Part shown: positions 1-64,000 of the stretch, in pieces
Numbering within the stretch: position 1 is the first letter of the stretch
Layout of the letters: each line of letters opens with the position of its first letter
Assembly: GCA_014872815.1 (NCBI GenBank)
Contig: WKFK01000005.1
Location: 62,001-126,000 of the forward strand
Reading direction: 5' to 3'
Source of the DNA: Paracoccaceae bacterium
Lineage (GTDB): Bacteria; Pseudomonadota; Alphaproteobacteria; Rhodobacterales; Rhodobacteraceae
Length of the DNA stretch: 64,000 bases
Notes under the pieces: generated by a model
Databases searched by the model: none
What the model saw: only the letters and a program-made list of their open reading frames with translations
Told to the model about the DNA's origin: nothing
Position numbers and translations under genes: made by a program

Positions 1-1
1 G

Positions 2-1684
2 TCCCGCTTTGCGGTTTCTGCCCTCAAAGACCTGCCGCGCTCCAAAATCTCGGTGCAGGCCGGTCGCGTCGACATCACCGCCATGGCCGACAGCCCCGAA
101 CAACGCGCCGATCTGGAAATTGACCTCAACCGCCGCGCGCCTAATGGCGTCGAAGTGAACCTCAACATTTCCGCGCCGCGCCCGGTGATCACCCCCTTCA
201 CCCTGCGTCTTGTCAAAGGCGGAGACATCACCCGCTTTGACGCCTGTTCCGCCGACACCGACAAAGCCCGCGCCCAAATCCTCACCGCCGCACGTGCTGC
301 CGGTCTGGAAGGCGAGGTCGACTGTGTGATTGGCCTAGGTGTGCCCTCCACCAGCTGGGGTGACGCCGTCGCCACCGCCATTCGCGGCCTCAACGAATTG
401 GGCGGCGGCACGCTGACCTTCTCGGATGCGGACGTGACATTGACCGCACTTATGGGCACAGATCAGGCTCTGTTTGACCGTGTTGTTGGCGAGCTTGAAG
501 GCACCCTGCCCGAAGCCTTTGCCTTGCTGGCCACCCTTCCCCCGACACCGGAAGCCGAAGACGAGGCCGTGGTGCAAGAATTCACCGCAACGCTCAGCCC
601 CGAAGGTCTTGTGCAACTGCGTGGCCGTCTGCCAAATGACATCGCGCGTGACACCACCGACAGCTACGCCCGCGCCCGTTTTGGCACCGAAACCGTGCAT
701 ATGGCCACCCGCCTGGACGACACCTTGCCCCCAACTTGGCCCTTCCGCGTGATGGCGGGCCTGGACGCGCTCTCCTTGCTCAACAACGGCTCCCTGATCG
801 TGACACCCGAGGCCGTCTCCGTGACCGGTAATACCGGCAACACCGAGGCCAACGCCCGTATCACCCAAATTCTGGCCGACAAGTTGAGCCAGACCGATCA
901 CTTCGCGATCAACGTCACTTATCTTGAGGCACTTGATCCATTGGCGGGTCTGCCCACCGCCGAAGAATGCATGGCCAATATCCAGGCGCTTCAGGACGAG
1001 ACCAAAATTGCCTTTGAGCCCGGCAGTGGCACACTGGATGAAAGTGCCGCAGCGATCATCGATACACTCGCCGAAGAGCTCAACGCCTGTCCCGATCTGC
1101 AAATCGAAATCCAGGGCCACACTGACAGCCAGGGCCGCGAAAGCATGAACCAGGCCCTGTCGCAGACCCGCGCCTTAGCGGTTCTGACCGCCCTACAGGA
1201 ACGTCGCGTGCTAACCAAAGGCTTCCTCGCCCTTGGCTACGGCGAAAGCCAGCCCATCGCCGACAACGACACCGCCGAGGGCCGCGAAGCCAACCGCCGC
1301 ATCGAATTTGTCCGCATCGTGCCGGAAGCGGAACAGGTCGAAGCCACAGCAGAAGACGGCACCGAAGCCAGCGACGCTGAGGCAGAGACCACTGAAGCCG
1401 AGGCAGCAGCAAGCGAAAGCGAAGCAGACGCCACCGAGGCGGGCACCGCCGAAACCACGTCAGAGGTAGCCACCGAGGCAGCGCCAGAAGCCGCGACCGA
1501 GCCCGCCGACGTGGCAACCACCTCTGAAGCAGACGCAGCCACCGAAGGCACAGCCGCCGATGCCCCTGCCACCGAGGCAGAGGCCACAGCGGACACAGGC
1601 GCAGAAGCCACCTCTGACGAGACATCCACAGACAACGCCGCGCAGGAAGACGGCGAGGAGACCCAGACCAATGACACGAATTGA
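2..1684 (+). CDS. OmpA-family outer-membrane/peptidoglycan-binding protein (5' end outside window)
   Basis: The reading frame is open from the first bases, so the true start lies upstream. The visible part holds BON-like alpha/beta repeats over roughly its first 300 residues, then a C-terminal OmpA domain. The OmpA signature is seen as IEIQGHTDSQG, followed by SQTRALAVLTAL and the terminal GREANRRIEFV, which are the peptidoglycan-contacting parts of the fold. After this domain comes a tail of about 115 residues made almost only of Glu, Ala, Thr, Ser and Asp. The family anchors the envelope to peptidoglycan; the BON plus OmpA layout resembles ArfA-type proteins. The stop overlaps the start of the next gene, so the two are probably co-translated. 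Confidence 0.85.
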   Translation, partial: SRFAVSALKDLPRSKISVQAGRVDITAMADSPEQRADLEIDLNRRAPNGVEVNLNISAPRPVITPFTLRLVKGGDITRFDACSADTDKARAQILTAARAAGLEGEVDCVIGLGVPSTSWGDAVATAIRGLNELGGGTLTFSDADVTLTALMGTDQALFDRVVGELEGTLPEAFALLATLPPTPEAEDEAVVQEFTATLSPEGLVQLRGRLPNDIARDTTDSYARARFGTETVHMATRLDDTLPPTWPFRVMAGLDALSLLNNGSLIVTPEAVSVTGNTGNTEANARITQILADKLSQTDHFAINVTYLEALDPLAGLPTAEECMANIQALQDETKIAFEPGSGTLDESAAAIIDTLAEELNACPDLQIEIQGHTDSQGRESMNQALSQTRALAVLTALQERRVLTKGFLALGYGESQPIADNDTAEGREANRRIEFVRIVPEAEQVEATAEDGTEASDAEAETTEAEAAASESEADATEAGTAETTSEVATEAAPEAATEPADVATTSEADAATEGTAADAPATEAEATADTGAEATSDETSTDNAAQEDGEETQTNDTN

Positions 1685-1997
1685 GTTCATCCTGACCACC
1701 GCCGTCATTCTGTTTGTGGCCTTCTGCATGGGCTGGTTTGCCAATTGGCTGGTGCACCGCTTCACCCGCGTGGCGCAATCTGACGTCGACCAGCTGGAAC
1801 GCATGTCCCAGGAGCTGCACGAAGCCGAAGAGACCCGCGATCAGGCGATCACCTACCTGCAACAGCGCGAGGCCGAACTGACCAACCAGCTCACCCAGAC
1901 TGAGGCCGAACTCCGCGCCGCCATGGACGGCCTACGCGACGCCCGCCAAGAAGCCGAAGAACTGCGCATGCATGTGGAGCGTCTGGGCGGGGCGTAA
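1671..1997 (+). CDS. Small membrane-anchored coiled-coil protein
   Basis: This 108-residue protein has one N-terminal membrane segment (about residues 5-28, rich in Ile, Leu, Val and Phe). A strongly charged helix follows, dense in Glu, Gln and Arg (about residues 38-105), which reads as a coiled coil. No catalytic motif is visible. The ATG at 1671 lies 14 bases inside the 3' end of the OmpA-family gene in another frame, a layout typical of translational coupling. By position it may be an envelope partner of the OmpA protein; that is inference. A terminator hairpin follows. Confidence 0.75.
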   Translation: MTRIEFILTTAVILFVAFCMGWFANWLVHRFTRVAQSDVDQLERMSQELHEAEETRDQAITYLQQREAELTNQLTQTEAELRAAMDGLRDARQEAEELRMHVERLGGA

Positions 1998-2018
1998 GGC
2001 GCCCCCCTAGAAATACCA

Positions 2019-2055
2019 AAGGCCAGTCTCTCTCCAGAGGCTGGCCTTCTTTGTG
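2019..2055. terminator. Hairpin terminator between convergent genes
   Basis: Perfect 8-bp arms AAGGCCAG (2019-2026) and CTGGCCTT (2041-2048) are separated by 14 bases and followed by TCTTTG. It lies between a top-strand gene ending at 1997 and a bottom-strand gene ending at 2071, so it may serve both. Confidence 0.7.
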
Positions 2056-2070
2056 ACTGCATTCAGCTTC

Positions 2071-2415
2071 CTACTCCGGCGTGCGCAACACCACCCCGGC
2101 CGCCGTTAGCACATCCCGCTGCGGCTTATAGAAAATCCAATTGTTGATCTTCTTGCCGCGCACCAATCCGGCGGAACTCAGCTTCTTCATATGTGCGCTC
2201 ACCGTGGGCTGCGACAGGTCCAGCTTGTCGACAATCCGCCCTACGCAAACACCATCCTCAACCAAATCCCCATCCACCTGCGGTGCAAAATGCGGGCGCG
2301 GGTCCAGCAGCCAAAGCATGATCTGCAAGCGCACCGGACTGGACAGCGCGGCAAAGACTTTTGCCTGCGCCGCCACCGACTCAGTTGACTCTTCCACTAT
2401 ATCATCAATTATCAA
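2071..2415 (-). CDS. ArsR/SmtB-family transcriptional regulator
   Basis: A 114-residue winged-helix repressor. The recognition region reads LDLSQPTVSAHMKKLSSAGLV (helix-turn-helix, about residues 66-86), preceded by KVFAALSSPVRLQIMLWLL, the usual start of the ArsR fold. No ATG suits the N-terminus. The TTG at 2415 has an AGGGAA about 9 bases upstream and keeps the full first helix, so I chose it. One Cys lies just before the recognition helix (VCVGRI), so metal or redox sensing is possible but not shown. It is divergent from the PLP decarboxylase gene, which starts 34 bases away and is its likely target together with itself. Confidence 0.85.
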   Translation of the reverse strand: MIIDDIVEESTESVAAQAKVFAALSSPVRLQIMLWLLDPRPHFAPQVDGDLVEDGVCVGRIVDKLDLSQPTVSAHMKKLSSAGLVRGKKINNWIFYKPQRDVLTAAGVVLRTPE

Positions 2416-2436
2416 TATAGATGATTCCCTATATAG
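2397..2436. promoter_or_regulatory. AT-rich dyad cluster in the arsR / decarboxylase divergent promoter
   Basis: CTATAT (2397-2402), ATATAG (2415-2420) and the palindrome CTATATAG (2429-2436) sit in very AT-rich DNA. ATCATC (2401-2406) also pairs with GATGAT (2420-2425). ArsR-family repressors bind such AT-rich dyads near their own start, so this is a plausible operator; the exact site is not resolved. Confidence 0.45.
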
Positions 2437-2448
2437 ACTGATCTCAAT

Positions 2449-3831
2449 ATGACCATAGCCTCAGATCCCCTCGCCCGCCAAGCCCAAGCCTTCGCCCAAG
2501 GGGCAAAACTTGGCTCAGACTACCTGCATGCGCTCTCCGACCGCCACGTGAACGCCGACACAGCCCAACTCCCCGCGCTCGACATAGCGCTCCCCCAACA
2601 AGGCCACACCCCCACCGACGTCCTCTCCCTAATGCAAGATGCCGGCAGCCCCGGCACCGTCGCCACAGCTGCGGGCCGCTACTTCGGCTACGTCATCGGC
2701 GGCGCGCTGCCCGCCGCCTCCGGTGCCCGCGCGCTCCTCTCCGCTTGGGACCAATGTGCCAACGCAGACACCGGCCCCTCGGTGATGCAGATGGAGCAAA
2801 CCGCCGTGCGCTGGATCATCGACCTGCTCAGCCTGCCAGCCCAGACCGAAGGTGCCTTCACCACCGGCGCGACCATGGCCAACATGACCCTGCTGGCCAC
2901 CGCGCGCGACACATTGCTGGCCCGCCTCGGCCACCCGCGCGGTAAAGGCCTGCTTGGTGCGCCTGCCCTGCGCGTGATCGCAAGCGCCGAAATCCACGCC
3001 ACCGTGCTCAAATCCCTGCGCCTGATTGGCCTTGGTTCCGACGACATCGAACGCGTCCCCACCGACGCCCAAGGCCGCATGCGTGCCGACAAGCTGCCCC
3101 AGCTGGATGCCACCTGCATTGTGCTGGCGCAGGCGGGCAACGTCTGCACCGGCGCCTTTGATCCAATTGGCGAGATCGCCGACGCCTGCCAAACCGCAGG
3201 CGCGTGGTTGCATGTCGACGGCGCCTTTGGCCTTTGGGCCCGTGCCGTGCCCGGCCTGGCCGACGCGCTTACGGGTCTCGAGAAAGCCGACAGCTGGGTG
3301 GTGGACGCCCACAAAACTCTCAACGCGCCGTATGACTCCGGCCTAGCCCTCTGCCGCCATCCCGAAGAGATGCGCGCCTCCATGGCCATCGGCGCCGCCT
3401 ACCTGCCACCCACTGATCCCTCGCCTGCTGACCTGACGCCAGAGTTCAGCCGCGCCGCCCGGGGCGCGGAAACCTACGCCGCCCTGCTCTCGCTTGGCCG
3501 CGAGGGGCTCAACGACATGATCCTTGGCTTTCACCACAAAGCCACCCGCCTCGCAGACGCCCTACGCATCGAGGGCTTCACCGTCCCGCATCAGGTGCAC
3601 TTCAATCAGGTGTTTGTAACCCTGCCCGACAGCCCAGAGTTCTGCGCCGAAATCACGGCTGAGGTACAAAGGTCCGGTGAAGCATGGTTTGGTGCCGCCG
3701 CATGGCAAGACCAAAGCGGCTTCCGCCTGAGTGTCTCCAACTGGGCCACGACCGGCGCAGACATCGACCGGCTGGTCTCCGCCATCGTCAAAGCCCGCGA
3801 GACCGTCCTCAATTCAAAAGCTGTTGCCTAA
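2449..3831 (+). CDS. PLP-dependent (group II type) decarboxylase / aminotransferase-fold enzyme
   Basis: A 460-residue enzyme of the pyridoxal-dependent decarboxylase family. The cofactor aspartate is in HVDGAF (residues 255-260). The Schiff-base lysine is in DAHKT (Lys 289), followed by LNAPYDSG. Upstream TTGATMANM (about 138-146) is the phosphate-binding region. Group II members decarboxylate amino acids such as tyrosine, glutamate or diaminobutyrate; the substrate here cannot be read from sequence. The gene is divergent from an ArsR regulator with only about 33 bases between starts, so expression is probably controlled by that regulator. The ATG at 2449 is preceded by only a weak ribosome-binding site. 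Confidence 0.85.
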   Translation: MTIASDPLARQAQAFAQGAKLGSDYLHALSDRHVNADTAQLPALDIALPQQGHTPTDVLSLMQDAGSPGTVATAAGRYFGYVIGGALPAASGARALLSAWDQCANADTGPSVMQMEQTAVRWIIDLLSLPAQTEGAFTTGATMANMTLLATARDTLLARLGHPRGKGLLGAPALRVIASAEIHATVLKSLRLIGLGSDDIERVPTDAQGRMRADKLPQLDATCIVLAQAGNVCTGAFDPIGEIADACQTAGAWLHVDGAFGLWARAVPGLADALTGLEKADSWVVDAHKTLNAPYDSGLALCRHPEEMRASMAIGAAYLPPTDPSPADLTPEFSRAARGAETYAALLSLGREGLNDMILGFHHKATRLADALRIEGFTVPHQVHFNQVFVTLPDSPEFCAEITAEVQRSGEAWFGAAAWQDQSGFRLSVSNWATTGADIDRLVSAIVKARETVLNSKAVA

Positions 3832-3890
3832 AGCGACGGCGCGCCGCGCGGTGGGTTTACGCTTGCCTGCCGCGCGGTCGTAAAACTGCG

Positions 3891-3932
3891 CACCTCCGCA
3901 ATACAGATGCGATACCGACGTAATACCGACGT
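3891..3932 (+). repeat. Dispersed 42-bp element with three 11-bp units, copy 1
   Basis: A leader CACCTCCGC is followed by AATACAGATGC, GATACCGACGT and AATACCGACGT, three units of 11 bases. The copy lies between the decarboxylase gene (ending 3831) and the convergent moaE gene (ending 3970). Two further copies at 15258 and 36232 match at 39 of 42 and 36 of 42 positions by direct comparison. An AAAA run precedes each copy. Confidence 0.8.
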
Positions 3933-3969
3933 CCCAAATGGGCAAAATCCGCCGGTTAACGCAGCTGCA

Positions 3970-4413
3970 TCACCAGCGGCTCAGCGCGTCCTCGTCTTCG
4001 TCCTTCGCGGCGACCCACTCGGCCCCGTCCGCGGTGTATTCTTTCTTCCAGAACGGCGCGCGGGACTTTAGGTAATCCATCAGATACTCCGCCGCCTCAA
4101 AGGCATTCACCCGATGCCGTGAGGCCGTGGCGACCATCATGATCATGTCGCCCTGACGCAGCTCACCATGTCGATGGATGACCAAAACATCGCCAAGATC
4201 CCAACGACTTACAGCCTCCGCCGCGATCTTCTCCAACGCCTTCTGGGTCATACCGGGATAGTGCTCGATCACCATCCGATCCATGCCGCCCTTGTCCGCA
4301 TCACGCACCACACCGGTGAAGGTGACAATCGCGCCCATATTGCTGTGCCCGCTGGCAAAATCCTGCGCCTCGCGGCCAAAATCAAACGGCTCTTCCTGAA
4401 CAACGACGCGCAT
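3970..4413 (-). CDS. moaE: Molybdopterin synthase catalytic subunit MoaE
   Basis: MoaE combines with thiocarboxylated MoaD to insert the two dithiolene sulfurs into precursor Z during molybdenum cofactor synthesis in the cytoplasm. The 147-residue protein shows GAIVTFTGVVRD (about 27-38), the conserved RHR (99-101) with AFEAAEYLMDYLK, and APFWKKE (119-125) holding the active-site lysines. Length is normal for the family. It starts 10 bases after the moaD stop and is the last gene of a pgsA-moaD-moaE run. Confidence 0.95.
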   Translation of the reverse strand: MRVVVQEEPFDFGREAQDFASGHSNMGAIVTFTGVVRDADKGGMDRMVIEHYPGMTQKALEKIAAEAVSRWDLGDVLVIHRHGELRQGDMIMMVATASRHRVNAFEAAEYLMDYLKSRAPFWKKEYTADGAEWVAAKDEDEDALSRW

Positions 4414-4423
4414 GAGAGACCTC

Positions 4424-4669
4424 TTAACCGCCTGTCATTGGTGGGAAAAATGCCACTTCGCGCACACCGTCCAGCGATGCGTCAAAGTCGGTCAGCTCCT
4501 GATCCACCGCCACACGCAAGGCGCTCAAATCCGAAAAGGCCACCTCATACCGCTCTTCCCGCGTTTTTAACTCTTCCACCAACTGCATCACGGTTGTGGC
4601 GCTGGTTTCCACCTTTTCTTTCGGAATGCCAATGCGCTCCCGCACCCAAGCAAAATAGAGAACATCCAT
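4424..4669 (-). CDS. moaD: Molybdopterin synthase sulfur-carrier subunit MoaD
   Basis: An 81-residue ubiquitin-fold protein ending in Gly-Gly, the C-terminus that is adenylated and thiocarboxylated for sulfur transfer to the pterin. MDVLYFAWVRERIG at the N-terminus and the hydrophobic REVAFFPPMTGG end are typical of MoaD. The frame stays open upstream, but the ATG at 4669 gives the family's normal length and N-terminus. It begins 5 bases after the pgsA stop and runs into moaE, so all three are likely co-transcribed. Confidence 0.93.
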   Translation of the reverse strand: MDVLYFAWVRERIGIPKEKVETSATTVMQLVEELKTREERYEVAFSDLSALRVAVDQELTDFDASLDGVREVAFFPPMTGG

Positions 4670-4674
4670 TGCGA

Positions 4675-5334
4675 TCAATCCTTTAGATGCGGCTTCGCCT
4701 TGTTGAAGTAATCCACCCCAGTGATAGCGGTCAGCGCCCCAGCAATCCACAGCAACAAAAGTCCTACCCAGCCACTCCACACCATGCCGGTGTGTTTCCA
4801 GCGCAGCCCCTGCAGGTCTTCCACCTCGCCCAACATCACCTGATCAACAAGCTCTTGATCCATGCCCCAGGCCGACATGCCCAGGTAATGCTCAAACACG
4901 CCCTGGCCAAAAAGGAACGCAATCGCAACCATTTGCGTCGCCGTTTTCCATTTCGCCAGCTTGGTCACTTTGAGCGTTCCGGCGGTGTCGCCAAGGAACT
5001 CCCGCAAGCCCGAAACAAACACTTCCCGGAACAGGATCACTGTGGCCGGCAGCACCAGCCACGGCGACATGGAGCTATAGCCCACAATCACCATCAGCGC
5101 GATCACCACCATCGCCTTGTCGGCAATCGGGTCCATCATCGCGCCTAGCTTGGTTTCCTGCTTCCACAAGCGCGCCAGATAGCCGTCAAACCAATCGGTC
5201 ACTGCCGCGACCAAAAACAGCATCAGCGCAAACCAATCGGCATAAGGCCGTTCAAAGTATAGAAACATCACAGCAACCATCGGGGCTGCAAACAGGCGCA
5301 TCACAGAAAGGATGTTAGGAATGGTCCAGGTCAT
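4675..5334 (-). CDS. pgsA: CDP-diacylglycerol-glycerol-3-phosphate 3-phosphatidyltransferase
   Basis: PgsA makes phosphatidylglycerol phosphate at the inner membrane, the committed step to phosphatidylglycerol and cardiolipin. The CDP-alcohol phosphotransferase signature D-G-x2-A-R-x8-G-x3-D-x3-D is seen as DGYLAR then GAMMDPIADK (about residues 49-71). Several hydrophobic segments follow. At 219 residues the length is normal. It heads the pgsA-moaD-moaE cluster; upstream lies a small gene on the opposite strand and then uvrC. A short hairpin (CCCCT/AGGGG, about 5354-5367) sits in the upstream gap. Confidence 0.93.
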   Translation of the reverse strand: MTWTIPNILSVMRLFAAPMVAVMFLYFERPYADWFALMLFLVAAVTDWFDGYLARLWKQETKLGAMMDPIADKAMVVIALMVIVGYSSMSPWLVLPATVILFREVFVSGLREFLGDTAGTLKVTKLAKWKTATQMVAIAFLFGQGVFEHYLGMSAWGMDQELVDQVMLGEVEDLQGLRWKHTGMVWSGWVGLLLLWIAGALTAITGVDYFNKAKPHLKD

Positions 5335-5487
5335 GTCCCTGACTTAGCCTGTCTCCCCTCTCAGGGGAAGCGCGTTTGTGACGCTGTGCCGCCACCATGA
5401 CCCGCAGCCCACAAAACTGTGCTACACTGGCAAGAGGCAACACAGGCAAAACCCTCGGGCGCACACCGTCAGAGAGGAGATGCCCTT

Positions 5488-5817
5488 ATGCAACCCGTTG
5501 TATTGCTTGTCGGAAAACTGCCCAACGTGATTGGCGCCGTGCCGCGCCAGCTGGACCACCTGCCCATTCAATGGCTGGGCGCCCATGACCACGGCGAAGT
5601 CATCCGCCAACTCGACACCGAACCGCGCATTTGCTGTGTCATCATGGGGGCCAGTATGGATGACGACACACGCGGCGACCTGATTGGCCTGATCGCCACC
5701 CGCCGCCCAGACCTGTCGATCCACCTCAAAGACCGCGCTTCGGGGCCTGATGGCATGGTTGGGTTTGTCGAGCAGATTGTCGAAAACCTCGTGCTGCGCG
5801 GCAAGGTGCCCGCCTAA
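5488..5817 (+). CDS. Uncharacterised 109-residue protein
   Basis: I do not recognise this family. The chosen ATG at 5488 has a good AGAGGAGA ribosome-binding site about 7 bases upstream; the frame remains open further upstream. The N-terminus MQPVVLLVGKLPNVIGAV and the repeated beta/alpha pattern suggest a small alpha/beta (receiver- or Rossmann-like) fold. No phospho-acceptor or nucleotide motif is clear. It lies alone on the top strand between pgsA and uvrC, both bottom strand, and ends in a hairpin whose base overlaps its stop codon. Confidence 0.65.
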   Translation: MQPVVLLVGKLPNVIGAVPRQLDHLPIQWLGAHDHGEVIRQLDTEPRICCVIMGASMDDDTRGDLIGLIATRRPDLSIHLKDRASGPDGMVGFVEQIVENLVLRGKVPA

Positions 5818-5818
5818 A

Positions 5819-5859
5819 GCGTCTTGCCAAAATCCTGATCCTCATTTTTGGCAGGACGC
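5819..5859 (+). terminator. Stem-loop after the 109-residue ORF
   Basis: The left arm GCGTCTTGCCAAAA (5819-5832) pairs with TTTTTGGCAGGACGC (5845-5859) with one mismatch and a loop of about 12 bases. The T-run is inside the stem rather than after it, so termination is likely but not certain. Confidence 0.5.
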
Positions 5860-5951
5860 CCACGACACTGAGGGGGTCCGCCGCGCCCGGCCTTTGTCCT
5901 GCTTCAGGTTAAATGTCGGACGCTTTAGGCAACACCCACCGCGCGCAGGGT

Positions 5952-7826
5952 TTAACTTCCTTCGTGGAAAAAGTCGTAGATTGTCTCCGCCAACTTGTCA
6001 GAGACGCCCTCTACGGCTTTTAAATCTGCCAAATTGGCTCGGCTCACAGCCTTGGCGCTGCCAAAATGCGCCAACAGGGCCCGTTTACGTGTCGCGCCCA
6101 CGCCCGGCACATCATCCAGCGGCGTGGCTCCCACCGCTTTCGCACGTTTCGCGCGGTGTGTGCCAATCGCAAATCTGTGCGCCTCATCACGCAGACGCTG
6201 GATGAAGTACAGAACCGGATCATTCCGGCGCAGCGCCATCACACTTTTGCCAACGCGGTGGAACTCCTCCTTGCCGTGATCCCGGTCTACCCCTTTGGCG
6301 ACCCCCACCATCGGCACGTCCTCAACGCCATACTCTTCCATGATCTCACGCACCGCACTCACCTGCCCGGCCCCGCCATCAATCAACAACAGGTCCGGCC
6401 ACATGCCTTTGTCGCGATCCGGATCTTCCTTCAGCAACCGCTTAAACCGCCGCGTCAGCACCTCTTTCATCATGCCAAAGTCATCCCCCGGCGTGAGGTC
6501 ATCCCCCTTGATGTTAAACTTGCGATAGCTGTTTTTCATGAAGCCATCCGGCCCCGCCACAATCATGCCGCCCACCGCATTGGTGCCTTGAATGTGGCTG
6601 TTGTCGTAGACCTCAATCCGTTCCGGCGGACCATCCAGATCAAACGCCTCCGCGACACCGGCCAACAGCTTCGCCTGCGTCGCCGTCTCGCTCATCTTGC
6701 GCGCCAGGCTTTCCCGCGCATTGCGCGCAGCGCCCGCCACAAGCTCTGCCTTCTCGCCGCGCTGGGGAACGGTGATCTCGACCTTGCGCCCGGCCTTGGA
6801 CCCCAGCGCCTCCGCCATCAGCTCTGTGTTCTCAATTGGATGAGACAGGATCAACTGACGCGGCGGCTCCTTGCCATCGTAGAACTGCCCAATGAAGGCC
6901 TCCAGCACCTCAGCCGCCTCTACATCCACGCCCACACGTGGGTAAAAATCCCGGTTGCCCCAGTTCTGATGCGCCCGGATGAAGAACACCTGCACACAGG
7001 CCTGTCCCTTCTCCAGATGCAGTGCAATCACATCGGCCTCCGCCACGCCACGCGGGTTGATCCCCTGCGCCGTCTGCACCGAAGTCAGCGAACGAATGCG
7101 GTCCCTAAGCGCCGCCGCCTTCTCAAACTCCATCGCATCAGACGCCGCCTGCATCTGCTTTGCCAAAGTCTCCTGAATTTGCGTCGATCGCCCGGACAGG
7201 AACCGCTCCGCATCCCGCACGCTCTCTGCATAGTCGCTTTTCGAAATCCGCCCCACGCACGGCCCCGAGCAGCGTTTGATTTGATAGAGCAAACAGGGCC
7301 GCGTCCGGCTCTCAAATTGCGCATCCGAGCAGTTGCGCAGCAAGAAAACCTTCTGCAATTGGCTCAACGTCCGATTGACCGCCCCCGCATTGGCAAACGG
7401 TCCGTAGTAATTGCCTTTTTCCTTCTTGGCCCCGCGATGCTTCTTGATCTGAGGAAAGCCATGCGCCCGACTGACCAGAATATTCGGGAAACTTTTGTCG
7501 TCCCGCAGCAGCACATTGTACTTGGGCTTAAGCTGCTTGATCAGGTTCTGCTCCAAAAGCAGCGCCTCGGTTTCCGTCTTGGTGGTCAGAAACATCATCG
7601 AGCAGGTTTCGGAAATCATCCGCGCAATCCGGCCCGAATGGCCTGCCGGCCGCGCATAGTTTGACACCCGCGCCCGCAAGTTGCGCGCCTTGCCAACGTA
7701 GAGCACCCGCGCCTGTGCATCGAGCATGCGATAGACACCGGGCGATCCGTCCAGTGTTTTCAGGTAGCTTTGTATACATTCGTGTCCCGTCGGGCCGTCG
7801 GAACTTACCTGGCTGTCAGTGGTCAT
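5952..7826 (-). CDS. uvrC: UvrABC excinuclease subunit C
   Basis: UvrC makes both incisions around a lesion in nucleotide excision repair. The 624-residue protein has the N-terminal GIY-YIG nuclease (GVYRMLDAQ then [14 protein letters not shown], about residues 30-53), a UVR UvrB-binding motif ([16 protein letters not shown], about 233-248), the RNase H-like C-terminal nuclease with [15 protein letters not shown] and [17 protein letters not shown], and a C-terminal helix-hairpin-helix pair ([15 protein letters not shown]). Length is normal. The ATG at 7826 opens onto an AT-rich gap. No alphaproteobacterial LexA box (GTTC-N7-GTTC) was seen close to the start. Confidence 0.97.
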
Positions 7827-8187
7827 GTGTTTTCAAATATGATTCTTTCGGTCGGGCTGCAATCTTGCTCGGTCCAAAGCAAGCGTAAACAAATCCACGG
7901 AAGCTGTGGATAAGTCTGAAGATATCTTTTGCCCTCACGCAGATTTCCCTTATTTTTGGCCGCATTTGGCACGCTGCCTAAAAAATAGGCACAAAAATAA
8001 GTCATTGATTTTAAACGAAAGTTTTTTATCCACATCTCAAATTATTGAAATCATTAAGAAAAAGTAAAATATATGTAACGGAACTGTGACCAGTGCAAAA
8101 CTTGTCTCGCACATGTCTGTTTCGACCCAACTTCAGAGCGCATTTCCAAGAAGGATATCTGCGCCAAGAAGGACAAATCCAACCGTG
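7827..8187. promoter_or_regulatory. AT-rich intergenic region with two perfect DnaA boxes
   Basis: This gap has no convincing gene. TGTGGATAA (7905-7913) and TTATCCACA (8026-8034) are perfect consensus DnaA boxes in opposite orientation, about 112 bases apart. A weaker half-match AAATCCACG lies at 7891-7899. The stretch 8035-8075 is very AT-rich (ATTATTGAAATC, GTAAAATATATG), like a duplex-unwinding element. TTAA-N7-TTTT at about 8012-8026 is a partial match to the CtrA motif TTAA-N7-TTAA. The uvrC promoter must also lie here. Function as an origin or DnaA-titrating site is unproven. Confidence 0.6.
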
Positions 8188-8940
8188 TCACCAGCCCAAA
8201 TGCTGTCCACCATCCACGCAAATCGCCTGACCAGTCACACCTTTCGCGTCCAGCAAATAGCTCAGTGCGGCGACAATATCGTCCACGCCAACACCCCGGC
8301 CCAGAACGGTTTTCGCCCGCTCTTGCGCAAAGGCATCAGGAGTCTGATGCGCCCCCTGCAGCGTCGGCCCCGGCGCAATGCCATTCACCCGAATATGCGG
8401 CGCCAATCCTTGTGCCGCGGTTTGTGTCAGCGCCCAAAGCCCCATCTTCGCCAATGTGTAGGTCGAGAACTCAGGTGTCAGGTTGCGAATACGCTGGTCG
8501 AGCATATTCACAACCACCCCGGCGGCCACCGGCTCGCCCGCTGAATCGCGCACCGCCACAAGCCCTTGCCCTGCCATCAGTTGCGTCAAAACATAAGGCG
8601 CGCGCAGATTGCTCTCCATATGCCGATCCCAACTCTCTCTGGTTGAAGATTGCACATCGTCATCCTCAAAAATTGACGCATTGTTGATCAGACAGGTGAT
8701 CGGCCCACCGAGCGCCGCAACACTCTCTGCAAACACCGATTTGGTCTGCGCTTCATCAAGGAGGTCTGCCTGCACGGCCACGGCGGTCTGCCCACAGGCT
8801 TCAATCGCCGCGACGGTGGCTGCCGCCCCCGCACTGGACGTCGCATAGTGCACTGCCACGTCATAGCCGCGTTTGGCCAACGCAATCGCCATTGCCTGTC
8901 CAAGACGCTGTCCGGCGCCAGTTACCAATGCCCGCGCCAT
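8188..8940 (-). CDS. Short-chain dehydrogenase/reductase, pteridine-reductase-like
   Basis: A 250-residue SDR. The cofactor motif is VTGAGQRLGQAMA (about residues 6-18). Arg in place of the usual Gly/Ile (GQRLG) is typical of pteridine reductases of the PTR1/FolM type, which use NADPH. The catalytic Tyr-x3-Lys is YTLAK (about 165-169), and NNAS (about 87-90) is conserved. SPOTTED differences from ordinary SDRs: NMLDQR precedes the Tyr, again PTR1-like. If it is FolM-like it would reduce dihydrofolate, dihydromonapterin or pterins; a general SDR role cannot be excluded. It is bottom strand, followed by the DnaA-box gap. Confidence 0.8.
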   Translation of the reverse strand: MARALVTGAGQRLGQAMAIALAKRGYDVAVHYATSSAGAAATVAAIEACGQTAVAVQADLLDEAQTKSVFAESVAALGGPITCLINNASIFEDDDVQSSTRESWDRHMESNLRAPYVLTQLMAGQGLVAVRDSAGEPVAAGVVVNMLDQRIRNLTPEFSTYTLAKMGLWALTQTAAQGLAPHIRVNGIAPGPTLQGAHQTPDAFAQERAKTVLGRGVGVDDIVAALSYLLDAKGVTGQAICVDGGQHLGW

Positions 8941-8957
8941 ATCAGTCTCCGCTTGGA

Positions 8958-9908
8958 TTAGGTCAGGGTTATCAAGATGTAAGCTAGATACAGTACGGTG
9001 AGAATGACACCCCAGATGCGTGTGATGTCTCTTTTTAGGAAAACAAATGGGATCAGGATCAGAGACGCGCCCAACATCACCCAGAAATCAAATTCAAAGA
9101 ACTCCGGATCCACGCGGATCGGGTGAATAAGCGAGGTGATGCCAATGATGGCCAACAGGTTGAACATGTTGGAGCCAATGACGTTGCCCAGCGCCACATC
9201 CGCCTGACGGCGCAACGCCGCCATAACAGTGGTCGCAAGCTCAGGCAACGAAGTACCCAGCGCGATCAGCGTCAGGCCAATCACCGTGTCACTCACGCCA
9301 TAGCGGCGGGCAATGATCTCGGCGTTGTCCACCATAAGGTCCGCGCCCAACGGCAGCCCAACGAGGCCCAAAAAGAGGAAGACAATGATGCGCCACCACG
9401 GCATATCCGGGTCTGCACCTTCCACCTCTTCCTCGTCCATTTCCATGGCCGCTTCGGCCTTTTTGTGACACCGCGCCTGATAGAAGGCGCTGCCCAACAC
9501 CAACGCCAGCGCGCCAAGCAGAACGAGGCCGTTTCCAAATCGGAAGAAACCATCCGCAGCCAAAGCGATGAACAGCACGGAGGCCGCAATCATCATCACA
9601 AAATTGCGCTTGGAATTGCAGTGGCTGGTGTGGATCGGCGCCAGAATGGCCGGAATACCCAAGACCAGCAAGATGTTGGCGATATTTGAGCCGACCACGT
9701 TACCAATCGCAATACCCGGCGCGTTCTTGAGCGCAGCTTGGATGGAGATCAACAGTTCAGGGGCAGAGGTGCCAAAGGCCACAATTGTCAAAGAGACAAT
9801 CAACGCCGGAATCCCGATCCGCAGCGACAGGTTCACCGCGCCACGTACCAGCGCGTCCCCAGCCAATAGCAGGATCACCAAACCCAGCGATACCAGCAAC
9901 CATTCCAT
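8958..9908 (-). CDS. Calcium/sodium antiporter (CaCA family, YrbG type)
   Basis: A 316-residue membrane protein with two inverted halves, the hallmark of the CaCA family. The first alpha repeat reads AFGTSAPELLIS with GNVVGSNIANILLVLG; the second reads ALGTSLPELATTV with GNVIGSNMFNLLAIIG. The Glu in each GTS-PEL motif coordinates the cation. An acidic cytoplasmic loop (MDEEEVEGADPD) separates the halves. It would extrude Ca2+ in exchange for Na+ at the inner membrane. The gene ends 17 bases before the reductase start and is probably in the same bottom-strand transcript. Confidence 0.93.
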   Translation of the reverse strand: MEWLLVSLGLVILLLAGDALVRGAVNLSLRIGIPALIVSLTIVAFGTSAPELLISIQAALKNAPGIAIGNVVGSNIANILLVLGIPAILAPIHTSHCNSKRNFVMMIAASVLFIALAADGFFRFGNGLVLLGALALVLGSAFYQARCHKKAEAAMEMDEEEVEGADPDMPWWRIIVFLFLGLVGLPLGADLMVDNAEIIARRYGVSDTVIGLTLIALGTSLPELATTVMAALRRQADVALGNVIGSNMFNLLAIIGITSLIHPIRVDPEFFEFDFWVMLGASLILIPFVFLKRDITRIWGVILTVLYLAYILITLT

Positions 9909-9911
9909 GCT

Positions 9912-10079
9912 TTACCCCATGTCCTTACCGCAGGGGCACGGCCCCTTGCCAATTTTGTAGCGCCCGCACTTGGGGCATTTCTTTGATTGCAACTGCTTCT
10001 GGCCGGGAAACCGGAGCTTGCCAAACATTGCGAGCACCGCCATGCCGACCAGAAACAGAGAGACAATCTTTACCAGCAC
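9912..10079 (-). CDS. Zinc-ribbon membrane microprotein downstream of S49 protease
   Basis: A 55-residue product if translation starts at the GTG at 10079, which lies one base after the sppA-like stop codon. Residues about 3-20 form one hydrophobic segment. The C-terminal half has CPKCG then CPCGK, a four-cysteine zinc-ribbon-like knuckle, and ends in KDMG. The tight junction with the protease gene and the short gap to the antiporter gene suggest one transcript. The frame extends upstream inside the protease gene to 10184, but that part reads as a shadow. I do not recognise a named family. Confidence 0.6.
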   Translation of the reverse strand: MLVKIVSLFLVGMAVLAMFGKLRFPGQKQLQSKKCPKCGRYKIGKGPCPCGKDMG

Positions 10080-10080
10080 G

Positions 10081-10878
10081 TCAGAGCCCAAACCGCGCGA
10101 ACTGCGCCCGCTCTTCAATGCCCGCAACCGCATCCTGGGCGAGTGACGCCCCAAAACGCTGCCACATGGACCGTTTGATTCCATAGCGGCGCAGCTTCAC
10201 TTTGTCCCCAAAGCGCGCCTTCAAAACTGGCACCAAATGTCCAATCTCGTCGATCAGGCCAACCTCTTTGGCCTGTGACCCAATCCAAATTTCACCGGTG
10301 AACAGGTCATCATTGTCCGCAAGTTTCTCGCCCCGCCGTGATTGCACATGGGCGATGAAGTTTTGGTGAATTTGCTCCAGCATCCGCTTCAGTCGGGCCA
10401 CATCCTCGGCCTTTTCCGGCTTGAACGGGTCGAGCATCGATTTGCTTTCACCAGCGGTATACACCCGCCGCTCAATCCCCTGACGCGACAGAAAGACGTT
10501 GGCGCCAAAGCCTGCGGAGATGACCCCAATGGAGCCCACAACCGAGCTTTCGTCCGCAAAAATCTCGTCCGCCGCCGCCGCGAGCCAATAGCCCCCAGAC
10601 GCGGCCACATCCTCGACAAACGCAATGACGGGAACGTCTTTTTCCTCGGAAAGCCGCCGAATGCGGCTGCCGATCAGCGCGCTTTGCACCGGGCTGCCAC
10701 CGGGCGAATTGATCTCAAGCGCCACCGCCGCGGGTTTGCCCTTAGCAAAGGCTTTTTCAAGCAACGGCGCCAGGGTGGCATCGTTCAATTGTCCACGGCC
10801 ACCTGCGGCAATCATGCCCTGCAGACGCACCACCGCCACTGTTGGCGCTTTTTTGGCAAAAGGGTTCAAGCGTTTCAT
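10081..10878 (-). CDS. S49-family (SppA/SohB-type) serine protease
   Basis: A 265-residue member of the SppA family, which cuts signal-peptide remnants or membrane proteins using a Ser-Lys dyad. The nucleophile is in AASGGYW (Ser 94). The general-base lysine fits TAGESKSMLDPF (Lys 146). INSPGGSPVQS (about 57-66) forms the oxyanion region. There is no clear N-terminal membrane helix, unlike longer SohB proteins, so it may act at the membrane surface or be tethered by a partner; the downstream membrane microprotein is a candidate. Bottom strand, with a terminator-like hairpin of the ABC genes upstream. Confidence 0.9.
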   Translation of the reverse strand: MKRLNPFAKKAPTVAVVRLQGMIAAGGRGQLNDATLAPLLEKAFAKGKPAAVALEINSPGGSPVQSALIGSRIRRLSEEKDVPVIAFVEDVAASGGYWLAAAADEIFADESSVVGSIGVISAGFGANVFLSRQGIERRVYTAGESKSMLDPFKPEKAEDVARLKRMLEQIHQNFIAHVQSRRGEKLADNDDLFTGEIWIGSQAKEVGLIDEIGHLVPVLKARFGDKVKLRRYGIKRSMWQRFGASLAQDAVAGIEERAQFARFGL

Positions 10879-10945
10879 CCCATGGCATGTAGAATGCGCT
10901 TGGTCGTTTCACAAGGTAAGCACCTCAGGAAAGCGCTGTTTGTGA

Positions 10946-10983
10946 TCAAAAATTCTGACGTGACGCGAGTCACCTCGCGTCAC
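10946..10983 (-). terminator. Rho-independent terminator of the ABC-2 operon
   Basis: A perfect 10-bp stem GTGACGCGAG / CTCGCGTCAC (10960-10969 and 10974-10983) has a 4-base loop. On the bottom strand it is followed by AATTTTT, a classic U-run. It sits 9 bases after the permease stop. Confidence 0.9.
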
Positions 10984-10991
10984 GCGGCACA

Positions 10992-11753
10992 TCAGGCCCG
11001 AATGCGCCAACCGGTTTTGAAGATCCACCAGATGATGCCCATGCACAGCGCCGTGAAGCCAAAGATCGCCAGAAGGCTTAGCCCCACAGGCACATCTGCG
11101 GTGCCAAAGAACGACCAGCGGAAGCCGGAGATCAAATACACAACCGGATTGAACAGCGTGATTTTCTGCCAGATCGGCGGCAGCATCGAGATCGAATAAA
11201 ACGAGCCACCAAGGAACACGAGCGGTGTCACCACCAACAGCGGGATCAGCTGCAACTGCTCAAAGTTGCCCGCCCAAACCCCAATGATGAAACCAAACAG
11301 CGAGAAGCTCACACAGGTCAGCACCAAAAACAGGATCATCGCCCAAGGATGCGTGACCGGCACATCGACAAACATCGACGCCGTGGCCAAAATCACCACA
11401 CCAATGAAAAGCGCTTTGGTCGCCGCCGCGCCGACAAAGCCGAGCACAATTTCAAAGAAACTGACCGGCGCGCTCAACAGCTCATAGATCGTGCCAATGA
11501 ACTTTGGGAAGTAGATGCCAAAGGACGCATTGGAGAGCGCCTGCGTCATCACCGACAGCATAATCAGCCCCGGCACAATAAAGGCCCCGTAGCTCACGCC
11601 TTCTACCTGATCGATCCGGCTGCCGATTGCGGCGCCGAACACCACAAAATACAGCGACGTGGAAATCACCGGAGAAATGAAACTCTGCGCAATCGTGCGG
11701 AAAAACCGCACCATCTCGGAATAGTAGATTGCCCATACAGCCGTGAAATTCAT
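10992..11753 (-). CDS. ABC-2 type transporter permease (YadH-like)
   Basis: A 253-residue inner-membrane protein with six predicted hydrophobic segments and the ABC-2 pattern: [18 protein letters not shown], then [17 protein letters not shown], then the conserved [14 protein letters not shown] and [14 protein letters not shown]. These are typical of two-component exporters of the YadGH/NodIJ kind. Its ATG overlaps the stop of the ATPase gene by four bases (ATGA), so the pair is translationally coupled. The exported substrate is unknown. Confidence 0.92.
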
Positions 11754-12673
11754 GCCGCGCCCTCCTTCACCAGCCCGACAAAGATGTCCTCAAGGCTCGA
11801 CTGTTCCGTCTGAATGTCTTTGAGCTGCAAGCCAGCCGCACTGATCTCGCCCAACAGGCGGGTGATGCCCGTACTCTCACCGCTTGTGTCATAGTGATAG
11901 CGCAGCGCATTGCCGCCCTCGGCAATTTCCAGATTGTAAGCCGACAAGCTCTCCGGCACGCTCTCCACCGGCGCTTGCAGATCAACCTGCAGGGTCTTCT
12001 GCCCCAACCGCTGCATCAACGCCGCCTTTTCTTCCACCAGCAGCAACTCACCACCGTTGATCACGCCCACGCGATCGGCGATCGCTTCGGCCTCTTCGAT
12101 GTAGTGCGTGGTCAGAATGATGGTCACGCCCTGCTCTTTCAGCTTGGCCACCACTTCCCACATGTCCTTGCGCAGCTCCACATCCACGCCCGCTGTTGGT
12201 TCATCCAGAAACAGCACCCGCGGCTCATGGCTCAGCGCCTTGGCAATCAGCACCCGCCGCTTCATACCGCCGGACAGCATCATGATCCGCGCGTCTTTCT
12301 TGTCCCACAGCGACAGCTGCTTCAGAATCTCTTCGATTTTCGCCGGATTGGCCTTCTTACCAAACAACCCGCGCGAATAGGTGACCACATCGATCACTTT
12401 GTTAAACGGCTCCAGATTGATCTCCTGAGGCACTAGCCCAATCATCGAGCGCGCGGCGCGGTAATCCTTGACCACGTCGTGCCCACCCACGGACACCGAG
12501 CCTGCGCTCGGATTGGTGATCCCGCAAATGGTCGAAATCAATGTGGTTTTACCCGCACCATTTGGTCCCAGAAGCGCGAGAATTTCGCCTTCCTTGATGC
12601 CCAAGCTCACGCCTTTGAGCGCCTCAAACCCACCTTTGTAGGTTTTGCGCAAATCTTTGATGTCTACAATCAC
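11750..12673 (-). CDS. ABC transporter ATP-binding protein (YadG-like)
   Basis: A 307-residue ATPase. The Walker A motif is [11 protein letters not shown] (about residues 34-44), the signature is LSGGMKRRV, Walker B is [12 protein letters not shown], and the H-loop is [12 protein letters not shown]-terminal extension of about 85 residues follows, as in the drug/polysaccharide export branch. It powers the ABC-2 permease encoded just downstream. The ATG at 12673 has AGGGAGCC upstream as ribosome-binding site. Confidence 0.94.
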
Positions 12674-12835
12674 CGCCGGCTCCCTCTTCCGGTCTGCACC
12701 ATTTTAAGCGCACCACCCTAGCAGGTGGCTGGTCCGCGCCAAGTGCACAAATTTTCAGAGGGATATGTGCACCAACGCACCGCTCTACAAGCCCGTTGGC
12801 ACGAAGTATTTCACATGAAAACTATTGTTGCGGGA

Positions 12836-13360
12836 TCAACCGCCCGTCATCCGCTTCAGCAGGCTTTTCTTTGGGGCCGCTTCCGCAGCATCCTCGCCAG
12901 CCTCTTCCCCGTCCTCCGCTGGACCTTCCAAAGACGTCTGCAAATTGGTGAAGAACTGATCCGCCATCTTCTTGGCAAAGCCGTCAATCAACCGGCTTCC
13001 CAACTGTGCCAGCTTGCCGCCCACCTTGGCGTCCACTTCATAGCTCAGCAACGTGCCGGTTTCGCTCGGCGCCAGCGTCACATCTGCGCCCCCCTTGGCA
13101 AAGCCGGCCGCGCCACCTTTGCCTTCACCGGTCAGGGTTAGACTCTCACCCTCCACCAGATTGGACAGTTCGACTTTGCCTTTAAAGGTCGCTTTCACCG
13201 GTCCAACCTTCTGCACGACAGTGGCTTCAAAACCATCCTCGGCGTTGCCGGTCACTTCCTTGGCCCCAGGCACACAATGGAGCAGACTTTCCGCGCTGAG
13301 CAAAGCCGCCCAAACCTCTGCCACCGGGGCCGCGATTTCGCGTTGATCACTCATATGCAT
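12836..13360 (-). CDS. CoxG-like SRPBCC-domain protein
   Basis: A 174-residue protein with the SRPBCC/CoxG pattern: REIAAPVAEVWAALLSAESL, then CVPGAKEV and VKATFKGKVEL. This helix-grip fold binds hydrophobic ligands; CoxG proteins help mature or anchor CO dehydrogenases. No CO dehydrogenase genes are nearby, so the partner is unknown. The C-terminus is an acidic linker (EDGEEAGEDAAEAA) and a basic end (KKSLLKRM). The ATG at 13360 has a strong AGGAGGAG site about 6 bases upstream and is preferred over the inner ATG at 13354. Confidence 0.82.
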   Translation of the reverse strand: MHMSDQREIAAPVAEVWAALLSAESLLHCVPGAKEVTGNAEDGFEATVVQKVGPVKATFKGKVELSNLVEGESLTLTGEGKGGAAGFAKGGADVTLAPSETGTLLSYEVDAKVGGKLAQLGSRLIDGFAKKMADQFFTNLQTSLEGPAEDGEEAGEDAAEAAPKKSLLKRMTGG

Positions 13361-13539
13361 GCTGGCTCTCCTCCTGTGGCGTGCTGCGGCCAACCTATGC
13401 AGATGCGGAAATCGCTGCAAGCACACCAAGGTCGTAGCAGCACGCGTCTCCCGGCAACACCCTTTCGCAAAAAGGAACACAAACATGTGTATACTGGGGT
13501 TGATCCCCTGTGACGAACCACCATATCACGACCACATAA

Positions 13540-13554
13540 GTTAATCACATTAAC
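13540..13554. promoter_or_regulatory. Palindrome upstream of cyclase gene
   Basis: GTTAAT-CAC-ATTAAC is a perfect 6+3+6 dyad ending 13 bases before the cyclase start. A second dyad GGGG-TTGAT-CCCC lies at 13495-13507. Both fit operator or leader-hairpin roles in the divergent region between the CoxG-like and cyclase genes; no regulator is assigned. Confidence 0.4.
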
Positions 13555-13567
13555 ATAAGAGTTTCCG

Positions 13568-14575
13568 ATGCCCTCCGACATCCAAAGAAAGCTGACAACC
13601 ATTCTTGCAGCAGACGCCGCCGGTTACAGCCGTGTGATGGAGTTAAACGAGGAAGAAGGTCTGCGCGCCCTCAAAGCCGCACGCGCCGTGTTCAAAAAAT
13701 TCATCACCCGCCATTATGGCCGCGTGGCAAACACCGCAGGGGACGGTTTGATTGCCGAATTTCCATCTGTGGTCGAAGCCGTGCAATGCGCCATTGAGGT
13801 GCAACGCGAATTGGGCGATCAGCAGCAAGACCCAGAGATGGCGCTCAACTTCCGCATCGGCATTCACCTTGGCGACGTGATGGTGGATGGCGAAGACCTG
13901 CTTGGCGAGGGCGTCAACCTTGCCGCGCGCCTGCAAAGCATGGCGGAGCCGGGCGGCATCCTGTTGTCCCAGCAGGTCTATGACCAAGTGCGCGGCAAAC
14001 TCACCGTTGGCTTTGACTATATCGGCGAACGCCACCCCAAAAACTTCTCCGAGGGCGTGCAGGTCTACTGTGTCTCCAACATGGCAAACGCTTATCCAAA
14101 GATGCACATCCCGGAACCAGAACGTTCCTCTCCCGAAGCAGCACCGCAAAGCGCAGCGCCATTTGCAGCTAAGGCCAGCTCTTGGCCTGAGGATGAGTTT
14201 GATGAGGTCTTCAACAAAGAGCGCCCAAACGCAAGCACGTCAGAACCTGTGCCAGAAGATTTGGAAGCCACCATTCACGCACGCGGCAAACACTTCGCAG
14301 TGATTTTTGGGGCTCTGTGTTTGATTGACATGATTTCTGGCTACGGAATTTGGGCGCATTGGCCCGGCCTCGCCTTGCTCACAGTCTGGTGTTTGAAAGC
14401 AGCGCCCCTCTGGGCGAATGATCGGTTTAGCCCAGCCATGGTGCGCGGAGCGGTTCTGGTCATGGCACTGGTGCTTATCAACATGTTTTCTTGGGACGGG
14501 TACTTTTGGTCCATCTGGCCCACAGCCGCCATAGGCTTCGTGGCCTTTCTACGCCGCCCCAGCAATCGCGCCTGA
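13568..14575 (+). CDS. Class III adenylate/guanylate cyclase with C-terminal membrane domain
   Basis: A 335-residue protein. The N-terminal catalytic domain has metal-binding aspartates in LAADAAGYS (Asp 16) and TAGDGLIAEF (Asp 59), and the transition-state Asn/Arg pair in GVNLAARL (Asn 117, Arg 121). Where many family members have an adenine-selecting Lys (VKTTGDG) this one has Asn (ANTAGDG), so ATP versus GTP use is uncertain. A variable linker (about 180-240) leads to a C-terminal part with hydrophobic segments (about residues 241-330) resembling a 2TM domain. It would make cyclic nucleotide at the membrane. It is transcribed alone. Confidence 0.85.
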   Translation: MPSDIQRKLTTILAADAAGYSRVMELNEEEGLRALKAARAVFKKFITRHYGRVANTAGDGLIAEFPSVVEAVQCAIEVQRELGDQQQDPEMALNFRIGIHLGDVMVDGEDLLGEGVNLAARLQSMAEPGGILLSQQVYDQVRGKLTVGFDYIGERHPKNFSEGVQVYCVSNMANAYPKMHIPEPERSSPEAAPQSAAPFAAKASSWPEDEFDEVFNKERPNASTSEPVPEDLEATIHARGKHFAVIFGALCLIDMISGYGIWAHWPGLALLTVWCLKAAPLWANDRFSPAMVRGAVLVMALVLINMFSWDGYFWSIWPTAAIGFVAFLRRPSNRA

Positions 14576-14719
14576 TCCTATTTACGGCTTAGACTTCTCG
14601 AAACTGCCCCGCAGCGCGCGGGCCGTTTTCCCTTGCCCCCTAATTCCGCATAGCAGAATAAGTTTCCGCATATTGACAGATCGCTCCGAATCCAGTCTTC
14701 TGGGCATAAGTGAAATTAA

Positions 14720-14737
14720 ATTTCGCATTGCGGAAAT
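14720..14737. promoter_or_regulatory. Candidate IclR-type operator upstream of maoC-like gene
   Basis: ATTTCGCATTGCGGAAAT has inverted ends ATTTC/GAAAT. Two further TTCCGCATA half-sites lie at about 14644 and 14664. The same TTTCCGCAT half-site occurs on the bottom strand just before the iclR-type gene (24314-24331), which suggests one regulator for the acyl-CoA genes. Confidence 0.35.
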
Positions 14738-14762
14738 CGATGAGGGCTTGGAGGCCGGTGAA

Positions 14763-15245
14763 ATGATTTCAAGAATTCTCAAACTCGAAGACGGGGTTGG
14801 CTGCGAATTTGGCCTCTCCAAATGGGTGAAAATCGACCAGCCCATGATCGACGCGTTTGCGAAAGCCACCGGCGAAGCGCAGGACATTCACACCAATCCG
14901 GAAACCGCCAAGGAGACCCCCTATGGCGGCACTGTTGCACCAGGTTTCCTGACCCTATCCCTACTCAGCCAGATGATCGCGGACGCCGTGCCGCGCACCG
15001 AAGCTGAAAGCACTGGCATTAACTACGGTTTTGACCGTGTGCGTTTTGTTGCCCCTGTCAAAGCAGGTGCCGAAATCCGCGGCCGTTTCACCCTCGCCAA
15101 ATATTCCGAACCACAACCCGGCGTGGTCGAGATGCAGTGGAACGTGACCGTCGAAATCAAAGGCGAAGACAAACCCGCGCTGGTCGCGCAGTGGAAAAAC
15201 CTGCGCTTTGAACAAGGTGTCGAAACCTACGCGCAAGCCAGCTAA
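14763..15245 (+). CDS. MaoC-family dehydratase (enoyl-CoA hydratase type)
   Basis: A 160-residue hot-dog-fold protein. The family's hydratase motif is seen as DAFAKATGEAQDIHTN (about residues 31-46), where His and the acidic residue before it activate water, and TVAPGFLTLSL follows. It would hydrate an enoyl-CoA or related thioester in beta-oxidation. The chosen ATG at 14763 has GGAGG about 8 bases upstream; an in-frame ATG 90 bases earlier lacks such a site. The thiolase gene follows after a gap holding copy 2 of the 42-bp repeat. Confidence 0.85.
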   Translation: MISRILKLEDGVGCEFGLSKWVKIDQPMIDAFAKATGEAQDIHTNPETAKETPYGGTVAPGFLTLSLLSQMIADAVPRTEAESTGINYGFDRVRFVAPVKAGAEIRGRFTLAKYSEPQPGVVEMQWNVTVEIKGEDKPALVAQWKNLRFEQGVETYAQAS

Positions 15246-15257
15246 AGGCGCAAAACG

Positions 15258-15299
15258 CACCTCCGTAATACAGCCGCGATACCGACGTAATACCGACGT
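15258..15299 (+). repeat. Dispersed 42-bp element, copy 2
   Basis: Leader CACCTCCGT then AATACAGCCGC, GATACCGACGT and AATACCGACGT. It differs from copy 1 at three positions. It lies between two top-strand genes, just upstream of the thiolase ribosome-binding site. Confidence 0.8.
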
Positions 15300-15320
15300 C
15301 AAAATTCAGGATGATTGACC

Positions 15321-16523
15321 ATGCGCGACGCCCTCATCGTCTCCACCGCCCGCACGCCCATTGGCAAAGCCTACCGTGGTGCGTTCAACAACACCCAGGC
15401 TCAAGAACTGATCGGTCATGCGGTGTCTCACGCGGTCTCCCGCGCTGGGTTGGAAGGCCACGAAGTTGAAGACTGCATCATCGGCACCGCGCTTCAACAA
15501 GGCGCCACCGGCGGCAACATCGCCCGCCAAGCTGTTATCCGCGCGGGCCTACCTGTGACCGTTGCAGGCATGTCACTTGATCGCCAATGCGCCTCCGGCA
15601 TGATGGCCATTGCCACAGCCGCCAAGCAGGTCGTGCACGATGGCATGGACGTGGCGATTGGCGGCGGCGTGGAGTCCATCTCTCTGGTGCAAAACGACAA
15701 AATGCGCATGGACCGCCGCGTTGATCCTTGGATCAAGGAACACAAACCGGCGCTCTACATGTCCATGCTAGAGACCGCCGAGATCGTCGCCGCCCGCTAC
15801 GGTGTGACCCGCGAAGACCAAGACGCCTACGCGCTGCAATCCCAACAACGCACCGCCGTCGCACAGGCCGCGGGCAAGTTTGACGACGAGATTGTGCCCC
15901 TGACCTCCACCATGGGTGTGATGGACAAAGAGACCAAAGAAATCTCCTTCCAAGAGGTTACGCTTGAAAAGGACGAGGGCAACCGCCCCTCTACCACCTT
16001 GGAGAACCTGCAAGGCCTGAACCCCGTGTTCAAAGACGGTCAACAGGTCTCAGAAGGCCAATTCATCACCGCTGGCAACGCCAGCCAACTGTCAGACGGC
16101 GCTTCCGCCTCGGTGATCATGGAAGCGAAAATAGCGGAAAAACAAGGCCTTGAGCCACTAGGCCGGTACGTTGGCGTGATGGCCGCAGGGTTAGAGCCGG
16201 ACGAAATGGGCATCGGCCCAATCCATGCGGTGCCCAAATTGCTGAAGGCCCACGGCCTCAAGATGGACGACATCGGCCTCTGGGAACTCAACGAAGCCTT
16301 CGCCTGTCAGGTGCTGCACTCCGCCCGCGTGTTGGACATCCCAAACGATATCCTGAACGTCAACGGCGGCGCCATTTCCATCGGCCACCCCTACGGGATG
16401 TCCGGCGCGCGCATGGTTGGCCACGCATTGATCGAAGGCAAACGCCGGGGCGCCAACTACGTCGTCTGCACCATGTGCGTCGGTGGCGGCATGGGCGCTG
16501 CGGGGCTGTTCGAGGTTCTGTAA
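15321..16523 (+). CDS. Acetyl-CoA C-acyltransferase (thiolase)
   Basis: A 400-residue thiolase that cleaves 3-ketoacyl-CoA with CoA in the last step of beta-oxidation. The acyl-accepting cysteine is in DRQCASGMM (Cys 90). The catalytic His is in [16 protein letters not shown], and the second Cys is in [13 protein letters not shown] near the C-terminus. The ATG at 15321 has AGGA about 9 bases upstream. It probably works with the dehydrogenases, hydratase and ligase encoded at 18-24 kb. Confidence 0.94.
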
Positions 16524-16533
16524 CGCCTCATGC

Positions 16534-16565
16534 AAAAAACACGCAGCACCCCGACAGGGCGCTGC
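16534..16565 (-). terminator. Rho-independent terminator of the binding-protein gene
   Basis: Arms GCAGCACCC (16543-16551) and GGGCGCTGC (16557-16565) pair with one mismatch around CGACA. On the bottom strand six U residues follow (16534-16539). It serves the gene ending at 16590. Confidence 0.8.
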
Positions 16566-16589
16566 GCAATGCAGTCCAGAACACTCGGC

Positions 16590-17348
16590 TCAGCCGCCAA
16601 CTGTGCGAGAGACAATCTCCGCCACAGTGCCATCGTCCATCATGGATTGCAGAGCGGCGTTGAAATCTGCGATGAACTGCTGAGCCTCCTCGCCCTGCCA
16701 ATCCGCCCTGAACCCAATATGAGCAGTCTCGGCAGAGGCATCCAGTACGCGCACGATACCCGCTATACCTTTTTCATTGATAACCATTTCAGCAGCGAGT
16801 TGCTCTTGGACGTAACAATCAATCCGCCCTTTCTCGAGCTTCTTTAAGTTTTGTTCGGTTGTCTGAGCCTCTTGCAGCGTGATAGCGCCAGCATCCACCA
16901 TGTCAAAAAAGGCTTGTCCTGGAGTGCCAAATCCGGCGTTGTTGCCGAAGGTCAGGCCAGTGAAGTCCGCCGGATAAGCCCAATCTGACTGCGCTACCCC
17001 TTCACGACAATACACCGATACCTTTTCAGTCACCGGAGAGGTGGAATAAGTGCCAATCCACGGGCGGGACTCCGGACGATAGTAGGTACCAACCAGTCCA
17101 TGCGCCTGCCCCGTCTCCACAAGATTAACCGCTCGCGACCAAGGCACCGCTTCAACCTTAACGTCGTAGTCGCCGCCCACTCGGGTTAGGGCTTCGGCGA
17201 TAAACTCAGCCCAGATACCTGAGGCCTGGCCGTTCTCCAGTCCCATGTAAGGCGCATATGCCTCATCCTGAACCAGCTTAATCTGCTCTGCGGACACCGA
17301 CGTTGTCGCGCAGGCCAAGGCAGTGGCGTAGATAAAACCTCTCAACAT
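16590..17348 (-). CDS. Periplasmic solute-binding protein (SBP_bac_3 type)
   Basis: A 252-residue protein with a signal peptide (about residues 1-21, MLRGFIYATALACATTSVSA). The mature part reads LVQDEAYAPYMG, then AEALTRVGGDYDVKVEAVPWSRAV and YYRPESRPWIGTYSTSPV, typical of amino-acid-type family 3 binding proteins. No transporter membrane or ATPase gene is adjacent, so it may be an orphan receptor or feed a transporter elsewhere. The ATG at 17348 has GGAGGA 8 bases upstream, better than the in-frame ATG at 17381. It is inserted on the opposite strand within the acyl-CoA gene block. Confidence 0.85.
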   Translation of the reverse strand: MLRGFIYATALACATTSVSAEQIKLVQDEAYAPYMGLENGQASGIWAEFIAEALTRVGGDYDVKVEAVPWSRAVNLVETGQAHGLVGTYYRPESRPWIGTYSTSPVTEKVSVYCREGVAQSDWAYPADFTGLTFGNNAGFGTPGQAFFDMVDAGAITLQEAQTTEQNLKKLEKGRIDCYVQEQLAAEMVINEKGIAGIVRVLDASAETAHIGFRADWQGEEAQQFIADFNAALQSMMDDGTVAEIVSRTVGG

Positions 17349-17603
17349 TTCAAATGTCCTCCAGATGTGAAAGCGTTTCAAAGCTAAGGAAAACGCTCTT
17401 CTGAGAGGGTTAAGGTTTTGTGTATTTCTGATTTTGGCTTTATGCGTAGATCCCGTCTGGACTCATTGTTTGCAGGCGTGATCGCAGTTCAATCGAAGCA
17501 AAGCCTGAGTGGCTCACCCCTCACAAACAATCACGCCCTGGTGAACCATTCTCCCTTCACTCCAACTTGCCCGTATATTGCCTTCATCAAAGGAGGACAC
17601 ACC

Positions 17604-18059
17604 ATGCTCACACGCCGCGCTGCCCTTGGCCTTTTTGCCACCGCCCCACTCGCCTACGCGCTCACCCCACACCCCGCGCTCGCCCGCGAACCGGAGGTGT
17701 TCCAAAACCCCATCGCAATCAACGGCTATGACCCGGTGGCCTATTTTACAGAACAAAAACCGGTCGAAGGCTCCGCTGCCAATTTGGTCGACTGGAACGG
17801 CGCGACCTGGCGTTTCGCCACTGCGCAAAACGCGGCAAAATTCCAATCCAATCCAGAGACTTACGCGCCCCGTTTTGGCGGATACTGCGCCTATGCCGCC
17901 TCCAAAGGCTACCTCGCGCCAACCATCCCCGAGGCTTGGACCATCCACGAGAATGTTCTCTACCTCAACGCCAGCCTGCGCGCGCAGGAACTCTGGCGCC
18001 AAGACATTCCCGGCAACATCGAAAAAGGCCTTGCCAATTGGCCGGGCATCTTAGGCTAA
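17604..18059 (+). CDS. Secreted YHS-domain protein
   Basis: A 151-residue protein. Its N-terminus MLTRRAALGLFATAPLAYAL, with a twin-arginine-like RR, is an export signal, probably cleaved after ALA around residue 28. The mature part carries a YHS domain: NGYDPVAYFTEQKPVEGS, then GATWRFATAQNAAKF and RFGGYCAYAASKG. YHS domains are often linked to metal binding; here the Cys in GGYCAY is retained. AAGGAGG precedes the start. Its physiological role is unknown. Confidence 0.82.
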   Translation: MLTRRAALGLFATAPLAYALTPHPALAREPEVFQNPIAINGYDPVAYFTEQKPVEGSAANLVDWNGATWRFATAQNAAKFQSNPETYAPRFGGYCAYAASKGYLAPTIPEAWTIHENVLYLNASLRAQELWRQDIPGNIEKGLANWPGILG

Positions 18060-18061
18060 CA

Positions 18062-18091
18062 AAAAAGCGCGCCACGACCGGCGTGCCTTTT
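18062..18091. terminator. Hairpin terminator between YHS gene and acyl-CoA dehydrogenase gene
   Basis: AAAAAGCGCGCC and GGCGTGCCTTTT form an imperfect stem around ACGACC, flanked by an A-run and a T-run. This fits a bidirectional terminator for the two converging genes. Confidence 0.65.
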
Positions 18092-18108
18092 CGTCTCTGG
18101 TCCATAAC

Positions 18109-19179
18109 TTAAGCCGCGTAGCCCTTCATCACTTGGCTCAGGTGATAATCCGTGTCGCCCAATTGCGCATCGAGCATAATCAACCGTTTGGCATAGTGGC
18201 TGACCGCATATTCCCAGGTCATGGCAATCCCGCCGTGCATCTGAATGCTCTCTTCCGCCACCAAGCGCGCCGCGCGACCAATCATGTTCTTCGCCATCGA
18301 GGCATATTTGGACGCATCTGCCCCACCCAGCTCCGCCGCCGCCTTGATCGTGATAGACCGCGCCTGCTCAATCTCGGTCAGCATGTCCACCGCACGGTGC
18401 TGCAACACCTGAAACTTGCCAATCGGAATGCCAAACTGTTTGCGCTGTTTGAGGTAGTCTACGGTGATGGAGTGGGTCACTTCCATCGCGCCCACAGCCT
18501 CCGCACACAAGGCAACAATGCCTGCGTTTACAGCATCTTGGAGCGCCGCCGCGGCGTCCGCCACAACCAACGTCGCGGGCGTGTCATCCAGCAGCACTTC
18601 CGCCGCGCCACCGCCGTCCATCATGCCGTAGCCGGTCACATTGGCATCGCGCGCATTGACCGCGAATACGCCCAATCCGTCACCATGTTTCGCGGCAACC
18701 AGAACGATGTCAGCAACCTGCCCGCCGTAGACAGTGGATTTACGGCCCGACAAGGTGAAACCATCGCCTTTGGCCGTGGCCACGGTGGCGATCTGGTCCA
18801 GCTCATAAGGCGCATCAATCTCGGTGATGCCCACCGCGTATTTCGTCGCTCCGGTCAGCAGCGCCTCCTGATCCGCACGAGCCGCCGCCAGCAATCGAGA
18901 CGCCATCAGCGCGCCCAAAACCGGCTCCGGACACAACGCCTTGCCAAGCGCCTCAAACACAACGGAAATGTCAAATCCGCTGCCCCCCATGCCGCCAGCG
19001 TCCTCAGGCGCCAGCGCATAGAGCGCACCCAACTCCACCAACTGATCCCACAGCGCGGGATCATGATACGGCGCGTCATAGGCCACCTTGATCCGATGCT
19101 CGACCGGGTATTGCTCGCCCAGAAACCGCCCCAACGTGTCCGCCAACATCTGGCGATCTTCGGTCAGATTAAAGTCCAT
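18109..19179 (-). CDS. Acyl-CoA dehydrogenase, small subunit type
   Basis: A 356-residue flavoprotein homologous to acyl-CoA dehydrogenases. Visible parts are LAPEDAGGMGGSG (about 55-67), the mid-domain TLSGRKSTVYGG, and the C-terminal helix bundle YLKQRKQFGIPIGKFQVLQHR with QMHGGIAMTWEYAVSHYAKR. It is shorter than ordinary family members and pairs with the 395-residue homolog three bases upstream in the same transcript. Such long/short pairs are known as alpha2beta2 dehydrogenases in sterol side-chain breakdown, which suggests the two form one enzyme; that is inference. Confidence 0.9.
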   Translation of the reverse strand: MDFNLTEDRQMLADTLGRFLGEQYPVEHRIKVAYDAPYHDPALWDQLVELGALYALAPEDAGGMGGSGFDISVVFEALGKALCPEPVLGALMASRLLAAARADQEALLTGATKYAVGITEIDAPYELDQIATVATAKGDGFTLSGRKSTVYGGQVADIVLVAAKHGDGLGVFAVNARDANVTGYGMMDGGGAAEVLLDDTPATLVVADAAAALQDAVNAGIVALCAEAVGAMEVTHSITVDYLKQRKQFGIPIGKFQVLQHRAVDMLTEIEQARSITIKAAAELGGADASKYASMAKNMIGRAARLVAEESIQMHGGIAMTWEYAVSHYAKRLIMLDAQLGDTDYHLSQVMKGYAA

Positions 19180-19182
19180 CGA

Positions 19183-20370
19183 TCAAAGCTCCAGCATGGT
19201 TTTGGTCACGATATTGCGTTGGATCTCGTTAGACCCACCGAAAATCGACGTCTTCCGATTGTTGAAATACCGCGCCGCATTGTGCTCGGTATCAGCAGGG
19301 CCAAACATCAGGTTGCCTTCGGTGACATGGCCGGGGAACGGCGCCGCCGCTGGCCCTAACGCCCGCCGCGCGAGGTCTTTGAGTTCCTGATTGATCACCG
19401 TGCCTTTGATCTTCAGCAGAGAGGTCTCCGGCCCCGGCGCGCCCTGTTCCTGCGCCTTAAACAGCATGCGCAGATTGGTGATCTTCATCGCCTCTAGGTC
19501 GATCTCCGCCTGCGCAATCCGCGCCGCAAACAGCGGATCTTCGATCAGTGGCTTACCGCCGCGCATTGTGCTGCACGCGATGGCCTTTACCTCTTCCAGC
19601 GCCTGAATGGAGAAGCCCACCCCCGCAATGCCCGTCCGCTCATGGGTCAGCAGAAATTTGGCAATGGTCCAGCCTTTGTTCTCCTCGCCAACAAGGTTGC
19701 CAATCGGCACCCGCACATCAGTGAAGAACACCTCGTTCACCTCATGCCCGCCTTCAATCAGCTTGATTGGGCGCACCTCAATGCCCAGCGTGTTCATATC
19801 CACAAGGATAAAACTAATGCCTTCCTGCTTCTTGGCGTCCGGATCGGTGCGACACAGGCAGAAAATCCAATCGGCATGTTGACCAAGAGTGGTCCAGGTC
19901 TTCTGGCCGTTGATGACCCACTCATCACCATCCCGCTCTGCCTTGGTTTTGAGCGAGGCCAGATCTGAGCCTGCACCGGGTTCGGAATAGCCCTGGCACC
20001 ACCAATCGGTGCCATCCAGAATGCGTGGCAGGTAATGCTCCTGCTGCGCTTTGGAACCAAATTTGATCAGCACCGGCCCCAGCATGTTGAGGCCAAAGGG
20101 CACAATCCGCGGCGCATAAGCCCGACAGCATTCTTCCTCAAAGATGTGCTTCTGCACCGGGCTCCACCCCGGCCCACCAAACTCTCTGGGCCAGATCGTT
20201 GCCAACCACCCGCGCGAGTTCAGAATGGCATGCCACTCTTCCATCATCGCTTTGGTCAGTTCGCCGCCGGAGCGCACCGCGCTGGAAATCTCTTCCGGCA
20301 GGTGCTCGGCGAGAAACGCCCGCACCTCATCGCGAAACGCCTGGTCTTCTTTGGAATAACTCAGGTCCAT
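19183..20370 (-). CDS. Acyl-CoA dehydrogenase, large subunit type
   Basis: A 395-residue flavin-dependent dehydrogenase. YSEPGAGSDLASL (about 128-140) and the GQKTWTTLGQHADW segment bind FAD and substrate. The usual C-terminal catalytic Glu motif (YEGT) is replaced by FGGSNEIQR. A Glu in LTHERTGIAG (Glu 244) lies where alternative dehydrogenases place the base. This arrangement is seen in heteromeric enzymes, consistent with pairing to the 356-residue neighbour. It sits between the hydratase/dehydrogenase gene (4 bases) and the small dehydrogenase gene (3 bases) in a bottom-strand operon. Confidence 0.92.
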   Translation of the reverse strand: MDLSYSKEDQAFRDEVRAFLAEHLPEEISSAVRSGGELTKAMMEEWHAILNSRGWLATIWPREFGGPGWSPVQKHIFEEECCRAYAPRIVPFGLNMLGPVLIKFGSKAQQEHYLPRILDGTDWWCQGYSEPGAGSDLASLKTKAERDGDEWVINGQKTWTTLGQHADWIFCLCRTDPDAKKQEGISFILVDMNTLGIEVRPIKLIEGGHEVNEVFFTDVRVPIGNLVGEENKGWTIAKFLLTHERTGIAGVGFSIQALEEVKAIACSTMRGGKPLIEDPLFAARIAQAEIDLEAMKITNLRMLFKAQEQGAPGPETSLLKIKGTVINQELKDLARRALGPAAAPFPGHVTEGNLMFGPADTEHNAARYFNNRKTSIFGGSNEIQRNIVTKTMLEL

Positions 20371-20374
20371 GGCA

Positions 20375-22459
20375 TCACTTTCCTTTGTTCAAATCGGCAA
20401 AGCTGCTGCCATCCTCGGCCATTTTCCGAAGCAACGCAGGCACTTGCCAATAATGCGCATCTTCTGCCGCATAGGCCTCGATCCGCTTCACCAGCTCCGC
20501 TGCGCCAATCGTGTCCGCGTAATGCAGCGGCCCGCCACGGAACCGCGGGAAGCCATAGCCCATCAGGAACACCACATCGACATCCACTGGCCGCAGCGCA
20601 ATGCCATCCTCAACCACCCGCGCGGCCTCTGAAATCATCGCGGTCATATAGCGGTCGACAATCTCCTCATCGCTGAAGTCCCGCGGCGTAATACCCGCCT
20701 TGGCGCGTTCCTCGTCGATGATGCCATTCAGGTCCGGGTTTTCCAGCGTCTCGCGGCCCTCGTAGACAAAGTAGCCTTTGCCGGTCTTGCGCCCGTTCCA
20801 GCCATTCTCACTCAGCCGGTCGGCAATTGCGCCGCTATAACGCTCTTCCGCCGGTCGCGTGGCCTCACGCCGTTTGCGGGTCATATAGCCAATGTCCAGC
20901 CCGGCCAGATCGCCCACACGATGCGGCCCCATGGCAAAGCCAAAGCCTTCCAGCGCCTTGTCCACCTGATCGGGATGCGCGCCGTCGAGCACCAGATAGC
21001 TCGCGGTTTTCAAGTAGTGCCCGAGAATACGGTTGCCGATGAACCCATCACAAACGCCAGCACGCACGCCCACTTTGCGCATGCGTTTTGCCAACGCAAA
21101 ACCTGTCGCGACCACTTCTGGTGCGGTGTTTCCACCCACAACCACTTCCAGCAGCTTCATGATGTGCGCCGGAGAAAAGAAATGCAGCCCCAGCACATCC
21201 TGTGGCCGTTTGGTCATCGCCGCGATCTCATCCACGTCGAGATATGACGTGTTAGACGCCAGCACCGCGCCCTCTTTGCAGATGGCGTCCAGCTTGGTGA
21301 AGATCTCTTTCTTGATCTCCATCTTCTCAAATACCGCCTCGATCACCAGATCGACCTGCGCAAGGCTCTCCATCTCTGTGGACGCTGTCAGGTTAGCCAA
21401 CGCCGCATCGCGCTTTTCCTGGCTCATCTTCCCACGCTTGACCGCGCCATCCAGATTGCCGGTGATGGTCGCCACCCCACGATCCAGACCTTCCTGCGAC
21501 ACTTCAATCAGCGTCACGGGCAGCCCCGCCATCAAAGCCGAGGTCGAAATGCCGGAGCCCATGGTCCCGCCGCCGATCACACCCACGCTGGCAATGTCAC
21601 GCGGCTGCGCTTTCTTCTCCGGAATGTTCGCCACCGCCCGTTCTCCAAAGAAGGCATGGATCAAGCCTTTGGATTGCGGCGAAGGCAGGCATTCCATGAA
21701 CCGCGCCCGTTCAAACGCCAGCCCTTCTTTGAAATCCCCGGTCGAGGCCGCCACACACTCCACGCATTTCTGCGGCGAAATCAGATGCGGGTGCTTCTTC
21801 TGCACCGCCGCCATGGTGGCCTCAATCGCCGCATCATCCGGCGTTGTGCTCAACTCACCGGTCCGGCGCGTTGCCAACGTCCCCGCCGCAACATCCTTCG
21901 CCGCCGCCAAGGCCACATCGCGTGGCTCGCCCTCGTCGATGCGGTCCACAAGCCCCATTTCGAGCGCGTCTTTTGCGGGCACATGACGGCCCGAGAGGAT
22001 CAAATCCAACGCATTGGCAATGCCCGCCAACCGCGGCGCGCGCTGTGTACCACCGGCGCCCGGCAAAATGCCCAGCAACACTTCCGGCAACCCAACCTTC
22101 GCCGTCGGCACAGCCACCCGCGCGTGACAGCCCATCGCGGTTTCCAACCCACCGCCCAGCGCGGTGCCATGGATCACCGCGACAATCGGCGTCTCGTTAT
22201 CTTCAAGAATGTTGCAGACCTCAGGCAAGCCCGGCTCCAGCGGCGGTTTGCCAAATTCGGTGATGTCCGCACCGGCGATGAACGTCCGCCCCGCGCAATA
22301 AAGACCAATCGCTTTCGCGGACCCTGCCGCTTTGATCTCCTCCAAAGCATCGACAATCCCCTGCCGCACAGCCACACCGCTGGCGTTCACCGGCGGGTTA
22401 TCAATGCAGATCAGCGCCACATCTTCCACAAATTCCACGGTGACCTTTTTCTCGCCCAT
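20375..22459 (-). CDS. Bifunctional enoyl-CoA hydratase / 3-hydroxyacyl-CoA dehydrogenase (FadJ/FadB-like)
   Basis: A 694-residue protein carrying the two middle steps of beta-oxidation. The N-terminal crotonase domain shows [29 protein letters not shown] (oxyanion loop) and [16 protein letters not shown]. The dehydrogenase part starts near residue 297 with [15 protein letters not shown] for NAD and continues with [15 protein letters not shown], where His and Glu act in catalysis, and a C-terminal domain with [15 protein letters not shown]. The ATG at 22459 follows GGGAGG; the frame is open six codons further. First gene of the operon with both dehydrogenases and divergent from the acyl-CoA ligase gene. 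Confidence 0.94.
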
Positions 22460-22514
22460 CGTGAGCCTCCCTCGCATCTACATGTTGCACTTAGTCTACG
22501 GCGGCTTCCGCCAA

Positions 22515-22531
22515 GCGAAAATCTGTTTCGC
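22515..22531. promoter_or_regulatory. Palindrome in the ligase / hydratase-dehydrogenase divergent promoter
   Basis: GCGAAA-ATCTG-TTTCGC is a perfect 6-bp dyad with a 5-base centre. It resembles the TTTCGC/GCGGAAA site before the maoC-like gene. It would suit control of both divergent operons by one dimeric repressor. Confidence 0.4.
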
Positions 22532-22571
22532 GGCCTTCCTGCAAAAAACGACGCCACGACACTTGCGCAAA

Positions 22572-22586
22572 ATTTCCCGCTGAAAT
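22572..22586. promoter_or_regulatory. Second palindrome in the same divergent promoter
   Basis: ATTTC-CCGCT-GAAAT is a perfect 5-bp dyad. Outer TTGCG (22563-22567) and CGCAA (22589-22593) extend it imperfectly. It lies 65 bases before the acyl-CoA ligase start. Confidence 0.35.
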
Positions 22587-22650
22587 CTCGCAAAGCCACG
22601 CTAGGCTGGCTTACGCCCCGCGCGGACATGCAAGATCAAAGGACGGCACC

Positions 22651-24303
22651 ATGCCCCACCCAAACGCCCGCATCCCGGATTTCTGGCCCATCGGCAAAGA
22701 CTGGACCTTTGACCGACCAGATCATCCAATTGATGTCAGCATGGATGAGGCCGTGGTCAAATGGGGCGACAACATCGCCGTGACTTACAATGGCGCTGAC
22801 TACACTTACCGTGACATCGCCGCCCGCGTGAGCGCACTGGCCGGCTATCTGCAGCACGTCGGCCTTTCCAAAGGCGACCGGGCCCTGCTCTACACCCAGA
22901 ATTGCCCGCAATACATCATCAGCTTCTTTGCCATCCTACGCGCGGGCGGCGCTGTGGTGCCTGTGAACCCGATGAACAAACAGGCCGAAATTGACTATCT
23001 CGTCGAAGACACCGGCGCCAAGCTTGCCATCTGCGCGCTGGAGCTATCCGAGCACATTTTGCCCGCCCTCCAACGCGGAGACCTCACCACCTTGATCGGC
23101 ACCCGCATGACCGATATGGGCAAAGCGGATTTCGATCTGATCCCCTCCAATCTGGCGCAGGCGATGTCTGAACAAGATGCGGAAACTCTTGGCATTACAG
23201 GCTTCCAATCCGCACTGGACGCAGGCCATGTGCCCGCCCCCCGCGACACCACCAGCGATGACCTCGCCGTAATCCCCTACAGCTCAGGCACCACCGGCCA
23301 GCCCAAAGGCTGCATGCACACACATCGCACCTTTCTGGCCTCTCTCTACGCCAGCGTGCTTTGGAACCCGCCGCATGAGAACACCGTGCACCTCGCCGCG
23401 CTGCCATTCTTCCACGTCACCGGCATGGTGGGTGGCATGTGCGCGCCAATCCTTACCGGCGGGCGCAATGTGATCCTACCCCGCTGGTCCTCCAATCTGG
23501 CCGCAGGCCTGATCCAACGCTACAAAATCTCCCGCTGGCGCTCGATTGCGACCATGGCGATTGATCTGGTGAACGATCCCGATTTTGACGGCTATGACCT
23601 TTCCACCTTGGAAATGATCGGTGGCGGCGGCGCGGCCATGCCGGACGCCATTGCCAAGCGCCTCAAAGACATGACCGGCCTCGACTACATAGAAGGTTAC
23701 GGACTTTCCGAAACCATGGCCGCCACCCACATCAATCCCATCGACGCGCCCAAACGCCAATGCCTCGGACAACCGATCTATGAAGTCGACAGCCGCGTGC
23801 TGGAAATCGGCGGTGACACGGAGCTGCCCCATGGCGAAGTCGGCGAAATTGTCATGCACGCCCCGCAAAACTTCACCGGCTACTGGCAACGCCCCGAGGC
23901 GACCGCCGAGGCGTTTGTGAAAATCGACGGCGTGCCATTTTTCCGCTCCGGCGACATCGGCTACCGCGACGCGGATGGCTACTTCTTCATGGTCGACCGC
24001 GTGAAACGCATGGTCAACGCCGCCGGTTTCAAAGTCTGGCCAGCCGAAATTGAAATGCTGATGCTGCACCATCCCGACATTGCCGAATGCTGCGTGGTCG
24101 GCGCCAAAGACGACCGGCGTGGCGAATGTGTGAAAGCTTTTGTCGTGCCCCAAGCCGAAGCCCGCGACACGCTCTCTGAGGACGCCATCATCCAGTGGTG
24201 CAAAACCCAGATGAGCGCCTACAAATGCCCCACCATCGTGGAATTCATCGACGCACTGCCAAAATCCGGCGTCGGCAAGGTCTTGTGGAAAGAGCTGTCA
24301 TGA
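22651..24303 (+). CDS. Acyl-CoA synthetase / AMP-binding ligase
   Basis: A 550-residue member of the adenylate-forming family that activates a carboxylic acid with ATP and CoA. Core motifs are YSSGTTGQPKGCMHTH (phosphate loop, about 210-225), GYGLSETMAATH, GDIGYRDADGYFFMVDR with VKRMVNAAGFKVWPAEIE, and the C-terminal catalytic lysine region PKSGVGKVLWKEL. The substrate is not deducible; the neighbours indicate feeding of beta-oxidation. It is divergent from the hydratase/dehydrogenase operon and is followed after 40 bases by the IclR-type regulator gene. Confidence 0.93.
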   Translation: MPHPNARIPDFWPIGKDWTFDRPDHPIDVSMDEAVVKWGDNIAVTYNGADYTYRDIAARVSALAGYLQHVGLSKGDRALLYTQNCPQYIISFFAILRAGGAVVPVNPMNKQAEIDYLVEDTGAKLAICALELSEHILPALQRGDLTTLIGTRMTDMGKADFDLIPSNLAQAMSEQDAETLGITGFQSALDAGHVPAPRDTTSDDLAVIPYSSGTTGQPKGCMHTHRTFLASLYASVLWNPPHENTVHLAALPFFHVTGMVGGMCAPILTGGRNVILPRWSSNLAAGLIQRYKISRWRSIATMAIDLVNDPDFDGYDLSTLEMIGGGGAAMPDAIAKRLKDMTGLDYIEGYGLSETMAATHINPIDAPKRQCLGQPIYEVDSRVLEIGGDTELPHGEVGEIVMHAPQNFTGYWQRPEATAEAFVKIDGVPFFRSGDIGYRDADGYFFMVDRVKRMVNAAGFKVWPAEIEMLMLHHPDIAECCVVGAKDDRRGECVKAFVVPQAEARDTLSEDAIIQWCKTQMSAYKCPTIVEFIDALPKSGVGKVLWKELS

Positions 24304-24313
24304 CGCATAGAAA

Positions 24314-24331
24314 ATTCCACCATGCGGAAAT
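24314..24331. promoter_or_regulatory. Candidate operator upstream of iclR-type gene
   Basis: ATTCC-ACCATGC-GGAAAT is an inverted repeat lying 12 bases before the regulator start and 10 bases after the ligase stop. Its bottom strand reads ATTTCCGCAT, which matches half-sites upstream of the maoC-like gene. Autoregulation is the simplest reading. Confidence 0.4.
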
Positions 24332-24343
24332 AGACACGTCCCA

Positions 24344-25168
24344 ATGAGAAAACGCACTTCCGTCGCCAGCGACGCCCCAGCCCCTGAAACAGACCGCCAG
24401 TTTGTCACCGCCCTGTCGCGTGGACTGGATGTGTTGCGCTGCTTCCGTCCCCGTGACCGTGCAGGCCTGTCCAACCGCGACATTGCCGAGCGCACCGGCC
24501 TGCCCAACTCCACCATTTCGCGCCTGACCTACACGCTGCTGCAAACCGGCTACTTGCTCTATGATGAGCAAACCGGCCGCTACCGTATTGGCGTGCCCGC
24601 GCTGAGCCTTGGCTTTGCCTGCCTCGGCTCCATGCCGATCCGCGACGCCGCCAAAGAACACATGCAGCGCCTTGCCGATTATGCGGGCGACGGTGTGCAA
24701 GTCGCCCTCGGCGCGCGCGATGATCACACGGTGACCTACCTCGCCTGCGCGCGCGCAGACCACGGAATGATGTCTTTGCAACTGGGCGTTGGCTCCCGCA
24801 TTTCGCTAGCCCGCTCCGCCATGGGCCGCGCCTATATCGCCGGATGCAAACCGGAAGAGCGCGCTGAAATCCTCGAAACCTTGGCCGAGCACCATGGCCC
24901 GGAGCGCTGGCCCGCCATTCTTGACGGCATCAACGCCGCCGCCGCGCAGATCTCGGAAAAAGGCTTCTACGTGAACTACGGTGACTGGCACGAAGGCGTG
25001 CACTCGGTTGCGGTGCCTTTCCCCATGAACAGCGACGCCGCGCCGGACATGGCCCTCAACCTTGGCGGCCCCGCGCCCTTCCTGACCAGAGACCGCATGG
25101 AAAACGACCTCGGCCCGCGCCTTTTGGAGATCGCCAAGGCCCTGCGCCTGCATGCAACCCAAATCTAA
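24344..25168 (+). CDS. IclR-family transcriptional regulator
   Basis: A 274-residue regulator. The N-terminal winged helix shows ALSRGLDVLRCF, then NRDIAERTGLPNSTISRLTYTLLQTGYL (helix-turn-helix, about residues 44-72). The C-terminal effector domain contains LARSAMGRAYIAG and GDWHEGVHSVAVPF, typical of IclR ligand pockets that bind small organic acids. Position directly after the acyl-CoA ligase gene, plus a dyad at its own start, suggest it controls this ligase and the neighbouring catabolic operons. Confidence 0.92.
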   Translation: MRKRTSVASDAPAPETDRQFVTALSRGLDVLRCFRPRDRAGLSNRDIAERTGLPNSTISRLTYTLLQTGYLLYDEQTGRYRIGVPALSLGFACLGSMPIRDAAKEHMQRLADYAGDGVQVALGARDDHTVTYLACARADHGMMSLQLGVGSRISLARSAMGRAYIAGCKPEERAEILETLAEHHGPERWPAILDGINAAAAQISEKGFYVNYGDWHEGVHSVAVPFPMNSDAAPDMALNLGGPAPFLTRDRMENDLGPRLLEIAKALRLHATQI

Positions 25169-25232
25169 AACCGCTTGACGCTTCTCCAATCGCGCCCCAC
25201 CGTGGCCGTCGGACTTTTGGGGAGGCATCATT

Positions 25233-26027
25233 ATGGTCACGATCACAACCAAGGACATCGACACCTATCAACAGGACGGCGTTGTCCTGATCCGCGGGTT
25301 GTTTGTCGATCACGTCGAGACCCTGCGCAAAGGTGTTGAACGCAATTTGGCGGAGCCCGGCCCCTATGCGTCCAACAACGAAAAAGCAGGCCAGACCGGC
25401 CGCTTCTTTGACGACTACTGCAACTGGCAGCGCATCCCGCAGTTTCAGGAGGTCATCGAAACCTCGAAGGCCGCCGAAGTCGCTGCGCAGTTGATGCAGT
25501 CGCAAACAGTCCAGATGTTCCACGACCATGTGCTGGTAAAAGAACCCGGCACCTCGATGGCCACGCCTTGGCACACCGACGGGCCTTATTACTTTGTCGA
25601 AGGCCAGCAAACCATCAGCTTCTGGTCCCCGCTCGATCCGGTGAAAGACGCCACCCTGCGCATGGTGGCCGGCAGTCATAAATGGGAAAAGCCGGTCCTG
25701 CCAACCCGCTGGGTCAGCGAGGAGAGCTTCTTCCCCAACAAAGACGACTACATGCCGATCCCTGATCCCGACGCCGAAGGCATGCGCGTCTTGGAGTGGG
25801 AGATGGAACCCGGCGATGCCGTGGCCTTCAACTACCACATCCTGCATGGCGCGCGTGGCAACACCGCCACCCAACGTCGCCGTGCCTTTTCCCTGCGTCT
25901 GATTGGGGATGACGCCCGCTATGTCGAACGCCCCGGCCCCACCTCGCCACCTTTCCCAGGCCACGACATGACCGAAGGTCAAAAGCTGCGTGAAGACTGG
26001 TTCCCAATGCTCTGGCCCCGCACCTAA
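25233..26027 (+). CDS. Phytanoyl-CoA dioxygenase (PhyH) family protein
   Basis: A 264-residue Fe(II)/2-oxoglutarate oxygenase-like protein. The metal facial triad is seen as His and Asp in TPWHTDGPYYF (about residues 110-120) and a distal His in NYHILHGARGN. The Arg in RRAFSLRLIGDD would hold 2-oxoglutarate. It begins with a strong GGGGAGG site. PhyH-family enzymes hydroxylate next to a carboxylate or CoA thioester among many other substrates; next to acyl-CoA genes this is plausible but unproven. Confidence 0.88.
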   Translation: MVTITTKDIDTYQQDGVVLIRGLFVDHVETLRKGVERNLAEPGPYASNNEKAGQTGRFFDDYCNWQRIPQFQEVIETSKAAEVAAQLMQSQTVQMFHDHVLVKEPGTSMATPWHTDGPYYFVEGQQTISFWSPLDPVKDATLRMVAGSHKWEKPVLPTRWVSEESFFPNKDDYMPIPDPDAEGMRVLEWEMEPGDAVAFNYHILHGARGNTATQRRRAFSLRLIGDDARYVERPGPTSPPFPGHDMTEGQKLREDWFPMLWPRT

Positions 26028-26037
26028 CGCGCGCGCT

Positions 26038-26943
26038 TTAGTCCACTGGCGGTACTCCACGTGCCTCCAACATCCTGACGTCAACGTGTTCCCGGCGTGC
26101 GCCAAATCGCATTTCGTCATAATAAATCACGTGCGTGGGCAGACGCACGCCCCACTCATACCGGAATGGGGTGGCGGACGGGCTTTTACATTTCCCGCCG
26201 GAACACATTCGTGGACCTTTCTTGGCTGCGGCAGGTGTACGACCATGTTTTGCTAGATACCGGCTCACAAAGCTGTTGTAGATCCCGTATTTGAGCCCCA
26301 ATTTCGGATTGCTCTGCGCAACGTGTTTGGGCACAAATGGGCTTCGGCGCTGGCATAAGAGCTTGCCATCTTTATACAGCTGAAAATACACGTCCTGCCC
26401 ACTGCGCCCGTAGTGCGCATAAATCGTGATATCAATCCAACGCCCCTTCCAAGAGGCCATGGATCCAAGCTTGCATCCGTTTTTCTTGTCAGCAAAACGC
26501 AGCTTCGGCGCATCATTGAAAGTCAGCGACCATAGCGGGGAAGAAAGCCCCTCTGCTTTGACCTGCCCCAACATGGTATTGCCGCGCCCAAGGCTGACAA
26601 AATCTTTCGGGATCAGCACAGAATACCCGTACCAAACACCCTGATTGGGGCGAGACATATTGTTTTTGGGCTTTTCCTTCATCTCAACCCGCCCTCGATC
26701 TTTGTCGCAATCGTTGACTCGGGACGCCCGACCACAATCTCCATGGCGGATCTCAAAGCGTTGCGCTTGTTGCCCTCGCCGCGCCATTCCGTTGACGTAG
26801 CCGAACCGATAGGCTCCGTCTAAAGACAGCCCTTCCAGAGCCACTCTTCCGGCCACCGGAATGCCAAACGATGCGTCAATCGCCATCGCCGGACCACCCA
26901 TCACGACGGTCAGGCAAAAAGCCATCACACTGCTCAATCTCAT
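26038..26943 (-). CDS. Secreted heparin-lyase-I-like polysaccharide lyase family protein
   Basis: A 301-residue protein with an N-terminal signal peptide (MRLSSVMAFCLTVVMGGPAMA). The mature part has QAQRFEIRHGDCG, then NQGVWYGYSVLIPKDF and KGRWIDITIYAHY, and ends near YYDEMRFG; this is the jelly-roll pattern of the heparin lyase I family. Members cleave acidic polysaccharides or act on exopolysaccharide. Eight cysteines suggest disulfides, fitting export. The ATG at 26943 starts the signal peptide; the frame runs 23 codons further upstream without a better start. It ends 10 bases from the convergent dioxygenase gene. Confidence 0.72.
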   Translation of the reverse strand: MRLSSVMAFCLTVVMGGPAMAIDASFGIPVAGRVALEGLSLDGAYRFGYVNGMARRGQQAQRFEIRHGDCGRASRVNDCDKDRGRVEMKEKPKNNMSRPNQGVWYGYSVLIPKDFVSLGRGNTMLGQVKAEGLSSPLWSLTFNDAPKLRFADKKNGCKLGSMASWKGRWIDITIYAHYGRSGQDVYFQLYKDGKLLCQRRSPFVPKHVAQSNPKLGLKYGIYNSFVSRYLAKHGRTPAAAKKGPRMCSGGKCKSPSATPFRYEWGVRLPTHVIYYDEMRFGARREHVDVRMLEARGVPPVD

Positions 26944-27270
26944 GCGCGACCAACCTTTATATTGGCTCTGTTTCTCTCTTTGTGGCAAACCAACCGACGT
27001 CTGCCAACGCAAAATGCCCCGACGTTTCCGCGGCGGCCACAGCCTAGCTTACCCGCGTTAAGAATTCGCTGAACTGACAACCGGCATCGAGCAAACGTCG
27101 ACCCGTTGAGCTGCGGACATACCGCCTATTTCTGCTCTGTTGCCGGTGATGCCAGATATGAGCATCGCCAAAACAATCCTAGGCAAAGACACGCAAAGCC
27201 TTATTCTCGTCAAAGGTTTGTCAGGGTTTTTCTGCAACCCTGCCGCCTGACAGCATAGGAACGCCTTTTT
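26944..27270. other. Gene-free divergent region
   Basis: No supported gene lies in these 327 bases. It must hold the promoters of the lyase-like gene (left) and the first secreted paralog (right). A short hairpin CAGGG/CCCTG lies at about 27226-27246 before the paralog. A 30-codon ATG frame at 27158-27250 has no supporting signal. Confidence 0.5.
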
Positions 27271-27861
27271 ATGAACCTTTTTGCCGCTGGCCTTCTGGCC
27301 TTCACCGCCAACGTCACCACCTCCGCCCAAGCGCCCACCACCAACGCGCCGCCACCCGCCCCCACCGTAGTCGACAGCGGCTATTGGACATACGGGTCCT
27401 GGCAGGTGGTCGCAGAAACCGTCGACACCGGTGAAGATCTGCGCCGCACCTGTTCCGCCTTCACCGGCGGCGACGGCGATCCCACCCTGAACGTGGAAAT
27501 CAGCAACGGCGACGCCGGTCCCCCTTACTTTTTCCCAAGCGTCGAAGTGCGCGAAAGCGCCTTTCGCGGCTACCCCACTGTTATGCAGGACGGTCAGGCC
27601 ATCTACATCCGGTTTGATGATGAAGACAGCATGGACGCCGTGGTCACCGGCTATTTGGACGAAGAGGGCTTTGCCCAAGCCACCTTCCGTTTTGACCACC
27701 CTGACAGCCAATGGGTGCTGCGCGCCATGCGCAAGAACCGCCAACTCGACGCCGTGGTTGGCGGGCAGGTCTTCGCCACCTTTTTCTTGGACGGCTTCAC
27801 CGCGTCCTATGTGAAGGCCATGGACGAATGCGGTTTCACCGGCGCAGGCGTGGTTGACTGA
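27271..27861 (+). CDS. Secreted hypothetical protein, tandem paralog A
   Basis: A 196-residue protein with a signal peptide (MNLFAAGLLAFTANVTTSAQA) and a Pro/Ala linker. The mature domain starts YWTYGSWQVVAETVDTG and carries CSAFTGGDGDP, GPPYFFPSVEVRESAFRGY, HPDSQWVLRAMRK and the C-terminal SYVKAMDECGFTGAGV. Two cysteines are shared with the next gene's product and may form a disulfide. I do not recognise the family. AGGAACG lies before the ATG. It is followed 45 bases later by a paralog in the same direction. Confidence 0.75.
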   Translation: MNLFAAGLLAFTANVTTSAQAPTTNAPPPAPTVVDSGYWTYGSWQVVAETVDTGEDLRRTCSAFTGGDGDPTLNVEISNGDAGPPYFFPSVEVRESAFRGYPTVMQDGQAIYIRFDDEDSMDAVVTGYLDEEGFAQATFRFDHPDSQWVLRAMRKNRQLDAVVGGQVFATFFLDGFTASYVKAMDECGFTGAGVVD

Positions 27862-27906
27862 TCCCTCTACACCGCCATTTAGTTTAACCCTTCCGGAGAT
27901 ATTGTT

Positions 27907-28443
27907 TTGAAGAAATACATTGCTGGCCTGTTGGCCTGCCTCCCCCTCCCGGTTGCCGCCGAGGGGTATTGGACCTACGGAGCGTGGCAAGTCTACGCCG
28001 AAACCGTGAGTGCAGGCAATTATCTGCACCTGAATTGCACGGCCTACACGGGGGGGGACGGTGATCCGCTGGTGCGCATCTCAATCACCAGTTCTGAGGT
28101 CGGACCCCCAACAAATTTTCCAACCGTGTATATTCAGGAGAACGCATCGCGCGGCTATGCCACCGCGATGCGCGAGGGCCAAAACGTAGCCTTTGTGATC
28201 GATGATTATTGGGATTACTACACGCAGGCCCATAGCTACTATGACAGCGACGGCATCTTACAGGCCTACGCCGGTGTTGGTCATCCCGATAGCCTCTATG
28301 CCATGCGCGCCATGCGCAAAGGCAGCAACATGTCCGTGTATATCGACGGGATGCCATACATTCATCTTGACCTGCGCGGCTTCACCGCCGCCTACGTCAA
28401 AGCCATGGATGAATGCGGCCACTCCAGTACAGGCGTGTTGTAA
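27907..28443 (+). CDS. Secreted hypothetical protein, tandem paralog B
   Basis: A 178-residue protein related to the upstream product along its whole mature length: GYWTYGAWQVYAETVSAG, CTAYTGGDGDP, GPPTNFPTVYIQENASRGY, HPDSLYAMRAMRK and AYVKAMDECGHSSTGV. The start is a TTG at 27907 with CCGGAGAT about 10 bases upstream; this gives the signal peptide KKYIAGLLACLPLPVAA. No ATG would keep that peptide. Divergence is concentrated in the middle. The pair looks like a tandem duplication. Confidence 0.75.
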   Translation: MKKYIAGLLACLPLPVAAEGYWTYGAWQVYAETVSAGNYLHLNCTAYTGGDGDPLVRISITSSEVGPPTNFPTVYIQENASRGYATAMREGQNVAFVIDDYWDYYTQAHSYYDSDGILQAYAGVGHPDSLYAMRAMRKGSNMSVYIDGMPYIHLDLRGFTAAYVKAMDECGHSSTGVL

Positions 28444-28451
28444 ACCAACAC

Positions 28452-28486
28452 AAAACGGCCCCGCCCTGTCAGGCGAGGCCGTTTCA
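28452..28486. terminator. Strong hairpin between convergent genes
   Basis: AAACGGCCCCGCC (28453-28465) pairs with GGCGAGGCCGTTT (28472-28484) with one mismatch around CTGTCA. It separates the second secreted paralog from the convergent yqeY-like gene, so it likely terminates both. Confidence 0.85.
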
Positions 28487-28503
28487 AATCTCAAACGATC
28501 ATC

Positions 28504-28974
28504 TTAGCCGTTGGCCAGTTGGTCTTTGACCATCGGACCGACTTTGCCGAAATCCATCTGGCCGGTGAATTTCGCCTTCAGCGCGCCCATGACCTTGCCC
28601 ATATCGCGGATCGATTCCGCGCCAACCTCGGCCACCGCCGCCTTGACCGCTTCGACAATCTCGTCATCGCTCAGCTGCTTGGGCAGGAATTCTTCAATGA
28701 TGGTGATCTCGGCCAGTTCACGCTCTGCCAGATCCAGACGCCCACCTTCTTCATAGGTGCGCGCACTTTCCTGTCGCTGCTTCACCATCTTGGCGAGAAT
28801 CGACAAGATATCCGCATCCGACACACCGCTGCCGCCCTCATCGCCCTCAGCACGCGCCGCGATGTCACGATCTTTGATCGCGGCCATGATCAGACGCAAG
28901 GTGGAAAGCCGGTCCGCCGCGCGGTCACGCATCGCTTGTTTCAGCGCGCTGTTGATGTCTTCTCTCAGTGCCAT
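28504..28974 (-). CDS. GatB/YqeY-domain protein
   Basis: A 156-residue protein matching YqeY, the stand-alone helical domain related to the tail of the amidotransferase GatB. Typical segments are LREDINSALKQAMR, RLSTLRLIMAAIKDRDIA, MVKQRQESARTYEEGGR and EEFLPKQLSDDEI, ending in DMGKVMGALKAKF. The biochemical role is not settled; a link to charged tRNA is assumed from the GatB relationship. The ATG at 28974 is preceded by AAGAAG; an earlier in-frame start adds only four residues. Divergent from carA. Confidence 0.92.
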   Translation of the reverse strand: MALREDINSALKQAMRDRAADRLSTLRLIMAAIKDRDIAARAEGDEGGSGVSDADILSILAKMVKQRQESARTYEEGGRLDLAERELAEITIIEEFLPKQLSDDEIVEAVKAAVAEVGAESIRDMGKVMGALKAKFTGQMDFGKVGPMVKDQLANG

Positions 28975-29156
28975 TCTTCTTGCCAATTGCTGTCAAACAT
29001 AAGCATGCGACCTTATATAAACGCCTCGCGACTCGCAACCATCGCGTTTTTTGACCAAACCCTTTAAAATAAGGGGTGACTGAGAACACACATCTGCTTG
29101 ACGCCCGTCGCCCGCCGACATATGCATCGGCCAATTTGCCAGCCGGAGACTCGCCC

Positions 29157-30311
29157 ATGACCGCATCGACCCCCGATCACCCGACCGCCTGCCTCGCTCT
29201 TGCTGATGGCACCCTGTTTTACGGACGTGGCTTTGGTGCCACCGGCGAAACAGTGGCGGAGCTCTGCTTCAACACCGCCATGACCGGGTATCAGGAAATC
29301 ATGACCGACCCGTCTTACGCCGGCCAAGTCGTGACCTTCACATTCCCGCACATCGGCAACACCGGTGTGAACCCCGAAGATGACGAAACCGGTGATCCGG
29401 TGGCCGAAGGCATGGTGGTGAAATGGGACCCAACCGAGCCTTCTAACTGGCGCTCCGTGAACACCCTGTCTGACTGGCTCGCCTCCCGGAACCGCATCGC
29501 CATCGGTGGTGTCGACACCCGCCGCCTGACCCGTGCGATCCGCCAGCAAGGCGCGCCGCATGTCGCACTGGCCCACAACCCGGATGGTGAATTTGACACT
29601 GAGGCGCTGGTCGCCAAGGCACGTGCGTTCTCCGGTCTGGAAGGTCTGGATCTCGCAAAAGAAGTCACCTGCGCCCAAAGCTACCACTGGAACGAGATGC
29701 GGTGGGCTTGGCCGGATGGTTATCCCAAACTGACCGAGCCAAAGCATAAGGTTGTGGCCGTCGACTTCGGCGCCAAACGCAACATCCTGCGCTGCCTCGC
29801 CTCTGTGGGCTGTGACGTGACCGTCCTGCCCGCCACCGCCACCGCCGAAGAAGTGCTCGCGCACAACCCGGATGGCGTCTTCCTCTCCAACGGTCCAGGC
29901 GACCCGGCAGCGACCGGCGCATACGCTGTGCCGATGATCCAGGAGGTTCTGAAAGCCGACATTCCGGTGTTTGGTATCTGCCTCGGTCACCAAATGCTGG
30001 CGCTCGCGCTGGGGGCAAAGACCGTGAAAATGAACCACGGCCACCACGGGGCAAACCACCCTGTAAAAGACCACGACACTGGTAAGGTGGAAATCACCTC
30101 TATGAACCACGGCTTTGCCGTGGACGCGCAGACCCTACCCGAAGGTGTGGTCGAATCTCACGTGTCCCTGTTTGACGGCTCCAACTGTGGCATCCGCCTC
30201 GCAGACAAGCCGGTGTTCTCCGTACAGCACCACCCAGAGGCCTCCCCGGGTCCACAGGACAGCTTCTACCTGTTTGAGAACTTCGCCGCCGCTATGGCCG
30301 CACGCGCCTGA
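29157..30311 (+). CDS. carA: Carbamoyl-phosphate synthase small subunit
   Basis: CarA is the glutaminase subunit that supplies ammonia to CarB for carbamoyl phosphate, used for arginine and pyrimidines. The N-terminal domain shows ETVAELCFNTAMTGYQE and GVDTRRLTR. The class I amidotransferase domain has the nucleophile in FGICLGHQM and the His-Glu pair in QHHPEASPGP. At 384 residues it is normal length. The ATG at 29157 has CCGGAGA upstream; the longer frame adds 27 unconserved-looking residues. carB is not in the window. A perfect 11-bp hairpin follows. Confidence 0.97.
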   Translation: MTASTPDHPTACLALADGTLFYGRGFGATGETVAELCFNTAMTGYQEIMTDPSYAGQVVTFTFPHIGNTGVNPEDDETGDPVAEGMVVKWDPTEPSNWRSVNTLSDWLASRNRIAIGGVDTRRLTRAIRQQGAPHVALAHNPDGEFDTEALVAKARAFSGLEGLDLAKEVTCAQSYHWNEMRWAWPDGYPKLTEPKHKVVAVDFGAKRNILRCLASVGCDVTVLPATATAEEVLAHNPDGVFLSNGPGDPAATGAYAVPMIQEVLKADIPVFGICLGHQMLALALGAKTVKMNHGHHGANHPVKDHDTGKVEITSMNHGFAVDAQTLPEGVVESHVSLFDGSNCGIRLADKPVFSVQHHPEASPGPQDSFYLFENFAAAMAARA

Positions 30312-30332
30312 TCAATAGGTCAGGAAATCCTG

Positions 30333-30359
30333 ACGTATGGCGGCACACCCGCCATACGT
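30333..30359 (+). terminator. Perfect hairpin after carA
   Basis: ACGTATGGCGG (30333-30343) and CCGCCATACGT (30349-30359) form a perfect 11-bp stem with loop CACAC. Only a weak T-rich stretch follows. A second dyad CAGGA-AA-TCCTG lies just before it (30321-30332). Confidence 0.7.
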
Positions 30360-30421
30360 TAACTTTGCATTAACCATACGCGCACACCCTGAAAAGCACT
30401 CCTTGCTTGCTGGTGAACGCG

Positions 30422-32371
30422 ATGAACGAACCACAACTGCAAAGACGCCTTACACGCCCCAAACAAAAACACGTTGCGCGCCTGTCCTTCGCCCGTACGT
30501 TGATTGAGCGCAATCTCGTAACCCCATGGCAACTGTTCTGGGCGCTTCAGCGGCAATCCCATTGGGACGCGCATCTGTCAGAGATTCTAAAGGCCCGTGA
30601 TTGGGTCTCCGCACAGGACTTGCGCGCGCTACAAGCCCAAACACAGAACTTGCGGCAGGTCGATTTGACCCGCACCCCGCCTGCGCGCGACGCCGCAGAT
30701 CTTTTGCCCCCAAAGTTTTGCCTCAAGCATAACGTCGTGCCTTGGGCGCGGATCGGCAAAACCGTTATTCTTGTCACCGGTCGCCCTCATAAGCTGCCCG
30801 AACTGCGCGCCGCTTTGCCGCCAGACCTAAAGGATGCGCTCTTCACGCTCAGCTCCGCGCAGGCCATCACGGACCATGTCACACTACATCACCGACGCGC
30901 CTTAACCGAGGCCGCAGAAAATGCCGTGGCGCGACACGAAAGCTGTCGCAGCTTCGATTTTGCGCATACCTTGGGCTTCGGACTGTCTATTGGCGTTGTC
31001 TGTTTTCTGATGCTTTTGGCACTTCCAAGCCCCAACCTTGGCCTAAAAATCCTCTCCATTTGGACCATCTTAACGCTTCTGGGCACCACGGGTCTGCGTA
31101 TCATTGCACTCCTCTGTCACTTCCGCCCCTCCAGCAGAGCGCCGCCCCCGCCCCCGTTGATCTGGTCTGAGAAAACGCATCTGATCCTGCCAGCGCAGCT
31201 CACTCAGCACGGCAGGCGCGCCCGCTTGCCCCGCATTTCAATGCTGGTACCGCTCTATAAAGAAACCGAGATCGCCACCGCCCTCATTGCGCGCCTGACA
31301 CGCCTGTCTTATCCCCGCGCGCTCCTGGATGTGGTGCTGGTTCTCGAAGAGAAAGACAACCTCACTCGCGCGACAGTCGCACGCACGCAACTGCCCCGAT
31401 GGATGCAGGTGATCGAGGTCCCCAGCGGGTCTGACATTACCACCAAACCCCGCGCCTTGAACTATGCCCTGCCGTTCTGTCGTGGCGACATCATTGGTAT
31501 TTGGGACGCAGAAGACGCGCCCGCTCCTGACCAATTGGAACACGTCGCCCACCATTTTGCCCATGCCCCACCAGACGTTGCCTGCCTTCAAGGTGTTCTC
31601 GACTACTACAACCCCTACACCAACTGGCTATCGCGGTGCTTCGCCATCGAATATGCCGCTTGGTTTCGCTTGGTCCTGCCTACCCTCAGACGGCTCGGCT
31701 TCGCCATTCCGCTCGGCGGCACCACGCTTTTCTTACGACGCCACGTGATCGAAGAGGTCGGCGGATGGGACAGCCACAACGTCACAGAAGATGCAGACCT
31801 CGGCATGCGTCTGGCGCGGCGCGGGTATCGCACCGAGTTGATCCCAACTGTGACCTATGAAGAGGCGAACTGTCACATGATCGCTTGGGTGCGGCAACGG
31901 TCCCGCTGGTTGAAAGGCTACATGGCCACCTATCTGGTGCATATGCGCAGCCCCCGCCACCTGTTCAAAGAGCTCGGCGCCCGGCAATTCCTCGGGTTTC
32001 AACTCCTGTTTCTCTGCACCATCAGCCAGTTCCTGCTGGCCCCGTTCCTGTGGTGGCTGTGGGGCGCGGCCTTCGGCGTTCCCCATCCCCTGATAGACGA
32101 GATACACGCTGACTTATTAATTGTTCTGACATCAACAGTGGTTCTGGCCGGATCCGTCAACGGAGCACTCTGGATTCTGGCCGTGCACACAACCAACCGC
32201 CCGCGGCTCTACCCATGGATCCCCTCCTTGCTGCTCTACTTTCCGCTGGCAACTCTTGCGGCGTACAAAGGGCTGTTGGAAATGGTCATGGCCCCGTTCT
32301 ATTGGGACAAAACCAGCCACGGCAAAACCAAAGAGGCCACAAAACATGACCTCTCCTCTTCTGACCCGTGA
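30422..32371 (+). CDS. GspE_N (MshEN)-like domain fused to a family 2 glycosyltransferase
   Basis: A 649-residue membrane protein. Residues about 18-150 resemble the N-terminal domain of type II secretion ATPases (LIERNLVTPWQLFWALQRQ, then LLPPKFCLKHNVVPW), which can bind cyclic di-GMP in MshE. Two hydrophobic segments follow (about 180-235). The GT-A core has ISMLVPLYKE, TTKPRALNYAL, IGIWDAEDAPAPDQL (metal site), VTEDADLGMRLARRG and QRSRWLKGY, the QxxRW motif of processive synthases. More membrane helices end the protein. It probably makes or exports a polysaccharide. The ATG at 30422 is chosen over TTG/GTG codons just upstream. Confidence 0.85.
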   Translation: MNEPQLQRRLTRPKQKHVARLSFARTLIERNLVTPWQLFWALQRQSHWDAHLSEILKARDWVSAQDLRALQAQTQNLRQVDLTRTPPARDAADLLPPKFCLKHNVVPWARIGKTVILVTGRPHKLPELRAALPPDLKDALFTLSSAQAITDHVTLHHRRALTEAAENAVARHESCRSFDFAHTLGFGLSIGVVCFLMLLALPSPNLGLKILSIWTILTLLGTTGLRIIALLCHFRPSSRAPPPPPLIWSEKTHLILPAQLTQHGRRARLPRISMLVPLYKETEIATALIARLTRLSYPRALLDVVLVLEEKDNLTRATVARTQLPRWMQVIEVPSGSDITTKPRALNYALPFCRGDIIGIWDAEDAPAPDQLEHVAHHFAHAPPDVACLQGVLDYYNPYTNWLSRCFAIEYAAWFRLVLPTLRRLGFAIPLGGTTLFLRRHVIEEVGGWDSHNVTEDADLGMRLARRGYRTELIPTVTYEEANCHMIAWVRQRSRWLKGYMATYLVHMRSPRHLFKELGARQFLGFQLLFLCTISQFLLAPFLWWLWGAAFGVPHPLIDEIHADLLIVLTSTVVLAGSVNGALWILAVHTTNRPRLYPWIPSLLLYFPLATLAAYKGLLEMVMAPFYWDKTSHGKTKEATKHDLSSSDP

Positions 32372-32373
32372 CG

Positions 32374-33012
32374 CTACTCTGAGTTTTCTTGCTTCAGACG
32401 CGTGACAAACGCCGTGGAAATATGTGCCCGCAAAGCCGCATCCGCAGCCACACCATCGCGCGCCGCAATGGCATCCACAATCGCCTGATGTTCCACCAAC
32501 GTGTCTTCACCACGCCCCTCCACCGCAATCGACGTGGTCGCCATCAGCGCCATAGAGCGATGCACCAAATCCAACTGCTGCATCAGATACCGATTGTGGC
32601 TCGCAAGGTGAATCTGCTTGTGAAACCGACGGTTGGATCTGGCCAATGCGGACGGATCGTTCACCCGTTCCTTATCCGCCTCAACCATATCCTGCAGCAC
32701 ACGCACTTCCTCCGCTGTGGCATGATGTGCCGCCAGCCGCGCCGCCAAACCTTCCAGCTCGCCACGCACCACATACAATTCCGCCATCTGGTTGTGATCC
32801 AGCGAATTCACAATCAAACTGCGCCCGTCTCGTGCCAGCAAAGATTGCGTCTCCAAACGCTGCAACGCCTCCCGTACCGGCGTGCGAGACATGCCGAATT
32901 TCTCGGCCAGATCGCTCTCAACCAGTCGGTCGCCAGGCTTATAAACGCCCACATCAATCGCTTCCAAAATCAGCGTGTAGGCATCTTTGTTAGGGCGTGT
33001 GGTTTGCGACAT
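32374..33012 (-). CDS. GntR-family (FadR/FCD subfamily) transcriptional regulator
   Basis: A 212-residue regulator. The winged helix shows YTLILEAIDVGVYKPGDRLVESDLAEKFGMSRTPVREALQRLE in pieces (about residues 12-54), the classic GntR pattern. The C-terminal FCD domain has VRGELEGLAARLAA and FHKQIHLASHNRYLMQQLD, with the His/Asp residues that hold a metal in this subfamily. Ligands are usually organic acids. It ends three bases from the convergent glycosyltransferase gene and is divergent from the HAD phosphatase gene. AAGGA lies about 9 bases before the ATG. Confidence 0.93.
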   Translation of the reverse strand: MSQTTRPNKDAYTLILEAIDVGVYKPGDRLVESDLAEKFGMSRTPVREALQRLETQSLLARDGRSLIVNSLDHNQMAELYVVRGELEGLAARLAAHHATAEEVRVLQDMVEADKERVNDPSALARSNRRFHKQIHLASHNRYLMQQLDLVHRSMALMATTSIAVEGRGEDTLVEHQAIVDAIAARDGVAADAALRAHISTAFVTRLKQENSE

Positions 33013-33136
33013 CTGGCGCGATCCTTCTTTGCAACGCCGCTCAGAGTACGCACTGCGCCATGTGATGCAACCCCAACACACGGCGCACAATCGCTTTCTC
33101 GTTGCGCCATATCCCCACAACGCGTATCACGCAGGC

Positions 33137-33781
33137 ATGCCTAAACAGTCTTTCTCACATGTCACCACTTGGGTGTTCGACCTCGACAACACCCTCTATC
33201 CGCCGGAATGCCGTCTGTTTGATCAGATCGAGGTGAAGATGACGGAATATGTGATGAACACGTTGGGTGTGGACCGACCCAAAGCGGACCAGCTGCGCCA
33301 TGACTATTGGGCGCGGTACGGGACTACGCTGACTGGCTTGATGCGCGAACATGATGTGGACCCGGCGCCGTATCTGATCGACGTACACGACATTTCGCTC
33401 GACCATCTGGAAGCGGACGGGCTGTTGGCGCACCACATCAAAGAGCTGCCCGGCCGTCGTATTGTCTACACCAACGGCACAGCCCCTTACGCGGAACGCG
33501 TGCTGGCGGCGCGCGGCCTTGATGGACTATTTGACGCGATTTACGGCGTCGAGCACGCCAACTTCCTGCCAAAGCCAGAACGCGCCGCCTTTGAAACCAT
33601 CTTTGAGAAAGACGGTGTGGACACCAAAACCGCCGCGATGTTCGAAGATGACGCGCGCAATTTGCAAGCCCCACACGACATGGGCATGCGAACCGTGCAT
33701 GTGGCGCCGGAAGCGCTGGATCATGACCATATCCACTTCCACACCGACGACCTGCCGACGTTCCTCTCAAAACTGAGCTAA
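33137..33781 (+). CDS. HAD-superfamily pyrimidine 5'-nucleotidase-type phosphatase
   Basis: A 214-residue hydrolase. The HAD nucleophile motif is WVFDLDNTLYPPECRLF (Asp residues near 14 and 16). Motif II is VYTNGT, and the acidic motif IV is AAMFEDDARN. The DLDNTLYP form with a helical cap marks the Sdt1/pyrimidine 5'-nucleotidase branch that dephosphorylates nucleotides or related phosphates. The ATG at 33137 begins the homologous region; no strong ribosome-binding site was seen. Confidence 0.88.
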   Translation: MPKQSFSHVTTWVFDLDNTLYPPECRLFDQIEVKMTEYVMNTLGVDRPKADQLRHDYWARYGTTLTGLMREHDVDPAPYLIDVHDISLDHLEADGLLAHHIKELPGRRIVYTNGTAPYAERVLAARGLDGLFDAIYGVEHANFLPKPERAAFETIFEKDGVDTKTAAMFEDDARNLQAPHDMGMRTVHVAPEALDHDHIHFHTDDLPTFLSKLS

Positions 33782-33995
33782 AAAGCGGGGCGGGCATCTC
33801 GTCGCACTGCGACAACCTGCCAGTTTTAAAGATGTGTCTCAGATGCATATCTAAACCACGCGGCAGGAGAGCCTTTCTGACAGGTCTGATGGATCGGGAA
33901 GCGCAGAAATGTCGTGTCTCACAGTGCTATCTACTAGCGTTATCCTCCCTGATCCCCGCCCCACCTAGGCGCGGGCCCTGTAAAGGACTGCCATT

Positions 33996-34202
33996 ATGAG
34001 CCTCGCCTCTGCGTCTGACATTCCCACCCCGAAAACCAAAACCAAGCTGGACCCGGCCACTTGGGTTTGGGCCGGTATCGCCCTGCTCGTAGCGCTCTGG
34101 GGGACCTCGATTGCCATGTTCGGCATCCCTGGTCTGTACATGCCTGCCGTGGCCTTGGTGCCGGTGATCTACCTCGCATTGGTGCTGATTTCCCGCGGGT
34201 GA
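33996..34202 (+). CDS. Small two-helix membrane protein
   Basis: A 68-residue protein with a polar N-terminus (PTPKTKTKLD) and two hydrophobic segments, about residues 22-43 and 46-65. AAGGAC precedes the ATG. No family recognised. It sits 61 bases before the UbiH-type hydroxylase gene on the same strand, so a shared transcript is likely. Confidence 0.65.
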   Translation: MSLASASDIPTPKTKTKLDPATWVWAGIALLVALWGTSIAMFGIPGLYMPAVALVPVIYLALVLISRG

Positions 34203-34263
34203 CATTTCATCCCCTTGGAACCGCTCTACGCCAAGCGTAAAGTGCCGCGCAGGAGGCATTGCC

Positions 34264-35466
34264 ATGACTGAGACGACCCAAGTGGACATCCTGATTTCTG
34301 GCGGAGGCATCGCCGGTTTGACGGCGGCCGCCGCCTTTGGCACCGCCGGATTTTCCGTGCAATGCGTCGACCCAACGCCGCCGGTAACCGAGCGCGACGC
34401 CGCTGGCGCCGACATGCGCACCACCGCTTTCCTGCAACCCGCCCGCACACTTTTGGAAGAAGCGGGTCTCTGGCAGCGCCTTGATGCCCACGCCGCCCCG
34501 CTGCAAATCATGCGCATTGTCGATGCTGGTGGCGAAGTGGCCGAACCCCGCATCGTCAAAAACTTCGACGCCTCCGACATTTCCGATCAACCCTTTGGGT
34601 GGAACCTGCCCAACTGGCTGCTGCGCCGTGAAATGATCGCCCGTTTGGAAGAATTGCCCAACGTCGATCTGCGCATGGGCTGTGGCACCACCACGCTGTT
34701 CACCCGCACACATGAGGCACGCGTTGGCCTCTCCGATGGCAGCCAGACCCGTGCCCGCCTGGTGATTGCTGCGGATGGCCGCAACTCCCCCATGCGCGAA
34801 GCTGCTGGCATCGGCACCAAAACCACGCGCTATGGACAAAAAGCGCTGGCGCTGGCGGTGACCCACCCAATCCCGCACGCCAATGTTTCCACCGAAATCC
34901 ACCGCTCCGGCGGGCCTTTCACTTTGGTACCACTGCCCGACCACAACGGCATGCCGTCGTCTGCTTTGGTCTGGATGGAACGTGGCCCCCGCGCGCAAGA
35001 GCTCTTCGAAATGGAGAAAGCTGAATTTGAGGCTGAGATGACCGAGCGCAGTTGCGCCCTCTTTGGCCCGCTCACACTTGCGTCCAACCGCACCATCTGG
35101 CCGATCATCTCGCAATCCGCCGACCGGCTCTACAGCCAACGCCTCGCGCTGGTCGCCGAGGCTGCCCATGTTGTGCCACCCATCGGTGCGCAAGGTCTGA
35201 ACATGAGCTTGGGAGATATGCGCGTCCTTCTGGAACTCGCCAAAGCCGACCCGAACGATCTGGGCAGTGAGCGTATGCTGGGACGCTACCACCGCAAACG
35301 CTTCACCGAGGTCAAACTGCGCGTGAAAGGCATCGACATGCTCAACCGCGCCTCGATGGCAGAGGCGCAACCCCTGCGCAATGCCCGCGCGCTTGGCCTC
35401 AATGCGCTCTACTCGCTGGCGCCGGTGCGAAAAACGCTGATGCAAATGGGGCTGGGCGTGCGTTAA
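34264..35466 (+). CDS. UbiH/UbiF/COQ6-family FAD monooxygenase
   Basis: A 400-residue flavin hydroxylase, likely adding a ring hydroxyl in ubiquinone synthesis. The dinucleotide fold starts DILISGGGIAGLTAAAAFG (about residues 8-26). The DG motif is RLVIAADGRNSPMREAAG. The third FAD motif is LVAEAAHVVPPIGAQGLN, where the usual Gly-Asp before AAH is Ala-Glu. CAGGAGG precedes the ATG. It is followed three bases later by an M50-like protein gene. Which ring position it hydroxylates is not clear. Confidence 0.88.
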   Translation: MTETTQVDILISGGGIAGLTAAAAFGTAGFSVQCVDPTPPVTERDAAGADMRTTAFLQPARTLLEEAGLWQRLDAHAAPLQIMRIVDAGGEVAEPRIVKNFDASDISDQPFGWNLPNWLLRREMIARLEELPNVDLRMGCGTTTLFTRTHEARVGLSDGSQTRARLVIAADGRNSPMREAAGIGTKTTRYGQKALALAVTHPIPHANVSTEIHRSGGPFTLVPLPDHNGMPSSALVWMERGPRAQELFEMEKAEFEAEMTERSCALFGPLTLASNRTIWPIISQSADRLYSQRLALVAEAAHVVPPIGAQGLNMSLGDMRVLLELAKADPNDLGSERMLGRYHRKRFTEVKLRVKGIDMLNRASMAEAQPLRNARALGLNALYSLAPVRKTLMQMGLGVR

Positions 35467-35469
35467 CGA

Positions 35470-36168
35470 ATGCGGTCGCTCAGTGCCTTCGTCAGCAATC
35501 ATTGGCAGCTGCTGACTCTGACGCTGCTGATCACGCTCTTGTGGAACACCGATGTGCTTTTGCCGCTGCGCATTCTCACGGTGTTCCTGCACGAGCTGGC
35601 CCACGCACTCGCTGCCATCTTCACCGGCGGCGACGTCCTCAGCCTCTCTATCAGCCCTAACGAGGGCGGATTTGTCACCGCACGTGGCGGCAGCCCGTTC
35701 TGGATCAGCTCCGCCGGGTATATCGGCTCTCTCTTGATCGGCGCTACCCTCTTCATCCTTGCGCTGCGCACCCACTGGGACCGGGCCATCCTCGCGGCAT
35801 TTGGCGCGATCACCTTAATGGTGGCAGCCTTCTATGTGCGCGACCTCTTTGCCCTTGGCTTCACACTTGCCACCGGCGCGGCGATGCTACTGGCCAGCCG
35901 TTATCTCAGCCTGGAGATCAACGACATGATCCTGCGCACCATCGGGATCAGCAGCATCATCTACGCACCTCTCGACATTTTTGACGACACCATCCGCCGC
36001 GCCCACCTGCGCTCTGACGCGCGCATTCTGGCGGAGCAGGTTGGCGGCTCGACACTGTTCTGGGGCGGGCTCTGGTTGGTAATCAGTCTGGGGGTGATCG
36101 CCCTGACGCTCCGTTATGGCTTGCCACAAAACAGCAACATCACCCTGCGCCAGAAGACGACGCCCTAA
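35470..36168 (+). CDS. M50-like membrane metallopeptidase homolog
   Basis: A 232-residue membrane protein with about six hydrophobic segments. The zinc-binding HExxH motif is in FLHELAHALAA (about residues 40-50), within the first helices as in site-2-protease relatives of the M50B-like group. SAGYIGSLLIGA resembles the conserved Gly-rich helix. The protein lacks PDZ domains. The substrate is unknown. It starts three bases after the hydroxylase stop, so it is probably in the same operon; copy 3 of the 42-bp repeat follows. Confidence 0.78.
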   Translation: MRSLSAFVSNHWQLLTLTLLITLLWNTDVLLPLRILTVFLHELAHALAAIFTGGDVLSLSISPNEGGFVTARGGSPFWISSAGYIGSLLIGATLFILALRTHWDRAILAAFGAITLMVAAFYVRDLFALGFTLATGAAMLLASRYLSLEINDMILRTIGISSIIYAPLDIFDDTIRRAHLRSDARILAEQVGGSTLFWGGLWLVISLGVIALTLRYGLPQNSNITLRQKTTP

Positions 36169-36231
36169 CCCGCACTCAGCCATTTTTGCAAAGCAAACAC
36201 CAAAACGAGACGGAGACAGCGCCAAAAACGC

Positions 36232-36273
36232 CACCTCCGCAAAACAGACGAAATACCGACGCGATACCGACGT
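36232..36273 (+). repeat. Dispersed 42-bp element, copy 3
   Basis: Leader CACCTCCGC then AAAACAGACGA, AATACCGACGC and GATACCGACGT. It differs from copy 1 at six positions. It lies between converging genes and ends just before the aminotransferase stop codon. GTGC-TAAA-GCAC (36272-36283) overlaps its end. Confidence 0.75.
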
Positions 36274-36274
36274 G

Positions 36275-37393
36275 CTAAAGCACCGTATCAAGCACATTTC
36301 GTAAACGATTTATTGTCGCGTCTACGTCGTACAATTTGTCCAATCCAAACAGCCCAAGCCGGAAGGTCATGAAGCCCTCAGGCTCATCACAAGCGAGCGG
36401 TACCCCTGCGGCAATCTGCATGCCCTCCGCAGCAAACTTGCTGCCGTTCTGAACCCCCGGATCACTGGTGTAGCTCACAACCACACCCGGCGCGCCAAAG
36501 CCATCTGCCGCCACCGACTGAATACCTTTGTCTTTCAGAAGGTTACGCACACCGTCGCCCAGTGCCCACTGCGCCTCACGCAGCTTCTCAAATCCATACT
36601 CTTTGGTTTCCAGCATTGTATCGCGGAACGCCCGCAACGCATCTGTCGGCATGGTCGCGTGATAAGCGTGGCCGCCGTTTTCATAGGCCATCATAATGTC
36701 GCGCCACTTTTTCAGGTCGAGCGCGAAGCTGTCAGACTGGGTATTTTCCAACCGGGCCAATGCCTTATCCGACATCACCACCAGCCCAGCCGACGGCGAA
36801 GCGCTCCAGCCTTTCTGAGGCGCGGAGCACAACACATCCACACCCAGCGCCTGCATGTCGATCCAGACACAGCCTGACGCGATACAATCGAGAACCATCA
36901 AGGCCCCAACCTCGTGTGCGGCATCTGCCATGGCTTTGATGTAGTCATCCGGCAAGATCACACCGGCGCTGGTTTCCACATGAGGCGCAAAGACAACCTG
37001 CGGTTTTTGCTTATGAATTTCGGCAACGACGTCCGCAATCGGCGCTGGCGCAAACGGCGCGGTGGCCCCGTTTCCCGTCTGCCGCGCCTTCATCACCGTG
37101 CTTTCCGCCGCAAAACCGCCAGCTTCAAAAATCTGGCTCCAGCGGTAAGAAAACCACCCATTGCGCACCACCAGCGTTTTCTGCCCCGCAGCAAACTGCC
37201 GCGCAACCGCTTCCATGCCATAGGTCCCGCCGCCCGGAACCAAGGCCACTGCGTCTGCGTTATAGACCTCCTTCAACAGGTCGGAGATATCCCGCATAAC
37301 CTGCTGAAAAGTCTTTGACATATGGTTCAAGGACCGATCCGTGAACACCACGGAAAACTCGCTCAACCCACCGGGATCAACATCATGCGCCAT
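36275..37393 (-). CDS. Class V aminotransferase (alanine-glyoxylate / serine-pyruvate type)
   Basis: A 372-residue PLP enzyme. LVPGGGTYGMEAVARQ (about residues 51-66) binds the cofactor phosphate, LMVLDCIASGCV holds the cofactor aspartate, and the Schiff-base lysine is in CSAPQKGWSASPSAG. This pattern fits enzymes moving amino groups between alanine, serine or 2-aminoethylphosphonate and keto acids; the exact pair is open. The ATG at 37393 has AAGGAG 7 bases upstream, better than the in-frame ATG at 37411. Two Lrp/AsnC regulator genes lie immediately upstream on the same strand. Confidence 0.88.
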   Translation of the reverse strand: MAHDVDPGGLSEFSVVFTDRSLNHMSKTFQQVMRDISDLLKEVYNADAVALVPGGGTYGMEAVARQFAAGQKTLVVRNGWFSYRWSQIFEAGGFAAESTVMKARQTGNGATAPFAPAPIADVVAEIHKQKPQVVFAPHVETSAGVILPDDYIKAMADAAHEVGALMVLDCIASGCVWIDMQALGVDVLCSAPQKGWSASPSAGLVVMSDKALARLENTQSDSFALDLKKWRDIMMAYENGGHAYHATMPTDALRAFRDTMLETKEYGFEKLREAQWALGDGVRNLLKDKGIQSVAADGFGAPGVVVSYTSDPGVQNGSKFAAEGMQIAAGVPLACDEPEGFMTFRLGLFGLDKLYDVDATINRLRNVLDTVL

Positions 37394-37492
37394 CGGGAAA
37401 CTCCTTATCATGTTACCTAAGGTCTACCGCAAAGTGGCGCGTCCACCAATCACCCAAAACCTTCAAGACCCTTCGTCATTTCCATCAAGCAC

Positions 37493-37948
37493 TTACAGCG
37501 GCCCCGGCCGCCGCTCCTCGCTCAACAAAACATTGGCCTCCACATTGCCCACGCCGGGCAATGTCATCACCCGACGCCGCAAAACCCGTTCAAAATCAGA
37601 TATATCGCGCGCAGTGACGCGCAATCTGTAATCATACAGTCCAAGCACATGCTCCACCGTTTGCACTTCCGGAATGGCCGACACGGCCCGCTCAAAATCC
37701 TCAAGACTCACGCGCCCTTTGGTGGCCAGTTTAACCCCCAAAAACACCGTCACGCCAAAGCCCAGCTTCTCGTAATCCAAGTCCAGCTTCCGCCCCGCAA
37801 TCGCCCCACTGTCCTGCAATCGCTTGATCCGCCGCCACGTCGCCGGCTGCGACAATCCAAACCGCCGCCCCAACGCCCCTGCGTTCTGGGTGGCATCTTC
37901 TGCTAACGCCTTGAGAAGGCTACGATCAATCTCATCCAGCTCAATCAT
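37493..37948 (-). CDS. Lrp/AsnC-family regulator B
   Basis: A 151-residue regulator. The N-terminal helix-turn-helix reads LDEIDRSLLKALAEDA with GLSQPATWRRIKRLQDSGAI. The C-terminal RAM domain, which binds amino acids and builds oligomers, contains AIPEVQTVEHVLGLYDYRLRVTA. It overlaps the end of the upstream lrp-type gene by four bases. The two likely act together, perhaps as hetero-oligomers, on the adjacent aminotransferase gene or on ilvC; target is inferred from position only. Confidence 0.92.
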   Translation of the reverse strand: MIELDEIDRSLLKALAEDATQNAGALGRRFGLSQPATWRRIKRLQDSGAIAGRKLDLDYEKLGFGVTVFLGVKLATKGRVSLEDFERAVSAIPEVQTVEHVLGLYDYRLRVTARDISDFERVLRRRVMTLPGVGNVEANVLLSEERRPGPL

Positions 37949-38400
37949 ATCGGCAGGCTTTCATCAGATTTAATCCGCGAGACATGCATGAGCGATTCAA
38001 TATCCGCGATATGCGGCAACGTCAGAATACGGCTGCGATACACCTCCTGATAATGCCCCATATCTTTGGCAATCACCGACAGACGCACATCGACACGTCC
38101 CAGAAACGTTTGAATTTCTGTGACTTCCGGAATGTCCCGCGCCGCCTCGATAAACTCATCAAACGCCCGCGATTGCGTCTTGTCCAAGGTCACCCGCAGC
38201 GAGACTTCCACCGCATAGCCCAAGGCCTGCCAATCAATCACAGCTCGCTGCCCGCGAAGCACGCCAGCCTCCTTGAGCTTCTCAACCCGCCGCGTCAGGC
38301 GAGAGGTTGTCAAAGACAAGCGGTCCGCCAAATCGGGTACGGACTGAGTCGGGTCTGCCTGCATGTAGCGCAGTATGCGGCGATCAAGATCATCAAGCAT
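37945..38400 (-). CDS. Lrp/AsnC-family regulator A
   Basis: A 151-residue regulator with LDDLDRRILRYMQADP and the recognition region LADRLSLTTSRLTRRVEKLKE, then a RAM domain (DIPEVTEIQTFLGRVDVRLSV). Length equals its downstream neighbour but the two proteins are clearly different, so this is not a recent copy. It is divergent from ilvC with 132 bases between starts, so it may regulate branched-chain amino-acid synthesis in Lrp fashion; this is inference. Confidence 0.92.
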   Translation of the reverse strand: MLDDLDRRILRYMQADPTQSVPDLADRLSLTTSRLTRRVEKLKEAGVLRGQRAVIDWQALGYAVEVSLRVTLDKTQSRAFDEFIEAARDIPEVTEIQTFLGRVDVRLSVIAKDMGHYQEVYRSRILTLPHIADIESLMHVSRIKSDESLPI

Positions 38401-38444
38401 GAATCTTCCGAAATTTTAAATCTGCAAGAATGAATATACCCAAC

Positions 38445-39555
<1,111 letters not shown>

Positions 39556-39572
39556 GCAGCTCTTTGCTTGGG

Positions 39573-39602
39573 AAAAGGGGAGCTTCGGCTCCCCTTTTTT
39601 GT
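39573..39602 (+). terminator. Rho-independent terminator of ilvC
   Basis: AAAAGGGGAGC-TTCG-GCTCCCCTTTT forms a perfect stem with a stable UUCG tetraloop and is followed by more T residues. Confidence 0.95.
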
Positions 39603-39687
39603 TTCACATCAGACCATTCTCGGTTCACTGGTTTGACCTTTATCACCACCCTAGGCATGGTCCCCCAAACAGTTGAGAGGCACAGGT

Positions 39688-40041
39688 ATGGCCGACGAGA
39701 AAGACATCAGCGTGACCCTGTTTACGCCCAACTGGCTGCGCGCAGTCTTGCGCGGAGACCGGCCAACCGGCGAAACCTTTTGGGTAGGTAACTACGGGAC
39801 AGCGCTACTTCATCAGCCAGTGATGGCTCTGTTGTTAGTCTTGCCAATAAGTGAGGCAATCCCGGGCACATTAGCGGCCCTTCTGGTGTTGTATCAACTG
39901 GTTTTGACCCGCGCCGTGGCGCGTTCTCAACCCGGCGTACCAACGCCTCTGGGGTGGAAGATCGCCGGTGTTCTGGTCACTTTTGGTCACGCCGCCCTCT
40001 TCGCGGCCCTGGCGCGGTCTCTTTTCACGAGCGGCGCATGA
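39688..40041 (+). CDS. Small hydrophobic membrane protein
   Basis: A 117-residue protein. A polar N-terminus (MADEKDISVTLFTPNWLRAVLRG) precedes three hydrophobic segments (about residues 42-60, 62-77 and 91-110). GAGAGG lies before the ATG at 39688. No family recognised. Its stop overlaps the next ATG by four bases (ATGA), so it is coupled to the DMT exporter gene and may be its partner. Confidence 0.7.
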   Translation: MADEKDISVTLFTPNWLRAVLRGDRPTGETFWVGNYGTALLHQPVMALLLVLPISEAIPGTLAALLVLYQLVLTRAVARSQPGVPTPLGWKIAGVLVTFGHAALFAALARSLFTSGA

Positions 40042-40958
40042 CCTCCGCACCCGACATCACTCTCAAAAGCTGGTTCATGGTTGCTCTGCTTGGGCTGATC
40101 TGGGGCGGCACCTTTATGGTACAGAAGCTGGCTCTGGGGCACATGCCCCCTTTCTGGGTTGCGGCCGGACGCATTGGCTTTGCCGCCGTCATTACAATTG
40201 CGGTCTGGCAACTGCGTGGCGGGCGCATGTTTACAACAGAAGCAACGGACTGGCCCCGGCTGGCCTTTGTCTCCATCTTCAGCGCCGCTGTCCCGTTCAT
40301 GTTCCTGGCTTGGGCTCAGCAATACGTAACCTCAGCATTTACCGGCGTCTCCATGGCCGCTGTGGCGCTCTTTGTTCTGCCATTGGCCCACTTCTTTGTC
40401 CCAGGCGAGCGAATGACTTTGCGGCGCACGCTGGGCTTTCTCATCGGTTTTTCCGGTGTTGTGGTCCTGATAGGCCCCGCCGCTTTCGCCTCTACCGGCA
40501 GCCCACTAGAAGGTTATGGTCGGATTGCCTGTCTCGCGGCCGCCAGCTGCTACGGCGTGTCCTCAATTGTGTTGCGCAAACTACCGCCGCTTGATCCTAT
40601 TGGCCTGTCTGCAGCCACCCTGATCTTTGGCAGCTTTGTTGTGATCCCAATCGCTTTTGTGCAACACGGCCCGCCACCAATGCCGCCATTGGAAGGCCTG
40701 GCTCTTGTTGCCCTTCTGGGGTTGGTTCCAACCGCAGGTGCCAACCTGTTGCGCATTGTTGTGATCCGCAGTGCCGGCCCCGTGTTTATGAGCCTGACAA
40801 ACTACCAAGTGCCACTGTGGTCGGTGGTCTTTGGCGTGACGCTCATGGGCGAGCCGCTTCCTGGTTCCATGATTTGGGCAACACTGCTGATTTTGTCCGG
40901 CGTGGCGTTGAGTCAGTTCGGCGCCTTGCAGCGCCTTTTTGGCTCAAAATCCAGCTGA
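40038..40958 (+). CDS. DMT-superfamily (EamA) transporter
   Basis: A 306-residue inner-membrane protein with two EamA repeats, about ten helices. The first repeat shows GLIWGGTFMVQKLAL and PPFWVAAGRIGFA; the second repeat ends with SLTNYQVPLWSVVFGVTLMGEPL. EamA proteins export metabolites such as amino acids; the substrate is unknown. The ATG at 40038 overlaps the preceding stop. It ends four bases from the convergent glmM gene. Confidence 0.9.
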   Translation: MTSAPDITLKSWFMVALLGLIWGGTFMVQKLALGHMPPFWVAAGRIGFAAVITIAVWQLRGGRMFTTEATDWPRLAFVSIFSAAVPFMFLAWAQQYVTSAFTGVSMAAVALFVLPLAHFFVPGERMTLRRTLGFLIGFSGVVVLIGPAAFASTGSPLEGYGRIACLAAASCYGVSSIVLRKLPPLDPIGLSAATLIFGSFVVIPIAFVQHGPPPMPPLEGLALVALLGLVPTAGANLLRIVVIRSAGPVFMSLTNYQVPLWSVVFGVTLMGEPLPGSMIWATLLILSGVALSQFGALQRLFGSKSS

Positions 40959-40962
40959 CGAG

Positions 40963-42309
40963 TCAGGCCACTGCGGCCTGCACCGCATCCACAACGCTAT
41001 CAACGGTGCGTTCCAGCAACTGCGCATCCTCACACTCCGCCATGACCCGTACCAGCGGCTCAGTGCCGGACTTACGAATTAGCAAACGCCCCTGCCCAAC
41101 CAAAGCCGCTTCTGCGTCTGCAATTGCGGCTTTAACCGACGCCGCATCCAAGGGTGTCTGCCCTGCGCCATAGCGCACGTTTTTCAGCATCTGTGGCACG
41201 GTCTCAAACACCTGCGCCAGCTCAGAGGCCTTTTTGCCGGTTTCCACCATGGCCGCCAGGAACTGCAGGCCTGCCATCAGGCCATCGCCGGTGGTGGCAT
41301 AGTCGGTCATCACGATATGGCCGGACTGCTCCCCACCCAAATTGAAGCCGCCTTTGCGCATCGCTTCCACGACATATCGGTCGCCAACCGCAGTGCGCTC
41401 CAGCCGCAAGCCCCTCCCTTCCAGAAACCGCTCAAGTCCCAAGTTGGACATCACTGTGGCAACCAACGCGCCGCCTTTCAAACGGCCTTGCTCTGCCCAC
41501 TGGCTAGCCAGAAGCCCCATGATCTGATCACCATCGGCAACTCTGCCTTTTTCATCGATAATCATCACACGGTCAGCATCACCGTCCAAGCAGATACCCA
41601 CATCCGCCCCATGCGCGACCACAGTCTCCTGCGCCGTTCGCGTGTTGGTAGACCCACAGTTTTCGTTGATGTTGTAGCCGTTTGGCACAACCCCCACGGT
41701 GATCACTTCGGCACCCAGCTCCCAAAGCGCCTCAGGTGCCGCGCGATAAGCCGCGCCGTTTGCGCAATCAATCACCACCTTCACACCACGCAGCGGGAGG
41801 TCCCGCGGCAGCGAACTCTTTACACGCTCGATATAACGGAAGCGCCCATCATCAATCCGCTGCGCACGGCCGATGTTCTGGGCCTGCGCCGGTTCAACGC
41901 CGCTCTCGATCAGCTTCTCAAGCTCAAGCTCGACCTCGTCGGAGAGCTTGAACCCGTCTGGCCCGAAAAACTTGATGCCATTATCATCTGCAGGGTTGTG
42001 ACTAGCGGAAATCATCACACCAAGGTCCGCCCGCATGGAGGTGGTCAGCAACCCCACAGCAGGAGTCGGCACAGGACCGAGCAAAAACACATTCATACCT
42101 GTGGATGTCAAACCGGCTGTAAGCGCGTTTTCAAACATGTAACCGGACAGACGGGTGTCTTTGCCAATCACAACGCGATGCTGGTTGGTGCCGTCATTGC
42201 GGAAATACCGCCCCACGGCAGCACCGATACGAAGCGCCATTTCGGCAGTCATGGGATAGATATTGGCCGTGCCGCGAACCCCGTCGGTTCCGAAAAATTT
42301 ACGCGCCAT
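40963..42309 (-). CDS. glmM: Phosphoglucosamine mutase
   Basis: GlmM converts glucosamine-6-phosphate to glucosamine-1-phosphate for UDP-GlcNAc and the cell wall. The phospho-serine loop is [16 protein letters not shown] (Ser about 103), the metal loop is [11 protein letters not shown], the sugar loop is [10 protein letters not shown], and the phosphate-binding [12 protein letters not shown] lies near the C-terminus. At 448 residues it is normal length. It begins inside the last bases of folP on the same strand, and with folB these form a folB-folP-glmM operon. Confidence 0.97.
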
Positions 42310-43318
42310 TGTAGTCTCCTGTCGTCACTGCCTGCCACAGTTTCAAAGCCTGACGGGTCTCCGCCACGTCATGTACACGCACAATTTGCGCGCCTTGTGC
42401 CACACCTTCAAGCGCAACCGCCACAGAGCCCGGCATCCGCTCCTGTGCAAGCGAAGCCTTGCCGATGATACCAATAAACTTCTTACGAGACGCCCCCAAT
42501 AGAATGGGACAACCTAAGCCATGAAAAAGGCTCAGCCGCGCCAACAAAGCAAGGTTATGCGCAAGGGTTTTGCCGAATCCGATGCCGGGATCCACAACGA
42601 TCAGATCGCGTGTAACACCCAGAGTCACCAGATGCTCAACTTGTGTTTCAAGGAAGTCATAAACATCGAGCAAAACATCATCATAAATCGGATTTTGTTG
42701 CATTGTCGCAGGGTCGCCTTGCGCATGCATCACGCACACCGGTGCGCCTACCTCTATGGCAACGGTCGCCAACTGCGGATCGTAGGTGAACCCGGAGACG
42801 TCATTCACCAGAGACGCTCCCGCAGACAAAGCTTGACGCGCGACCTCCGACTTTCGCGTATCAATGCTGATTGGCACATCCAACTTGCTGGATATCGCGC
42901 GAATTGCCGGAGCGGTCCGGGTGATTTCTTCTTCAACCGGCACAAAGTCCGCACCCGGCCGCGTGCTTTCTCCGCCAACATCAATCAAGCTTGCACCAGC
43001 AACATACATCGCGTCGGCTTGTCGGATGGCGGCTGCGATACCGGCAAACTGTCCGCCGTCAGAAAAGCTGTCCGGTGTGACATTCAGAATGCCCATCAGG
43101 TGAGGCTGATCAAAACCTAGGTCACAGATTGGCGCACGTGCCTTGCACAACCGGGAGAGGTCGCCGGCAGGAACCTCGTCCGCAGGAACAATCAAGGCAG
43201 ATTCACCGCGACGCAGCACCTCAACATGCGTGAACCAGCACCACCCTCCAGCCAAAGTCAGGGCATTTTCTGGCCGTGCAGCGTCGGTTTGCACTATGGG
43301 ACGATAATAAGCCTTCAT
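42299..43318 (-). CDS. folP: Dihydropteroate synthase
   Basis: FolP joins p-aminobenzoate to the pterin pyrophosphate in folate synthesis and is the target of sulfonamides. The 339-residue protein has [17 protein letters not shown] (about residues 75-91), [12 protein letters not shown], and [17 protein letters not shown], followed by [11 protein letters not shown]. An N-terminal extension of about 70 residues precedes the barrel. Its end overlaps the glmM start by 11 bases. folB lies 39 bases upstream on the same strand. Confidence 0.96.
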
Positions 43319-43357
43319 GTCAGCTGCATGCGAAAACACGTGAGAAAAAGCAAGAGA

Positions 43358-44293
43358 TCAGAGAGTTTTCTGCTCGACACCGATCTGTCGCGTGGCCGTT
43401 TCAAGCGCCACCCCGCCTACCGTATCACCAACAACCCAGAAGTCTTCCGCCAACATCTCCGCCGCGAACCAAGCCGCAAGCCCCAATGCATCACTTGGCG
43501 GTGCATCTGGCCCATCTACTGCATCAAGCACAATCTTGGACGGTGCCCAGACGCAAATCTGGCCGTTTTTCATCGCCCAATCCAGTTCGGTGCGCGTATC
43601 CACTACCACACAACGTTTATCCCGCGCCGCCAGCATCCAGGCGTTTTGCTCAATCGCCAGAAGGTCCACTCGCCGCTGGGTCAAGTCATGCCCAGTCTGC
43701 GGTGCCGCGATATCGGGCGCACCGACACATAGGATCAAAGGCTCTTCAGCAGCCTCTAGCTGATCGATCCAACCGGATAGGTTATCAGACGTCCGTGCCT
43801 CATTGGTCAGATACACCACCCGCGGCTTTGGCGGCTCCTCTTCGACCAGTGTATCCACCGGCGCCAAATGCGCTTTTCGCGACCTTACGATTTCAACGCC
43901 CAAAGCCCCCGGACCTCGGTCCAGCTTTTCGATACGCACGAACACCCGCTGAGCCTGCGGTTCCAAAAGAACACGATCAGCCACACGCGCCGCGAGAGTT
44001 TCCAGGAGGTTCAAACGCTCTGCCGCCAATTCAAAGGCGATGGCCTCGGTCACCTTATCGTAGGACAAAATGCGGTCAACATCGTCATCCGCCACGGCTG
44101 CGCTTGTCGGCAGGACCTCTACAACAACATTAAAGCAAACGCGTTGGGTTGCGCCGCGTTCCGCCTGAAAGGCACCAATCTCAACTTCGACAATGTGATC
44201 GCGCAGAGAAATCCGATCCAAGGGATCAGACCCGGACGTCGCTTCTGCGCGTTCGGAAGGGTGTGCAAATGCCAATCGAATTTCGTTGCTCAT
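43358..44293 (-). CDS. folB: Dihydroneopterin aldolase with a C-terminal extra domain
   Basis: A 311-residue protein, more than twice the usual length of about 120. Residues about 25-145 match FolB: ISLRDHIVEVEIGAFQAER, SYDKVTEAIA (active-site Tyr), LLETLAARVADRVL (Glu) and VRIEKLDRGPGA with the catalytic Lys region. FolB cleaves dihydroneopterin to the hydroxymethyl pterin used by FolK and FolP. Residues about 160-311 form a second alpha/beta part (PRVVYLTNEART, ILCVGAPDIAAP, QICVWAPSKIVLDAV) that I cannot assign. It is the first gene of the folB-folP-glmM run. Confidence 0.85.
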   Translation of the reverse strand: MSNEIRLAFAHPSERAEATSGSDPLDRISLRDHIVEVEIGAFQAERGATQRVCFNVVVEVLPTSAAVADDDVDRILSYDKVTEAIAFELAAERLNLLETLAARVADRVLLEPQAQRVFVRIEKLDRGPGALGVEIVRSRKAHLAPVDTLVEEEPPKPRVVYLTNEARTSDNLSGWIDQLEAAEEPLILCVGAPDIAAPQTGHDLTQRRVDLLAIEQNAWMLAARDKRCVVVDTRTELDWAMKNGQICVWAPSKIVLDAVDGPDAPPSDALGLAAWFAAEMLAEDFWVVGDTVGGVALETATRQIGVEQKTL

Positions 44294-44423
44294 GGGTGTG
44301 GTCCGCGCCGTTGCCTGCCCCGCTCAAAACAGGGATGGGCAGCGTTTAACAGGCTAGAGCACCTCGAACCATAGCGGAAAACGGCGTAAGTCGCCGCTGA
44401 AACGCCCAATCTCGCGTCAAACG

Positions 44424-45068
44424 TTAGTTTTGAGAGAGTCGTGTCGGCATACGGTAGAAATGATGCACACCAATTGTCGTGGTCCGCGGGAAGACCCGCG
44501 CCCACCGAGGATTCACAGCTTTGGTGTGGTAATGCGTGGCACCATCGGTCAATTGCTTTGGAGCGCCACCAAGCAAGAGGTGTGCGACCTTACCCACACG
44601 CTCATAGGCACCATGCTCGCGGATTTTGTTGCTGATGCCATCACAGTTGTATGTGAATTGACACTGGTACTTTCGGCCACTGGCGGTGCCTTGGTTGATC
44701 ACACCGCAAACGCTGTCCGGAAAAGAAGCATGGTCTGAGCGGTTCATGATCACTTCCGCCACCGCAAACTGTCCTTTGACGCTTTCGCCTCTGGCCTCAA
44801 AGTAAAGCGCCTCCGACAGACACTGCCACTCGGCTGTGCGGTGCTCTTCCGCCACCTTGGGCTGGCTATCGATGAATGCTCGGCTGTAGCTGATCTCGGT
44901 TGGTGTCCGCTTCTTCTTGGCACCAAAAATGTCGCGCAGGGATTTGCCGTCAAACAGCACGAGCTGGCGAGGTTTCTCTTTGTTTTTGACGTTTGAAGGC
45001 GTTGCTTCGGCAGAAGCCAAACCGGCAGTCAAAGCAAATGCAATAACACTAACGATCAGTTGGCGCAT
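44424..45068 (-). CDS. SleB-type cell-wall hydrolase (Hydrolase_2 family)
   Basis: A 214-residue protein with a signal peptide (MRQLIVSVIAFALTAGLASA). The catalytic domain shows QCLSEALYFEARGESVKGQFAVAEVIMNR in parts (about 105-132), with the conserved Glu of EARGE, then SVCGVINQG and ATHYHTKAVNPRWA. This family trims peptidoglycan in the periplasm, often as a lytic transglycosylase or amidase. The frame extends upstream, but the ATG at 45068 starts the signal peptide. Confidence 0.9.
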   Translation of the reverse strand: MRQLIVSVIAFALTAGLASAEATPSNVKNKEKPRQLVLFDGKSLRDIFGAKKKRTPTEISYSRAFIDSQPKVAEEHRTAEWQCLSEALYFEARGESVKGQFAVAEVIMNRSDHASFPDSVCGVINQGTASGRKYQCQFTYNCDGISNKIREHGAYERVGKVAHLLLGGAPKQLTDGATHYHTKAVNPRWARVFPRTTTIGVHHFYRMPTRLSQN

Positions 45069-45215
45069 CGGAACCTCATGGCGGGACAAGCCACCCCTGG
45101 CAGCTATTAACGAGGCGTCTCTTAAAGGAAAAAGTCTAAATGGTCCACTAATGCACAAAACCACACCGACGGATGAACCCGCAGGCAGCAAAATAGTCGC
45201 GAAATTTTCTTTATT

Positions 45216-47756
45216 TTATTGCAACTTATCCGAAATCGCCAGCTGAGCCGCCGCCAATCGAGCCACGGGCACTCGAAACGGCGAACAAGAAACGTAATCC
45301 AACCCAATCTCACGACAGAACGCAATCGATTCGGGACTACCACCATGTTCACCGCATACAGACAGTGTCAAACCGGGTTGCGCCCGTCGCCCCCGCTCAG
45401 CCCCAAGCCGCAGTAATTCCCCCACGCCTTCCTGATCCAGCGTGTGAAACGGGTCTTCGGGGAACACGCCTTGCTGGACGTAAGGACTCATAAAGCGGCC
45501 AGCATCGTCGCGTGACAACCCGTAGGTCATCTGGGTCAGGTCGTTGGTGCCAAAACTGAAAAACTCACAATGCGGCGCGATATCCTCTGCGCGCAGCGCA
45601 GCCCTAGGTGTTTCCACCATAACTCCAAGCCGGTAGTCAAAATCCCGGCCGCGCTCCGTCTTCACCGCCGCAGCAATCGCATCAATGCGGGTTTTGACCA
45701 GTTCAACCTCACGCTTGGCGGAGACCAGTGGAATCATGATTTCCGGCACTAAGGGGGCATCATCACAACAGGCATCCAAGGTCGCCTCAAAGATTGCCCG
45801 CGCTTGCATATCTAAGATTTCCGGCACCGTGATACCCAAACGCACCCCGCGCATTCCCAGCATAGGATTGTATTCACCCAAAGCCTCTACCCGTCGAGTC
45901 ACATCCGACAGTGGCAAGTTCAGCGCTTCTGCAAGGTCGCGCAACCCAGCTCGGTCAGTCGGCAAAAACTCATGCAACGGTGGATCAAACAGACGAATAC
46001 AAAGCGGCCTCCCATCCATCAACTCAAAGAGCTCAACAAACATCTCACGCTGCATCGGCAACAAGGCTTGCAAGGCAACACTGCGATCTTCCGGCCCATT
46101 GGCAAAAATCACCTCGCGCATCGCAATCAGTTGATCTGCTTCGAAGAACATGTGCTCTGTACGGCACAGCCCAATGCCCTCCGCACGAAAAGCCAGCGCC
46201 GTCTTTGCATCAGCTGGTGTGTCCGCGTTGGCGCGCACACCAATGTCACGGCTTTCGTCTGCCCATTCCATCAAAGTTTGAAACGAGTCGTCCAGTGCAG
46301 CTTCGAGCATCCGTGGCTCACCTGCCAAAATCTGACCATTGGTACCATCAACGGTGATCACATCACCTTCGGAAAACACCCGCCCGTCAGCCGCCACGAT
46401 CCGTTTCTTGCGAATTTGAAACCGCAGGGATGTTGCGCCCACGACGCAAGGCAACCCAAGGCCACGCCCAATAACCGCTGCGTGACTGGTCATCCCGCCG
46501 CGTTCGGTCAGAGCTGCACTGGCTGCATGCATGCCTCGAATATCTTCGGGATTGGTTTCCCGCCGTACCAATACACAAGCTTCACCACGGGCTGCAGACG
46601 CTTGAGCCTCGGCGGCAGTGAAAACAATTTTGCCGGTGGCCGCGCCCGGGCTTGCAGCAATACCGGTGCCCAACACGTCACGAGCAGCTTCAGGATCGAC
46701 CTGACGGTGCAGCAATTCGTTCAGCGCACGCGGCTCAACCCGCATCACGGCTTCTTCACGCGGAATGATCTTGTCTTCTGCCAAAGACACCGCAATGCGA
46801 ACCGCCGCTCGTGCATTTCGCTGCACCCTTACACCGTCCAGAATTCGAAGCCGCCCGTTTTCAAGCGCAAACTCGATCTGCATCTCTTCCCGCAAGCGCT
46901 TACGCATCAGAATGGAAAACTCGATCAATTGATCGAACGCCTGCGGTGCTTTTTCTTCCAGAGAAGGTCCACGTTCGTCCTGCTGCAAAAACAACGCGGC
47001 CGCTCCGGACAACAGCGCATCCCGTCCCTGCGACTGGCTCAAATACCGACCGGTGATCTGAGGCAAACCAGAATCGCTGTTCACGAGTTGTAGCACTCCG
47101 CTGCCACTCTCGCCTTTACCGACCCCAAGCGCCATCGCTTGAATAACCAACCCAAGCCCTGCATCCGCTGGCGCGCCTTTTGCTTGGCGTAGCAACCGCG
47201 CGGTTGTACCTTCCCACGCCCGTGCCATAGAGCGCAAAACACCGCTCAGTTGCGCCTCAAGCGTTTGCGGAAAAGGTTCTTCGGCCTCATCCTCGTAAGC
47301 CGCCAAATAGTCGGACACAGCATCGGCATCATCACTGTCCAGATCGTCAAAAATATCTGGATCTAGCCGCGCCACATGGGTGGAATAGGATTGAATGAAT
47401 TTCAAATAGAGCTTGGTAGCCGCTTCCGAACCAATACTCTCGCTGAGCTTGATGAGCAGCGCATCATTCATACCGATATTCAGAATGGCACCTGGACCGC
47501 CCCAATCAGGGTCTTCGGAACTTGGGCGCACACACAACAATTGGTCGTCGCCAAACGGTGCCAGCATCCGCGCCATATCCGGTTGCTCGCCTGCGGCAAG
47601 CCCATGCACGGCATCAAACGACAGAGCAACCGTCGCCGGTACGGGCAAATCCAGACGCACCAGTCGCTGCAAACACTTCGCCCTACCACCATGTGTGGCA
47701 GGACTCATCGGCGCATCTGGTGTGATTAGGGTGATATTGGGGTCATTCTGCTGCAC
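45216..47756 (-). CDS. Pyruvate phosphate dikinase-like PEP-utilising enzyme
   Basis: An 846-residue protein. The central phosphohistidine domain reads ERGGMTSHAAVIGRGLG, as in PPDK. The C-terminal PEP/pyruvate barrel has CRTEHMFFEADQ, NPMLGMRGVRLG, GVMVETPRAAL, FGTNDLTQMTYG and VCGEHGGSP with the catalytic Cys. The N-terminal ATP-grasp half is diverged: GGRAKCLQRL replaces the usual GGKGANL, and VRPSSEDPDWGGPGA stands where PPDKs have SVRSGA-SMPGMMDT. So interconversion of PEP and pyruvate is likely but nucleotide use may differ. The start is taken as GTG 47756; ATG 47708 is an alternative. glyS lies upstream. Confidence 0.82.
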   Translation of the reverse strand: MQQNDPNITLITPDAPMSPATHGGRAKCLQRLVRLDLPVPATVALSFDAVHGLAAGEQPDMARMLAPFGDDQLLCVRPSSEDPDWGGPGAILNIGMNDALLIKLSESIGSEAATKLYLKFIQSYSTHVARLDPDIFDDLDSDDADAVSDYLAAYEDEAEEPFPQTLEAQLSGVLRSMARAWEGTTARLLRQAKGAPADAGLGLVIQAMALGVGKGESGSGVLQLVNSDSGLPQITGRYLSQSQGRDALLSGAAALFLQQDERGPSLEEKAPQAFDQLIEFSILMRKRLREEMQIEFALENGRLRILDGVRVQRNARAAVRIAVSLAEDKIIPREEAVMRVEPRALNELLHRQVDPEAARDVLGTGIAASPGAATGKIVFTAAEAQASAARGEACVLVRRETNPEDIRGMHAASAALTERGGMTSHAAVIGRGLGLPCVVGATSLRFQIRKKRIVAADGRVFSEGDVITVDGTNGQILAGEPRMLEAALDDSFQTLMEWADESRDIGVRANADTPADAKTALAFRAEGIGLCRTEHMFFEADQLIAMREVIFANGPEDRSVALQALLPMQREMFVELFELMDGRPLCIRLFDPPLHEFLPTDRAGLRDLAEALNLPLSDVTRRVEALGEYNPMLGMRGVRLGITVPEILDMQARAIFEATLDACCDDAPLVPEIMIPLVSAKREVELVKTRIDAIAAAVKTERGRDFDYRLGVMVETPRAALRAEDIAPHCEFFSFGTNDLTQMTYGLSRDDAGRFMSPYVQQGVFPEDPFHTLDQEGVGELLRLGAERGRRAQPGLTLSVCGEHGGSPESIAFCREIGLDYVSCSPFRVPVARLAAAQLAISDKLQ

Positions 47757-47843
47757 TGCGGCACCTATTTGTTGCGCATTGCAGCATAAAGCGGCACCGC
47801 GGCGAAACAACCCTTTGCTGCCTCACCGCGACGATTTTGACTG

Positions 47844-50069
47844 CTAGCCTTCCACCCGCGTCAGGTCCGCTGCCTGCAGGCAGATAACACGAATGCGGGA
47901 CAACAGGTTCAAACGGTTGCGGCGCACCACCTCGTTTTCACTGTTCACCTGCACGGCTTCAAAGAACGCATCAATTGGCGCGCGCAACGTTGCCATGGTC
48001 CCCATTGCCGTGGCAAAGTCTTCCGCCTTGATGGCCGCCGCAATCGCCCCTTCCGCAGCATCAAGCGCCTCAAAGAGCGCTTTCTCGCTGTCGTCCTCGG
48101 CAAACTTCACATCTGCGCCAAAGGAGTATTCCACACCGTCGTTCTCTTCGGCCTGACTCAGGATGTTGTTGGCGCGCTTGAAACCTTGCAACAGGTTTTC
48201 ACCATCTTCGGTGCCAACAAAATCTTGCAACGCCCGCGCACGCGCCACAAGCAGCGCAAGATCATCGTTGCCTGGCATCGCAATACAGGCGTCGATCACG
48301 TCGTGACGCACACCTTGATCGCGCAAATAGACTTTCAAGCGGTCATGGAAAAAGGACAAAAGGTCTGCTGATGTGTCCGGCAGGGTCTTGCGCAGCGCTT
48401 CAATGTGCTTTGGCAACTCGCCATCAACGGCTGCTTTGACCGTGTGCACAACAGCACCCAGTACGCCATGATCCGCAATCTCCTGTTCCAGATCTTTTGC
48501 AAGAGCCGCCGCCAATTTATCGTCTTGCGTCTCATGCGCTTTGTGACGCAAAAGCTGACGATCAAAATGCGTATCAAGCGAGAGACGTAGGTCGTTCTCC
48601 AATACCAATCGGATCACGCCAAGCGCAGCACGACGCAGCGCAAACGGGTCTTTGGAACCGGTTGGCTTCTCGTCAATGGCCCAGAAACCAGTCAGCGTGT
48701 CGAGCTTGTCTGCCATCGCAACCGCCACCGACACCGGAGCGGTTGGCACATCGTCAGACGGGCCAAGCGGCGAGTAATGTTCTTCCGCAGCGGCAGCAAC
48801 CGCTTCAGAATGACCCGCCGCTTCGCCGTAATACCGCCCCATCAGGCCCTGCAACTCCGGGAACTCATAAACCATCTCTGAGCTCAGATCCGCCTTAGCC
48901 CAACGCGCAGCTTTGTCTGCCTCACCAAAGGATGCGCCTGTAACGGGAGCGACTTCGCTCGCCAAGGCGGCAATGCGCGCGATCCGGTCGCCCTGGCTGC
49001 CCAGCTTGTTGTGGAAGGTTACGTTGTTCAGGCTCTCAAGCCACGCATCCGCCCCAGCAGAAGCGACGCGAATGTCATTTTCCCAGAAGAACTTCGCATC
49101 AGACAACCGCGCAAACAACACCTTCTGGTTCCCCGCCAGAATGGTCTCGCCGTTGTCTTTGGTCTCGCGGTTTGCCACGGTCACAAACTTCTCGATGCGG
49201 CCCGTCTTTGGGTTCTTCACCGAGAAAAACTTCTGGTGTTCTTTCATCGATGTCTGCAGCACCTCCGGCGGCAACCCAAGGAAGTCCTCTGCAATGTCGC
49301 CCATCAGCACAACCGGCCATTCCACAAGACCTGCAACCTCAGCCAGCAGACCTTTGTCCTCTACCAGTTCCAGACCTTGGGCAAACGCCATGTTGGTGGC
49401 GTCGTTCCAGATGGTTTCGGCGCGTTCTTCGGCATTCAGGATCACACGGTCGCGCTTCAGCTTAACCTCATAGTCCTCAAACCCGTGCACCGTGAAACGA
49501 CCGCTACCCATAAAGCGATGGCCCTCTGTGGTGTCGCCCGATTTGATCCCGTCAATATCGAGCGGCACAACAGTGTGCCCATCTTCTGCACTCAGAATGC
49601 ACAGGATCGAATGCAGCGGACGCACCCAACGCAAAGACCCTGCACCCCAGCGCATGGATTTGGGCCATGGGAAGTTGCGAATGGTGTCTTCCAGAACCTC
49701 AGCCACGATGTCCGCCGCCGCGCGGCCTGGTTTCGTAATGGAAGCGAAGTATACGGAACCTTTGGGCGTCTCGCGCTCTTCCAGATCTTCGCGAGACACA
49801 CCGGCACCACGCAGGAAGCCTTCAATCGCTTTCTCAGGCGCACCTACTTTTGGACCTTTGCGCTCTTCCTTGACTGTCGGGCTTTCCGCCAACAGGTCCT
49901 CAATCGCCAAGGTCAAACGGCGCGGCGTCGAAAAAGCGCGTGCATGGGCGTAGGTCAAACCAGCTTCGACCAAACCATCTGTGACCTTTTTCTTGAGATC
50001 ATCAGCAGCCCGCGCCTGCATGCGCGCGGGAATTTCTTCGGAGAAAAGTTCGATCAGCAGATCTGGCAT
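47844..50069 (-). CDS. glyS: Glycine-tRNA ligase beta subunit
   Basis: GlyS is the large subunit of the alpha2beta2 glycyl-tRNA synthetase. The 741-residue protein starts LLIELFSEEIPARMQ, the hallmark N-terminus, and contains EERKGPKVGAPEKAIEGFLRG in parts, TEGHRFMG, an HD-like core and a C-terminal anticodon-binding-type domain. Its partner glyQ lies 2.5 kb upstream on the same strand, separated by gltS, a DUF6446-like gene and an opposite-strand marC gene. The start is nine bases from the gltS stop. Confidence 0.97.
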   Translation of the reverse strand: MPDLLIELFSEEIPARMQARAADDLKKKVTDGLVEAGLTYAHARAFSTPRRLTLAIEDLLAESPTVKEERKGPKVGAPEKAIEGFLRGAGVSREDLEERETPKGSVYFASITKPGRAAADIVAEVLEDTIRNFPWPKSMRWGAGSLRWVRPLHSILCILSAEDGHTVVPLDIDGIKSGDTTEGHRFMGSGRFTVHGFEDYEVKLKRDRVILNAEERAETIWNDATNMAFAQGLELVEDKGLLAEVAGLVEWPVVLMGDIAEDFLGLPPEVLQTSMKEHQKFFSVKNPKTGRIEKFVTVANRETKDNGETILAGNQKVLFARLSDAKFFWENDIRVASAGADAWLESLNNVTFHNKLGSQGDRIARIAALASEVAPVTGASFGEADKAARWAKADLSSEMVYEFPELQGLMGRYYGEAAGHSEAVAAAAEEHYSPLGPSDDVPTAPVSVAVAMADKLDTLTGFWAIDEKPTGSKDPFALRRAALGVIRLVLENDLRLSLDTHFDRQLLRHKAHETQDDKLAAALAKDLEQEIADHGVLGAVVHTVKAAVDGELPKHIEALRKTLPDTSADLLSFFHDRLKVYLRDQGVRHDVIDACIAMPGNDDLALLVARARALQDFVGTEDGENLLQGFKRANNILSQAEENDGVEYSFGADVKFAEDDSEKALFEALDAAEGAIAAAIKAEDFATAMGTMATLRAPIDAFFEAVQVNSENEVVRRNRLNLLSRIRVICLQAADLTRVEG

Positions 50070-50078
50070 GACGGGTCC

Positions 50079-51290
50079 TTAGAAGTTCACGATGGATTGG
50101 ATGACAATCGCGTTCGCGATATCGACAAAAAAGGCTGAAACCAAGGGCAAAACGACAAAAGCGATTGGCGCAGAGCCGTATCGTTTGGTCACAGCGGTCA
50201 TATTGGCAATGGCTGTGGGCGTTGCGCCAAGCGAAAACCCGGCAAATCCGGACGCCAGCACGGCGGCATCATAGTTACGACCCAGGATCGGGAAGAGCAC
50301 CAGAATGACCAATACAACGGTGATCAGAGTCTGTGCGCCGACCGTTGCCATAATAGCCAACCCCGCCCCGCTCAGCGTGGAGAAATCCAGCGTCATCAAA
50401 GAAATCGCAAGGAACACGCCAAGAGCAAATTCCGAAATCACCGCCAAAGTGGGCGTCCGGGCCACCGCAGGGGCTTTCGGTGCCAGCAACGCACGCAGAT
50501 TTCCGAGAATGATCCCGACAATCAGACACGGAACAAACAAGGGCAACATCAATCCCAGCTCTTCCAGAACTTCATGCAGCGCGTAGCCTAGAATAATCGC
50601 CAAATGCAGAGACAACATGACCCGCATTAAGGTCACATGGCTGATCTCATTGGTTTCACTTTCGTCTTCGAACGACACGCCAACCACGTCGCCATCTCCT
50701 TCGTGGGTCGACGTTAGCTTGTTTCGACCTACCAAAAACTTGGCAATCGGTCCGCCTACAAGTGAGGCCGCAATCAGCCCAAGCGTGGCCATCGCCACCC
50801 CCAGTTCAGCCGCACTGTTTAAGCCAGTCGCGGAGGCCACATTGGGCGCCCAGGCAATGGCGGTCCCGTGTCCACCGATCAAGGAGGCTGACCCAAGCAA
50901 CACGCCCGCCTGCGCTGGCAGGCCAAACATGGAGGCTCCGGCAGTACCCACTACATTCTGAATAATGATTGTGCCCAGCGTCAGCACCAACAGAAGCGCC
51001 AAAATCTTTCCACCGGACAGCAGGTCCGACAACCTCGCGTTCAGGCCGATCCCGGCAAAGAACACCACTAGAAAATAGTCCCGCGCGCCTGTTTCAAAAT
51101 TCAAACCCACGCCAGACACAGCCGAGAAAATCGCAAAAATCGCCGCCGCAATCAAACCGCCTGTGACCGGCTCTGGAATATTGAACTCCCGCAATAACGC
51201 CACTTTGCGGGTCAGGCGCGCGCCCAACAGGAACACGGCAAACCCCAAGGTCGCCGTGATCATCTCCGGGACAACAAACACCTGATCCAT
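50079..51290 (-). CDS. gltS: Sodium/glutamate symporter
   Basis: A 403-residue inner-membrane protein, the usual length for GltS (about 400), which imports glutamate with Na+. Typical pieces are NIPEPVTGGLIAA, GGKILALLLVLTLGTI, LIGGHGTAIAWAP, and the second-half VISEFALGVFLAISLMTL and GFSLGATPTAIANM. About ten or more helices are visible, with a cytoplasmic polar loop (STHEGDGDVVGVSFEDES). The ATG at 51290 has CGGAGTGAG upstream. It lies between the DUF6446-like gene and glyS in one bottom-strand run. Confidence 0.93.
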   Translation of the reverse strand: MDQVFVVPEMITATLGFAVFLLGARLTRKVALLREFNIPEPVTGGLIAAAIFAIFSAVSGVGLNFETGARDYFLVVFFAGIGLNARLSDLLSGGKILALLLVLTLGTIIIQNVVGTAGASMFGLPAQAGVLLGSASLIGGHGTAIAWAPNVASATGLNSAAELGVAMATLGLIAASLVGGPIAKFLVGRNKLTSTHEGDGDVVGVSFEDESETNEISHVTLMRVMLSLHLAIILGYALHEVLEELGLMLPLFVPCLIVGIILGNLRALLAPKAPAVARTPTLAVISEFALGVFLAISLMTLDFSTLSGAGLAIMATVGAQTLITVVLVILVLFPILGRNYDAAVLASGFAGFSLGATPTAIANMTAVTKRYGSAPIAFVVLPLVSAFFVDIANAIVIQSIVNF

Positions 51291-51295
51291 AAAGC

Positions 51296-51823
51296 TCACT
51301 CCGTTGGTCGAGGTGGACAATGCGCGGGCAAACGCTTGCCGTCAAAAGCAATCTCACCACAGGCGTTGATTTCATTCCAGGCAAACCCACGACCGTCCGG
51401 CAAGATCGCGACAATGCGGTCAATGCCATACAGCACATCTTTCTGTCCCAGGAACGCCAGCGCCTCGCCGTTCTCCAGCGACTGTCCAATTTCCTTCGCA
51501 TCAAAGCAATCAAACCAACCGGGCGCATTGCGCGGCTCGGCCTTCTCCAGCATCTCGTAGGTTTCCGTCAGCATGGCTGCGCTCATCGAAGTAGTGAAGC
51601 AAGCACGAAACCGGATTGGCGAGCTCTCGCTATCGATCGCCTCAAAGTTCTCATAGAGGATCGGTTCCGCCTGACCATTCACCAAAAGGGTCAGTTGTAC
51701 ATCGTCCTGCATATCCGACGCCGGCACCGCGTCATAGTAGCCATAGATCTGCAACCAATACATGGCAACGCCGCCAACCAACGCTGTCAGCACAATCAGC
51801 CCTCCAAGCAATTTTCCAGTCAT
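51296..51823 (-). CDS. DUF6446-like membrane-anchored protein
   Basis: A 175-residue protein with an N-terminal signal anchor (MTGKLLGGLIVLTALVGGVAMYW). The outer part has RFRACFTTSMSAAMLTETY, APGWFDCFDAKEIG and NACGEIAFDGKRLPAHCP, with four conserved-looking cysteines. I recall this arrangement as the rhodobacteral DUF6446 family found between glyQ and glyS; that is recollection, not a search. Function unknown. GGGAAGG precedes the ATG. It ends five bases before gltS begins. Confidence 0.75.
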   Translation of the reverse strand: MTGKLLGGLIVLTALVGGVAMYWLQIYGYYDAVPASDMQDDVQLTLLVNGQAEPILYENFEAIDSESSPIRFRACFTTSMSAAMLTETYEMLEKAEPRNAPGWFDCFDAKEIGQSLENGEALAFLGQKDVLYGIDRIVAILPDGRGFAWNEINACGEIAFDGKRLPAHCPPRPTE

Positions 51824-51930
51824 GCTTCTACCTTCCCCCAACGGGTATTGTTTCTATTGCGCGTTGTACGAGACCACGGCACAGTTAGCGCTGATTTAAG
51901 TGATTTCTTCAGGCCTTCAAAGGGGTGGAA

Positions 51931-52569
51931 ATGTCCGAAAGCTTCGCCATCGCCATGTTTGGCGCTTTGTTCGCCGTTATGAACCCTTTTATCAACCTCC
52001 CTGTGTTCCTTGGTCTCACCGAAGACTTGCATCAAGCCGAACAGCGCCGCGCGGCGACCAAGATCCTCACCTATACCGCCGTGTCCTGTGTCATCATCGC
52101 GATCTCGGGCACCGCGATCCTTGAGTTCTTTGGCGTCTCGGTGGACGCTTTCCGCGTCGCAGGAGGCATGGTGCTGGTTCAAATCGGATTTACCATGCTC
52201 AACGGTCGGCGTAGCACCGCGCACCATGGCACCGAACGAGAGCGCGAGGTCATGCACAAGTCAGATGCAGATAACATTGCGTTTTACCCCATGACATTCC
52301 CTATGTTGGTTGGCCCCGGGACAATCACCACATTGATCCTCTACGCCCAACAGGTGCAACACCCCTCTGAGTGGGGCGTCTATGCCGGTTGCGTTGTGGT
52401 GGTCCTAATGATGATTGCCATCGTGTTTTACTTCGCTGGCAACATAGGCCGCTACCTCAGCAACACTGCCCGCACCATCATGACACGCCTCATGGGCATG
52501 GTGCTAATAGCGATCGCCGTCGGTATGGTGGCCGACGGCGCAAAAGTTTTGTTGCCCGGTCTGGCTTAA
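51931..52569 (+). CDS. MarC-family membrane protein
   Basis: A 212-residue protein with six hydrophobic segments. FAVMNPFINLPVFLGLT (about residues 14-30) and PMTFPMLVGPGTITTLI (about 112-128) are the two MarC signature NP and GPGT regions. Despite the name, MarC proteins have no established function. AAAGGGG precedes the ATG; a GTG six bases upstream is less likely. It is on the opposite strand between glyQ and the DUF6446-like gene and ends five bases from the glyQ stop. Confidence 0.92.
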   Translation: MSESFAIAMFGALFAVMNPFINLPVFLGLTEDLHQAEQRRAATKILTYTAVSCVIIAISGTAILEFFGVSVDAFRVAGGMVLVQIGFTMLNGRRSTAHHGTEREREVMHKSDADNIAFYPMTFPMLVGPGTITTLILYAQQVQHPSEWGVYAGCVVVVLMMIAIVFYFAGNIGRYLSNTARTIMTRLMGMVLIAIAVGMVADGAKVLLPGLA

Positions 52570-52574
52570 AGGGC

Positions 52575-53504
52575 TCACGCCGTGTAGCCACCCGCCTCTG
52601 TCTGTACAAAGGCATCTGCACACTGCTTGGCAAGCGCCCGCACGCGGCCAATGTAGGCCTGTCGCTCGGTCACGGAAATCACCCCGCGCGCGTCAAGCAA
52701 GTTGAACAGGTGAGACGCCTTGATGCACTGGTCATAGGCCGGATGCGCCATGATGATGCGCGTGCCAGTCTTTGGATCAACGTGCTCCTGCGCGAGGATT
52801 TTCTCGCACTCAGCTTCCGCCTCTTCGAACTGTTTGAGCAGCACATCCGTGTTGGCCACATCAAAGTTCCACCGACTGTATTCCTGCTCGGTCTGCTTAA
52901 ACACATCCCCATAGGTCAGCGCAATTTCGGTCTGAGGGTCGTTATACGGCATGTCCATAACGTGATCGACGCCAAGCACATACATCGCCAAACGCTCCAG
53001 ACCATAGGTCAGTTCGCCGGATACCGGGTGACAGTCGTGGCCACCAACCTGCTGGAAATAGGTGAACTGGCTGACTTCCATACCATCACACCACACTTCC
53101 CAACCAAGGCCCCAGGCGCCCAGCGTCGGACTTTCCCAGTCATCCTCAACAAAGCGGATGTCGTGCATCTCCATGTCGATGCCAATCGCTTCCAGAGAGC
53201 CGAGATACAGCTCCTGCAGATTGGGCGGACTTGGTTTGATCAGCACCTGATACTGATAATAGTGCTGCAAGCGGTTCGGGTTCTCACCATAACGCCCATC
53301 AGTCGGACGACGCGATGGCTGCACATAAGCCGCAGCCCAGGCTTTGCTCCCCAAGGAGCGCAACGTGGTCGCCGGGTGAAACGTGCCTGCACCCACTTCC
53401 ATATCATAAGGCTGCAACACGGCACAGCCTTTATCAGCCCAGTAATTCTGAAGCCGCAGAATGATCTCTTGGAAGCTACGCGGTTTGCTGTCGCTGTGTG
53501 CCAT
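52575..53504 (-). CDS. glyQ: Glycine-tRNA ligase alpha subunit
   Basis: GlyQ is the catalytic class II subunit of the heterotetrameric glycyl-tRNA synthetase. The 309-residue protein shows [56 protein letters not shown] (motif 2 region, in parts), and [18 protein letters not shown]. Length is normal. GGAAAGG precedes the ATG at 53504; the open frame upstream is not conserved-looking. It is divergent from the SPOR-domain protein gene. Confidence 0.97.
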
Positions 53505-53669
53505 GGTGAAAGCCCTTTCCAAACGCGGGTCTTGCTTATGCGCAAGCTTGCACGGGGTCAACATCACGCCACGCCTCAAGCTCACCAAATTATGAGTGCA
53601 AGCCGCGCCGAACCTGATAAAAGGGCTCCCAATTAACAATTTCCACGCGTTTCAGGGACTACCACCAAC

Positions 53670-55451
53670 ATGCTGCGCAATATTCTGTCGCTTTTTGTGG
53701 CACTGCTTTTCAGTGTCACCTCCGCCATTGCCCAATCCTCAGATGACATCGTCTGGGTACAGCTCGAAGCCCAACCCAGCTTGACGCAAGCCACTGAAAA
53801 CATCCGCGCCTACGCCCAGCGTATGGACGATGTGAACGGTTTTGCGCTTGGGGGCGGCTGGTACGCCATTGCGGTCGGTCCATACCGCCGTGAAGACGCG
53901 GAAAACGTGTTGCGTGTCTACCGCGCAGAGGGTGTGATTCCAGTGGATGCCTATTTGGCAACCGCCCGCGAATACCGCAGCCAGTTCTGGCCAGTGGGCG
54001 CCAACCAACTAGCAAACCCCCAGGCCGCCCTAGCCGGTCAGCAGTCAGCCCAAAACGCACAGCCGGACACGCAAGTTGTGATTGTGGAAACGCCGGTGGA
54101 ACCCGAGGTGGCTCCGGTGCCGCAGCAGCCTGACGAAACCGTCCGCGAAGCCCGTGCCAGCGAAGCCGCTCTGACACGCGACGAAAAGAAGACCCTGCAG
54201 GAATGGTTGAAATGGGCGGGGTACTACAACTCCGCCATCGATGGCTCCTTTGGTCGTGGCACCCGTGCCTCCATGTCCAACTGGCAGGCCGACAACGGTT
54301 TTGACGTTACCGGCGTGATGACCACCCTGCAGCGCGACACCTTGCGCCGCCAATACTTCGCCGTGCTGGAAGGCATGAACCTGCAGCTGGTCAGCGATCT
54401 GGATGCCGGTATTGAGATGACTGTGCCCATGGGCGCTGTTGCGAAAGCCGCCTCCGAGTATCCCTTTGTGCGGTATCAGGCCTCCGGAGACATCCCAGCA
54501 CAAGTTCTGCTGATCAGCCAGGAAGGCGACCAGAACACCCTGTTTGGTCTCTACGACATCATGCAGACGCTTGAGATTGTCCCGCTCGACGGCCCACGTG
54601 AGCGCAAGAAGTCCAGCTTTGTTCTGACAGGTCAAAACGCCAACATCGTCAGCCACACGGAAGTCACCCTGAAAGAAGGCCAAATCAAAGGCTTCACTCT
54701 GGTGTGGCCCGCCGGTGACGAAGAACGCCGCACCCGTATTCTCGGTGAAATGCAGGCCAGCTTCACCCGCATCGACGGCGTGCTGGACCCAGCCGCAGGC
54801 GACGACACCGCACAGGACATCGACCTGATCTCTGGACTACAGGTGCGCAAACCAAAGCAGTCCCGCTCCGGCTTCTTCATCGACCGCAAAGGCCATGTGG
54901 TGACAACTGCTGAGGCGGTACAGAACTGTACCAAAGTCACCATCGAGGAAGACTATGACGCCCAGGTGTCCGTGATCGACGAAGCGCTTGGCGTTGCGAT
55001 CCTAAGCCCAACCTCCGCGCTGGCCCCTATTGACATCGCCACCCTGCGGGAAGGTGCCCCGCGCATTCAGTCCGAAGTCGCCGTTGCAGGCTATTCCTAC
55101 GAAGGAGCCCTCGGCGCACCAACACTGACCTTTGGCCAACTGGCAGATGTAAAAGGCCTGCGCGGTGAGCAGGAGCTCACCCGTCTGGCGCTGAATGTGC
55201 AGCCTGGCGACTGGGGTGGCCCTGTGTTTGACGCTGGTGGCTCCGTGTTTGGTATGCTGCTGCCACGCGACGCGCAGTCCGCACAACAACTGCCGGTCGA
55301 AGTGAACTTCGCCGTGAACAGCGACGCCATCCGCACCCTGCTGGCGCAGGAAGGCATCCAGGCCGACCTGTCCTCCAATGGCGCGTCCATGGCGCCGGAA
55401 GACCTCACCAAACAGGCTAGCGACATGACGGTTTTGGTGAGCTGCTGGTAA
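53670..55451 (+). CDS. SPOR/peptidoglycan-binding protein with a degenerate trypsin-like domain
   Basis: A 593-residue exported protein. A signal peptide (MLRNILSLFVALLFSVTSAIA) is followed by a SPOR-like repeat (residues about 28-110) and a peptidoglycan-binding fold (LTRDEKKTLQEWLKWAGYYN to ASMSNWQADNGFDVTG, about 168-215). The C-terminal part follows the trypsin/DegP pattern (GFFIDRKGHVVTTAEAV, ALGVAILSP, NVQPGDWGGPVFD). The expected His (TxAH) is Glu in TTAEAV, and the Ser of GDSGG is Trp in GDWGG. It therefore looks inactive as a protease and may bind partners at the division site or cell wall. Single-gene transcript. Confidence 0.85.
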   Translation: MLRNILSLFVALLFSVTSAIAQSSDDIVWVQLEAQPSLTQATENIRAYAQRMDDVNGFALGGGWYAIAVGPYRREDAENVLRVYRAEGVIPVDAYLATAREYRSQFWPVGANQLANPQAALAGQQSAQNAQPDTQVVIVETPVEPEVAPVPQQPDETVREARASEAALTRDEKKTLQEWLKWAGYYNSAIDGSFGRGTRASMSNWQADNGFDVTGVMTTLQRDTLRRQYFAVLEGMNLQLVSDLDAGIEMTVPMGAVAKAASEYPFVRYQASGDIPAQVLLISQEGDQNTLFGLYDIMQTLEIVPLDGPRERKKSSFVLTGQNANIVSHTEVTLKEGQIKGFTLVWPAGDEERRTRILGEMQASFTRIDGVLDPAAGDDTAQDIDLISGLQVRKPKQSRSGFFIDRKGHVVTTAEAVQNCTKVTIEEDYDAQVSVIDEALGVAILSPTSALAPIDIATLREGAPRIQSEVAVAGYSYEGALGAPTLTFGQLADVKGLRGEQELTRLALNVQPGDWGGPVFDAGGSVFGMLLPRDAQSAQQLPVEVNFAVNSDAIRTLLAQEGIQADLSSNGASMAPEDLTKQASDMTVLVSCW

Positions 55452-55468
55452 ACAACTCCTACCAGCGC

Positions 55469-55503
55469 AAAAAACAAAGGGCGGCTCTTTGTGGAGCCGC
55501 CCT
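55469..55503 (-). terminator. Rho-independent terminator (mainly bottom strand)
   Basis: AGGGCGGCTC (55478-55487) and GAGCCGCCCT (55494-55503) form a perfect 10-bp stem around TTTGTG. On the bottom strand TTTGTTTTTT follows, so it ends the ThDP-enzyme transcript; it may also stop the top-strand gene. Confidence 0.9.
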
Positions 55504-55525
55504 ATTCATTTGGAGATCACGTTTT

Positions 55526-57178
55526 TCAGGAGGTCGACAAAGCCGCCGTCATCCGAATCAACGTCGGCCGATCTGCGTCAAAAGCCTGCGTCAACGCCGC
55601 CTGCAATTCGTCAGCCGTCTTCGGTTCTGTCGCCAAACAACCATAGCTCTCCGCCAGCTTACAGAAATCCGGGTTTACCGCCACCACCGCGTTGGGCGCG
55701 ATCTGGCTAGCCACCATGCTGTCTTCGATTTCCTTAAGCTTGTGGTTGTCCCACAGCAAAATCGGGATCGGCAGCTTCATTTCCACCGCCGCGCCGAGTT
55801 CCTGCACGGTATATTGGAACCCGTAGTCCCCGGCGATGCAGACCGTTGGTTTTCCACGGCGCGCCATCGCTCCGCCAATCGAGGCTGGCAACGCATATCC
55901 CAAGGTGCCAAACCCGCTGGGATGGTGCCAATACCCAGGCCGCTCCATATCCCAGACTTCTTTCGCCACATAGGCAAACTGCGTCATGTCCGAGTAGATC
56001 ATTGCTTCTTCGGGCATAACCTCTGACAACACGTCACAGATCTCGGCAATGCCAGGGCGTTCTGCATCGGTTTCGGCGCGGAAGCGTTTCTTTGCGGTCG
56101 CGATCTCAACTGCGTTCCATTTTGGCGGCACCGCCTCGTCCGGCAACGCGTCATTCATCGACAGCAAAAAGGAAAAGTCCGCCCGCAACTTCATCACAAA
56201 CGAGAAGGCATCCGCCTGCACCGTCGTATCGGCCCGGTGCCGATCCGCCAACACTTCGGGATCAATGTCCACGCGCACAAGCCGCCCGGTATGACCAAGC
56301 TCATCACGCCACAAATCGCATTCACTCAACTCGGTGCCAATAGCGATCACAAAATCACTGTCACCAATGATCCGTTTGCTCTCTGCGCGACCAAGATAGG
56401 TGCCAAAGCTCATCGCTTCATCCGGCGCCAAAAGACCAGCCCCAGCATAGGTCATAAAGGCCGCCGCGCCGGTCTCTTTGAGCAGCAGGCGCATATGCAA
56501 GGCCGCAGCTTCGCCGGAGGCCGCCAATCCGCCCCCCAGAATGAACAACGGTTTTTTGGCATGGAGCAAATCCTGCGCCACACCACGCATATCTCCAGCC
56601 GCAAAGCCCGTATGGCTCTCCATCACGCCCGGATGTGCAGCTGGCGCCTCAGGGGCCATCGCGCCCAACAGAGCAATCGGCACCTGGATGTGCTTGGGAC
56701 GCGGGCGTTGTGTCTCAAACTCCACCAACGCACGGTCGATCAGATCATAGGCAGCGCGCGCCGTGCGCACCTCCTCTGACCAATCACATACCGTCGCCGC
56801 CGCGCCGCGCTGATCGCGCATCTGGTGCAACTGGCCGCGATGCCCGACATGCTCATCGAGACAACTCGACAGGGTCAGCACCGACACACTGTCAGAATAG
56901 GCCTGCCCCAACGGCGTCAGAATATTGCACACCCCCGGCCCGGTGATGACATAAGCCACGCCGGGCTTGCCGCTGGCCCGTGCATAGCCATCGGCCATAA
57001 AGCCAGCGCCTTGTTCATGTCGCGCTAGAACATGCGTGATCCCGGCTTCTTCAATGCCGCGGTACATCTCCACATTATGCACGCCGGGAATGCCAAAAAT
57101 GACATCCACTCCACGTGCTTTCAGCATGTGCGAAATCTGCGCCCCCAAGGGACGCATCTCCTGATCCATTGCCGCCAT
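55526..57178 (-). CDS. ThDP-dependent decarboxylase (5-guanidino-2-oxopentanoate decarboxylase-like)
   Basis: A 550-residue enzyme of the acetolactate synthase/pyruvate decarboxylase fold. The catalytic Glu is in LARHEQGAGFMADGYAR (about residues 57-73). GPGVCNILTPLGQAYSDS is typical of the AruI branch, and the cofactor site reads IAGDYGFQYTVQELG with WDN. AruI decarboxylates the keto acid of arginine transamination; other 2-keto acids are possible. Its ATG overlaps the trkH stop by one base (TGATG), so translation is coupled. GGAGGG precedes the start. A strong terminator follows. Confidence 0.82.
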   Translation of the reverse strand: MAAMDQEMRPLGAQISHMLKARGVDVIFGIPGVHNVEMYRGIEEAGITHVLARHEQGAGFMADGYARASGKPGVAYVITGPGVCNILTPLGQAYSDSVSVLTLSSCLDEHVGHRGQLHQMRDQRGAAATVCDWSEEVRTARAAYDLIDRALVEFETQRPRPKHIQVPIALLGAMAPEAPAAHPGVMESHTGFAAGDMRGVAQDLLHAKKPLFILGGGLAASGEAAALHMRLLLKETGAAAFMTYAGAGLLAPDEAMSFGTYLGRAESKRIIGDSDFVIAIGTELSECDLWRDELGHTGRLVRVDIDPEVLADRHRADTTVQADAFSFVMKLRADFSFLLSMNDALPDEAVPPKWNAVEIATAKKRFRAETDAERPGIAEICDVLSEVMPEEAMIYSDMTQFAYVAKEVWDMERPGYWHHPSGFGTLGYALPASIGGAMARRGKPTVCIAGDYGFQYTVQELGAAVEMKLPIPILLWDNHKLKEIEDSMVASQIAPNAVVAVNPDFCKLAESYGCLATEPKTADELQAALTQAFDADRPTLIRMTAALSTS

Positions 57179-58626
57179 CAGGCCCTCCAGAATTGAACCG
57201 TAAAGAGTACGTAGACCGCCAAAAGCTCCAGCCGGCCAATCAACATGCCCGCGGCCAAAAGCCACTTCGCCGCATCATTCAGTGTCGCAAAGTTCCCGGC
57301 CGGCCCAATGATGTCACCCAATCCGGGGCCAATATTGGCCAGAGCCGCCGCCGCCCCGGACAAAGCCGTGGTGAAATCAAGCCCGGTCATGCCCAACAAA
57401 ACGGCCAACCCGCCCAAAGTCACCGTGAAGAACACAAAAAAGCTCATCACAGAACTCAGCACATCTTCGTCAATCTTACGCCCCTGAAAGCTTGGCGTGA
57501 ACACGCCGCTGGGGTGCTGGATTTTGCGGATCTGGGTTTTGATCGTGGCAAATAGCAGTTGATAACGAAAAACCTTGATGGAACAGGCCGTCGACCCCGC
57601 ACAACCGCCAATCAAGCCGGCAAAGAACAACACTGAGACAGGAAACCCGCCCCACTGCATGTAATCCGCACTGGCATAACCAGTGCCGGTCACAATTGAG
57701 GTCGTGTTAAACAGTACTTTGCGAAAGCCCGCCTCGCTGCCCAATCCATTGCTTAAGACCTGCCAGCTGGTGAGCATTGTCACGATCACCGCCACGGTCA
57801 GAAAAAATGCCCGGATCTGCGAATCCTGCAACAAAGGTTTCGCACTGCCCGCGGTGAGCTGCACAAAGCGCACAAACGGCAATGCCGCCAGCAACATGAA
57901 CACCACAGCGACGTACTCCGTGCCAACAGAAAACGCTCCAAATGAGGAATCGTAGTTGGCAAAACCGCCTGTGGCGATGGTGGTCATCGCATGCACAACC
58001 GCGTCAAACGGGCTCATGCCGGTGATGACATAGGCCAGCGCGCAGGCCACTGTCAGTGTGATGTAAATCACCGAAATACGGCTACTGATTTCCGTGGCCC
58101 GCGGCAGGATTTTCCCAAAGGTGTCAAAGCCCTCGCTACGGAAGATTTGCATCCCCCCAACGCGCAATTCCGGCAGAAAAACCATAGCCACAACAATGAT
58201 ACCAATGCCGCCCAACCATTGCAGCAATCCACGCCATAACAGCATCCCACGCGGCAGTTCATCCAGCCCCGAAAACACCGTTGAGCCAGTGGTCGTCAGT
58301 CCGCTCATCGCTTCAAAAAACGCATCAACCACCCGCGCCTCAGTGGCGCCCAGTATAAAGGGCAATGCGCCAAACATCGGCAGCGCCAGCCAAACACCAG
58401 TGGTAAGCAAAAAGGTCTGCTGCAACGACAACCCATCACCGCGTCCGTTGTGGCAGGACAGGGCGACCATTCCCCCTGCGAGACAGGTCACAATCGAACT
58501 CACAAAGAAGGCTTCCCAATGCGCCGTACCGTCCAACAGGTCAATAATCATGGGTAGCAGCATGGCCACGCCCAACATCGCCACCAAAAGGCCGATCACA
58601 TATCCAACGGGTCGTAAGTCCAGCAT
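57178..58626 (-). CDS. trkH: TrkH-family potassium uptake protein
   Basis: A 482-residue channel-like K+ transporter subunit with four pore repeats. Pore loops are seen in AMSGLTTTGSTVF, MTTIATGGFANYDSS, TTSIVTGTGYASADY and ANIGPGLGDIIG; GGCAGSTACSIKVFR is also conserved. TrkA, the regulatory subunit, is not in the window. The ATG at 58626 gives the normal length; the frame extends twelve codons to a TTG. It is transcribed with the ThDP decarboxylase gene. Confidence 0.95.
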   Translation of the reverse strand: MLDLRPVGYVIGLLVAMLGVAMLLPMIIDLLDGTAHWEAFFVSSIVTCLAGGMVALSCHNGRGDGLSLQQTFLLTTGVWLALPMFGALPFILGATEARVVDAFFEAMSGLTTTGSTVFSGLDELPRGMLLWRGLLQWLGGIGIIVVAMVFLPELRVGGMQIFRSEGFDTFGKILPRATEISSRISVIYITLTVACALAYVITGMSPFDAVVHAMTTIATGGFANYDSSFGAFSVGTEYVAVVFMLLAALPFVRFVQLTAGSAKPLLQDSQIRAFFLTVAVIVTMLTSWQVLSNGLGSEAGFRKVLFNTTSIVTGTGYASADYMQWGGFPVSVLFFAGLIGGCAGSTACSIKVFRYQLLFATIKTQIRKIQHPSGVFTPSFQGRKIDEDVLSSVMSFFVFFTVTLGGLAVLLGMTGLDFTTALSGAAAALANIGPGLGDIIGPAGNFATLNDAAKWLLAAGMLIGRLELLAVYVLFTVQFWRA

Positions 58627-58728
58627 GGCCGCAGGGTTGGCGGTTGCGCCAGCCGCTGTCAAGCGCGTTCCACCACTTCACAAACTGCAGAAAGTGCGTA
58701 ACTCCCTGTTCCACCTTGCAAACAACAC

Positions 58729-58749
58729 CGGGCGCAGCTACCGCGCCCG
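58729..58749 (-). terminator. Weak hairpin after folE2
   Basis: CGGGCGC and GCGCCCG form a perfect 7-bp stem with a 7-base loop just after the folE2 stop. On the bottom strand only GTGTTGTTTG follows, so termination strength is doubtful. Confidence 0.45.
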
Positions 58750-58753
58750 CAAG

Positions 58754-59854
58754 TTAGCCAACGTGAAACAGGGTTGTGAACAGCTTTGGATCGATACTTT
58801 CAGAGGCAAACAACGGCCCATCGGTCAAAACCGACACAGCATCATGGCTGTGCAGGCTTTCCTGGTGGCTCGCAATCACACGGAAATCGCCAATCCGCGG
58901 GTCTGCTTTGAGCTTCTCACAGAACAGCCGCGCGGCGTCTTCCACAAAAATCGGATTGGCCGCATTCAGTTCCGCAAAGGCCTGCTCATCTTCGCGCTTC
59001 ACCATGACCTGCGTTTCTGTCGGTACAGCCGCGCGCGCAAGATCAATCAAGTCTTCAAACCACACCCGTGGCTGGTCCACAATCTCCACCGAAATTCGAG
59101 CTACAGATCTCTGCGAATGAGGCGTTGCCAACTGCCCGCGCGACATCCGCGCATGCTCGCTCAACTCCAACGAACATGGGCAGGTTGAGGAATACACATA
59201 ATCCAAATGCATAATCTTATGCATTGTCTCACCGTGCTGTACTTTTTCCAACGCAATGTCGTAATACTGATAACCTTCAAGACCAGACCGCAGTGACTTA
59301 ATCTTCATCGGATACGAAAACCGCATCTGTAGACGCGCATCAAAGCTTTCGAGGTCCGTGATATAATCCGCCAAAGCCGCTTCCATCACACTGAAGCTGA
59401 AGGTCTTCTCCGCATGTTTATAGAACGACCGCATGATCCGGGACATGTTGATGCCCTTCTTGTCAGCCTCTAGGCTGACCGTGCCCGTGACGCTGGTCTC
59501 TAGCGTAATGTCGCCATTGTCTCTTGTATGAAACCGGATCGGCAGGCGGAAGTTGGAAATCCCCACATGCTGGATCTGCTGCTTTTCGCCTTTGATCAAG
59601 CTCTCTGGACCGTTCTGAAGGTCTGGCAGGGTCGCCCGATATTCCGGCGTAGCGTCAAACTCCTCCGGGTACTGCCGCGACAAGTCAGGGTAATTCGCCA
59701 AAGGCTGATCCGGCAACAGCCGTGCAACCGCCGGGTCGAGTTCAGCAATCTCGGTAACAGACGCAGTCTGCGCCCACGCACGCAAACGCATCAGCGCCTC
59801 CGCGGCTTCTTCCCGTGTCATTTCAGTGTGGGTCTTGGAAGTCTGAACATTCAT
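58754..59854 (-). CDS. folE2: GTP cyclohydrolase I type 2 (FolE2)
   Basis: FolE2 (GCYH-IB) opens GTP to dihydroneopterin triphosphate, the first step of folate synthesis, and can work with Mn or other metals when zinc is short. The 366-residue protein shows HVGISNFRLPI, GTVSLEADKKGINMSRIMRSFY, and the metal Cys/Glu region VYSSTCPCSLELSEHARM with PHSQRSVARISVE. I see no folE1 in the window. A clear Zur-type operator was not found upstream. The ATG at 59854 follows AAAGG; TTG at 59860 is an alternative. Confidence 0.95.
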   Translation of the reverse strand: MNVQTSKTHTEMTREEAAEALMRLRAWAQTASVTEIAELDPAVARLLPDQPLANYPDLSRQYPEEFDATPEYRATLPDLQNGPESLIKGEKQQIQHVGISNFRLPIRFHTRDNGDITLETSVTGTVSLEADKKGINMSRIMRSFYKHAEKTFSFSVMEAALADYITDLESFDARLQMRFSYPMKIKSLRSGLEGYQYYDIALEKVQHGETMHKIMHLDYVYSSTCPCSLELSEHARMSRGQLATPHSQRSVARISVEIVDQPRVWFEDLIDLARAAVPTETQVMVKREDEQAFAELNAANPIFVEDAARLFCEKLKADPRIGDFRVIASHQESLHSHDAVSVLTDGPLFASESIDPKLFTTLFHVG

Positions 59855-60032
59855 AGCCAAGCGCCTTTTCCCTGCTGCCGCCTCACTAACTTAGTCAGTC
59901 CGTCGACAAAATGCTAATATCGTTAACCTATACGCAAAAAACGACAGTTTGGTTCACCCAATAGCGCGGGACGCAAAAGGCGCCCGACCTGCCCGTCGCG
60001 CGCCCCAATCTTTGCTCGAGCAACGGCTCTTT

Positions 60033-61220
60033 TTACTCTTGTGAGGCCTCAACCGCGCGCGTGATGTCCTTGATCAGGTCATCGGTGTCTTCCAAACCCA
60101 CAGAGAACCGCACAAGGCCCGGAGTGATCCCCAAGTCTGCTTTTACATCCTTTGGAAGACGCTGATGGGTCGTGGTTGCCGGATGAGTGGCAATCGACTT
60201 CGCATCGCCGAGGTTGTTAGAAATCACCGCAATCTCAAGCGCATTCAAGAACTTAAACGCCGCCTCGCGCCCGCCTTTGATGTCCAGCGACAGAACCGTG
60301 CCGCCTTTGCCGCCCAGCTGTTTCTTCACCAAAGCGGCCTGTGCGTGGCTGTCCAACCCCGGGTAAATCGTGCGCTCCAACGCCGGATTGCCTTCCAAAG
60401 CAGCTGCAATGGCCAAGGCGCTCTCCGCCTGTGCGCGTACACGCAGATCAATGGTCTCCAGACCTTTCAGCATGACCCAGGCGTTAAACGGGCTCATACT
60501 GCCCCCGGTGTGCTTCATATAGGGTTCAAGCGTGCCACGTATGAAGTCTTTGGTGCCCAGAACAACCCCACCCAGCGCACGGCCTTGGCCGTCGATATGC
60601 TTGGTGGCTGAATAGATCACCACATCCGCGCCTTGCTCTATGGCATTGGAGAAAACGGGCGTGGAAAACACATTGTCTACCATTACGGTAGCCCCAACTT
60701 CATGGGCAATTTGTGCCACGGCGGTGATGTTGATCACCTCTAGCGTCGGGTTGGACATGCTTTCAAAGAACACCGCTTTGGTGTCCGGGCGCATCGCCGC
60801 CTTCCAGGCCGCCAAATCCGTGCCATCTACAAAGGTCACTTCCACGCCATAGCGGCCCAGAATGTCCTGCAAAACGTAGATACAAGAGCCAAACAATGCC
60901 TTGGCCGACACCACATGATCTCCGGCTTTCAACATAGAGGTCAGCGCACCACTGACCGCCGCCATACCACTGGCGGTGGCAAAGGCATCTTCCGCCCCCT
61001 CAAGCGCCGCAATCCGCTCTTCAAACATCGCCACTGTTGGGTTGCCATAGCGGGCATAGATGAATTCATCTTCGCCGGTTTCGATGAAGCGAGCCTCAGC
61101 CTGCTCCGCGCTGTCATAGACAAAGCCTTGCGTGAGGAAAATCGCTTCGCTCACCTCGTTGTATTGACTGCGCCGCGTGCCACCATGCACCAGCTTAGTG
61201 CGTTTGTTCCAATCGCTCAT
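60033..61220 (-). CDS. metZ: O-succinylhomoserine sulfhydrylase
   Basis: MetZ uses sulfide to make homocysteine directly from an O-acylhomoserine in methionine synthesis. The 395-residue PLP enzyme of the Cys/Met metabolism family has YARYGNPTVAMFEERIAALEG, ATASGMAAVSGALTSM, MVDNVFSTPV and the Schiff-base lysine in YSATKHIDGQGR, plus IATHPATTTHQ. The ATG at 61220 starts the conserved part; upstream is the leader with a SAM-II riboswitch, so the gene is repressed when S-adenosylmethionine is abundant. Confidence 0.95.
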   Translation of the reverse strand: MSDWNKRTKLVHGGTRRSQYNEVSEAIFLTQGFVYDSAEQAEARFIETGEDEFIYARYGNPTVAMFEERIAALEGAEDAFATASGMAAVSGALTSMLKAGDHVVSAKALFGSCIYVLQDILGRYGVEVTFVDGTDLAAWKAAMRPDTKAVFFESMSNPTLEVINITAVAQIAHEVGATVMVDNVFSTPVFSNAIEQGADVVIYSATKHIDGQGRALGGVVLGTKDFIRGTLEPYMKHTGGSMSPFNAWVMLKGLETIDLRVRAQAESALAIAAALEGNPALERTIYPGLDSHAQAALVKKQLGGKGGTVLSLDIKGGREAAFKFLNALEIAVISNNLGDAKSIATHPATTTHQRLPKDVKADLGITPGLVRFSVGLEDTDDLIKDITRAVEASQE

Positions 61221-61256
61221 GTCATATCTCCCGGGCCACCTCAGTCTGGCCCAAAT

Positions 61257-61289
61257 AAAAAGCCCCGTTCCGGCCAAGCGGAAGGGGCT
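61257..61289 (-). terminator. Terminator of the SAM-II leader (expression platform)
   Basis: AGCCCC-TTCC pairs with GGAA-C-GGGGCT (arms 61261-61271 and 61280-61289, one bulge) and is followed on the bottom strand by TTTTTATTT. It lies between the aptamer and metZ, as needed for transcription attenuation. Confidence 0.85.
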
Positions 61290-61299
61290 CCTTCGTCCT

Positions 61300-61355
61300 G
61301 ACCTCTTTAGCGGCATCTTTAACGTGGCCCGCAATCCGGTAACAAATCGCCACTC
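61300..61355 (-). ncRNA. SAM-II riboswitch aptamer
   Basis: Read on the bottom strand, GTGGC (61353-61349) pairs with GCCAC (61328-61324) as stem P1. Between them GATTTGTTACCGGATTGCGG forms the loop, and after P1 comes GTTAAAGATGCCGCTAAAGAGG. The loop ACC/GCGG can pair with CCGC/GGT to make the H-type pseudoknot. Order and spacing agree with the SAM-II (metA) consensus, including GCTAAA-(A/G)-AGG. The gene it controls, metZ, is a known SAM-II target in alphaproteobacteria. Confidence 0.9.
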
Positions 61356-61359
61356 TCGC

Positions 61360-61388
61360 GGATTACGCCGCAACGCCGAAAACGTCAA
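61360..61388 (-). promoter_or_regulatory. Promoter of the metZ leader
   Basis: On the bottom strand TTGACG (61388-61383) and TAATCC (61365-61360) are separated by exactly 17 bases. Transcription would begin about at the first aptamer base, which fits a riboswitch leader. Confidence 0.7.
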
Positions 61389-61483
61389 GCCAAACAGGAC
61401 GCGTCACAGCGCTGTTACGCCCGCTTTACGTAATCTGCACCATTTGGCGCCACACTGAAATACATGTGAAAGGGGGAGCCGCC

Positions 61484-62395
61484 ATGGCGCTCATTCGGAT
61501 CAACGCAGAAGGCCGCAAACCGGTACTGCACGGTACCGATGCCCCGTTGTTGCCGGTCCTGAGCCGCGCTCTGGAAACCACCGGCCCCATTACGGTCATG
61601 ATGCACGGGTACAAGTTTCAGCCCAACTCAGCCAACTACTGTCCTCACGCCCACATTTTTGCTCCGATAGATGCGGACTGCGCCAAGGCTGTTAGCTGGC
61701 CTAACCGCCTCGGCTTCTTGTCACACTCAGAAAACAGCGGCGTGGGAATCGCCTTTGGTTGGCAGGCGCGCGGCTCTCTCAAACAAGCCTTAAGATCCGC
61801 GGTTCGTGCGTCCTTTGCGCTCGCAACACTTATTCGAATTATCCGGCGCGTGGCGCCACAGCGGCGCATAAATTTGGTCGCACATTCCATGGGCGCCTAT
61901 CTGGCGCTGCAAACCCTGCATCGGCTTGCAACCGGCGATATTGGGCGGATCATATTCCTAAATGGCGCTGTGTTCAGGCCCTGTGTGGCCACAGCCCTGC
62001 GAACAGATGCTGGAAAAACCGCAGAACTGTTCAACATCGTCAGCAGCGAAAACACCTTTTACGACATCCTGTTTGAGCGGTTATTGGGAAGACCCGGATC
62101 ACATGACCGCTCCATTGGGAGAGGATTTGACGCGCCCAATGCCCTGACTATTCGACTTGATGACAAAGCCACGCTGTCCCATCTCAGGACGCTAGGCCAT
62201 GACATTGCCCCGCCTGCACGTTGGATCTGCCATTGGTCCCCTTACCTACGCGAGGGCGCCATGTCGTTTTACGGGGACCTCCTGCGCAATCCATCGGACT
62301 TGTCACTCCACGCCTTGCAAGCACAGCTGGCGCCGCGCGACTACCTTGCATCTCTACGCCTCTCTGTAAGATCGCCGTCTTGCAGTACAGCCTAA
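61484..62395 (+). CDS. Alpha/beta-hydrolase-fold protein
   Basis: A 303-residue protein. ITVMMHGYKFQP (about residues 35-46) is the oxyanion HG region. The nucleophile elbow is NLVAHSMGAYLALQTL (Ser about 136). GRIIFLNGAVFRP follows. The pattern resembles DUF900-type hydrolases. A late His (GHDIAPPARWICHW) may complete the triad; the acid is not certain. GGGGGAG precedes the ATG at 61484. Substrate unknown. Divergent from the metZ leader. Confidence 0.75.
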   Translation: MALIRINAEGRKPVLHGTDAPLLPVLSRALETTGPITVMMHGYKFQPNSANYCPHAHIFAPIDADCAKAVSWPNRLGFLSHSENSGVGIAFGWQARGSLKQALRSAVRASFALATLIRIIRRVAPQRRINLVAHSMGAYLALQTLHRLATGDIGRIIFLNGAVFRPCVATALRTDAGKTAELFNIVSSENTFYDILFERLLGRPGSHDRSIGRGFDAPNALTIRLDDKATLSHLRTLGHDIAPPARWICHWSPYLREGAMSFYGDLLRNPSDLSLHALQAQLAPRDYLASLRLSVRSPSCSTA

Positions 62396-62432
62396 AAACC
62401 GCATCATGGCCCCTCCATAGCGAGGACCGCCC

Positions 62433-63116
62433 ATGCAACAGCCTATTGATCTCTACTACTGGCCAACACCCAACGGCTGGAAAATTTCTATCGCGCTTGA
62501 AGAAATGGCGTTGCCCTACACCACGCACCTGATCAATATCGGCAAGGGGGACCAGTTTGCGCCCGACTTCCTTAAGATTGCCCCCAACAATCGTATGCCT
62601 GCGATTGTTGATCCAAACGGACCAGACGGTCAGCCCATCCCGGTCTTTGAAAGCGGCGCAATCCTGCTCTATCTCGCGCGCAAAACCGGCAAGTTTCTGG
62701 GCACAACGGAGCGAGAACAGGTTGCAGTCGAAGAATGGCTGATGTGGCAAATGGGCGGGCTTGGCCCCATGGCCGGCCAAACCCATCACTTCCTAAAATA
62801 TGCGCCTGAAGACATCGCCTACGCCAAGGCCCGCTATCGCGACGAAACCGCCCGCCTCTATGGCGTGCTGGATCGCCGATTGGCCGAGAATGAATACCTG
62901 GCCGGCGATTTCTACTCCATTGCGGATATGTCAGCCTGGGGCTGGGCTTCTTTGTGGGAAGGACAAGAGCAAACGCTAGAGGACAAACCCCACATGGCCC
63001 GCTGGCTCAAAGACTTGTGGGAGCGTCCTGCCCTCCGACGCGGGCGCGCTTTGCATACCGATCTTCGCGCGGATCGGTCCGACACATGGCTGCAAAACGA
63101 TCTATTTGGGGCTTAG
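62433..63116 (+). CDS. Glutathione S-transferase family protein (Nu-class, YfcG/YghU-like)
   Basis: A 227-residue GST. The N-terminal thioredoxin-like domain has DLYYWPTPNGWKISIALEE and NNRMPAIVDP with FESGAILLYLA, the gamma-glutamyl binding SNAIL-like element. Thr/Asn near residues 12-14 (TPN) suit the Nu class, which shows disulfide-bond reductase activity in E. coli. The C-terminal helical domain shows YGVLDRRLAENEYLAGDFYSIADM. It follows the hydrolase gene after 37 bases. Confidence 0.9.
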   Translation: MQQPIDLYYWPTPNGWKISIALEEMALPYTTHLINIGKGDQFAPDFLKIAPNNRMPAIVDPNGPDGQPIPVFESGAILLYLARKTGKFLGTTEREQVAVEEWLMWQMGGLGPMAGQTHHFLKYAPEDIAYAKARYRDETARLYGVLDRRLAENEYLAGDFYSIADMSAWGWASLWEGQEQTLEDKPHMARWLKDLWERPALRRGRALHTDLRADRSDTWLQNDLFGA

Positions 63117-63135
63117 CGCCTAATACGCGTGCCAT

Positions 63136-63188
63136 GACGAAGCCTCACTGAGGGTAGCTACACGTAAGGCCACGCCTTAGGCTTCGTC
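63136..63188. terminator. Compound inverted repeat between gst and yciB
   Basis: GACGAAGCCT (63136-63145) and AGGCTTCGTC (63179-63188) are perfect 10-bp arms. Inside them TAAGGC and GCCTTA form a second small stem. The right arm covers the last codons and stop of yciB. It probably ends both converging transcripts. Confidence 0.55.
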
Positions 63189-63797
63189 AGTCTCTTCTTC
63201 CAACGCATAGTCCTGAAAAATCTTGCCCTGCGTCATGAAGAAAACGAACACAGCTGCGGTCAGGCCAAAAGTCTTGAAGTAAACCCATGTGTCCGTGCTC
63301 TGCGTGCGCCAGATCACTTCATTTAGCACTGCAAGTCCGATGAAAAACGCCGTCAGCCGCTTAGTCAGAAGCATCCAGCCCTCTTCCTTCAGCGGCATCA
63401 TCTCTTCCATAACGAACTTTAGATAGCTCTGCCCGCGCAGCAGCCCCACACCAAGCGCCCCACCAAACAGGAGGTAGATCATGGTTGGTTTCATCTTGAA
63501 GAACCGCTCGTCATTAAGCCAAACCGACAGCCCGCCAAACAGGATCACCAACACCAAGGTGGCCACCTGCATCTTTGAGAGCTTGCCGGTCAGCTTCCAC
63601 AGAATACCCGTGGTCAGGATCAAGAGCGGAATGAACCCGGCAGTGGCGACAATGAACCCATCATAAGCTGTGCCGCCAATCTCGATGGTTTCGTCGCGCA
63701 ACCGCAAATAGGCGACAAAGAACACCACGATGGGTCCCAGTTCCAAACCCATCTTGAGCATCGGGTTGATCTTTTTCTCAGAAGTATTCTCAGCCAT
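63177..63797 (-). CDS. yciB: Inner-membrane-spanning protein YciB (septation protein A)
   Basis: A 206-residue membrane protein with about six hydrophobic segments. LELGPIVVFFVAY near the N-terminus, KPTMIYLLFGGALGVGLLRGQSYLKFV and LNEVIWRTQSTDTWVYFKTFG are characteristic of YciB/IspZ. The family affects septation and envelope integrity; its activity is unknown. Its N-terminus is hydrophilic (MAENTSEKKINP). It starts 10 bases after the stop of a DMT transporter gene on the same strand. Confidence 0.93.
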   Translation of the reverse strand: MAENTSEKKINPMLKMGLELGPIVVFFVAYLRLRDETIEIGGTAYDGFIVATAGFIPLLILTTGILWKLTGKLSKMQVATLVLVILFGGLSVWLNDERFFKMKPTMIYLLFGGALGVGLLRGQSYLKFVMEEMMPLKEEGWMLLTKRLTAFFIGLAVLNEVIWRTQSTDTWVYFKTFGLTAAVFVFFMTQGKIFQDYALEEETDEA

Positions 63798-63807
63798 GTC
63801 GCGTCCC

Positions 63808-64000
63808 TATTGCCTGCCCACTTCCACTATCACAGCCCCCAGCGCAATCAATGCCATCAGGGCAATACGACGCGGGCCAACGGTCTCTTTGAGGAACAGC
63901 CACCCAATCAACGCCGCGAACACCGGTGAGGTTTCACGCAAAACCGCCGCCTCCCCAACATTGTCCAAGCGGGTTGCCAACATCACTGATCCAAAGCTGG
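63808..64000 (-). CDS. DMT-superfamily transporter, C-terminal fragment (cut by window edge)
   Basis: Only the last 64 codons are inside the window. They read NVGEAAVLRETSPVFAALIG, then WLFLKETVGPRRIALMALIA and a short tail ending VEVGRQ. PVFAALIGWLFLKE is the typical last EamA helix pair. The gene ends just upstream of yciB on the same strand, so the two are likely co-transcribed. Confidence 0.75.

Follow-up and report, generated by a model that had tools for sequence, protein, structure and literature searches.

A four-unit array of 11-bp direct repeats, evenly spaced and oriented with replication, in a Shimia genome and other Rhodobacteraceae

The window, by which we mean the whole stretch of 64,000 nucleotides analysed here, carries three copies of a short tandem array, each lying in a gap behind the end of a + strand gene (Table 1). 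A sequence-only reading of this DNA had located these copies at 3891-3932, 15258-15299 and 36232-36273, and all three are present, all on the + strand, with the claimed identity (39 of 42 bases for copies 1 and 2, 36 of 42 for copies 1 and 3) and with a run of A residues directly upstream of each. That reading described the element as a leader followed by three 11-bp units. The 11-bp units stand, but the leader is a diverged first unit, as can be seen in the usual form of the element in other genera, and the element therefore consists of four units and spans 44 bp. The core ATACCGACGT, with up to one mismatch, has 10 matches in the window as compared with 1.37 expected, and none of 100 shuffles reached 10. 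An inverted repeat, CCGCGCGG, with an 18-bp loop lies at 3844-3877, between the gene end and copy 1, and is possibly a terminator. The only Rfam match over the window was a SAM_alpha riboswitch at 61286-61363 on the - strand (59.9 bits), and there was no structured-RNA match on the arrays.

Table 1. Arrays and neighbouring features, in window coordinates.
Feature	Position	Strand	Remarks
Array copy 1	3889..3932	+	units 3889-3899, 3900-3910, 3911-3921, 3922-3932; convergent gap
Array copy 2	15256..15299	+	units 15256-15266, 15267-15277, 15278-15288, 15289-15299; between two co-directional + genes
Array copy 3	36230..36273	+	units 36230-36240, 36241-36251, 36252-36262, 36263-36273; convergent gap
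GTTAAC palindrome	3955..3960	.	32 bp past the start of the last ATACCGACG core of copy 1; genome-wide helical phase
Gene	2449..3831	+	ends 59 bp ahead of copy 1
Gene converging on copy 1	3970..4413	-	3' end faces copy 1
Gene	14673..15245	+	ends 12 bp ahead of copy 2
Gene after copy 2	15321..16523	+	plasmid relatives annotated acetyl-CoA C-acyltransferase
Gene	35470..36168	+	ends 63 bp ahead of copy 3
Gene converging on copy 3	36275..37411	-	3' end faces copy 3

The genome of the window (3.96 Mb in 16 contigs, genus Shimia in the GTDB sense) gave 85 forward and 66 reverse overlapping matches to the tandem pattern with up to three mismatches, while the reversed control gave 0 and 0; 100 of these 151 places were listed. 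A 42-position profile, run on stretches around the listed pattern matches and around additional leader matches, recognised at least 84 copies of about 66 bits, a count from which weak copies may be missing. The three copies noticed at first in the window are thus all there, as members of a family spread genome-wide, with a density of about one array per 45 kb and with arrays on 13 of the 16 contigs among the places listed. The usual copy starts with a diverged first unit, GCACCTCCGC, and continues with RAWACAGWCGC, GATACCGACGT and AATACCGACGT; a few copies have one unit more or one fewer than four. Contigs C2, C3, C7 and C8 end near a degenerate array (L091-L094), three of them with the same 19-bp match, and because of that the array probably borders repeated sequence there; Rfam had no match on the fetched ends of these four contigs.

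The search of the whole genome and of other Rhodobacteraceae for the tandem unit, proposed with the sequence-only reading, was productive on both sides: next to the copies in the own genome, the strict pattern was found in 28 of 394 genomes of the family, the own genome counted, and many of them had tens of matches. The carriers among the matches listed were Silicimonas, Roseovarius, Boseongicola, Pseudooceanicola, Shimia, Salinihabitans and Sulfitobacter aestuariivivens, and none matched among 16 genomes of the class that belong to other families. In other genera the usual form is GCACCGACGY followed by RATACCGACGY, RATACCGACGY and RATACCGACGT, the unit spelling being uniform inside each genome and different among genera. 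Some of the comparisons below use a set of named loci, 119 among the matches listed; short valS segments of two same-genus genomes (G014 and G023) are identical to those in named loci of Shimia abyssi and Shimia aestuarii, which identifies the genus as Shimia. The unit or a related description was not found in any describing paper by a full-text literature search.

Among the same-genus relatives, 20 of 23 matched the strict pattern, and the three others had no detectable array. A single change on a valS tree (one gene, with modest support of 73/93) accounts for the three array-free genomes. In G009, which is one of these, 400 kb were scanned and showed no tandem family of any unit with a period of 9-14; the same scan recovered the known unit at 9 places in the closed genome G307, of another genus, and at 3 places in the window. 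As three same-genus genomes have no detectable array and 400 kb of one of them contains no substitute tandem family, the array system is dispensable. Mobile replicons were also searched. Neither the 72,556 plasmid nor the 50,697 phage records, collections from which close relatives of this genome may be missing, contained a match to the own-genus consensus at E 0.1, and the family-wide consensus gave in the same records only weak matches (E 2-9) to three haloarchaeal plasmids and two unrelated phages. The plasmid collection includes Sulfitobacter, Roseovarius and Leisingera, the hosts of which may or may not carry arrays; none of 6 genomes had the RepC plasmid marker.

Unexpectedly, the reversed control matched in one genome of another genus (G106). 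Its arrays consist mostly of four to five 11-bp units of the form NNNCCATACGS, and 23 of the 24 arrays examined lie on the C-rich strand; the palindrome GTTAAC, listed in Table 1 beside copy 1, is not enriched beside them. Another family genome (G249) had 3 + 1 reversed-control matches, possibly a further relative of CCATACG. A loop of valS contains an array-like stretch in 8 of 25 Shimia-genus genomes and none in 13, with 4 unreadable. The valS of G106 carries an array in the spelling of that genome, between the same flanking words and with the same total length as in G014 and G023. A clean insertion into valS was rejected, as the array replaces a variable loop. In two further gaps with both neighbour genes in common, one genome has the own array and the other an array of the G106 type, an agreement that may be due to chance.

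The arrays are spaced more evenly than random sites would be. The 69 gaps between listed copies of the own genome have a mean of 44 kb and a coefficient of variation of 0.60, compared with 0.93 for random placement; the corresponding values are 0.59 and 0.91 for a relative, G017 (58 gaps), and 0.74 and 0.98 for G307 (70 gaps, p = 0.005). Very short gaps are rare, those below 10 kb numbering 1 in the own genome as compared with 13.5 expected, 0 in G017 (12.8 expected) and 2 in G307 (12.5 expected), in tests that use listed copies, from which weak copies may be missing.

Array orientation follows the local strand skew. The third-codon-position GC skew, read on the strand of the element, was negative in 74 of 81 own copies, 29/30 in G017, 26/26 in G307, 76/80 at the named loci and 8/10 in other relatives, as compared with 98 of 177 control gene ends, each taken in the direction of its gene. 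The 3 of 84 own copies with scores of at most 40 were excluded from this and from the neighbour-orientation, GTTAAC, flank-word and GGGNAGGG analyses, and the skew, the GTTAAC enrichment and phasing, and the shared-gap comparison used 80 of the at least 119 named loci. In G307 the raw GC skew was noisy and third-position skew was used instead; in 20 sampled stretches of this genome the sign of the skew changes in blocks, and nearby copies mostly follow, with exceptions that include the copies at 2687357 and 3230109. The best two-arm split of orientations in G307 has its breaks at 1.01-1.07 and 2.92-3.02 Mb, with 50 of 71 listed copies concordant (permutation p = 0.024). The only HTH_ParB match lies at 2.935 Mb and its antipode at 1.134 Mb; with the origin set at the former and the terminus at the latter, only 48 of 71 listed copies were concordant (p = 0.002). 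The apparent polarity switch in G307 brackets parB, at this two-arm agreement, and arrays are sparse on one side of the origin. Neighbouring copies share orientation in 46 of 69 cases in the own genome (34.2 expected, p = 0.003) and in 38 of 70 in G307, which is not beyond chance (p = 0.24). If the G-rich strand is the leading one, the arrays as written point toward the origin, and the G307 split agrees with that. The KOPS-type word GGGNAGGG lies mostly on the strand opposite to the arrays (44 vs. 12 in the own genome, 12 vs. 5 in G307 and 47 vs. 19 at the named loci). Array orientation thus goes with the replication strand and not with co-directional genes. To judge from the polarity together with the even spacing, the arrays would have a task at the scale of the chromosome that is linked to the direction of replication. 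One family genome (G364), with 14 forward and 2 reverse array matches, is a poor fit to a symmetric two-replichore model.

With respect to genes, a simple gene caller places all but one of the 84 own copies (83) outside genes, the sole exception being inside valS. The two outcomes that were named with the sequence-only reading as refuting it, a lack of further copies and scatter in coding DNA, are not seen in the own genome. At the named loci, 10 of 120 arrays are inside predicted genes. The proposed mapping to gene 3' ends placed most own copies near such ends: out of 81 with both neighbours called, 30 are in convergent, 47 in co-directional and 4 in divergent gaps, and 12 of 37 window gaps longer than 60 bp are divergent. 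Divergent gaps are not avoided at the named loci, where they contain 19 of the 90 arrays for which both neighbours are present. A position after a top-strand gene, which the sequence-only reading gave for all three window copies, is correct for these, but it does not extend to the whole genome, 26 copies running with their co-directional genes and 21 against them. Since there is no clear orientation preference with respect to co-directional genes, it is presumably DNA and not RNA that acts. The hint of 3'-end processing found no support as a strand-specific RNA signal: six folded strands had z between -1.41 and 1.15 relative to shuffles, that is, no notable fold, and no inverted repeat of 8 bp or longer was present inside the three window arrays. 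An RNA element was rejected for the lack of an orientation preference relative to co-directional genes, of a notable fold and of an Rfam match on the arrays. Inspection by eye of the genes beside the four divergent-gap copies revealed no candidate regulator, and the clustering of neighbour genes, with duplicates removed, revealed shared positions, which may be due to chance, and no recurrent candidate binding protein.

The sequence of the array is constrained position by position. Thirty of the about 75 copies of G017, those with the best pattern matches, were compared with the own genome, a choice that favours conservation of the last units; 27 of them have an orthologous own copy, and 3 have none in the own set. 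Differences at the orthologous sites number 127 in 1134 element positions, as compared with 1014 in 3507 for intergenic and 1732 in 13206 for coding flanks. Once two pairs in which the units are shifted had been set aside, the counts were 27 of 775 (3.5%) for high-information positions, 58 of 225 (26%) for low-information positions and 790 of 3031 for intergenic flanks. In 22 of 25 loci the divergence of the element is below that of its gap, and within positions 1-20, which are largely outside the selection bias, changes affect 15 of 300 conserved and 36 of 150 variable positions. The sites themselves turn over, arrays being gained and lost at orthologous sites, where element-free gaps are not cleanly alignable. 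The gap of copy 2, before the acyltransferase gene, holds an array in 10 of 20 anchored or attempted genomes; one genome has an 11-bp unit deleted, one has a degraded-looking array, in six it is absent, and two could not be anchored.

The flanks of the arrays show a regular organisation as well. A/T positions recur every ~10-11 bp on both sides (79 own copies), and GTTAAC is enriched in gaps with an array: 17 occurrences in 3.2 kb vs. 0 in 1.0 kb without an array for own convergent gaps, 20 in 9.2 kb vs. 1 in 8.4 kb for own co-directional gaps, and 10 in 10.0 kb vs. 3 in 27.6 kb for named co-directional gaps. The distance of GTTAAC from the array is phased, with a period of 11.5-11.6 bp on the right (n = 61, z = 44.9 as compared with a random maximum averaging 2.8) and of 11.4 on the left (n = 46, z = 16.4), values in which part of the Silicimonas signal may stem from mutually similar flanks. 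Own copies alone phase GTTAAC both on the right (n = 23; 0 of 1000 random sets as high) and on the left (n = 20, p = 0.003), and the named loci minus Silicimonas phase it on the right (n = 15), not significantly on the left (n = 11, p = 0.19). The GC-rich control words GGCGC and GCGCC were unphased, as was GCAAC; most A/T words and right-side GTTGC were phased. An avoidance of GTTAAC elsewhere was unsupported by Markov expectation. Terminator hairpins at GTTAAC were rejected, their stems being no better than those at random nearby positions, with single cases hairpin-like. Additionally, CGCAACG/CGTTGCG is enriched beside own arrays (25 vs. 1.6 expected), and GTTGC is phased on their right (n = 13, p = 0.001), on the left not clearly. 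Three Silicimonas arrays (L122, L124 and L134) seem to share longer flanks, with TTAAC downstream, and the element is perhaps larger there; two of these loci contain a TTCGCCTTGTTTTC stretch.

The constraint pattern, the helical phasing and the indifference to gene strand suggest that double-stranded DNA is the substrate here, as part of a nucleoprotein site. The idea of an iteron-like binding-site array with one unit per helical turn, put forward in the sequence-only reading, gains support from the unit phase, the phased flanks and the constraint on the core; such an array would be bound by protein. We give about an even chance to the array being a polar site, found chromosome-wide, to which an oligomeric protein binds in the course of segregation or organisation linked to replication, a proposal in which we infer binding, stoichiometry and job alike. 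The site would be read in double-stranded DNA by four protomers arranged head-to-tail on a single face of the helix, each taking up one turn, with contacts that would extend into the flanks through the in-phase A/T positions and the GTTAAC palindrome. About 85 such sites, ~45 kb apart and oriented to ori and ter, would constitute chromosome-wide landmarks. They would most likely be read by a process linked to replication or segregation and sensitive to direction along the replichore; a translocase, a loop extruder and a protein that organises the nucleoid are examples. More tentatively, and with the chances rather against it, the landmarks, as evenly spaced protein arrays of four to five units, might tell a DNA-tracking machine the direction of the replichore or the end of a domain, like oriented CTCF sites in animals; the recognition sequence and its reader would then co-evolve fast, with genera respelling the unit and some sites staying. 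The tracking machine could be a loop extruder, a translocase or a nuclease telling own from foreign DNA.

The main rival explanation, which we consider doubtful, is that the array is a small mobile repeat without genes of its own, copied into the strand that is exposed in lagging-strand synthesis, with target immunity spacing the copies and selection clearing them from genes and promoters. The gain and loss of copies at orthologous gaps and a spelling that is uniform per genome and different between genera are what such a repeat would produce, and the replication-strand bias and the few gaps below 10 kb would agree with insertion at the fork under immunity. Polarity and spacing could thus come from a fork bias together with target immunity, but not readily the position-specific constraint, in which variable positions change like flanking DNA and conserved ones 7 times less, or the presence of GTTAAC beside arrays in helical phase. 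Moreover, the three window copies have no inner inverted repeat, the valS copy replaces a loop and is not a clean insertion, and no convincing plasmid or phage copy was found.

It is unlikely that the arrays act by titration or as regulatory sites, soaking up an OmpR/PhoB-class regulator (such as CtrA) or a DnaA-like protein, or timing replication. Proteins of both kinds are candidates for head-to-tail binding with an 11-bp period, which the arrays have, and the TTAA-type words beside them resemble what we take to be CtrA half-sites. However, own copies are scarce in divergent gaps (4 of 81), titration needs no polarity, and the unit is respelled in another genus though regulator proteins of the CtrA and DnaA types are conserved. 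Very improbable is an element that acts in transcription at the 3' ends of genes, either as a bidirectional roadblock terminator or, in 3' untranslated regions, as an RNA-binding site, which the 30 convergent and 47 co-directional positions out of 81 would suit, but not the 26 to 21 orientation in co-directional gaps or the lack of a notable fold and of an Rfam match on the array, and which leaves the replication-strand bias unexplained.

If the arrays are polar binding sites as proposed, they would represent an undescribed DNA-reading system in an abundant marine group. Their interest lies in a long, composite, evenly spaced and position-constrained site that is respelled in another genus yet shares its place, and the array-free Shimia clade offers a natural control. 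Even as a mobile repeat, the array would be unusual in spacing itself and in tracking the replication strand. To our knowledge, few replication-polar bacterial DNA signals are known, and of these KOPS and Chi are short and frequent.

The kind of element appears to be new, as the known kinds considered, in part from general descriptions of them, each fail on a defining feature or on plain comparison; the job of the array may still prove a known one. Enterobacterial REP/BIME elements are short, dispersed and intergenic, located at gene 3' ends and between convergent genes, and the arrays are likewise short, dispersed, high-copy and extragenic (83/84). Unlike REP/BIME, they lack an inverted repeat or a notable fold and so fail as hairpin elements; they are made of 11-bp direct repeats, and their orientation follows the replication strand. 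With iterons and centromere repeats the arrays share tandem 11-bp units, head-to-tail, of about one helical turn each. The parC site of plasmid R1 consists of 11-bp direct repeats at one locus per plasmid, whereas the arrays are about 85 dispersed four-unit chromosomal sites. Sites of matS/MatP, SlmA and Noc resemble the arrays in being tens of protein sites per chromosome at a spacing of tens of kb; they are palindromic, non-polar and regional, whereas the arrays are direct-repeat and polar, occur on at least 13 of the 16 own contigs and are spread around the closed G307 chromosome. Fork barriers of the Tus/Ter and RTP/Ter types are polar protein-binding sites read relative to replication. 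The arrays are likewise polar with respect to replication and putatively protein-bound, but they are far more numerous, evenly spaced and extend beyond one part of the chromosome. There is also a parallel with KOPS (FtsK orienting polar sequences, GGGNAGGG, the sites of the FtsK gamma domain), since the arrays too are chromosomal and appear to be oriented along the axis of replication; the closed genome G307 has an apparent switch near parB. A 2026 paper (PMC13342612) reports that GGGNAGGG is polar on large replicons, those of Paracoccus being named. In contrast to this 8-bp word, which is present separately in array loci, mostly on the opposite strand, the arrays are 44 bp of ATACCGACG-type direct repeats, in ~85 copies that are evenly spaced and, in the own genome, nearly all outside genes.
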